Of a DNA stretch of 35,298 nt, positions 1-35,298 are shown in pieces. Location: positions 1 through 35,298 of the forward strand of contig JAPLBB010000024.1 of assembly GCA_026392945.1 (NCBI GenBank), written 5' to 3'. Positions within the stretch are counted from its first letter, which is position 1. Every line of letters begins with the position of its first letter. The notes beneath the pieces are model-generated. The model was given only the letters and a program-made list of their open reading frames with translations. It did not search any database and was not told the origin of the DNA. Both the position numbers and the translations under genes were made by a program. This stretch comes from Actinomycetota bacterium. Lineage in GTDB: Bacteria > Actinomycetota > Actinomycetes > Nanopelagicales > Nanopelagicaceae.

Positions 1-222
1 ACCGCTGTCATCAGCTAGGGCTGGCAGGTGAGTAAATTGCGAGATCGCCTTCGCTTTAAGCCGGGCATTCTCACTTAAGGTTTTACCGGTTTCTTCAACC
101 TCTGGCATATCTGGATAATCATTTAATCCTAAAACTTTAATATCACTGGCAAATTCAGCAAGCAGGCGATCAAACTCTGCGATCTTTCCTGAATTCTTAG
201 TGGCAAGTACTAATTGGCGCAT
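1..222 (-). CDS. rdgB: RdgB/HAM1 XTP/dITP pyrophosphatase, N-terminal part (cut by window edge)
   Basis: The minus strand from 222 to the left edge is open and gives 74 residues beginning MRQLVLATKNSGKIAEF, the N-terminus of the RdgB/HAM1 family, with the later ENARLKAKA and LPALADDSG stretches also typical. The family hydrolyses non-canonical purine triphosphates (XTP, ITP, dITP) to monophosphates and so keeps them out of DNA and RNA. It follows rph by 22 bases on the same strand, the usual actinobacterial order murI-rph-rdgB, so the three are probably one operon. The C-terminal two thirds lie outside the window. Confidence 0.93.
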   Translation of the reverse strand, partial: MRQLVLATKNSGKIAEFDRLLAEFASDIKVLGLNDYPDMPEVEETGKTLSENARLKAKAISQFTHLPALADDSG

Positions 223-244
223 ATCTAAATTGATTTACGGAAAC

Positions 245-970
245 TTATTTAGCTAAGGCAGCTGCTTGCAGCTTGGTAAGTTGGGCACACCCAGCCGCAC
301 CTAAATCTAAAAGTTGATTTAGTAACGCGCGATCAAATGGTTCACCCTCAGCAGTTCCCTGCACCTCTATAAAATTACCATCACCGGTGCAGATAATATT
401 CATATCTGTGCCGGCATTAACATCCTCTTCATAACAAAGATCTAAGGTTGGCGTGCCATTAATAATTCCAACCGAGACCGCAGCAACTGATTGCTTAAGT
501 GGCTTTGCAGTAGCAGTGATATGTCCTTTTTCTTTTGCCCAAGTGATCGCATCCTGCAGTGCAACATATGCACCAGTAATTGCAGCAGTTCTAGTGCCAC
601 CATCTGCCTGCAACACATCACAATCAATCACAATTGTGTTTTCTCCCAAAGCTTTCATATCCACCACACCGCGAAGTGATCTGCCGACTAATCTTGATAT
701 CTCCTGGGTTCGCCCGCCTAATTTTCCTTTAACACTCTCTCGATCACTTCTTGTGTGAGTTGCTCTAGGCAACATTGCATACTCACTAGTTACCCAACCC
801 TCACCTTTACCAACTAACCAACGTGGCACACCTGGCGTAAAGGAGGCAACACATAAAACTCTGGTATTTCCAAACTCAACTAAGACTGAGCCTTCGGCAT
901 TATTTAGCCAATTACGAGTGAATTTAATCGCTCGCAGTTGATCATTACTTCGCCCATCTAATCTGCTCAT
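245..970 (-). CDS. rph: Ribonuclease PH
   Basis: A 241-residue protein of the normal RNase PH length. It removes nucleotides after the CCA end of tRNA precursors by phosphorolysis and forms a hexameric ring. Visible family marks are the start [12 protein letters not shown], the segment [27 protein letters not shown] (phosphate-site arginines), and VDCDV-type sequence [21 protein letters not shown] near residues 113-133. It lies 11 bases after murI and 22 bases before rdgB on the minus strand, so cotranscription is likely. Nothing appears truncated. The identification rests on several independent motifs. Confidence 0.97.
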
Positions 971-981
971 AACTTCTCCCT

Positions 982-1794
982 TTAAATCTTCGTGGTAACT
1001 TTTAAAACCTCAGGTCCTAAAAACCGGCGAGCTAAGGTGGCAAACTTATCGGCATCTGCCGTTGCCACAAACCGGTGGGTTACTGGCGCCCCTGGCGTAT
1101 TTAGAAGATCCGCTTCGACTAGGTTGCGATATAAATCTTTTGCTGTCTCCTCTGCACTTGAAACTAAAGTGACATCATTTCCCATTACATAGGAGATCAC
1201 GCCAGTTAAAAGTGGGTAGTGGGTGCAGCCTAAAACCAAGGTATCAATATCTGCTTTTTTCATTTCCGCTAAATAATCTTGGGCGATCTTGGTGATCTCA
1301 TCACCACTGGTATTTCCGGCCTCAACATACTCAACAAATAATGGACAGGCTTTTGCGGTTATCTTTAATTGTGGGGCAGCGGCAAATGCATCTAGGTATG
1401 CCATTGATTCAATTGTTGCAGCAGTTCCAATTACGCCGACCTTGCCACTTCTAGTTGCAGCGACCGCTCGCCTAACTGCGGGTTGGATTACTTCGATAAC
1501 TGGGATCTGATAGCGCTCGCGAGCATCTCTTAACATCGCAGCACTTGCAGTATTACAAGCAATCACAATTGCCTTAACCCCAGCTGCAACTAATTGATCC
1601 ATAATTTCAAGGGCATAGGTGCGAACTTGAGCTAATGATTTTGGTCCGTAAGGGCCACGAGCGGTATCGCCGATATAAAGAATTGATTCCCCTGGTAGTT
1701 GATCAATAATTGCCCGGGCAACTGTTAAGCCACCAACGCCGGAGTCAAAGATGCCAATTGGGGCGCTCTTCTTATCTATTGAGGTAGTGGCCAT
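982..1794 (-). CDS. murI: Glutamate racemase
   Basis: Cofactor-independent glutamate racemase supplying D-glutamate for peptidoglycan. The start [14 protein letters not shown] and the two catalytic-cysteine motifs AxACNTASA (seen as [12 protein letters not shown]) and LGCTHYPLL are present. I place the start at the ATG at 1794 ([10 protein letters not shown]) because the frame upstream to 1836 ([10 protein letters not shown]) is basic and not family-like; a start at 1836 remains possible. It heads the murI-rph-rdgB run on the minus strand and is divergent from the actinorhodopsin gene, so promoters for both must lie in 1795-2052. Confidence 0.96.
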
Positions 1795-1919
1795 TTGTGT
1801 AAGTGTAAATGGCGAGCGCAGATATCGCCTGACCAAGCCAAATCATCAGAAAATGTCCGATTTAGCCCTTTTTTGGGGAAAATTTCTCAAGAATTTATGA
1901 GAATTCAGCGTGGATGCAA

Positions 1920-2043
1920 TTGTCTGACTGGCCGGTAACAGCCACTATATATCCAGGCGGTTAGTCGTAGTTTGCATATGAAATTACGAAGAATCGCTGG
2001 CTTGTGTCCAAAAGGATATGAGCAACCTAAATGCCTATGGAGG
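1920..2043 (+). promoter_or_regulatory. Putative promoter region and strong SD of the actinorhodopsin gene
   Basis: The space between murI and the rhodopsin holds a TATATAT tract at 1946-1952, with TTGTCT at 1920-1925 as a loose -35 candidate at 20 bases spacing, so this promoter is not canonical. A clear ribosome binding site GGAGG at 2039-2043 stands nine bases before the ATG at 2053 and fixes that start. A leader of roughly 90 bases would result. Upstream at 1885-1910 an imperfect inverted repeat (GAATT...AATTC around CTCA...TGAG) is seen; its role is unknown. Confidence 0.45.
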
Positions 2044-2052
2044 CTTATTTAG

Positions 2053-2823
2053 ATGAATTCAATCATGCTATCAAACGATCAATTCGGCATCGTATACAAC
2101 GTGCTTTCTTTCGCACTTGTATCAATGTTGGCTTGTACCGTTTACACACTAGTTTCACAATCACGCGTACTACCTAAGTACCGTGGCGCCCTTGTAATGT
2201 CATCAATGGTTACATTCATTGCTGGTTACCACTACTTCAGAATTTTCAATTCATTTGATGATTCTTTTGTAAACGGCGCAGTAGCAACAGGTACCGGTAA
2301 AGGTGCATTCAACGAAGGATATCGCTACGTTGACTGGATTTTAACTGTACCTCTTCTACTAGTAGAGGTAATTGCAGTTCTAGGTCTTGCTAAAGCAGCT
2401 GCATCATCATTGATCAACCGCTTAGTACCAGCATCTGCTGCGATGATCGCACTTGGTTACCCAGGTGAGATTTCTTCAGATAACAACACCAAAGTAATCT
2501 TCGGTGTTCTTTCAACAATTCCTTTCCTATACATTCTTTATGTATTGTTCGTTGAGCTTTCAAAGTCTCTTGATCGTCAACCAGCAGGCGTTGCAGCAAC
2601 CGTAGGTCGCTTACGTCTTCTATTGATCGCAACATGGGGCGTATACCCAATTGCATACCTACTTCCAATCCTTGGTCAATCAGCAACAGATCCAGGTGCA
2701 TTTGTTAACCGTCAAATCGGTTACACAATTGCAGATGTATTGGCAAAGTGCGTATTTGGTCTAACAATCCTAAAGATTGCAAAGATGAAATCCGTAGCAG
2801 AAGGTATGAAGGACGCAGATTAA
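2053..2823 (+). CDS. actR: Actinorhodopsin, light-driven proton pump
   Basis: A 256-residue seven-helix microbial rhodopsin. Helix C reads RYVDWILTVPLLLVE: proton acceptor Asp94, Thr98 and donor Glu105, the D-T-E pattern of outward proton pumps. Leu102 occupies the spectral tuning position (acceptor+8), predicting green absorption. Retinal Schiff-base lysine is Lys232 in ADVLAKCVFG, with counter-ion Asp228 four residues before. His60 in GYHYFRIF matches the helix-B histidine paired with the acceptor Asp. The long B-C loop (about residues 65-90) is typical of the xanthorhodopsin/actinorhodopsin branch. It is a single gene between divergent murI and a terminator; no retinal-synthesis gene (blh, crt) is in the window. 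Codon use differs from neighbours (see findings). Confidence 0.98.
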   Translation: MNSIMLSNDQFGIVYNVLSFALVSMLACTVYTLVSQSRVLPKYRGALVMSSMVTFIAGYHYFRIFNSFDDSFVNGAVATGTGKGAFNEGYRYVDWILTVPLLLVEVIAVLGLAKAAASSLINRLVPASAAMIALGYPGEISSDNNTKVIFGVLSTIPFLYILYVLFVELSKSLDRQPAGVAATVGRLRLLLIATWGVYPIAYLLPILGQSATDPGAFVNRQIGYTIADVLAKCVFGLTILKIAKMKSVAEGMKDAD

Positions 2824-2839
2824 TTATCTGTTAATTAGA

Positions 2840-2872
2840 AAATGGGGCCAAGAGATTGGCCCCATTTTTTAT
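2840..2872. terminator. Bidirectional intrinsic terminator between actinorhodopsin and DUF2017
   Basis: A perfect 12-bp stem AAATGGGGCCAA / TTGGCCCCATTT closes a GAGA loop and runs into a T tract on the plus strand. On the minus strand the stem is also followed by T-rich sequence (TTTTCTAATTAA), so it can serve both the rhodopsin and the converging DUF2017 operon that ends at 2886. Confidence 0.92.
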
Positions 2873-2885
2873 GTCTAAATACTTG

Positions 2886-3458
2886 TTATAAGTGGTTGAT
2901 TAAACTCTCTTGAATGCCGCCCAGCCAGAAGTAAACTGCAAAAAGTGGCTTCTGCGGATCACTATCTTTCATTAACTCATACATCTCATAAGAATCTTGC
3001 TTAATATCTAACCGAACAGCAAGGGCAAGACGAAGATCATTAATTGCAATTAACCATTGAGTTGGGTCAGTGACGGCAATATCTGCCTTAGGTAGCTCAT
3101 GATCAACTGGAAAAACTAACTGCTCCCGTAAATACATTAAGTGGGTTTGCTTTACCATTCTAAGTGAGCTTTCAGTGTATTTACGAAACTCAGCCGCACT
3201 CTCTGGGTCTGCATATCCGTTTGGCAATAACCTGCGCAGCACTGGATCTTCTGGTTGATCAATCGCTGATTCAAGATTTCCAACTGAGGCTGCCATTAAT
3301 TGTGCAAATGGATCATCACTTTGATAGTGGTGAATAAAGTTTCGCTCACCTAATAACTCAAGTAATTGCTCAACTAGATTAATTAAAATATGCAACTCGT
3401 CATTAGATAGTGCAACAGTTAAATCACCTGCTTTAGATGAACCTTTAAACTCGCCCAT
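2886..3458 (-). CDS. DUF2017 family protein
   Basis: An actinobacterial protein of unknown function that habitually follows clpS. About 190 residues, cytoplasmic, mostly helical, without a recognised catalytic motif. Features: a helix-rich N-terminal half ([21 protein letters not shown]), [24 protein letters not shown] in the middle, and a C-terminal part [19 protein letters not shown] with the [12 protein letters not shown] end typical of the family. I take ATG 3458 (MGEFKGSSK), which overlaps the clpS end by 14 bases; ATG 3464 is an alternative, and the frame up to 3497 lies wholly within clpS. The tight overlap suggests translational coupling. Confidence 0.85.
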
Positions 3459-3747
3459 GATCATCCATTTGCAATGTCGCCCAAAGTCCATGTTCATGAA
3501 GTTGCTGAACTACTCGCTCCATCTCTTCTCTAGTACCAGATGACACAACCGCTTTACCTTCAGTGTGAACCTGCATCATTAATTTATGAGCTTTTTCTGG
3601 TGAGAAGTTAAATAGTTTGGTAAATACATAAGTTACATAATTCATTAAATTAACTGGATCATCCCAAACGATAGTTATCCAAAGGTTGTCAAAAAATTTA
3701 CTCAGATCTAACTCTTCTTCCATTTGGGTCTGAGAACTCATAGGCAA
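3445..3747 (-). CDS. clpS: ClpS, ATP-dependent Clp protease adaptor
   Basis: A 100-residue adaptor that binds N-degron substrates and delivers them to the ClpA/ClpC AAA+ unfoldase. The signature [19 protein letters not shown] and the closing [31 protein letters not shown] match ClpS. Length is normal. It begins one base after the stop of the GH18 gene and overlaps DUF2017, so it is embedded in a minus-strand operon. In many actinobacteria clpS-DUF2017 belongs to the neighbourhood leading to murI-rph-rdgB, as here, but with the rhodopsin between. Confidence 0.96.
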
Positions 3748-3748
3748 A

Positions 3749-5467
3749 TTATCTAACTAAAACGGTTATCTCATCACTTAAGCCAGCAGTATTTTTCTCT
3801 CCCGCTGCAATTATCACCTGGTATGTGGCTAATCCAGTTGCAGCAGGTGCGATATTGAAGGTAAAACTACCTATCGCGTCCGTTATGAACTCACCTAGTG
3901 ATTTACCATTTTGCTTAACTGTTAACTTAACCCCGGCAGCCTTTGGTAGCACTTGTCCGGTGACAGCGTAAGTAGCCGCTGCTTTAACCGAGGCTGGAAG
4001 TGAGAGCGAAACACTTGGCACTACTGAAATAATTTTTTCAGCAGTCTTACCCTCTGATCTCTCCCAGCTTCCTTCTGAAACTAATCGAACCTGACTTTTC
4101 TGCGCAATGATTACTGGAACTGCGATCACACCATTGGCATCGGTTGTGCCGGCAGCTAAGGTGCGCCAGGAGTTATCAGAGCTATTCTTTATTTCAAATC
4201 TAACGTTGAGCGATGAAACTGGAGTTTTATCTGGCAATTTAAATGTGCCAGTTAGATTAAATGTTGAGCCGTAACCAATCTGTTCTAGATCAGTTGCAAT
4301 TGTTCCTAATACCTGGTCTGGCGCAATAGATTTTGCGATATCTCTAATTGTGGCAATAGCAGCGGTATTTTCCATGCCAAATGTCCAAACCGCTATTCCG
4401 CCTAGGCGATACTTTCCAACTAGATTTGTGCGAGCGGTATAACTGCGTTCATCTGGATACCAAACGGTTCTACTTGCAGTACAAAAGCTTGCTGAGTTGG
4501 TTGGATCTACATATGTTTTCTTATAGGTAAATGTTGATTCAGCATGTGTGGTGTTGTAGGTAGGGGTGGCGTTGTTACTACTTGCAAGTGTTAACGCCTC
4601 CCGCATTACCACTGCTGCCTTTGCGCCAACAACAACTGAGGTAGCAAAATCTTTAGGGCAAACACCTTCTACTTTGGTAATCCAATCCCGGCCATAACCT
4701 GGAATTCCTAAGTAAACCTTTGAGGCTGGCATCTGAGTAACTGCATACTTAACTGCATCCTCACTCCAAGGCAGTGGCCCAATTGGCCCTGGTGATGTAG
4801 TTGAAAAGTCATACGCCATTATTCGAAGGCGATCAATTAACGGGCCAATCTCTGCCCAGGAGTAAACCGAGTTTCCAGCTCGCTTAGTCTCTGGTGCAAA
4901 ATCAGGCGGAGTTGTTACAGATAAGAGTTTTCCTTGATCATGCAGCGCGGTAGATAACTCTTTTATAAAAGCAATCCAATTTGGTTTTAGAGCTGGCCAA
5001 GAAGATCTGCCATCTTGGGTGTAAAAGGTTTCAAAATCTAGATCTATTCCATCATAATTATATTTAAGAACTAAGGCTTTAATTGTTTGCACAATGCTGG
5101 TTCGAGTGTTTGGATTGGCTAACAAATTAGCTAATGCAAATTTTGGATTGTCATCTGTAATAGTTGGTAGTAGTAATAATCCGTTTGCTTTTAATCTTGC
5201 AATCACCTGCTCAACCGGAGTTGTATATTTTCCAATTGCATACTTATCTTTGATAGTCGTTGCACCGGTTAACCCATACCAAAATGGAGAAATATCTCTG
5301 ATCAAATCTAAATTGCCCTCAACTGTTGGCAGATTCCTTGCGAGTGAGTAATCTGGCAACCAACCAGAGAGAATTTTCCGTGGTGGATTATCGGCCTTAG
5401 CTGGCGTTAATAATGAGAGTAAAAGGGTAAAAGAGATTACAGAAATTAGAAATTTACGCGATCTCAT
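3749..5467 (-). CDS. Secreted glycoside hydrolase family 18 protein with Ig-like C-terminal region
   Basis: 572 residues. A signal peptide ([20 protein letters not shown], cleavage probably after AKA at 23-25) leads into a GH18 TIM barrel. The catalytic motif DxxDxDxE is intact as DGIDLDFE, residues 139-146, with Glu146 the presumed acid/base. Other barrel marks are [15 protein letters not shown] and [10 protein letters not shown]. After about residue 385 two beta-rich Ig/carboxypeptidase-regulatory-like modules follow ([15 protein letters not shown]..., [14 protein letters not shown]...). The domain resembles the YaaH/chitinase-like GH18 branch acting on N-acetylglucosamine-containing polymers; chitin or peptidoglycan are both possible substrates. 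Downstream of DUF3039 (31 bases) and one base before clpS, so apparently cotranscribed. Confidence 0.9.
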
Positions 5468-5498
5468 ATATTTTAGGGTATCGGTATTAACTGAGAAA

Positions 5499-5750
5499 TT
5501 ACTTTAAGCGAGCGTGAATCTCTTTACATGTTGGACAGATAGGAAACTTTTGTGGATCACGATTTGGTATCCACTTCTTGCCACACAATGCTCTGACGGT
5601 TTTACCGGTAACGGCAGATTCGGTGATCTTGTTCTTATCTACGTAGTGAGAAAATCGCTCATGATCACCCTCATCAGTTGGGGCAAGAAGTTCTTTCTCA
5701 AGCAGACCACCCTTGCTTGATTTGCCGCGTAAATCATCGAGAAAACCCAT
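5499..5750 (-). CDS. DUF3039 family small protein
   Basis: An 83-residue actinobacterial protein of unknown function. The family core SHYVDKNKITESAVTGKTVRALCGKKWIPNRDP and the ending FPICPTCKEIH are clear. Three cysteines (ALCGKKW, CPTC) and nearby histidines suggest a small metal-binding or zinc-ribbon fold, which is inference. First gene of the minus-strand run DUF3039-GH18-clpS-DUF2017; its ATG at 5750 is 40 bases from divergent argF, so both promoters must share or overlap this short space. Confidence 0.88.
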   Translation of the reverse strand: MGFLDDLRGKSSKGGLLEKELLAPTDEGDHERFSHYVDKNKITESAVTGKTVRALCGKKWIPNRDPQKFPICPTCKEIHARLK

Positions 5751-5790
5751 GGGTAAATCTTAATCTAAATTTATCGCCTACCATTTACCA

Positions 5791-6744
5791 ATGAGCGCAC
5801 CTCTTAAAGATCTGCTTCGTACCTCAGATCTTTCTAAAGCAGATATTGAACTTCTGCTTGAGACTGCAAGTAAGTTTGCAAAAAATCCACTTCGTGCCAA
5901 GAAAGCATTGGCTAAACGCACTGTTGCTATCTATATGACGAAGTCTTCTACTCGAACCAGATTAGCCTCCGAAACTGCCGTGGCCCATCTTGGTGGCACA
6001 CCAATTTTCTTACGCGGTGATGACCTGCAAATCGGTCGCGGTGAAACTATCTCAGACACTGCAAAAATTATCTCTGGCTTTTGCAGCGCTCTAATTGTTC
6101 GCACTTTTGCTCAAAGCGATGTTAATGAATTAGGAAAGTACGCAAGCATTCCAGTAATTAATGCTTTAACTGATGATGATCACCCAACTCAATTACTAGC
6201 TGATTGGTTGACTATCAGAGAACAGTTTGGAAAAGATATTAAAAATCGTAAATTTGTATATGTCGGTGATGGAAATAATGTGGCAGCTGCTTGGTTAATC
6301 ATGGGAGCGACAATGGGAGCCCATGTTGTAGTTGCAACTCCTGGTGGCAAGTGGGCGCCTAAATCTTCAGTAGTCGAACAAGCCAACAAAATTGCAAAAC
6401 AATCGGGCGCAAAGATTGAAGTTGTAACCGATCCTAAAGAAGCTGTAACTGGTGCGAGTGTGGTTTACACCGATGTTTGGATGTCGATGGGTGATTCAGA
6501 AGCTGATCGGTCTGAAAAAATCGCAGCCCTTTCTCCGTTTGCGGTAACAAATGATTTAATGAAGTTAACAGCAAAGGATTCTATTTTTATGCACTGCCTA
6601 CCAGCACACCGTGGTGAAGAGGTAGCAACTGATGTTATTGATGGTGCTAAATCTGTAGTCTGGCGTCAGGCATTTCATCGTCGCACCACTATTCAGGCCC
6701 TGCTTTATCACCTAACTAAAGGTGATTTAAAGGGTAATAAATAG
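5791..6744 (+). CDS. argF: Ornithine carbamoyltransferase
   Basis: 317 residues, the normal length. Converts ornithine and carbamoyl phosphate to citrulline in arginine synthesis. The carbamoyl-phosphate loop SSTRTR is at residues 52-57; HPTQLLAD, the ornithine-side DVWMSMGD and the catalytic FMHCLPAHRGEEV follow in order. It is not with argCJBDR in this window; argG lies 4 kb away on the other strand. The downstream pntAA begins 25 bases after the stop, so argF may share a transcript with the transhydrogenase genes. Confidence 0.97.
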   Translation: MSAPLKDLLRTSDLSKADIELLLETASKFAKNPLRAKKALAKRTVAIYMTKSSTRTRLASETAVAHLGGTPIFLRGDDLQIGRGETISDTAKIISGFCSALIVRTFAQSDVNELGKYASIPVINALTDDDHPTQLLADWLTIREQFGKDIKNRKFVYVGDGNNVAAAWLIMGATMGAHVVVATPGGKWAPKSSVVEQANKIAKQSGAKIEVVTDPKEAVTGASVVYTDVWMSMGDSEADRSEKIAALSPFAVTNDLMKLTAKDSIFMHCLPAHRGEEVATDVIDGAKSVVWRQAFHRRTTIQALLYHLTKGDLKGNK

Positions 6745-6769
6745 AGTGAAAGTTAGGTAAAGTAAGCAA

Positions 6770-7894
6770 ATGCGTGTTTGCGTCCCGAGGGAAATTAAAA
6801 CCGGTGAGAAGCGAGTTGCTTTAGTCCCAGATATCATTTCAAAATTAACCAAAGCCGGTCTTGAAGTTGTAATTGAGTCTGGCGCTGGCGTTGCATCTGA
6901 ATACTCTGACAAGCAATTTACCGATGCTGGAGCGCAGATTAAATCTGGTGATGTATTAGCAAACAGTGATGTTGTGCTTTCAGTTCAGCCACTGACTCCT
7001 ACCCAAATAAAGAGCCTTAAAAAAGGTGCAATTACTATCTCGTTTTTATCACCAATGACTGCGACTGATTCAATCGATGCAGCAGTTTCAGCTGGCGTTA
7101 CTGCCCTCTCACTTGAAATGGTGCCAAGAATTTCCCGTGCTCAATCAATGGATGCACTAACTTCGCAAGCATTATGTGCTGGCTATAAAGCATCTTTAGT
7201 TGCGGCTGAGTTATCACCAAAGTTTTTCCCACTCCTTATGACTGCTGCTGGAACTGTTACGCCAGCAAAGGTTGTGGTGTTAGGAGCAGGCGTTGCCGGC
7301 CTTCAAGCAATTGCAACAGCAAAAAGATTAGGCGCAGTTGTTTCTGCATATGATGTTCGTCCAGCATCTGCTGATGAGGTTAAATCAATGGGCGCAAAAT
7401 TTATTACCTTAGAGCTTGAAGCATTAGAGGGTGCTGGTGGTTATGCCAGAGAGATGACTGAAGAGCGTGCGGCAAAACAACGTGACTTACTTACTCCTTA
7501 TATTGCAGCTGCAGATGTATTAATTACCACCGCCGCTGTTCCAGGTAGAACTGCGCCAAGATTAGTAACTGCGCAAATGGTTTCGCACATGGCACCTGGC
7601 TCAGTTGTGGTTGATCTAGCTGCTGAAAGTGGCGGCAATGTTGAGGGCTCTGTAGCTGGTGAAATTACCACTACAAGTGGTGGCGTAAGAATTTGGGGCG
7701 GTAAAGATGTACCAAGCCAATTAGCATTTCATGCCTCAATGTTGTTCTCACGCAATGTTGTAAATCTGCTATTGCTTATGAGTAAAACTGCTGATGGCAA
7801 ACCAACTGGCGTGATTGAACCTGATTTTTCAGATGAGATTATTGATTCTGCAACTCTTACACACGCTGGATCAAAAAGAGAGAAGGGTAAGTAA
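6770..7894 (+). CDS. pntAA: NAD(P) transhydrogenase subunit alpha, soluble part (PntAA)
   Basis: 374 residues: the NAD(H)-binding domain I of the proton-translocating transhydrogenase, as a separate polypeptide. The start MRVCVPREIKTGEKRVALVPD and the Rossmann motif GAGVAGLQAIATAKRLGAVVSAYDVR (about residues 171-196) mark the alanine dehydrogenase/PNT N- and C-terminal domains; the RQD-type loop is seen near REMTEERAAKQRDLL. The stop overlaps the pntAB start by one base (TAATG). Alanine dehydrogenase is excluded by the adjoining membrane subunits. The enzyme uses proton motive force to drive NADH + NADP+ to NAD+ + NADPH. Confidence 0.95.
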   Translation: MRVCVPREIKTGEKRVALVPDIISKLTKAGLEVVIESGAGVASEYSDKQFTDAGAQIKSGDVLANSDVVLSVQPLTPTQIKSLKKGAITISFLSPMTATDSIDAAVSAGVTALSLEMVPRISRAQSMDALTSQALCAGYKASLVAAELSPKFFPLLMTAAGTVTPAKVVVLGAGVAGLQAIATAKRLGAVVSAYDVRPASADEVKSMGAKFITLELEALEGAGGYAREMTEERAAKQRDLLTPYIAAADVLITTAAVPGRTAPRLVTAQMVSHMAPGSVVVDLAAESGGNVEGSVAGEITTTSGGVRIWGGKDVPSQLAFHASMLFSRNVVNLLLLMSKTADGKPTGVIEPDFSDEIIDSATLTHAGSKREKGK

Positions 7895-8220
7895 TGGTAA
7901 CTGAAGTTATGAGTAATGAAATTGCCTTACTTGCGATATTTTTATTATCGATCTTCGTTGGCTTTGAGGTAGTCTCTAAAGTTTCAACTACTCTTCACAC
8001 TCCCTTGATGAGTGGAGCGAATGCAATCCACGGCGTTATTTTAGTTGGCGCAATTGTGGTAGCAGATCATGCAAATACAAATCTTGAGTTAGGCCTTGCA
8101 CTTGCAGCAGTTATTCTTGCCACTATAAATATGGTTGGTGGCTTTGTAGTTACCGATCGAATGTTGCAGATGTTTAAAGGAAAGCCAAGGGCAAAGAAGG
8201 ATTCTGGAGAGAGCAAATGA
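7894..8220 (+). CDS. pntAB: NAD(P) transhydrogenase subunit alpha, membrane part (PntAB)
   Basis: 108 residues with three predicted membrane helices (about 9-26, 37-57, 63-86) and a basic tail. The HTPLMSGANAIHGVILVGAI stretch is diagnostic of the transhydrogenase domain II alpha half, which forms the proton channel together with PntB. Starts by a one-base overlap with pntAA and ends in an ATGA overlap with pntB, so the three subunits are translationally coupled. The split AA/AB/B arrangement is the common three-subunit form. Confidence 0.94.
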   Translation: MVTEVMSNEIALLAIFLLSIFVGFEVVSKVSTTLHTPLMSGANAIHGVILVGAIVVADHANTNLELGLALAAVILATINMVGGFVVTDRMLQMFKGKPRAKKDSGESK

Positions 8221-9602
8221 GTCGTAATCTCTATGATCTAATTGGATTAGCCGCCGGCATCTGCTTTATCTTGGCATTAAAGGGATTGTCTTCACCAAAA
8301 TCTGCTCGTCGCGGAAATCTTATTGGCGCAGTTGGCGCAACTATTGCAACCATAATTGTATTTTTCTATGCAAATGATGGAGAAGCATTACATAATCAAA
8401 ATTTAATTTTAGCTGCGATTGCATTTGGTGTATTAGTTGGCGTTCCAGCAGCACGCAAGGTACAGATGACTCAGATGCCACAACTAGTAGCGCTATTTAA
8501 CGGTGTTGGCGGTGGCGCTGCAGCATTGGTAGCAATTGTTGAGTACTTAAAGCTTGGTGATGGCGCGACAACTGCTGAAGTTATTGCAACAGTCTTTACT
8601 GTAATCGTTGGTTGTGTTTCATTCTCTGGATCAATAATTACCTTTATGAAGCTGCAGGAGTTAATGACAACCCGGCCAGTGATATTTCCATTTGGTCGTC
8701 AATTAATTGCACTCACTTTAATTGGTGTACTAGCCAGCGGTGGCTGGGTTATCTCATCCGGTGGTTCAACGCCACTATTGGTAAACGGATTACTTTCACT
8801 ATTATTTGGTATTTTGTTTGTGCTTCCAGTAGGTGGCGCAGATGTTCCTATTGTTATCTCACTACTTAACGCCTTTACCGGTTTAACAGTTGCTGCCTCT
8901 GGTTATGTTTTACAAACTACATTATTAATTGTGGCTGGAACTTTAGTTGGTGCATCAGGCACAATCCTGACTCGCTTAATGGCAGATGCGATGGGTCGAT
9001 CTTTATTTGGAACTTTGTTTGGTGCATTTACCGCCAAAGCACAAGCAAGCACAGGAGCAGTAGATGCTCGCCCAGTTAAATCTGGGTCACCTGATGATGT
9101 TGCAATACTTCTTAACTACTCACAGCGAGTAGTAATTGTTCCTGGCTTTGGTCTTGCAGTTGCACAAGCCCAGCACACAGTTAGAGAGTTAGCAGATTTA
9201 TTAGCATCAAAAGGTATTGAGGTTGCATATGGAATTCATCCAGTTGCCGGCCGCATGCCAGGACATATGAATGTTTTACTTGCTGAAGCAAATGTTCCAT
9301 ATGAACAATTAGTTGAGATGGAAGAGATAAATCCAACCTTCCCACAAACAGATGTTGTATTAGTTGTTGGTGCAAATGATGTGGTTAATCCAGCAGCAAA
9401 GACCACACCTGGTTGCCCTATTTACGGCATGCCGATTTTAGATGTTGCTCTAGCAGGCAATGTGATCTTCTTAAAGCGATCAATGCGCCCAGGCTTTGCT
9501 GGTATTGAAAACGAGCTTTTATATGAGGCGAAAACCACACTTCTATTTGGTGATGCGAAGGATTCGCTAACAAAAGTAGTTAGCGCCCTAAAAGCTTTGT
9601 AA
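8217..9602 (+). CDS. pntB: NAD(P) transhydrogenase subunit beta (PntB)
   Basis: 461 residues. The first 270 or so form the hydrophobic channel domain; the last 180 form the NADP(H)-binding domain III, with VVIVPGFGLAVAQAQHTVRELADLL, the invariant-type HPVAGRMPGHMNVLLAEANVPY and VVLVVGANDVVNPAAK all visible. Terminates the pnt operon; immediately behind its stop a SigR-type promoter for pirin begins at 9603. In a rhodopsin-bearing cell this complex can turn light-derived proton motive force into NADPH, an inference from both families' known activities. Confidence 0.96.
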   Translation: MSRNLYDLIGLAAGICFILALKGLSSPKSARRGNLIGAVGATIATIIVFFYANDGEALHNQNLILAAIAFGVLVGVPAARKVQMTQMPQLVALFNGVGGGAAALVAIVEYLKLGDGATTAEVIATVFTVIVGCVSFSGSIITFMKLQELMTTRPVIFPFGRQLIALTLIGVLASGGWVISSGGSTPLLVNGLLSLLFGILFVLPVGGADVPIVISLLNAFTGLTVAASGYVLQTTLLIVAGTLVGASGTILTRLMADAMGRSLFGTLFGAFTAKAQASTGAVDARPVKSGSPDDVAILLNYSQRVVIVPGFGLAVAQAQHTVRELADLLASKGIEVAYGIHPVAGRMPGHMNVLLAEANVPYEQLVEMEEINPTFPQTDVVLVVGANDVVNPAAKTTPGCPIYGMPILDVALAGNVIFLKRSMRPGFAGIENELLYEAKTTLLFGDAKDSLTKVVSALKAL

Positions 9603-9628
9603 GGAATAAAACTTACTTAAAATTAGTT
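9603..9628 (+). promoter_or_regulatory. SigR (ECF) promoter of the pirin gene
   Basis: GGAAT at 9603-9607 and GTT at 9626-9628 are separated by exactly 18 bases, the consensus of the actinobacterial thiol-stress sigma factor SigR/SigH. It starts directly behind the pntB stop and leaves a leader of about 30 bases with SD GGAG (9657-9660) before GTG 9665. The only other perfect match I found by eye in an intergenic region is in front of sigR itself. Confidence 0.75.
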
Positions 9629-9664
9629 ATACAACTACTTACTTAATACAAATATTGGAGATAT

Positions 9665-10714
9665 GTGCCAGCAATAACCGTTCGTGATATCACCGTCCTT
9701 CCGCGCGTAGTTGCTGATGAAAATTTGCGACCTCGTCGCGTAAAAAGTATTACTACCGCCCCACAAGGTCATGAGGGTGAAGGCTTTCCAGTAAGGCGAG
9801 CATTTGCTGGTGTTGATTTAGCAGATTTAGATCCATTTATTCACTTAGATCAAATGGGTGAGGTTGAGTACGCACCAGGTGAACCAAAGGGAACTCCTTG
9901 GCACCCACATCGTGGTTTTGAAACTGTTACTTACATTATTGATGGAATTTTTGATCACTATGACAACCATGGTGGCGGTGGAACTATCTCTGATGGTGAT
10001 ACTCAATGGATGACTGCAGGTGCTGGAATTTTGCACATTGAAACTCCACCAGAGCATTTAGTTGTTAGTGGTGGTTTATTTCATGGCTTTCAGCTTTGGG
10101 TAAATTTACCGGCGGCAAAAAAATGGTCACCACCTGCTTATCAAGATTTGCGAGCATCAGATGTTTCACTTCTTTCATCAAGTGATGGTGGCGCACTCCT
10201 TCGCGTAATCGCTGGCGAGGTTGCTGGTCATACCGGTCCTGGCTCTACTCAAACGCCAATTACATTAGTTCATGCCACATTACAACCTGGTTCTGAACTT
10301 CGCTTGCCATGGAATGCTTCATACAATGCGCTAGCTTATGTATTAAATGGTTTTGGCACAGTTGGCGATGAAAAACACCCAATTAAAACTGGTCAACTTG
10401 TTACCTATCGTGATGGTGATGTCATTGTGATTACTGCAGATTTAAATCAAGAGTCACGTTCACCAGCTATGGATGTTTTAATCTTAGGTGGATTACCAAT
10501 TAAAGAACCAGTTGCCTGGATGGGCCCATTTGTTATGAACACAAAGACTGAGGTTTTAAAAGCCTTTGATGATTTCCAAAAAGGTGTATTAGGAATTGTG
10601 CCACCTGATTGGAGTAAGAAAGTAAGACCAGTAAGCAGAGATGGTATTGGTTATAAGTTAAGTGGAGATTTAAAGGGTGTTCATGGAACTCCGGAAGAGT
10701 TACAAGAGAGTTAA
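9665..10714 (+). CDS. Pirin family cupin protein
   Basis: 349 residues, two cupin domains. The metal-binding set of pirins is present: His80 and His82 in WHPHRGFE, His124 and Glu126 in GILHIE, with the intervening GDTQWMTAGAG typical. The C-terminal pirin domain follows (about 190-300). Bacterial pirins have been described as quercetinases or as modulators of central metabolism, so the substrate cannot be told from sequence. The start is GTG, chosen because GGAG lies four bases upstream and the next codons read PAITVRDI. It has its own SigR-type promoter, separating it from the pnt operon and placing it in the thiol/oxidative-stress response. Confidence 0.92.
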   Translation: MPAITVRDITVLPRVVADENLRPRRVKSITTAPQGHEGEGFPVRRAFAGVDLADLDPFIHLDQMGEVEYAPGEPKGTPWHPHRGFETVTYIIDGIFDHYDNHGGGGTISDGDTQWMTAGAGILHIETPPEHLVVSGGLFHGFQLWVNLPAAKKWSPPAYQDLRASDVSLLSSSDGGALLRVIAGEVAGHTGPGSTQTPITLVHATLQPGSELRLPWNASYNALAYVLNGFGTVGDEKHPIKTGQLVTYRDGDVIVITADLNQESRSPAMDVLILGGLPIKEPVAWMGPFVMNTKTEVLKAFDDFQKGVLGIVPPDWSKKVRPVSRDGIGYKLSGDLKGVHGTPEELQES

Positions 10715-10750
10715 ATCAGTTAGATAAGTACTTGCGGCCTCAAATACCAA

Positions 10751-12097
<1,347 letters not shown>

Positions 12098-12110
12098 CTA
12101 ACCTTTTAGA

Positions 12111-12727
12111 TTAAATCCCCGCTTGGTTTAAGCCATAGATCGAGGGCCAAATAGCAAAACTGATCGACACCGGCAGGATTAAAAAGACTACCGGGATGAG
12201 TAAGGCGATCTCACTCTTACCCGATTTCTTAAGAGCGCCAGATTTATCTGTTTATTTAAAGATTGAACCTGATTATTTAAAACATCTAAAATCGGTGTAC
12301 CGCGTTGGATTGCGATTTGGATTGAGTTAGTTAGCCGCCTTACCTGGGATGAGCCGGTCGCGACCGCAATCTGCTCCAACGTTTGTGCCAGGTTTCTGCC
12401 ACCTTCATACTTTGAAAAACTTTGGTCAATTAACTTCGGAATATGTCCGACTGAGCGTTGTGAAATATACCGAAGCGCCATCATCGGACTTTCACCTGCT
12501 GAAATCATAATTGAAAGCATTTGTAAGATATTTACTAATTCTTCATTTACCTCACTCTCTTTTACTTCACTGCCAGTTAATTTCCGCATCAACTGCTTAA
12601 GCCAACTTAGTTGCTTTGCATAATTCGAAACTGAAAGCAGATTAGCGATCTCTATTAGGATTAATCTGATCGAATAAATAATTGCTGGTGCTACTAAAAT
12701 CAAAATATAAAATTGTGTTCGATTCAT
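12111..12727 (-). pseudogene. tadC: TadC-like pilus platform protein, interrupted by a one-base frameshift
   Basis: The first frame (from ATG 12727) gives a type II/IV secretion F-domain platform protein up to QINLALL, then ends in a short aberrant tail (stop at 12188). The -1 frame continues the missing ending: LKKSGKSEIALLIPVVFLI and then a hydrophobic helix and stop at 12111. The switch falls at about 12229-12240. One extra base would make an intact 205-residue TadC with its normal last transmembrane helix. The ATG overlaps the tadB stop (ATGA). Possibilities are an assembly/sequencing deletion, a recent mutation, or a -1 slip; the site CTCTTAAG is not a standard slippery heptamer. I think an error or recent mutation most likely. 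Confidence 0.8.
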
Positions 12728-13383
12728 TTTGTACTAATCTGCATTGTAAATAGGCGTTTAGGCTTTGGTAGTTTGGCGATCTTACTCATCCAAAGGTAAG
12801 CAAGTAGAGTCGCAACCACACCAAAAATCATTAGTAATTGTCCAGTTGGTTGTAGATAGGCAACTCTGGCATTTTCTTGGGTCCGCAAAATAGCAAATAA
12901 AAGCCATGGTGCTAACGCTGCTAAGTTTGCAGAGTTTTTGATCCAGCCAAATCTGGTATTTATTTCAGCTCTCAGCGCTAGATCTGCTGATACATACTCA
13001 GATATTTCTCTTAAAACTTTAATTGTGTTTTTACTACCAAACTTAGTTGCAAAGTAAAGAGTCTCAAAAAGTTGATCGGTAATCGGATCGGCAAACTCTT
13101 CCTTTAAATCATTAAGGACAACCTCAAATTTTTCTCCAGCTATTAGTCGCTTAGAAAATCTATCAAACTCATTTCTTGTCGATTGAGGTCCCACCGTAGC
13201 AAGATTTGCCAAACTCTCAGATATAGATGCCCCGGATTGAAGGGATGAAATAAGTAAATCTAAAACTTCTGGCCAAGCCTCTGCCCGCTTTACCCTTATT
13301 TTACTTGCCTTATAGGAGATGATTGCCAGGTAGAGTGCAAGTGTAAATAATGTGAATAATATTAATAGAGTAATTGGTTGCAT
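12724..13383 (-). CDS. tadB: TadB-like type IV pilus/secretion inner-membrane protein
   Basis: 219 residues with an N-terminal helix (about 5-24), the type II secretion F domain (WPEVLDLLISSLQSGASISESLANLA to ALRAEINTRFGWIKNSANLAALAPWLLF) and a C-terminal pair of membrane helices around 150-200. It would pair with TadC as the platform on which the TadA ATPase works. Follows tadA by two bases and overlaps tadC by four. Small actinobacterial TadB/TadC pairs of this size are common. Confidence 0.85.
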   Translation of the reverse strand: MQPITLLILFTLFTLALYLAIISYKASKIRVKRAEAWPEVLDLLISSLQSGASISESLANLATVGPQSTRNEFDRFSKRLIAGEKFEVVLNDLKEEFADPITDQLFETLYFATKFGSKNTIKVLREISEYVSADLALRAEINTRFGWIKNSANLAALAPWLLFAILRTQENARVAYLQPTGQLLMIFGVVATLLAYLWMSKIAKLPKPKRLFTMQISTK

Positions 13384-13385
13384 CT

Positions 13386-14396
13386 TTAAAGACTTCGCTT
13401 AGCTAAGATATTTGCGAGAGAAGCTAGACCTTTTACATATTTTGTGCCATCCCACTTGAATAATGTCTCTACCTCAATTACTCCTTCTTCACTCCGTCCT
13501 GTAACAAAAGCAACCTCTACAACCCTTCTTACTCCGGTTGTATCAAGGCTGCACTGCACAACTAAATCAATACAGCTTGCAATTGTGGGAGTAATAAAAC
13601 TTTGTGCAATATTTTCACCAGCTAACAGTGGTAGAAGTTGCAATTTACTTATTGCGCCTCTGGCAGAGTTTGCGTGCACAGTTGCCATACCTGGCAGGCC
13701 AGAGTTCAACGCAATTAATAGATCAAGTGCCTCTGCTTCCCTAACCTCACCAACAATTATTCGGCTTGGCCGCATGCGCAGGGATTCTTTAATCAATTTA
13801 CGAAGTGATATCTCACCTTCCCCCTCTAAATTTGCATTCCTTGTTTGTAGTGCAATCCAGTCCGGCAAGTTTGGCTTTAATTCAAAAACCTCTTCAATAG
13901 TTATAACTCGCTCACCTGGTGATACTTGTGAAATTAAAGCATTTAAAAATGTGGTCTTTCCAGCTTGAGTTCCACCACTAACTAATATATTAAATCCGCA
14001 GTCAATTGCACTTACTAATATCTCTAAGATCTCTTTATTTATTGAACCAATCTTCAATAAATCTGCTAAAGAGTTTACGTAATTTAGATGTTTTCGAACA
14101 TTAACCGCCCAATGAGTAGCAGTTACCTCAGGGATTGCTACATGCAATCGGCTGCCATCTGGCAATCGTGCATCAACAAATGGATTACTCACATCCAGGC
14201 GCCTGCCACCCCAGATTAGTAATCTTTCAATTAGATCGTGCACAACTTCTTTTGTTAAAACTAAATTAGTCAATTCACTTTTTCCGGCGCGAGCTATGAA
14301 TACTCGATTTGGGGTATTAATCCATATCTCTTCAATTGAATCATCCTCGATTAGTTTTTGTAGCGGGCCAAAACTTTGTAATTGGTTGTTTTCCAT
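13386..14396 (-). CDS. tadA: TadA/CpaF secretion ATPase
   Basis: 336 residues; hexameric ATPase of the Tad pilus. Walker A is SGGTQAGKTTFLNAL (about 160-174), the Asp-box/Walker B region is RVITIEEVFEL and MRPSRIIVGEVREAEALDLL, and the His box is PGMATVHANSA. The N-terminal domain (LIEDDSIEEIWINTPNRVFIARAGK) is the short CpaF form with no FHA or other extension, making it shorter than many CpaF proteins. The window has no flp prepilin, prepilin peptidase, TadE or TadZ, so these must be elsewhere, or the pilus is reduced. Confidence 0.93.
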   Translation of the reverse strand: MENNQLQSFGPLQKLIEDDSIEEIWINTPNRVFIARAGKSELTNLVLTKEVVHDLIERLLIWGGRRLDVSNPFVDARLPDGSRLHVAIPEVTATHWAVNVRKHLNYVNSLADLLKIGSINKEILEILVSAIDCGFNILVSGGTQAGKTTFLNALISQVSPGERVITIEEVFELKPNLPDWIALQTRNANLEGEGEISLRKLIKESLRMRPSRIIVGEVREAEALDLLIALNSGLPGMATVHANSARGAISKLQLLPLLAGENIAQSFITPTIASCIDLVVQCSLDTTGVRRVVEVAFVTGRSEEGVIEVETLFKWDGTKYVKGLASLANILAKRSL

Positions 14397-14474
14397 CTGC
14401 TAATTATTGAAAATACGCGCATCAATATGCCGGGGTGTGAATATAACTATATGGCTAAGTAAAAATACTTTGCG

Positions 14475-14957
14475 TTACTTTAAAAAATGGAGTTTATCTA
14501 TTTCAGCATACCAATCTAATTGGCTTTCACCAGAATTGTGATAAGAGATCGCGAGTTCTAGATATTTAGATAGCAAATCACTAGTTCGCGTTAAAAGTAA
14601 CTCTCCATCAGGTTTGCTCATGCCGGTTAAAAATACCCAAAACCCCAGTGTTGAAACCCTGCAAATACAATCTGATTGCCTAAATATATTTTGCAGATCA
14701 AAATATATTTTTACTAATTCGCTTTCAACTTCAATTTTCACCTGATCTGTGTCAATTTGATTATTGTTTGCTAGATAACTTTTTAGATTAAACCTGACGC
14801 TAATAACGATTAGCTGATTTTGATTTCGGTCAGAAAGTTGCAGATCCCGCTTAATAATCTGATCAAACCTACTTTGTGATATTGCACCAGTTAATAGGTC
14901 AATCGCACCATTATTAGCAAAAAATATTTGATCTGTTATCTCAGAGTGATCATTCAT
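14475..14957 (-). CDS. Degenerate GGDEF-domain protein
   Basis: A 160-residue protein whose layout is that of a diguanylate cyclase domain: IDLLTGAISQSRFDQIIKRDL matches the D-x-LTGLxNR-x-xF opening, QLIVISVRFNLKSYLA sits where the LxxxDID-FK strand should be, and RQSDCICRVSTLGFWVFLTG aligns with the R-xGGDEF-hairpin. The GGDEF signature is replaced by STLGFW and the metal-binding Asp of the first strand is gone, so synthesis of c-di-GMP is improbable. No membrane helix. It is transcribed toward tadA with a 78-base gap, hinting at a structural or regulatory role in pilus assembly. The assignment is a reading of weak similarity. Confidence 0.55.
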   Translation of the reverse strand: MNDHSEITDQIFFANNGAIDLLTGAISQSRFDQIIKRDLQLSDRNQNQLIVISVRFNLKSYLANNNQIDTDQVKIEVESELVKIYFDLQNIFRQSDCICRVSTLGFWVFLTGMSKPDGELLLTRTSDLLSKYLELAISYHNSGESQLDWYAEIDKLHFLK

Positions 14958-14984
14958 TATGGGGCTAGAGGGTAGTATTTAAAG

Positions 14985-15359
14985 GTGAATCTGAAAAGTG
15001 TTTTTGCCACCGAAAACTGCAGAAGGCGTGCAATTTTTCTACTTAAGGCAGAGAGTGGGTTGCTTCTTGCCCTCGTTGTTTATTTGATCCTGGCTCCACT
15101 TGTCTCAGATGTATCAGTTCCATCAGCATTATCTGCGGAGATAGTTTTTGGATTACTTGGTGCGACTGGACTTTGGTTTTGCGCAAAGGGCTTTAAGGAT
15201 CAGAAATCTTACGGCCGTGCACCTGCAGTTCTTGCAAATCTGATTGCACTTGGAGTTTCTTACTACATGATCTCAGGTAGTTTGTTAATAGTTGGTATTC
15301 CATTATTAATACTGGCAACAATTACTTTAGTTTCATCTGCCTTAGGTTATTCAGAGTAA
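14985..15359 (+). CDS. Small four-helix membrane protein of unknown function
   Basis: 124 residues with about four hydrophobic helices (23-43, 51-66, 80-96, 98-118) and a basic N-terminus NLKSVFATENCRRRAIFLLK. I do not recognise a family. It starts at GTG 14985, 27 bases from the divergent GGDEF-like gene, and its stop abuts the stop of the SDR gene with no base between, so coding on both sides is compact. It may have a downstream start. Confidence 0.6.
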   Translation: MNLKSVFATENCRRRAIFLLKAESGLLLALVVYLILAPLVSDVSVPSALSAEIVFGLLGATGLWFCAKGFKDQKSYGRAPAVLANLIALGVSYYMISGSLLIVGIPLLILATITLVSSALGYSE

Positions 15360-16088
15360 CTACCAATCAACTACTGTTCGATCCTCCCAAAGTAATCCGG
15401 TTTTATCTTTTGTAGCATCAAAATCTCTAGTGGCCAACCAGATTGCAGTTTCAGCACCTTCTTGCGCACTTCGTGGTGCGTCTTCACCACCCATATCTGT
15501 GCGGCAATGGCCTGGACAAATAGCATCAACTAGGAAGCCACGTGCACCGAGTCCAGTTTCGTAAGAAAGATTCTTAACAAATGCATTAACTCCTGCTTTA
15601 CTAATTCGATATGGCGCAAGTCCACCATGTGTTCCTGGTCCACTCATTCTGCCAAGACAAGCGGAGTAAACAACGACTCTACCTTTTCTAGCTTCTGCCA
15701 TCGCTGGTGCTAACTGATTGACTGCTGTAAACACTGCATCTAAATTAATTGATAATGTCCGGCGCCATTCTTCATCATTTGTTCTAAGAGTTTTAGACAT
15801 CTTGTCGCTCATCACTCCATGGGCTAAAACTAATACATCTAAAACTTCAAAACCTTTACTGGTTGCATCCTGAGTTATCTCAGTTAACACTTCACGAAAT
15901 TTCTTGCTATCTGAAACATCTACTGACCGATAACTGCAGCCAAGGGTTTTCGCACTTTCTTCAATTCGCTCCTGATCCTTACCAATTATGCAAACAGATA
16001 TGCCGGCGGCAATTAAGCCTTTGGCGGTTTCATATCCAAGGCCTCTAGATCCCCCGGTAACAATCGCCCACTTTTTCGAATCACTCAT
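15360..16088 (-). CDS. Short-chain dehydrogenase/reductase
   Basis: 242-residue classical SDR. Cofactor loop TGGSRGLG is at residues 11-18; the catalytic triad is Ser in VVYSACLG and Tyr/Lys in APYRISKAGV (YxxxK). The region after (ICPGHCRTDMGGEDAPRSAQEGAETAIWLAT) is that of the family, with a carbonyl-reductase-like ending. An NADPH preference is suggested but not proven by the basic residue after TGGS (SR). Substrate unknown. Convergent with the small membrane gene and divergent from kgd, from which 161 bases separate it. Confidence 0.9.
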   Translation of the reverse strand: MSDSKKWAIVTGGSRGLGYETAKGLIAAGISVCIIGKDQERIEESAKTLGCSYRSVDVSDSKKFREVLTEITQDATSKGFEVLDVLVLAHGVMSDKMSKTLRTNDEEWRRTLSINLDAVFTAVNQLAPAMAEARKGRVVVYSACLGRMSGPGTHGGLAPYRISKAGVNAFVKNLSYETGLGARGFLVDAICPGHCRTDMGGEDAPRSAQEGAETAIWLATRDFDATKDKTGLLWEDRTVVDW

Positions 16089-16249
16089 AGGCGCAACCTT
16101 GCCGTTAATTTAGGGTTCTTACCAGCCTAAAATATGTGCTGGTGGCCACTTTCCTTGGTTACAACACCTATAAGGTTAAACAAGGTTGGCGTGAGAGTTA
16201 AGATTAATCTGTTGAACAAAGTCTATTTGGGCAAAATAAGGAGCGATAA

Positions 16250-19200
16250 GTGAGCGAAGCAGGAGCGAATACGCCCGCTAATCACTTTGGTGGCTCCTTT
16301 GGTCCTAATGAGTGGTTAGTTCAAGAGATGTATGAAAGATATCAAGTAGATCCAGCATCAGTAGATAAAGCTTGGTGGGATTTCTTTGCCGATTTTAAGG
16401 GCACACCATCGTTAAGTACTTCTACAAACTCTGGTTCATCAAAACCTGGAGTTCCACCAATTCCTAAATCACAATCAGCCAAACGAGTAGAACCAGCACC
16501 GGTTGTAACACCACAACCTAAAGTAGAAGTTTCTCAACCAATTATTGAAAAGATTTCAGAACCAATTAGTAATTCAGTGACAACAATGAAGCCAGCGGAC
16601 CCAATTGTTAAACCGATTCCAACTTTAATAACCCCAAATGCTTCTTCTGTTGAACCACTTCGCGGTGTGGCTGCACGAGTTGTGCAATCCATGGAAGGCT
16701 CACTTTCTGTACCGACAGCAACAAGCGTGCGAGTCGTCCCGGCGAAGTTATTGATTGATAATCGAACTGTTATTAACAATCACTTGAAGCGTGGTCGTGG
16801 TGGCAAAGTTTCATTTACCCACCTAATCGGTTACGCGATGATTAAAGCAGCAAGAGCAATGCCAGAGATGAATGCCTTCTTTACTGAGTTAGAAGGAAAG
16901 CCAGCAGTTGGACATCCAGAACATATTAATTTAGGTATAGCAATTGATTTACCAAAGGCAGATGGATCTAGACAATTATTGGTTCCATCAATTAAGGGAT
17001 GCGAAGATTTAGATTTTGCACAATTTTGGTCTGCGTATGAAGATATGGTTAGAAAAGCTAGGACTGGCGCGTTAACAGTTGAAGATTTTGCCGGCACAAC
17101 ACTGTCGCTTACAAATCCCGGCACAATTGGAACAGTTCACTCCGTCCCAAGATTGGTGCAAGGACAAGGATTAATTCTTGGTGTTGGCGCACTTGATTAT
17201 CCAGCCGAATTCCATGGAACTAATGAACAAACACTTGCTGAATTAGCAATTAGCAAGGTGGTAACAATAACTAGTACTTATGATCACCGAATTATTCAGG
17301 GTGCCCAATCTGGTGATTTCCTTCGCCGAATTCACGAAATTTTACTTGGTGAAGAAAACTTCTACGATGAAATATTTGAAGCCCTACGGATTCCATATGT
17401 ACCAATTCGCTGGGTCGTTGATATGCAATTTGAAAAAGATGATGATGTAAGTAAGACAGCACGAGTACAAAAGTTAATTGACGCATATCGCACAACTGGA
17501 CATTTAATGGCTGATATTGAGCCGTTAGCTTATGTACAAAGATCTCACCCGGACTTAGATGTTGTAAATCATGGTTTATCTCTATGGGATCTAGATCGAG
17601 AGTTTGCAACTGGTGGATTTGGTGGCAAACCATTTATGAAATTACGTAGAATTTTAGGAGTACTTCGCGACTCATACTGCCGCACAATCGGTGTTGAATA
17701 TATGTATATTGCCAATCCAGATGAACGTAAATGGATTCAAGAGCGCATTGAAGTAGGTGCACCAAGAACTGTTCGCCAAGAACAACTGCGAATATTACGA
17801 AAATTAAATAGCGCAGAGGCATTTGAATCATTTTTACAAACTAAATATGTCGGACAAAAGCGATTTTCACTAGAAGGTGGTGAGTCGGTAATTCCATTGC
17901 TTGATGCGATGATCTCATCAGCAGCTGATTCTGGTTTAGATGAAGTGTGTATTGGAATGCCACACCGCGGGCGTCTTAATGTTTTAGCAAATATTGCTGG
18001 TAAATCATATGGGCAGATATTTCAAGAGTTTGAAGGAAATTACCATGACAATGAGGTGCATGGATCTGGCGATGTTAAGTATCACTTAGGAACTAAGGGG
18101 ACATTTACAGCTGAATCAGGGGCGACTACCAAAATTTATTTAGCAGCAAACCCATCCCACTTAGAGGCAGTAAATCCAGTACTTGAAGGAATTGTTCGCG
18201 CTAAGCAAGATAAATTAAGAGCTACTGCTGGTGATACATCTATTGATGAACAATCTTCCTATCCAGTTCTCCCAATTCTTTTACATGGCGATGCTGCATT
18301 TGCTGGGCAAGGAGTTGTTTCTGAAACACTTTCGTTATCACTTTTAAAGGGATACCGAACTGGTGGGACTATTCACATTGTTGTAAACAACCAAGTTGGA
18401 TTTACTACTTCACCGCATGCTGCTCGGTCATCAACTTACTCAACTGACATTGCAAAAATGATTCAGGCTCCGGTCTTTCACGTTAATGGTGATGACCCAG
18501 AAGCTTGTGTTCGTGTTGCGCGCCTTGCATTTGAATATAGACAGGCATTTAACAAAGATGTTGTAATCGACATGGTTTGTTACCGTCGTCGAGGACATAA
18601 TGAAGGTGATGAGCCAAGCTTTACTCAACCACTTATGTATAAATTAATTGATGCAAAGCGATCAACTAGAAAGCTTTACACCGAAGCATTAATTGGTCGT
18701 GGCGATATAACAGTCGAAGAGGCAGAAGAGGTTCTGCGTGACTATCAGCAACAGTTAGAGGGTGTGTTTACCTCAGTCCACAACACTGAGCCAGAAAGTG
18801 ATCCGAATTGGAGAGCACCAGTTGTTCCTGCTCCACATACCGTAAACACTGCGGTATCTGAAGCCGAATTAAGAAAGATTGCGGCAACTCAATCTGCATT
18901 CCCATCTGAATTTACCGTTCATCCAAAATTATTGCCACAATTGTTAAAGCGAACTGAAATGCTAGATGAGGCAACAGTTGATTGGGCGACTGGCGAAATG
19001 TTTGCATTCGGCTCACTATTACAAGAGGGTTATCCAATCCGCATGAGTGGACAAGATGTTAGACGCGGAACATTTAGTAATCGCCATGCAGTAATTGTTG
19101 ATAAAGAAACTGGAAAAGATTTATTCCCACTTAGATCTTTAGTTAAAGATCCTAATCAATTCCATATTTATGACTCACTCCTTTCTGAGTATGCAGTAGT

Positions 19201-20008
19201 GGGATTTGAATATGGATACTCAGCTGAGCGAGATAACGCGTTAGTTATTTGGGAAGCTCAATTTGGCGATTTTGCTAATGGTGCTCAAACTGTTGTTGAT
19301 GAATTCATTTCATCCGCACTTCAAAAGTGGGGTGAGCGTTCTTCTATCGTTTTGTTACTACCTCATGGTTATGAGGGACAAGGACCAGATCACTCCTCTG
19401 GCCGAATTGAAAGATTCTTAACATTATGTGCTGAACAAAACATGACAGTTGCTCAGCCATCAACTCCAGCTTCTTACTTCCACTTGCTTCGCTGGCACAT
19501 GAAGAATCCAGCACGCAGACCATTAATAGTTTTTGAACCAAAATCTATGTTGCGCTTAAAGGCCGCAGCAAGTGGCTTGAAGGATTTTACCTCTGGAACA
19601 TTTAAACCATTCATTGCAGATGAAAAAGTTGGTAACGCGACTCGCCTAATTTTTGCCTCCGGCAAGGTTTACTATGACTTAATTGCTGAACGTGAAAAAT
19701 TAAATGAGCACTCAACATCAATTGCAAGAGTGGAACAGTTGTATCCATTACCAATTGAAGAAATTATTGCTGAAGCAAAAAAACATCCAAAGGCAACCTT
19801 GCTATGGGTGCAAGATGAGCCAGCGAACCAAGGTCCTTGGCCATTTGTTGCTCTTGCAACTTCAGAAGCATTTGTTGCACACGAAGAATTGTCAGGTCGC
19901 ACACTAAGAAGAGTTTCGCGACGGGCGACTGCAAGTCCTGCAACTGGAAATCATCATTTGCATGAAGAGGAAGAAAAAGCTTTAATGACCGAGGCCTTTA
20001 ATCGTTAA
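16250..20008 (+). CDS. kgd: Multifunctional 2-oxoglutarate metabolism enzyme (2-oxoglutarate dehydrogenase E1 with E2-like domain)
   Basis: 1252 residues, the actinobacterial Kgd/OdhA fusion. An N-terminal binding helix (FGPNEWLVQEMYERYQVDP) and a Pro/Val-rich linker (about 45-140) lead to an E2 succinyltransferase-like domain with DHRIIQG (Asp345-His346-Arg347), but no lipoyl domain. The E1 part follows: thiamine diphosphate motif GDAAFAGQG (Gly680-Asp681) ending in VNNQVGFTTSP, and the HRRGHNEGDEPSFTQP stretch. It decarboxylates 2-oxoglutarate in the TCA cycle, working with lipoylated E2 of pyruvate dehydrogenase. Start is GTG 16250, set by AAGGAG at 16238-16243. Its stop overlaps the sodX stop by three bases. 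Confidence 0.97.
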   Translation: MSEAGANTPANHFGGSFGPNEWLVQEMYERYQVDPASVDKAWWDFFADFKGTPSLSTSTNSGSSKPGVPPIPKSQSAKRVEPAPVVTPQPKVEVSQPIIEKISEPISNSVTTMKPADPIVKPIPTLITPNASSVEPLRGVAARVVQSMEGSLSVPTATSVRVVPAKLLIDNRTVINNHLKRGRGGKVSFTHLIGYAMIKAARAMPEMNAFFTELEGKPAVGHPEHINLGIAIDLPKADGSRQLLVPSIKGCEDLDFAQFWSAYEDMVRKARTGALTVEDFAGTTLSLTNPGTIGTVHSVPRLVQGQGLILGVGALDYPAEFHGTNEQTLAELAISKVVTITSTYDHRIIQGAQSGDFLRRIHEILLGEENFYDEIFEALRIPYVPIRWVVDMQFEKDDDVSKTARVQKLIDAYRTTGHLMADIEPLAYVQRSHPDLDVVNHGLSLWDLDREFATGGFGGKPFMKLRRILGVLRDSYCRTIGVEYMYIANPDERKWIQERIEVGAPRTVRQEQLRILRKLNSAEAFESFLQTKYVGQKRFSLEGGESVIPLLDAMISSAADSGLDEVCIGMPHRGRLNVLANIAGKSYGQIFQEFEGNYHDNEVHGSGDVKYHLGTKGTFTAESGATTKIYLAANPSHLEAVNPVLEGIVRAKQDKLRATAGDTSIDEQSSYPVLPILLHGDAAFAGQGVVSETLSLSLLKGYRTGGTIHIVVNNQVGFTTSPHAARSSTYSTDIAKMIQAPVFHVNGDDPEACVRVARLAFEYRQAFNKDVVIDMVCYRRRGHNEGDEPSFTQPLMYKLIDAKRSTRKLYTEALIGRGDITVEEAEEVLRDYQQQLEGVFTSVHNTEPESDPNWRAPVVPAPHTVNTAVSEAELRKIAATQSAFPSEFTVHPKLLPQLLKRTEMLDEATVDWATGEMFAFGSLLQEGYPIRMSGQDVRRGTFSNRHAVIVDKETGKDLFPLRSLVKDPNQFHIYDSLLSEYAVVGFEYGYSAERDNALVIWEAQFGDFANGAQTVVDEFISSALQKWGERSSIVLLLPHGYEGQGPDHSSGRIERFLTLCAEQNMTVAQPSTPASYFHLLRWHMKNPARRPLIVFEPKSMLRLKAAASGLKDFTSGTFKPFIADEKVGNATRLIFASGKVYYDLIAEREKLNEHSTSIARVEQLYPLPIEEIIAEAKKHPKATLLWVQDEPANQGPWPFVALATSEAFVAHEELSGRTLRRVSRRATASPATGNHHLHEEEEKALMTEAFNR

Positions 20009-20322
20009 TTTCCTTTTCGATATTTAAGCACTACTTTGGCTAAAAATTGATCTGTTTCTAACCAACCCCAACTTCTAGAATCTTCACTTAGCAAGTTATC
20101 TCCTTCAACCCAGTACCGGATAACACCATGCTCTACTCGGCTCTCTTTTAACCGTTTTAGTAATTTAACCCCTGGTCGGTTTGGATCCTGAATTAAGTAG
20201 ACTGCCCCAATTTTGAGTGTGTGCTTTTTGCCACTTAAATTTCGAATAATCAGCCAATCTCCTTCTCGATAAGAAGGTGACATGGAGTTTCCAGAAACGA
20301 CCACCGTGCTAAAAGCGAACAT
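20005..20322 (-). CDS. sodX: Nickel-SOD maturation protease (signal peptidase I-like, SodX)
   Basis: About 105 residues of the S26 family. Box B SGNSMSPSYREGDWLI holds the nucleophile Ser13, VKLLKRL the general base Lys (Lys56) and GDNLLSEDSRSWG box E. It faces sodN across 50 bases, the arrangement known for the protease that trims the NiSOD propeptide to expose the nickel-binding His. I place the start at ATG 20322; a longer frame to 20394 adds a hydrophobic N-terminal helix but would overlap the sodN start, so I regard it as less likely, although a membrane anchor would be natural for S26 enzymes. Confidence 0.86.
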   Translation of the reverse strand: MFAFSTVVVSGNSMSPSYREGDWLIIRNLSGKKHTLKIGAVYLIQDPNRPGVKLLKRLKESRVEHGVIRYWVEGDNLLSEDSRSWGWLETDQFLAKVVLKYRKGN

Positions 20323-20323
20323 G

Positions 20324-20337
20324 GGGAGTATTCTCCC
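20324..20337. promoter_or_regulatory. Palindrome in the sodX/sodN divergent region
   Basis: GGGAG-TATT-CTCCC is a perfect 5-bp inverted repeat just in front of the sodX ATG, 36 bases from sodN. One arm would also serve as the sodX ribosome binding site, so pairing could hide it in the mRNA. Ni-responsive repressors act on such divergent NiSOD regions in other actinobacteria; a link here is speculative because the motif is short. Confidence 0.35.
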
Positions 20338-20372
20338 ACTATTAATTACTTTTAAAACTACTAGGGAGAACA

Positions 20373-20780
20373 ATGATAAATACATTACTAGCAAGAATTA
20401 CACCTAAGGAAACTGTTTTTGCGCACTGCGATCTACCATGTGGAGTTTACGATCCAGCTCAAGCAAAGATTGAGGCGCAATCTGTTAAGGCTTGTATGGA
20501 AAAGTATGCAGCCAGCAGCGATATAGATTTTAAATCTCGCGCAGTGGCAATTAAAGAAGAGCGATCTGAGTTAGTGAAGCACCATCTTTGGGTGTTATGG
20601 ACTGATTATTTCAAGCCAAACCATTTTGAAGCCTACCCACAACTTCATTCACTATTTAATGAAGCTACCAAGCTAGCCGGTGCAGGTGGCAGCAAAGGAA
20701 CAAATGATGTTGCGGTTGCTGAAAAGCTAATTGGCAAGATTGATGAAATTGCAGAGATTTTCTGGGCTACAAAAAAGTAA
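20373..20780 (+). CDS. sodN: Nickel-containing superoxide dismutase
   Basis: 135 residues. The nickel hook HCDLPCGVY begins at His18 after a 17-residue propeptide (MINTLLARITPKETVFA); His1, Cys2 and Cys6 of the mature enzyme bind nickel. Mature length is about 118, as in the Streptomyces enzyme, and the LVKHHLWVLWTDYFKPNHFEAYP region is typical. It dismutates superoxide in the cytoplasm as a homohexamer. SD GGGAGAA at 20364-20370 fixes the ATG. The processing protease is encoded divergently next to it. No Fe/Mn or CuZn SOD appears in this window. Confidence 0.97.
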   Translation: MINTLLARITPKETVFAHCDLPCGVYDPAQAKIEAQSVKACMEKYAASSDIDFKSRAVAIKEERSELVKHHLWVLWTDYFKPNHFEAYPQLHSLFNEATKLAGAGGSKGTNDVAVAEKLIGKIDEIAEIFWATKK

Positions 20781-20791
20781 TTTAATATCTT

Positions 20792-20833
20792 CGCTAGTGG
20801 CTTAAAAGTTTAAGCTGCTAGCGATTTTATTTT
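20792..20833 (+). terminator. Intrinsic terminator of sodN
   Basis: A 15-bp stem with two G-U pairs (CGCTAG at 20792 pairing with CTAGCG ending at 20823, GCTTAAA with TTTAAGC, loop AG) is followed by ATTTTATTTT. It overlaps the last codons of the converging thioesterase gene, which ends at 20802. Confidence 0.75.
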
Positions 20834-21254
20834 CTTTAAGCGGAATTCCTTTTTCAGCAACCATCGTTTCGGCAGCTACTCTAGCCATAAAAGAAACTCT
20901 TTCAACAAATTTTCTAGTAATTAAACCAGAGGCAATTAATCTAGATGATTGATGAACCTCGATCTCAAATTTTAATATCCCATCAGATAACCCGAGACAT
21001 CTTGCAGTGGCATGAATTTCAGTTCCAACTCCAGCTGCACTAAATACTTCAACTTGAGTTTGAGTTGTAACAGTTGTTTCACCAAAATCTAAGAACTCAA
21101 TAATTGCTGTACTACTTGCGCTTTCCATAAGTGATAACAGCTGATTAGACCCAACAACTGGTAAGTCGTTTACACCTTGCGCAACTGAGGTATCGCCAGG
21201 GCGAATTGTCATCGTTGCCATACCGATCGCACCTATTACTTGCTCAGGTTTCAT
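20802..21254 (-). CDS. Hotdog-fold thioesterase, FlK-like
   Basis: About 150 residues of the hotdog fold. VAQGVNDLPVVGSNQLLSLMESASSTAI corresponds to the family N-terminal strand and the long helix; VEVFSAAGVGTEIHATARCLGLSDGILKFEIEVHQSSRLIASGLITRKFVE is the sheet region. The group resembles fluoroacetyl-CoA thioesterase-like proteins (FlK) found with actinobacterial housekeeping genes; natural acyl-CoA substrate unknown. Start ATG 21254 (MKPEQVIGAIG) is chosen over GTG 21260; an internal ATG at about 21221 is also possible. It lies 25 bases behind rsrA and may be the third gene of the sigR operon. Confidence 0.75.
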   Translation of the reverse strand: MKPEQVIGAIGMATMTIRPGDTSVAQGVNDLPVVGSNQLLSLMESASSTAIIEFLDFGETTVTTQTQVEVFSAAGVGTEIHATARCLGLSDGILKFEIEVHQSSRLIASGLITRKFVERVSFMARVAAETMVAEKGIPLKENKIASSLNF

Positions 21255-21279
21255 AATCACAAGATTAGTGATTAACTAA

Positions 21280-21681
21280 TTACTCTTGCGGGAATTGCCT
21301 GCGAATTTCGCTAGTAATTTCGATTTGTGTTGCACCTTCAGAGGTAATCTCCGTATAAGTGGTTTGAGTATAGGTAATTTCAGTAATTCCTTGCGTCTCA
21401 CCTGCTTGCATCATTTGATTGTAAAGTTCTTGGGTTTGATGACTTATCCGAAGATTTAACTCCTCTGGCGCTGATTCATTTAATGCATTACATAGAAGAT
21501 TTCTCATCAACATTATTGTGCTGTTTTCTTGTTCTAGTTGTGTTCGGCAAGGTGGACATTCCCCAAAATGAACCTCTACAGCACTTAATTGTTCGTTATC
21601 AAAAATTTCATGATCGATATAGAGAACTATATTTGGAAGGACCTGCTCGCACGGAATCAAATTACTCTCATTAATACTCAC
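21280..21681 (-). CDS. rsrA: RsrA-like zinc-binding anti-sigma factor
   Basis: 133 residues. The ZAS motif HFGECPPC (His38, Cys42, Cys45) and a Cys at position 11 match the redox switch of Streptomyces RsrA; on disulfide formation zinc is lost and SigR freed. Start GTG 21681 overlaps the sigR stop (GTGA), giving the normal coupled synthesis. The C-terminal tail from about residue 95 is unusual: it is rich in Thr/Glu/Ile with recurring TEIT-type units ([25 protein letters not shown]) and makes the protein longer than the roughly 105-residue Streptomyces form. Confidence 0.92.
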
Positions 21682-22388
21682 TTTTGATCACCTGCCTTAT
21701 CTTTTCCATACCCACGATCTTTTGCGTATGTAGAGAGCGATGCCCGCAGTAATTTTCGGCCCCGGTGCAATCTAGACATGACAGTTCCAGTGGGTACTTC
21801 CATAATTTCTGCAATTTCCTTGTAGGCAAAACCTTCTACATCAGACAAATAAACTGCCATCCGAAATTCTTCCGGCATTGCAGCTAATGCATCTTTAATA
21901 TCTTTATCTGCGATATTTTCTAAAACCTCATCTTCGGCAGATTTACCTTGGTCACTTGTATGTGATGATGCATCAGCGATCTGCCAATCTTCAATTTCAC
22001 CTGCAGATATCTGTGGTCGACGTTGATCTTTTCGATAATTATTTATAAATGTTGTTGTAAGAATTCTATATAACCAAGCTTTTAAATTTGTACCAGGCTC
22101 AAATTGATGAAAACTTGTAAACGCCTTTGCATATGTATCTTGAACTAAATCTTGGGCATCATGTGGATTTTTTGTATACCGAAGTGCTGCGCCATACAGT
22201 TGAGATGTAAAAACAAGTGCATCTTTTTCAAACCTAGCTTTTCGTTGCGCTAAGGTTTCTTTTTCTCGGTCAATAACTGCCGGTAACAAATTCTCAGTAC
22301 TCATCTGTGCTAAGGCTACCTCGAATGGAGTTTTAGGAATCTGAGTGTATTTTTTGTTTGAGCCAATGTTCTGGCGCGTAGCATTCAT
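21678..22388 (-). CDS. sigR: ECF sigma factor SigR (SigH homologue)
   Basis: 236 residues. Region 2 reads [66 protein letters not shown]; region 4 is [48 protein letters not shown]. These identify the thiol-oxidative stress sigma factor. About 50 residues precede region 2 (start [13 protein letters not shown]), longer than the core; Streptomyces makes an unstable long form from an upstream start, and ATG 22304 here could give a shorter one. Preceded by a SigR-type promoter, i.e. positive autoregulation, and followed by its anti-sigma gene. Confidence 0.96.
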
Positions 22389-22396
22389 ACCTAAAG

Positions 22397-22422
22397 AACC
22401 TAGTTTTCGGCCATCTTATTCC
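22397..22422 (-). promoter_or_regulatory. SigR autoregulatory promoter
   Basis: Read on the minus strand, GGAAT (22422-22418) and GTT (22399-22397) are separated by exactly 18 bases, the SigR consensus. The -10 GTT ends nine bases before the sigR ATG at 22388, so the transcript would be leaderless or nearly so, or translation begins at a later ATG such as 22304. It ties the gene to its own product. Confidence 0.8.
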
Positions 22423-22492
22423 CGCCATCAACCGCCATATCCCCGCTTAAATGCCTAATCTGCCTTAGTTGATGGAAGGTAGACTGGTACAT

Positions 22493-23791
22493 ATGACTAA
22501 TTGGAGCGCACCGTTTCGGGGTGGATTGACCTCTGTTGGTGAGCCATTAAATGCAAAAATAACCATTCCTGGGTCAAAATCTGCAACTAATCGAGCTTTG
22601 ATATTAGCTGCAATTGCTAAAACCCCATCTAGATTGCGCAAACCTTTATCTTCTCGCGATGCAGATTTAATGGTTAAAGGATTGCAAAGCTTAGGTTGTG
22701 AAATTGATGAAATTAAAACAGAACAAGGTTTTGATTATCAAATAACACCACAAAAGTTATCTGGACCAACTCAAATAGATGTTGGTAACGCTGGAACCGT
22801 GATGCGCTTCTTGCCTCCAATTGCATCTCTTGCAACTGGATTAGTTCACTTTGATGGGGATGCTAGATCACATGAGCGACCACTTGAACCAGTTATTAAA
22901 GCCTTAGAACAGCTTGGTGCTTCGATTGAACATGGAAATAAATACCGTTTACCTTTAACAATTAATGGTTCAGGAGAAATTAAGGGTGGGGAGGTCGAGG
23001 TAGATGCAAGTGCTTCAAGTCAGTTTATATCTGCCCTGATGTTATTAGGCTCAGCAACTAAAAATGGCTTAACAATTAGAAATATTGGTAAATCACTTCC
23101 CTCTATGCCTCATATCGAAATGACAATTCAAATGCTTCGTCAATTTGGCGCCACTGTTGAGGTAAATGAAAATTCCTGGAAAGTTATCTCTGGTGATTTA
23201 TTGGGTCAAGATTTAACAATCGAGCCAGATCTATCAAATGCTGCGCCATTTATGGCCGCTGCAATGATTTGTGGAGGTACTGTCGAAATTCTAGATTGGC
23301 CAAAATCAACTTCACAGCCTGGTGATCAATTGCGAGATATTTTTGCAAAAATGGGGGCAAGAGTTGAACAAAGTAAAGAAAGTTTAAAAATATCCGGAAG
23401 TGGAAAGATAAGTGGAATAGATATTGACTTACATGATGTTGGTGAGTTAACTCCATCAATCGCTGCTGTAGCCACCCTTGCATCTTCACCATCAACATTG
23501 CGCGGTATCGCACATTTGCGATTACATGAAACAGATCGACTTGCAGCACTAGCTAATGAGATCAATAACCTAGGCGGTGATGTAACTGAAGGGCCAGGTG
23601 AACTATTAATTAAGCCAGCAAAGTTAGTTGCATCGCAGATATTTAAGAGTTATGAAGACCATAGAATGGCAACGGCTGGGGCAATTATTGGTCTAGCGGT
23701 TAAGGATTTGATTGTTGAAAATATAGAGACAACTAAGAAAACATTGCCAGATTTTCCAGGTATGTGGCAGGAAATGCTTAATGGCAAGTAA
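22493..23791 (+). CDS. aroA: 3-Phosphoshikimate 1-carboxyvinyltransferase (EPSP synthase)
   Basis: About 432 residues. The phosphate/PEP loops are intact: ITIPGSKSATNRALILAA, GNAGTVMRFLPP, SHERPLEP, SSQFISALMLLGS, and the C-terminal HLRLHETDRLAALANEI and SYEDHRMATAGAIIGL. It adds the enolpyruvyl group in the shikimate pathway toward aromatic amino acids. Starts at TTG 22469 and ATG 22472 are in frame, but ATG 22493 fits best because the conserved part begins soon after and GGAAGG precedes it. Overlaps rsgA by 11 bases. The order sigR-rsrA / aroA-rsgA is conserved in actinobacteria such as Mycobacterium. Confidence 0.96.
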   Translation: MTNWSAPFRGGLTSVGEPLNAKITIPGSKSATNRALILAAIAKTPSRLRKPLSSRDADLMVKGLQSLGCEIDEIKTEQGFDYQITPQKLSGPTQIDVGNAGTVMRFLPPIASLATGLVHFDGDARSHERPLEPVIKALEQLGASIEHGNKYRLPLTINGSGEIKGGEVEVDASASSQFISALMLLGSATKNGLTIRNIGKSLPSMPHIEMTIQMLRQFGATVEVNENSWKVISGDLLGQDLTIEPDLSNAAPFMAAAMICGGTVEILDWPKSTSQPGDQLRDIFAKMGARVEQSKESLKISGSGKISGIDIDLHDVGELTPSIAAVATLASSPSTLRGIAHLRLHETDRLAALANEINNLGGDVTEGPGELLIKPAKLVASQIFKSYEDHRMATAGAIIGLAVKDLIVENIETTKKTLPDFPGMWQEMLNGK

Positions 23792-24833
23792 AAAAGGTAA
23801 TTGGGATGAGGATGATGTTCGAGTAAATAAATCTCGCCAGTTCGGATCTAGCAATAAAGCGCGACCACGCACTAAAGACAGACCAGATTATTCAAAGGCA
23901 CAAGTTGCAACAATTACTGAGGTTGACCGAGGTCGAGTCAAATGTTTAATTGAAACTGATAATGGCAAATTAATTGTCACTGCCATGAAAGCACGAGAGC
24001 TTGGTAAAAAATCAGTTGTGGTCGGAGACTTAGTTTCTATTGTTGGTGATATATCTGGCGTAGATGGTTCACTTGCCCGAGTTGTTGCAGTTCTACCTCG
24101 CAGAAATTCTCTTACTAGAACTATTGATGATCATGAAAATGATGAGCGCGTTATCGTGGCAAATGTTGACCAGATTGCAATTGTTATTTCAACTACTAAT
24201 CCAGAACCAAGAGAAGGTTTTGTAGACAGAGCTTTAGTTGTTGCCTTTGATCAAGGAATTACCCCAATAATTATTATGACCAAGCAGGACTTGGCTAGTG
24301 GTGATGAGTTTCTAAAAACTTATACGGATTTAGACATTATTATTTACAAGATTGACCGTAAATCTGATCTAACAACTCTTAAAGAGGTGTTAAGTAACAA
24401 GACAACTGTTTTACTCGGCCACTCTGGAGTTGGTAAATCTACATTGGTAAATAATCTATTGGGTAGTACTGAAAACCCTGAATCAACTTCTGATATTCGC
24501 AATGCATACCGCGCTACCGGCGATGTCAACGAGGTAACTGGCAGAGGCCGTCACACATCATCTAGTGCAATCGCATTACCTTTATCGCAAACTTTTAAGG
24601 GTGAAGAGTTTGGCTGGATCATTGATACACCAGGAGTTAGGTCCTTCGGTATTGCTCATGTCCAGCCCTCTAGAGTTATCTCAGCCTTTGCTGAATTTAG
24701 TGAGGCAATCGCACACTGCCCTAAGAATTGCTCGCATAATGAAACAGAGTGCGCGTTAAATAATTGGCCAGGTTTTACAAACCAAAACCTTGCAAGACTG
24801 GCAAGTCTTCGTCGGGTGTTATCAGTCGAGTAA
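23781..24833 (+). CDS. rsgA: Ribosome small-subunit-dependent GTPase A
   Basis: 350 residues. Circularly permuted GTPase: an OB-fold at about 40-115, then TKQD (G4), LLGHSGVGKSTLVNNLL (G1), DTPGVRSFG (G3), and a C-terminal zinc motif CPKNCSHNETECAL. It matures the 30S subunit late in assembly. Start ATG 23781 lies inside the aroA end and no separate SD is visible, suggesting coupling. Its stop is 21 bases before the copper ATPase. Confidence 0.96.
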   Translation: MASKKGNWDEDDVRVNKSRQFGSSNKARPRTKDRPDYSKAQVATITEVDRGRVKCLIETDNGKLIVTAMKARELGKKSVVVGDLVSIVGDISGVDGSLARVVAVLPRRNSLTRTIDDHENDERVIVANVDQIAIVISTTNPEPREGFVDRALVVAFDQGITPIIIMTKQDLASGDEFLKTYTDLDIIIYKIDRKSDLTTLKEVLSNKTTVLLGHSGVGKSTLVNNLLGSTENPESTSDIRNAYRATGDVNEVTGRGRHTSSSAIALPLSQTFKGEEFGWIIDTPGVRSFGIAHVQPSRVISAFAEFSEAIAHCPKNCSHNETECALNNWPGFTNQNLARLASLRRVLSVE

Positions 24834-24854
24834 AAGTAAGAGTAATCTGCCTAT

Positions 24855-27161
24855 ATGGGTACCAACATTGAATCCGGTCAATTAAAAACTCGGCAGGTTG
24901 ATTTAAGCGTTACCGGAATGACCTGTTCCTCTTGTGTTGGCACAATCGAACGCTCATTAAATAAAATTCCCGGAGTAAGAGCTGCGGTAAATCTTGCAAT
25001 GGAATCTGCGCATGTAATTGCTCCTCTAAATATCACTGAGAAAGAATTAATTTCAGCAGTAAGTTCAGCAGGGTATCAAGCAACTGCTTTTAAGGGTGAG
25101 CGCGAATCATTTGAAAGATCAAATCGATTAGGAGTTAGGCTCCTAATTACATTCCTGCTAACTGCACCAGTAATTTTAATATCGATGTTTCATAGTTGGC
25201 ATATGAAGATTGATGCCTGGCTTTTATCAGCACTAGATAGTTTTAACAATGTATTGGCAAATAATGGTCAGGAATTTGCCATTTCTTACCCAACTGCTCC
25301 AATTGCAACATGGTTTTTAATTAGTTTATCGGTGCCAGTAGTTTTTGTTTTAGCCTGGCCAATTCACAGGGCTGCAATTAAAAATTTGATCCACCCAACT
25401 ATGGACACATTAGTTTCACTGGGATCACTTGTTTCAATTAGCTGGAGCATCTACTCCGCCTCAACATATGTTGTAAAAGATAATGTAATGCCTGCAATTT
25501 ATGCTGAAGTTGCATCAGCGGTAATATTCTTTGTAATGCTTGGCCGGTATTTAGAGCATCGAGCAAAGCGCAAAGCGGGCTCGGCATTAGCTAAGCTATT
25601 TAAGTTATCTGCCGGCACTGTCGAAGTAAAGCGTGGAGGGATCACTTCAGTAATATCCATCGATGAGCTTGAGATCGGTGATTTATTTGTTGTAAAACCC
25701 GGTGACTCAATTGCAACAGATGGACAGGTGGTTTCTGGATTTAGCACAATTAATAACTCATTTTTAACTGGCGAAGTTACACCTATTGAAGTAGCAATAA
25801 ATGATTTAGTATTTGCTGGATCGATTAATAACAACGGTAACTTAATTGTCAGAGCCAATCGAATTGGATCAGATACAGAGTTAGCCCGAATTACTCGAAT
25901 GGTACTTGCCGCACAATCTGAGAAAGCACCTGCTCAGCAATTAGCTGACCGCGTAAGTAGAGTGTTCGTACCTATTGTCTTAGTGCTTTCAATTTCGACC
26001 TTTATTGCCTGGTACTTAAATGGAACTGCACTAGCTCAATCAATCGCTACTGCGGTTGCAGTATTAGTTATAGCTTGCCCATGCGCACTTGGGCTAGCAA
26101 CTCCAATTGCACTTCTAGTTGCATCTGGTAAAGCGGCAAAGAGCGGCATAGTTATTAGATCACCGAGATCAATTGAAAAGGCAATTGGAATTACCGATGT
26201 GGTCTTTGATAAGACTGGAACCTTAACTACTGGTCAAATGCTCCTACAAGAGATGGTTTTGATTGATAATCCACTTTCGACAGAGAGCACTGCCATCAAT
26301 ACTTCTGATCTGATGAGTTACGCATTAAGCATTGAAAGTCTTGACTCACATCGAATTGCAGTCGCGATTGCAAATGCATTATCAAAACAAGGTATCGAAT
26401 CATTTACTGTTACTGATTTTGAGCACACTTCAGGCGTTGGTGTTGCTGCCAGAGTTCATCCAGTTGGATCAGCTACTTCTAAAGCAGTTTTAATTGGATC
26501 ACCAATCTCAATTGCTCGAAGTACTACTGAATTTTCACCTAAGTTGATCGCTGCAATTGAGGCTGCTAAAGCAAGAGCAAACTCAGTTGCAGTTCTTGCA
26601 ATCGATGGATTGGCATATGGAGTATTTGAAGTTGGTGATCAAGTTAAGCCTGATAGTAAGGAGGCAATAAATAGATTACATGCTGCCAAATTAAATACTT
26701 GGTTGGTTACTGGAGATGGTGAGGTTGCCGCAATCTCAATGGGCGCTCAAGTAGGAATTCCAATTGACCATATCTTTGCCTCTGCTTCTCCTAGTGACAA
26801 ATTAGATTTTGTTGTATCACTTCAAGAAAAAGGTAAGGTTCTAATGATTGGTGATGGAATTAATGATGCTGCGGCTATTGCCCAATCTGATTTAAGTATT
26901 GCCATGGGATCTGGCACAGATACTGCAATTGCTGCAGCAGATATAACCTTGATCAGGCCATCCCTGAATGCTGCCCTGGATGCCCTGAGAATTTCAAATA
27001 AAACAACAAAGATAATCAAATCTAATTTGGTTTGGGCTTTTTTATATAACATTGTTTGCATACCAGTTGCTGCAAGTGGAAATTTGGCACCAATGTATGC
27101 AGCTGGTGCAATGTCGATTTCTTCACTATTTGTGGTTTTAAATAGTTTACGTATCAAGTAA
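24855..27161 (+). CDS. copA: Copper-translocating P-type ATPase
   Basis: 768 residues. One N-terminal heavy-metal domain (GMTCSSC, Cys24 and Cys27), about eight membrane helices, CPC at 408-410 in ACPCALGLATP, DKTG with phosphorylated Asp452, LTGEVTPIE in the actuator domain and GDGINDAAA at the hinge. This is the P1B-1 layout exporting Cu(I). The nucleotide-site dipeptide, normally Ser-Glu-His-Pro, is DSHR (His499, Arg500): the histidine is kept and Pro is lost. No chaperone or regulator (copZ, csoR) is next to it. Follows rsgA by 21 bases; start ATG 24855. Confidence 0.94.
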   Translation: MGTNIESGQLKTRQVDLSVTGMTCSSCVGTIERSLNKIPGVRAAVNLAMESAHVIAPLNITEKELISAVSSAGYQATAFKGERESFERSNRLGVRLLITFLLTAPVILISMFHSWHMKIDAWLLSALDSFNNVLANNGQEFAISYPTAPIATWFLISLSVPVVFVLAWPIHRAAIKNLIHPTMDTLVSLGSLVSISWSIYSASTYVVKDNVMPAIYAEVASAVIFFVMLGRYLEHRAKRKAGSALAKLFKLSAGTVEVKRGGITSVISIDELEIGDLFVVKPGDSIATDGQVVSGFSTINNSFLTGEVTPIEVAINDLVFAGSINNNGNLIVRANRIGSDTELARITRMVLAAQSEKAPAQQLADRVSRVFVPIVLVLSISTFIAWYLNGTALAQSIATAVAVLVIACPCALGLATPIALLVASGKAAKSGIVIRSPRSIEKAIGITDVVFDKTGTLTTGQMLLQEMVLIDNPLSTESTAINTSDLMSYALSIESLDSHRIAVAIANALSKQGIESFTVTDFEHTSGVGVAARVHPVGSATSKAVLIGSPISIARSTTEFSPKLIAAIEAAKARANSVAVLAIDGLAYGVFEVGDQVKPDSKEAINRLHAAKLNTWLVTGDGEVAAISMGAQVGIPIDHIFASASPSDKLDFVVSLQEKGKVLMIGDGINDAAAIAQSDLSIAMGSGTDTAIAAADITLIRPSLNAALDALRISNKTTKIIKSNLVWAFLYNIVCIPVAASGNLAPMYAAGAMSISSLFVVLNSLRIK

Positions 27162-27165
27162 AAAT

Positions 27166-27242
<77 letters not shown>

Positions 27243-27296
27243 TCGGTAATGAAATCTTAGAGCAGATGGGCAATTAACCCAAATGGGTTGTATTAA

Positions 27297-30218
27297 TTAT
27301 CTATTTTGAGCAGAAACTAATGCACTAATTGCTGCCTTAACTCTTGCTCTTGCTTTATCTTCGGCCGCACCATCTAAACGTTTTTGTGCAGCTTCAAGAT
27401 CTGCATATGCAGATTGTAGAGAAGCAATCGCAGACCTAATCACTTGGCTACTACCAACCCCACCATTTATTGGCGCATTAGATTGATTGTCCGAAACTGT
27501 AGTTCCAGAGTTGCCACCAAATACTTGGTCTAGCGCACCTTGTAAGGTTTCACTAAATCCAATTTGATCTCCGAAAGAAACTAATACTTTTTGTAGTAGT
27601 GGGTAAGCAGCAGTATTTCCGGTTGCTCTTACATAAACTGGTTGCACATAAAGTAAGCCCTTACCAACTGGAAGGGTTAATAAGTTACCTAGTACTACAT
27701 CAGAGCCACCTTGGCGCAGCAGTGAAAGTGAGGTTGCTACTTCAGGCTTTGCCTCAAAGTTAGATGAAACCTGGGATGGACCTGCAATATTTGTTGATCG
27801 TGGAAGTTGTAGAACAGTAATTTTTCCGTACTCATCACCAGCGTCAGAGTTAACAACTGCAAGAGCGGTTAAGTTCTCACGTCCACCTCTTGGTACAAAT
27901 GGTGTGTACAAAGAAAATGTGGGCTTGGTTTGACCAGGAATTTGCATAGTTAAGTAATAAGGAGGTTGGTTTCCAGAGTTTGATCCAAAGCTAGAAGGAT
28001 CAAGTGGTACGCGCCAGAAGTCCTGACCACCATAAAAAGCATCAGCTGTGGTGACATGGTAAGCACTTAAAATATCTCTTTGAACCCGGAACATATCCTC
28101 TGGGTATCTAACATGAGCTAATAAAGCTGGCGAAATTTCACTCTTTGGCTGAACGGTGCCGGGAAACGCTTTGCTCCATGTTGCTAATACTGGATCCTTT
28201 TCATCCCATTGATATAAAGAGACGGTTCCATCATAAGCATCAACAGTTGCTTTAACTGAGTTACGAATGTAATTAACATTTTTATCGTCTAATGATGCAA
28301 CCGCATTAGATCTACTAGTTAGTGCATCACCAGTATTTGCAAGATTTACTAATCGAGAGTTTGGGTATCCGGCACTAGTTGTATATCCATCAATTATCCA
28401 AAGGATTTTGCCATCAATTATTGCTGGATATGGATCCCCGTCTAACGTTAACCAAGGCGCAACTTTTGCTACTCGATCGCGTGGATGACGATCAAAAAGT
28501 ATCTTTGAATCAGCATTAATTAAATTAGATAAAACAATTCTCTGCTCTTGATATTTAATCGCAAATAATAAGCGTGAGAAGATTGAACCCATCGGCACGC
28601 CACCTTTGCCGGTATATGTGTAGTTCTTTTGACCATTTGCGGATTTGTCATCAGGGTAATCAAGCTCTACTGGATTACTTGCTGCTGGTCCACCAATAAT
28701 TGAATAGTCTGGAACATTTTCACCGAAATAAACGCGAGGCTCAAATTCACCTAAGCCATTAGTTGGTGGAATGTCACCAACCGTAAAGCTTGGTTTGCCA
28801 TCAGCATCAACAGTATTTCCAAACGCGCCAACCATTCCAAACCCGTGGGTATATACCAAGTGATCATTAATCCAATTTCGAGATGGATTGCCATCAATAT
28901 TTAATTCGCGAACGGCAACAACTACATCTCGCTCTTTGCCATTAATTGTGTAACGATCAATATCTAGTGAATCGGCAAAGCTGTAATACGGCTTAATTTG
29001 TTGCAATTGTCTAAAGGTTGCCGACAAAACATTTGGATCCATTAAGCGAATATTTGCAATTGTTGCTGCATCATTTGCTAGCTGGCCAGCTGAAGTAGTA
29101 ACTGTTGCTTGATAATCTTTAACCTCAACGCCATCTAAGCCATAAGCAATACGGGTTGCATCAATATTTTTCTGAATATAAGGAGCTTCTTTGGTGGATT
29201 CAGATGGTTTAACTTGAAATTGCTGGATTGTTGCTGGGTAGACACCGGCAATTAACACTGAGGCAATCACCATTAATGCCACACCAGCAGTTGGTAATAA
29301 CCATGATTTGCGAACAATATTGGCAAAAAATAGCAAGGAGCAGACAACTGCAATTGCAGCCAAGATTGATTTGGCAGGAAGGAGCGCGTTTACATCTGTG
29401 TAGGTAAGTCCGGTAATTAATCGACCCTCTTTCAAAGTAAGGGCGTAGCGGTCAAACCAATATGCAACAGCTTTGAGTAATACTAAAAGACCTAGCAAAA
29501 TTGAAAGCTGGACCCGAGCGGCAACAGTCGTTCGATCTTCTTTTACTTGGGTGCGAATACCACCATAGATGTAATGAACAGCAGCTGCAGCTAGTAATGC
29601 CAAAATAATGGTTGATATTCCCCAACCAATTAGCGATTGGTACATCGGTAACTTGAAGGCAAAAAATGAAATATCTTTGCCAAATTGTGGATCTACAGTT
29701 CCAAAATTTGTTGAGTTCCTAAACAACAACCACTCTTGCCAAAGCCTTGAGCCAGCAGTTCCAGCAAAGTAGAAGAGTGTTAAAAATACGCCGACACCGA
29801 CAAGCTTGCGAACTGGCTCAAGTTGGGCCCGATATCTTTCAAGATTATCTGCTTCAACTGCGACTGGAACATAAATTGGACGCTTACGAAAAGCTAAATA
29901 AATATTTAATGTAATAAATAGTGAAGTTACGAATCCAAACCCAATAAATAGATAAATCTTGGTAAAAAGAGTTGTTTGCCAAACGTTTACAAAATCAACT
30001 GAGCGATACCAAAGTAAGTCTGCATAAAAACCGCTTGAAGAAATTAAAATGCTACTTAAAACAAATAAGACAACGGCAGTAATTGTTAGTGGACTTACTC
30101 GACGCTTTCCAGGTCCACGATTTCCAAATGGGTTTGGGAAATTTCCACCAAAACCACTTCCGCCAAATGGGTTGTTATTTCGATTAAATCCGCCGCCACC
30201 AAAACCCGAGTTGCTCAT
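27297..30218 (-). CDS. UPF0182 family membrane protein
   Basis: 973 residues. A Gly/Asn/Phe-rich cytoplasmic N-terminus (1-38) precedes about seven membrane helices between 44 and 335, followed by a large extracellular domain to about 890 and a coiled-coil-like Ala/Lys-rich end (AIASLQSAYADLEAAQKRLDGA). Family marks include FRLWQEWLLFRN-type GSRLWQEWLLFRNSTNFGTVDPQFGKDISFF and IFVPRGGRENLTALAVVNSD-like TPFVPRGGRENLTALAVV. The function of this actinobacterial family is unknown. It starts 19 bases after the end of the PDZ protease on the same strand, the usual neighbour. Confidence 0.93.
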   Translation of the reverse strand: MSNSGFGGGGFNRNNNPFGGSGFGGNFPNPFGNRGPGKRRVSPLTITAVVLFVLSSILISSSGFYADLLWYRSVDFVNVWQTTLFTKIYLFIGFGFVTSLFITLNIYLAFRKRPIYVPVAVEADNLERYRAQLEPVRKLVGVGVFLTLFYFAGTAGSRLWQEWLLFRNSTNFGTVDPQFGKDISFFAFKLPMYQSLIGWGISTIILALLAAAAVHYIYGGIRTQVKEDRTTVAARVQLSILLGLLVLLKAVAYWFDRYALTLKEGRLITGLTYTDVNALLPAKSILAAIAVVCSLLFFANIVRKSWLLPTAGVALMVIASVLIAGVYPATIQQFQVKPSESTKEAPYIQKNIDATRIAYGLDGVEVKDYQATVTTSAGQLANDAATIANIRLMDPNVLSATFRQLQQIKPYYSFADSLDIDRYTINGKERDVVVAVRELNIDGNPSRNWINDHLVYTHGFGMVGAFGNTVDADGKPSFTVGDIPPTNGLGEFEPRVYFGENVPDYSIIGGPAASNPVELDYPDDKSANGQKNYTYTGKGGVPMGSIFSRLLFAIKYQEQRIVLSNLINADSKILFDRHPRDRVAKVAPWLTLDGDPYPAIIDGKILWIIDGYTTSAGYPNSRLVNLANTGDALTSRSNAVASLDDKNVNYIRNSVKATVDAYDGTVSLYQWDEKDPVLATWSKAFPGTVQPKSEISPALLAHVRYPEDMFRVQRDILSAYHVTTADAFYGGQDFWRVPLDPSSFGSNSGNQPPYYLTMQIPGQTKPTFSLYTPFVPRGGRENLTALAVVNSDAGDEYGKITVLQLPRSTNIAGPSQVSSNFEAKPEVATSLSLLRQGGSDVVLGNLLTLPVGKGLLYVQPVYVRATGNTAAYPLLQKVLVSFGDQIGFSETLQGALDQVFGGNSGTTVSDNQSNAPINGGVGSSQVIRSAIASLQSAYADLEAAQKRLDGAAEDKARARVKAAISALVSAQNR

Positions 30219-30237
30219 AAGCCGATCTTATCTATTT

Positions 30238-31299
30238 CTAGGAAATCACTCCACAACTTGGATATTTACCATTATCTGGCAGGTTTAGTACTGAAATTGC
30301 CTCGGCAAGTGTGGCGACCGGCACAATTTTCATCTCCCCAGATCCACCGCTATTTGTTAGCTGGCTTTGATTTTTTATGTCGCTACAGTTTTGGATCGGT
30401 GCTAAAAAGATTTTAACGCCATCTCTTTTCGCTCCAATTATTTTCTCAGCAATTCCTCCGATTGGACCCACTTTACCCTCGGATGTAATTGTGCCAGTTC
30501 CTGCAATATTTCTAGAATGAATTAAATCATTTGGTGTTAACTTCTCAATTACACCCAATGCAAAAATCAAGCCACCACTTGGTCCGCCAGTTTCAGCAAG
30601 TTGAATCTTTACATCAATTGGAAAGACAAACTTTTGTTCAATATTAATGCCAATAAAAGCTGATCCATCATCTCGGGCTGAAAGTTTAACTTGCTTAGTT
30701 ATTATCTCGCTGCCAGAACGCAACACTTTAATGCTAACTAAATCACCTGGTGTTTTTTGATCTAAAACCTTTATGATTTCTGCTTGGGAAGTAAATTTCT
30801 TATCATCGATTGATATCACCTCATCTTCTGCTAGAAGTGATTTATAAGCATTAGATTTCTCATTAACTTCGACTATTACTAACTTAGAAGTGCTCTGGTA
30901 GCCAAGGTATGAAAGTGCGGCTGCGGTTGCGTTAACTTGAGATCCATTCATTTCATCTGTGCCATTTTTAATAGATTGGGCAGTGCTCTCACCCTTTGGA
31001 TAAATTTCAGCGCGAGGCAGAACTGCTCGATTATTATCAAACCAACCATACAAAACATCAAACCCGGTTATATAAGAATCTGGGTCGGTAACCATCACTG
31101 ATGTAACTGACAACTTTCCGGTGGTCGGATAACTTTTTGTGCCACTGATAGTAATGGCTGAACCTAAAATATTTTGTGGTGTACCTGGTGAAAGTATTAC
31201 AAATGGTGAAGGCAAGAAAAAGGCAGCAACAAGTAAGAGGAGTACTGCTATTTTGGTAGGGGTAGGTAATTTTGGCCTAACTGGCAGAATGGATTTCAT
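30238..31299 (-). CDS. PDZ-domain Lon-like serine protease (YlbL type)
   Basis: 353 residues. One N-terminal membrane helix (about 17-36), a PDZ domain around 138-206, then an S16/Lon proteolytic domain. The Ser/Lys dyad is Ser241 in TGGPSGGLIFAL and Lys286 in GGIAEKIIGAKRDG; GTGTITSEGKVGPIGG between them is canonical. Lacks the ATPase domain of Lon. In other actinobacteria it always precedes UPF0182, as here. Ends 19 bases before UPF0182; 9 bases behind a 60-residue membrane ORF, so the three may be one operon. Confidence 0.93.
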   Translation of the reverse strand: MKSILPVRPKLPTPTKIAVLLLLVAAFFLPSPFVILSPGTPQNILGSAITISGTKSYPTTGKLSVTSVMVTDPDSYITGFDVLYGWFDNNRAVLPRAEIYPKGESTAQSIKNGTDEMNGSQVNATAAALSYLGYQSTSKLVIVEVNEKSNAYKSLLAEDEVISIDDKKFTSQAEIIKVLDQKTPGDLVSIKVLRSGSEIITKQVKLSARDDGSAFIGINIEQKFVFPIDVKIQLAETGGPSGGLIFALGVIEKLTPNDLIHSRNIAGTGTITSEGKVGPIGGIAEKIIGAKRDGVKIFLAPIQNCSDIKNQSQLTNSGGSGEMKIVPVATLAEAISVLNLPDNGKYPSCGVIS

Positions 31300-31308
31300 T
31301 TAAATAAT

Positions 31309-31491
31309 CTAGTTACTCTTCTTTTTCTTAAAAGTATTTTGAAATTTATTAAAGCTATTAACTGAACGGTTGGTCTGGTTGTCATACTTTGATTTATATT
31401 TTGAGATCCAGATTCCATAGCCGATTGCACAAAGTACGGCACCGATCGGAATAACCCACCAAATCAGGGCGGCGGCCGAGGCTGAGTTCAT
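31309..31491 (-). CDS. Small single-span membrane protein
   Basis: 60 residues: one hydrophobic helix at about 7-29 (AALIWWVIPIGAVLCAIGYGIWI), then a strongly basic, polar tail ending KKKKSN. Not recognised. Located nine bases before the PDZ protease on the same strand and divergent from DUF2342, in the place where small membrane proteins commonly stand in such operons. Codon use is unremarkable. Could be a subunit or tether for the protease; that is inference. Confidence 0.55.
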   Translation of the reverse strand: MNSASAAALIWWVIPIGAVLCAIGYGIWISKYKSKYDNQTNRSVNSFNKFQNTFKKKKSN

Positions 31492-31588
31492 ATAGGTAAT
31501 CTTAATGAGCAGGGAAGAAAAATGGTGTCATTATTGTTCTATTAGAATCAGATATCTTAAGGTCCAAGCGATGAGGGTGGTTGGGTAA

Positions 31589-32908
31589 ATGAGTTTCGGT
31601 TTTTTACCAAATGAAGGACAACCAGATTTTGAAGCATTGCTAAAGCAATTCTCAGAAATGGGAATTGATCCTGGCGCGTTAGCTGGCGCCAAATCTTTTT
31701 TAGAGAGTATGGGATCTGCTAAAACTGGAAGTGATCAGAATCTAATTACGGTAGCAGCACTTAGAGATATTGCTAAAGAAATTATCTCAGCAAAAGGTGA
31801 CCTGCCAGTTGGTACCGCAGATCAAGACCGTCTTGGTCAATCAATAGCAATTGCTAATACTTGGCTAGATCCAGAGATTCTTTTTCCATCAGCAACTGCT
31901 CCAACTCAAAGTGCTTGGGCAAAGCGAGAGTGGCTTGATGAATCACTAGCTGGTTGGCAGCAATTAATTGAGCCATTAGCAGTTGGTATGGCAGATGCGC
32001 TGGCAAATGTAATCTCAAGTTCATCATCCTCACTGCCAATCGAATTCACTGGAGAGGTAAATCAAAGCCCTGAGCAACAAGATGCGATGAAGGCGATGCT
32101 GGCTCGCCTGCTGCGAGGTTTTATGGGCACCTTAATTGCAACCCACTTAGGTAAAGGAATCGGCTTACTAGCAAACTCAATAACTGGTGCAAATGATGTT
32201 GCGATACCACTATTAAAAACTGACTCTGGCTCCCACCTAATCCCTCAAAATGTTAATGAGTGGGCGCAGGGACTGGGCATTGATTTGGAGCAAGTAACAA
32301 TTTATCTAGCACTTCGCGAAGCAGCAGCTGCTCGGTTATTTGCAAATACCACTTGGTTAAATTCCTATCTTAGAGATGCAATTATCTCTTATGGAAAAGG
32401 CATAACTATTGATGTTGATTCAATTACTCGCCAAGCAGAAGAGGCAATGTCTAGTGGTGAAATCGATATTAATAATCCAGAATCTTTAAATCTTGCCCTC
32501 AATGCTGGCTTGTTCACACCACAACAAACTCCGGCGCAGGAGTTAGCGCTAACCAAACTTGAAATGGCACTAGCTTTAATAGAAGGCTGGATTGATCATG
32601 TTATCTCTGAGGTTGCTTCCGATCGAATCCCAGCATTTAATGCTTTGATTGAAAATTCTAGAAGGCGCCGTGCTACTAACTCACCGATGCAACAATTATT
32701 TGCAAACCTACTTGGTCTTGAAGTGTCGCCAAGAAAAATGCGGGAGGCATCTGCTTTTTGGGGTGAGGTTAAGAAAATTAGAGGCGCTGATGGTCGCGAT
32801 AGATGCTGGGAAGATCCAGCATTTTTGCCAATGCCAGATGATCTAGCTGATGTGGCGGCATTTTTAAATAGCGTGACGGTGCCAGATGATCTATCTGGAT
32901 TGATTTAA
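31589..32908 (+). CDS. DUF2342 family (zinc-dependent-metalloprotease-like) protein
   Basis: 439 residues of an actinobacterial family annotated as putative zinc hydrolase, often next to the PDZ/UPF0182 genes. Marks: start FGFLPNEGQPDFEALLKQ, the helix-rich middle, and LALIEGWIDHVISEVASDRIPAFNALIENSRRRRA, ending in LLGLEVSPRKMREASAFWGEVKKIRGADGRDRCWEDPAFLPMPDDLADVAAFL. I see no classical HExxH motif, so protease activity should not be assumed. No signal peptide. Upstream is divergent 60-aa ORF (97 bases away); downstream begins a 318-base non-coding region. Confidence 0.9.
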   Translation: MSFGFLPNEGQPDFEALLKQFSEMGIDPGALAGAKSFLESMGSAKTGSDQNLITVAALRDIAKEIISAKGDLPVGTADQDRLGQSIAIANTWLDPEILFPSATAPTQSAWAKREWLDESLAGWQQLIEPLAVGMADALANVISSSSSSLPIEFTGEVNQSPEQQDAMKAMLARLLRGFMGTLIATHLGKGIGLLANSITGANDVAIPLLKTDSGSHLIPQNVNEWAQGLGIDLEQVTIYLALREAAAARLFANTTWLNSYLRDAIISYGKGITIDVDSITRQAEEAMSSGEIDINNPESLNLALNAGLFTPQQTPAQELALTKLEMALALIEGWIDHVISEVASDRIPAFNALIENSRRRRATNSPMQQLFANLLGLEVSPRKMREASAFWGEVKKIRGADGRDRCWEDPAFLPMPDDLADVAAFLNSVTVPDDLSGLI

Positions 32909-32923
32909 GCCAAAAGTTAAAAA

Positions 32924-32997
32924 GCGAAATCCCCGGGCGCACAATTTCTTATCTGCCTTCCCCTTGCAGATATGAAACGGTTATCCGGGGACTTCGT
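32924..32997 (+). ncRNA. Candidate structured RNA (long rod-like hairpin)
   Basis: In the 318-base gene-free stretch 32909-33226, sequence 32924-32997 folds on the plus strand into a rod: GCGAA/TTCGT (32924-32928 with 32993-32997), one A-C mismatch, TCCCCGG/CCGGGGA (32930-32936 with 32985-32991), an internal loop, TTTC/GAAA and TATCTGC/GCAGATA (32945-32956 with 32966-32977), with a nine-base C-rich loop CTTCCCCTT. No T run follows, so it is not a typical terminator. The rest of the stretch, 32998-33176, shows no gene that I can support. A fit to the 6C RNA family was considered and not adopted. Confidence 0.45.
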
Positions 32998-33176
32998 AGC
33001 GCAAACCTATGTTAATAAAAGGTGAGAATCAACTTAATCTGGTGTTTTGGGAAGTAAATCTCAAAAGATATTTTCGCAATTACCCGTTAAATTGCTTCAA
33101 TAAAAATCATTACAAACCACGCGGTGGCAGTTAATAGGGATAGGTCGAGCGAGCGCGTAAAATTTAACTCGTGCTC

Positions 33177-33237
33177 TGTGGATTAACCTGTGGAGATAAC
33201 CTAATTATGGTGGATAAGTAGAGGTAATGGTGGATAA
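33177..33237 (+). repeat. Four iteron-like repeats GTGGA(N)TAA upstream of the YgjP gene
   Basis: GTGGATTAACC (33178), GTGGAGATAACC (33190), GTGGATAAG (33210) and GTGGATAAC (33230) lie in the same orientation, spaced 12, 20 and 20 bases. TGTGGATTA is one change from the DnaA box complement TGTGGATAA, and two copies read GGTGGATAA. The last copy covers the presumed start codon of the next gene. Either a DnaA-type or a local regulator's binding array; which one cannot be seen from sequence alone. Confidence 0.5.
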
Positions 33238-33859
33238 CTTTGAACAGCAAATCCTCTTTACCGATATTTTGCCGCCCGTGTCCCAAATTTCTTCCCGGAA
33301 GAAAAGGATTACCGATCAGCTGCCTGCTGATTTACCCCCGTTTCGCGTAATTCGAAAAGAGCGCAGGCGGCGCAGTGTTAGCGCATACCGGCAAGGCGGA
33401 GTCATAGAGATTCACATTCCAGCCAAGATGAGTAGGCGCCAGGAAATCGAAATGATCCCTGAGATGATTTCAATGGTCTTACGCCGGGAGGCAAGAGAGC
33501 GCAAAACCGATCTGCAATTAATGGAGATTGGCATGCAACTGCTAACTCAATACCTACCTGATTTTGATGTGCACCCAGCAAGTATTAATTGGCACAATAT
33601 GAGTGAGCGATGGGGATCTTGCACCACGGTAGATCGCACAATTCGAATCTCAGATCGATTAGTTGGTTCACCTGCCTACGTTTTAAATTACATTATTTTT
33701 CATGAGCTAATTCATTTAAGAGTTCCAGGCCATGACAGTGAATTTAATGATTACTTAATTAGATATCCAGACCAAGGTAGAGCCGAAGCATTTTTGGAAG
33801 GTTTTGAACTTGGTTGCCAAAGCGGGGGATCTGGTGTTATCCCGGCGGTAAATATCTAG
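33227..33859 (+). CDS. YgjP-like metallopeptidase (DUF45, M48-related)
   Basis: 210 residues. The zinc motif HELIH (His159, Glu160, His163) with His169 in VPGHDSEF, and the preceding NMSERWGSC (about 125-132) are family signatures of cytoplasmic YgjP/DUF45 proteins. A very basic stretch (ERRRRS near 45-50) precedes. The start at ATG 33227 has GAGG only two bases ahead; GTG 33230 is an alternative with better spacing, and both fall within the iteron array. In the condensed UPF0182-...-whiB7-uvrD region it stands between DUF2342 and DUF5679. Confidence 0.85.
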   Translation: MVDNFEQQILFTDILPPVSQISSRKKRITDQLPADLPPFRVIRKERRRRSVSAYRQGGVIEIHIPAKMSRRQEIEMIPEMISMVLRREARERKTDLQLMEIGMQLLTQYLPDFDVHPASINWHNMSERWGSCTTVDRTIRISDRLVGSPAYVLNYIIFHELIHLRVPGHDSEFNDYLIRYPDQGRAEAFLEGFELGCQSGGSGVIPAVNI

Positions 33860-34016
33860 TTTTACCCCTTTTTTTTAGATTATTGAGTAATTTTTTAGAT
33901 TTTACGCGTGGAAAACGCCAGTTGAGCGTGGCGCGGGGGGTATGGTGTTGCTATTCGTACTCACATGCGGGAACTGTCCGGCATGCTCCCAAGAGTACGG
34001 CGGATGGAGGAAGAAA

Positions 34017-34175
34017 ATGGCTGAAGAATACAAGGGTGAGGCTTACTGCGTTAAGTGCAAAGAGAAGCGCGCTTTTGAAGGACATGTAAAGGTCTCTGAT
34101 TCAGGTCGCCGGATGGCGCAAGGAATTTGCCCAGTTTGTGGCACAAAAGTAAATCGTATTCTTGGTAAGGCTTAA
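34017..34175 (+). CDS. DUF5679 zinc-ribbon protein
   Basis: 52 residues with two Cys pairs (YCVKCKEKR and CPVCGTK), so very probably one zinc ribbon; actinobacterial DUF5679. Ideal SD GGAGG (34006-34010) six bases before ATG 34017 excludes the longer in-frame start at 33942. Function unknown. Between convergent terminator-containing sequence and whiB7; expression appears strong from the SD. Confidence 0.85.
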   Translation: MAEEYKGEAYCVKCKEKRAFEGHVKVSDSGRRMAQGICPVCGTKVNRILGKA

Positions 34176-34200
34176 TAAATAAGCAGGTAACCAAAAGTAA

Positions 34201-34247
34201 AAGCGGCGAAGGTTGGATTTAATCCCAACTTTCGCCGCTTTTTTGTT
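34201..34247. terminator. Intrinsic terminator between DUF5679 and whiB7
   Basis: A 16-bp stem AAGCGGCGAAGGTTGG / CCAACTTTCGCCGCTT with a single G-T pair closes an eight-base loop and is followed by TTTTTT on the plus strand; the minus side also has a T-rich stretch, so it may serve both converging genes. Confidence 0.93.
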
Positions 34248-34285
34248 AACCCTTTCTAGTTAACAGTTGTTATTAACTTTTTAAT

Positions 34286-34756
34286 TTAACTAGCAACCGC
34301 AATCTTGGCTGGCCGGCCCGGAAGTCGCTTACTTTGAATTACTTGACCTTCATCAAATAACTCTCCTCCCCATACTCCGCATGGCTCAGCTCTGGAGAGT
34401 GCGCCCTGTAAGCACTTTGCTTGCATTGGGCAACCGCCACATAACGCCTTAGCTTTGGCGATCATTGGAACTTCCTCGCTGAAGAAAAGCTCTGGATCGG
34501 CCGAGTGACAAGGCAGGCTGCTCAGCTTGGCGGGCTCAGTAATAGTAGGTACGAAAGGATTATCAGCGCGCTTATATCCATCCTTAGCCTTATTACTCTT
34601 ATTACCGGCATGGGTAGTAGAGGAGTTGCTGGCGTAATCGGTATAGGAGATAACTGGGGCATCGTCAAAAGCCCAGGTGATATCACCTAATCCAATTTTT
34701 GCAGTTGGGCCTTCTGCCCAACCTGGGATAAGTAGTTCGCTGAAGAGAACGGTCAT
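34286..34756 (-). CDS. whiB7: WhiB7-like Fe-S cluster transcription regulator
   Basis: 156 residues from ATG 34756 (GTG 34765 also in frame; SD-like AAAGG favours 34756). Four cluster cysteines, Cys83, Cys106, Cys109 and Cys115, with GVWGG at 127-131 and the C-terminal AT-hook-like LPGRPAK at 145-151. The AT-hook and the location beside uvrD are WhiB7 features; WhiB7 activates intrinsic antibiotic-resistance and redox genes with the main sigma factor. The first 75 residues are Ser/Thr/Asn-rich and unlike other WhiB proteins. Upstream stand two tiny coupled ORFs and an intrinsic terminator. Its product as WhiB7 proper, not another WhiB, is likely but not certain. Confidence 0.82.
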   Translation of the reverse strand: MTVLFSELLIPGWAEGPTAKIGLGDITWAFDDAPVISYTDYASNSSTTHAGNKSNKAKDGYKRADNPFVPTITEPAKLSSLPCHSADPELFFSEEVPMIAKAKALCGGCPMQAKCLQGALSRAEPCGVWGGELFDEGQVIQSKRLPGRPAKIAVAS

Positions 34757-34761
34757 CGTTC

Positions 34762-34788
34762 TCACCTTTCCTTTCGGTTGTCATTCAT
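34762..34788 (-). CDS. Leader uORF2 before whiB7 (8 codons)
   Basis: MNDNRKER then TGA, ending five bases before the whiB7 ATG at 34756 and overlapping uORF1 by ATGA. The whiB7 SD lies inside it, so translation of this ORF would occlude or couple to whiB7. Known whiB7 genes in mycobacteria are controlled through leader uORFs, which makes this worth testing. Confidence 0.35.
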   Translation of the reverse strand: MNDNRKER

Positions 34789-34814
34789 TTGTTTGGTTCT
34801 TTTTGCTTTGCCAT
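34785..34814 (-). CDS. Leader uORF1 before whiB7 (9 codons)
   Basis: MAKQKEPNK then TGA; basic mini-peptide. No SD is seen in front, and the AT-rich TAAATAATAAA just upstream could be a -10, giving a near-leaderless mRNA. Its TGA overlaps the ATG of uORF2 (ATGA at 34785-34788). Translation has not been shown; could be chance. Confidence 0.35.
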   Translation of the reverse strand: MAKQKEPNK

Positions 34815-34847
34815 TTTGGCTTTTTATTATTTAGAAGATATTTAGAT

Positions 34848-34889
34848 AAAAGAAAAAGGGCCCCGAATCATAAGATTCGCGGGCCCCTT
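34848..34889 (-). terminator. Intrinsic terminator or attenuator upstream of whiB7
   Basis: On the minus strand a GC-rich stem (GGGCCC-G-C bulge-GAATC with GATTC-GGGGCCC, ATAA-type loop) runs into TTTTTCTTTT. On the plus strand no T run follows, so it acts toward whiB7. It begins about 17 bases behind the stop of the small ORF at 34905, and lies 34 bases before uORF1. Either it simply ends the uvrD transcript or it attenuates whiB7. Confidence 0.85.
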
Positions 34890-34904
34890 GGCTTCTATCT
34901 CGGA

Positions 34905-35099
34905 TTAACCGATATAGCCCCCAGGGGTGCGATCTGATGTAAAGGTATAAAAACCCTTATTAGAGCGCTTATTGGTCCAGTCTGTGCGATATGAAGAGGT
35001 CGCAGCAGCGGATGAAATGGCAGGCCAATTAACAGCGGCTGCAGGTGCAGCAACTGTGATCTGATTAATTAACTTTGCCATGTGGCAAGGGTAAAGCAT
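34905..35099 (-). CDS. Small Ala/Ser/Thr-rich protein of unknown function
   Basis: 64 residues from ATG 35099 (or 58 from ATG 35081, MAKLINQITVAAP; TTG 35117 also opens the frame). Composition: a hydrophobic, Ala-rich first part and SSYRTDWTNKRSNKGFYTFTSDRTPGGYIG-like ending that looks structured (Tyr, Phe, Trp, Gly). No membrane helix, no known motif. It starts 20 bases after the helicase stop and ends 17 bases before the terminator, so it fits as a real small gene of the uvrD operon. Could also be a regulatory uORF. Confidence 0.5.
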   Translation of the reverse strand: MLYPCHMAKLINQITVAAPAAAVNWPAISSAAATSSYRTDWTNKRSNKGFYTFTSDRTPGGYIG

Positions 35100-35118
35100 G
35101 GGCCTGCTTTGATGCAAC

Positions 35119-35298
35119 TTAATTAAATTGCGCTAAAAATACGCTGGGCTTGCCCGCATAGGTAATTTGGATTCGCTGCTTAGCCCTAGTAACTCCGACA
35201 TAAAACAGCCTGCGCTCTTCATTTAAATCATTACCCATCGGTAGCACGCCATCAGATACCCCAATTAAAAACAGGTGATTCCATTCAAGTCCTTTAGC
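35119..35298 (-). CDS. UvrD/PcrA-type DNA helicase, C-terminal end (cut by window edge)
   Basis: The last 59 residues: KGLEWNHLFLIGVSDGVLPM (motif V/Va) and ERRLFYVGVTRAK (motif VI) are unmistakable SF1 helicase. The stop follows motif VI by only about 20 residues, so there is no HRDC or zinc-finger tail of the kind found at the end of mycobacterial UvrD2. The position next to whiB7 nevertheless suggests a uvrD2 equivalent. Confidence 0.93.
   Translation of the reverse strand, partial: AKGLEWNHLFLIGVSDGVLPMGNDLNEERRLFYVGVTRAKQRIQITYAGKPSVFLAQFN

Follow-up and report, generated by a model that had tools for sequence, protein, structure and literature searches.

The leader of whiB7 in the window (the whole 35,298-nt stretch of DNA analysed here) is very probably a transcription attenuator of the type known from whiB7/wblC, in which translation of an upstream open reading frame (uORF) would decide between a terminator and an antiterminator. 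The parts of this attenuator, their conservation, the constraint on the uORF frame, the pairing matched within each genus and the alternative folds are read directly from the leaders compared below. A role for the ribosome in this leader, as put forward in the original prediction, is very likely, acting through a 58-aa uORF and not through the pair of mini-ORFs to which control had been ascribed.

The window comes from a small-genome actinobacterium of the freshwater lineage acI (Nanopelagicaceae), and its closest whiB7 loci belong to Candidatus Nanopelagicus/Planktophila and other Nanopelagicaceae records. Homologues of whiB7 were found in 23 of the 25 genomes of the genus and in 140 of the 151 of the family. 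We gathered 23 leaders from the genus (L001-L023), about 60 from elsewhere in the family and another 20 at the level of the class. Promoter and uORF counts within the genus rest on the 20 leaders long enough to include the region, and comparisons of the uORF and the terminator on 68 leaders from 12 genera. A literature search for Planktophila together with WhiB7 found no paper on the leader in this lineage.

The whiB7 gene and its promoter

The gene (34286-34756, minus strand) starts at the ATG at 34756-34754. Its product has a WhiB domain (Pfam Whib, E=7.5e-15), four cysteines, a GVWGG motif and a C-terminal AT-hook, which identify it as a WhiB7/WblC orthologue by the domain, the cysteines, G(V/I)WGG and the hook; a search of NCBIfam gave no match for WhiB. 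Compared with the reference motifs EPW and KRPRGRPRK (PMC6282962), the window protein carries EPC as its SigA-contact triplet and KRLPGRPAK as its hook. Throughout the genus, EPC or EPV stands beside GVWGG where mycobacterial WhiB7 has the SigA-contacting EPW, and KR-x-PGRP-[AV]K replaces the reference hook. The Shine-Dalgarno (SD) region of whiB7, AAGGAAAGGTGAGAACG (34757-34773, minus strand), is 100% identical in 20 genus leaders, and its SD, CGAAAGGAAAGGUGAG, forms a duplex of -12.1 kcal/mol with the 16S tail. A GTG at 34765 was ruled out as the start codon; the SD fits the ATG at 34756 much better.

Upstream of whiB7 lies the 3′ end of a UvrD-family helicase gene (35119-35298, minus strand; Pfam UvrD_C, E=8.5e-16), whose frame and stop codon (35121-35119) were read from the sequence. 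A uvrD-type gene is presumably found near whiB7 in M. tuberculosis too. Overlapping the uvrD stop codon is a SigA-type promoter of WhiB7 type, ATTTAATTAAgTTGCAT-N18-TACCCT (35128-35088, minus strand), common to all 20 genus leaders that reach it. Its AT-rich box lies immediately 5′ of the -35 hexamer (ATTTAATTAA-g-TTGCAT, 35112-35128), the two together showing 97% majority identity in these leaders, and the -10 hexamer TACCCT, of the TANNNT form (35088-35093), has 92% identity and reads TA[CT][CT]CT in every one of them. Beyond the genus, about 40 leaders, covering most of the family, carry the form TTAATT-N-TTGC-N-TANNNT. A scan of the leader for sigma-70 consensus promoters reported no promoter, and no terminator on the minus strand; its patterns are strict, which is why it came back blank, and the promoter emerged from the comparison of leaders.

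As published, the autoregulated promoter of WhiB7 has an AT-rich motif directly 5′ of a SigA -35 element (PMC3905903), which the promoter predicted in the window fits. The window's own genome holds a single match to the WhiB7 promoter pattern, at whiB7 itself. Three complete genomes of the genus have one clear copy each, plus one or two chance-like matches. WhiB7 may thus control very few genes here, or its other targets may carry looser promoters.

The upstream open reading frame

Between the promoter and whiB7 lies a 58-aa uORF, MAKLINQITVAAPAAAVNWPAISSAAATSSYRTDWTNKRSNKGFYTFTSDRTPGGYIG (34905-35081, minus strand), which the original prediction had mentioned as a small ORF 5′ of the terminator. 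All 20 genus leaders extending this far keep it as a reading frame, with lengths of 58-75 codons that differ by whole codons. In the window its start has no SD (duplex energy +0.9 kcal/mol), and most of the genus has little or none; the SD of the mycobacterial form, a variable feature and not a defining one, is thus missing here. The distance from the -10 hexamer to the uORF ATG is 6-7 nt in all 20 leaders, although the bases in between are only 58% identical, and this constant spacing despite varying bases indicates that the uORF is, apparently, leaderless in the window and in the genus. Transcription is predicted to start at or near 35081.

Elsewhere in the family, the uORF is also apparently leaderless in g38, and it is SD-led, some 29-76 nt 3′ of the -10 hexamer, in g3, g6, g10 and g39. 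Within a single bacterial family, then, uORF initiation appears to change from one mode to the other, as seen when L095-L099 are set against L054-L059, L082-L085 and L100-L106.

The encoded peptides are unusual in composition. In the window (35081-34936, minus strand) and across the 12 genera, Ala, Ser, Thr, His, Trp, Tyr and Phe are abundant, Glu is almost absent (2% of expected), and Ile, Asp, Leu, Gln and Gly are scarce. For the part of the peptide 5′ of the antiterminator, Ala, Ser and Thr together make up 0.45 of residues in the 12 genera, against 0.24 in windows of ordinary proteins, and Glu, Asp, Gln, Leu, Ile and Gly 0.11 against 0.39. The uORF of the window has 0.49 and 0.08, values each matched by about 0.2% of protein windows, with 25 proteins of the window as amino-acid background. 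These figures are descriptive, because the residue groups were picked after the single-residue table had been seen.

Terminator, antiterminator and stop-codon hairpin

Downstream of the uORF stop codon stands an intrinsic terminator (34849-34889, minus strand; 94% identity in the genus), with the stem AAGGGGCCCGCGAAUC-loop-GAUUCGGGGCCCUU at 34889-34856 followed by a T tract, a stability of about -25 kcal/mol and an orientation toward whiB7. The original prediction was right to place on this strand a terminator facing whiB7 and, behind it, an AT-rich tract (34848-34815). The distance from the uORF stop to the terminator stem is 15 nt in the window and 10-22 nt in the 68 leaders of 12 genera, and more distant families of the class include several with the same layout of uORF and terminator.

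The end of the uORF can form an antiterminator that excludes this terminator. Its 5′ arm, GATCGCACCCCTGG... (34913-34934, minus strand), lies within the last uORF codons, and the terminator 5′ arm doubles as its 3′ arm: in the nascent-RNA fold of the window, GAUCGCaCCCCUGG...CCaAGGGGcccGCGaAUC makes 14 pairs to the terminator 5′ arm, at -27.8 kcal/mol. When folded up to the terminator loop, all 68 leaders of the 12 genera form this structure. Nested in it is a hairpin around the uORF stop codon, TATATCGG-TTAAT-CCGAGATA (34895-34916, minus strand, in the window), found inside the antiterminator in the nascent folds inspected as examples.

Antiterminator arms from the same genus pair at -18.2 kcal/mol, as opposed to -15.5 kcal/mol when swapped between genera (sd 0.63), a difference reached in 0 of 20,000 permutations, with matched changes in the core of the arms (CUUGG/CCAAG, CCUGG/CCAGG and CCCGG/CCGGG); the stop-codon hairpin behaves likewise (-7.9 versus -5.6, again 0 of 20,000). 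When the last 11 uORF codons are recoded synonymously, the antiterminator becomes weaker on average in every genus (genus mean z about -1.6 to -4.6), and only 1% of synonymous recodings of the window uORF pair as well. The genus-matched pairing and the recoding result thus argue that the antiterminator is not a by-product. Counting pairs by column in a MAFFT alignment gave 6 pairs with double changes, compared with 3.0 in shuffles (9 of 500). This points the same way as the register-free arm swap but is weaker, since some genera are displaced by one column in the alignment. RNAalifold, run on a 36-sequence alignment, returned the terminator alone, as it is able to show only one of two mutually exclusive folds. 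In the complete leader the terminator fold is the more stable (-38.5 versus -27.8); antitermination must therefore depend on kinetics, the usual situation for attenuators.

The same data bear on whether the 58-aa ORF might instead encode a functional small protein, with the terminator ending its gene and whiB7 transcribed from a separate promoter downstream. The C-terminal half of the uORF is indeed conserved in the genus (95% identity), with pN (0.049) well below pS (0.185), and the terminator comes just after the stop codon, as such a gene would have it. Across genera, however, the peptide has no recognisable homology except over its final few codons; these form the pairing with the terminator, and their synonymous sites are constrained for RNA pairing. 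Moreover, g9 and g12 have lost the common Trp codon and kept the pairing of the arms, as CCCGG/CCGGG or CCCUGG/CCAGGG, and the 58-aa sequence has no match in Pfam and only a sub-threshold, chance match in NCBIfam (E 0.21). We consider a small-protein gene highly improbable, and favour the attenuator.

Mini-ORFs and AT-rich tract below the terminator

The original prediction assigned a promoter to the AT-rich tract that follows the terminator and placed behind it two mini-ORFs, at which stalled ribosomes would control whiB7 translation. The frames are real: MAKQKEPNK (34785-34814) and MNDNRKER (34762-34788), both on the minus strand, overlap in an ATGA, and the second, which covers the whiB7 SD, stops five bases short of the ATG of that gene, all exactly as claimed. 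Dinucleotide shuffles of this 93-nt stretch contain one ATG-started ORF of at least eight codons in 46% of cases, two such ORFs in 11% and a pair coupled by ATGA in 0.8%, which makes the arrangement mildly unusual in this single sequence. There is some trace of the second frame in relatives as well, with an ATG at -32/-31 in 14 of the 23 genus leaders and a MxDNRKER frame, intact, in 9.

Conservation, on the other hand, speaks against a regulatory role. As an ATG-started frame of at least eight codons, the first mini-ORF is private to the window among the 23 genus leaders; two relatives have a GTG version, and the others reach an early stop after a few codons or lack a start. The second is broken in more than half of the relatives: 6 of the 23 have no ATG at the site, 5 carry a 1-nt deletion that shifts the frame across whiB7, and in 3 it is replaced by a frame that enters whiB7 in phase. 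The two frames are therefore not jointly conserved, and broken frames in relatives are what the original prediction had itself named as refuting it. The 3′ half of the second mini-ORF looks conserved because the whiB7 SD, which it covers, is 100% conserved. Neither mini-ORF has an SD of its own (-0.1 and -0.9 kcal/mol, as against -12.1 for whiB7).

The AT-rich tract (61% identity) and the first mini-ORF (63%) are among the least conserved parts of the genus leaders, and the tract compares poorly as a promoter with the AT-rich/-35 box (97%) and the -10 hexamer (92%) upstream. In one genus leader, L022, a short repeat (about CCACCACAAGGAAA) has multiplied in the interval from the terminator to whiB7, about 30-110 nt before the gene, so this stretch tolerates insertions. 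Judging from these comparisons, the two mini-ORFs are most probably incidental, and control of whiB7 by them, with transcription from the AT-rich tract, is very unlikely.

Discussion

Attenuation through a uORF is established for whiB7/wblC (PMC4128351, PMC11550727, PMC13236596), and for the leader described here we propose the following course of events. The SigA-type promoter at the end of uvrD, with its WhiB7 AT-rich box, would give an RNA beginning at or next to the uORF ATG. Under free translation, the ribosome would reach the uORF stop codon and cover the last codons together with the stop-codon hairpin; no antiterminator could then form, the terminator at 34889-34849 would fold, and transcription would end about 100 nt before whiB7. 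Were the ribosome held before the final third of the uORF, by ribosome-targeting drugs or a shortage of charged tRNA, the last codons would be left free to pair with the terminator 5′ arm, enclosing the stop-codon hairpin, and the polymerase would read through into whiB7. The strong SD of whiB7 would then direct its translation, and WhiB7 would activate its own promoter. For the transcription start, the dependence on the ribosome, the induction by antibiotics and the autoactivation, this scheme follows experiments in Mycobacterium and Streptomyces, and these features would carry over by analogy. A leader acting without translation, such as a small-molecule riboswitch or a protein-bound attenuator, is exceedingly improbable: the whole leader is highly structured (z = -5.4), but an Rfam scan found nothing near gathering scores, the uORF frame is kept through whole-codon length changes, the peptide composition is strongly non-random in frame, and the precedent systems are uORF-based.

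A whiB7 leader with a uORF and a Rho-independent terminator has reportedly been described in mycobacteria (Dinan 2014; Burian & Thompson 2018; Poulton 2024), and a wblC leader in Streptomyces coelicolor (Lee, Lee & Roe 2022). With the mycobacterial leaders of M. tuberculosis, M. marinum and M. bovis, that of the window shares the AT-rich box before the -35 element, a long leader, a uORF, a terminator at the uORF 3′ end and whiB7 downstream. The compact tandem arrangement had been considered different from the mycobacterial one; once the 58-aa uORF is recognised, the layout is that of mycobacteria and streptomycetes. A difference lies in initiation: the mycobacterial uORF is preceded, at a distance of about 10 nt, by a consensus SD (PMC4128351), whereas that of the window, with TANNNT 6-7 nt before its ATG, has no SD and is apparently leaderless. 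In S. coelicolor, according to the summary in a review, uORF translation favours the terminator and blocked translation the antiterminator (PMC11550727), the same translation-dependent choice that we propose. Leaderless uORFs also serve as sensors in the mycobacterial cysteine attenuators (Canestrari et al., as cited in PMC13236596), which, as described there, attenuate translation and read cysteine codons, in contrast to the transcription attenuator of whiB7. Relative to the known attenuator, the newer details are thus the leaderless start, the nested stop-codon hairpin and a peptide rich in Ala, Ser and Thr and poor in acidic residues and Gly.

What the peptide composition might mean can be considered in the light of drug-induced arrest. 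Phenicols and oxazolidinones arrest ribosomes with Ala, then Ser or Thr, at the penultimate position (PMC8987054), and alanine starvation is a published trigger of whiB7, as cited in PMC11550727 and PMC13236596. A reasonable, if tentative, reading is that the whiB7 uORF of Nanopelagicaceae, leaderless in the genus, is a sensor whose peptide is tuned to detect stalled elongation in general, possibly by carrying many of these -1 arrest residues along with His and aromatics, hardly any Glu, and little Asp, Gln, Leu, Ile or Gly. Since the stop-codon hairpin sits within the antiterminator, defects in elongation and possibly also in termination might then switch whiB7 on.

A more general lesson is that, in a leader, what looks like a conserved 'small gene' ahead of a terminator can be the sensor, and neat mini-ORFs behind that terminator can be chance. 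The more than 60 natural variants with matched changes in their arms constitute a ready test set for antiterminator function. The whiB7 attenuator has been studied in pathogens and antibiotic producers; our analysis extends it to free-living freshwater actinobacteria with tiny genomes, where its presence suggests that this sensor is an old stress device.
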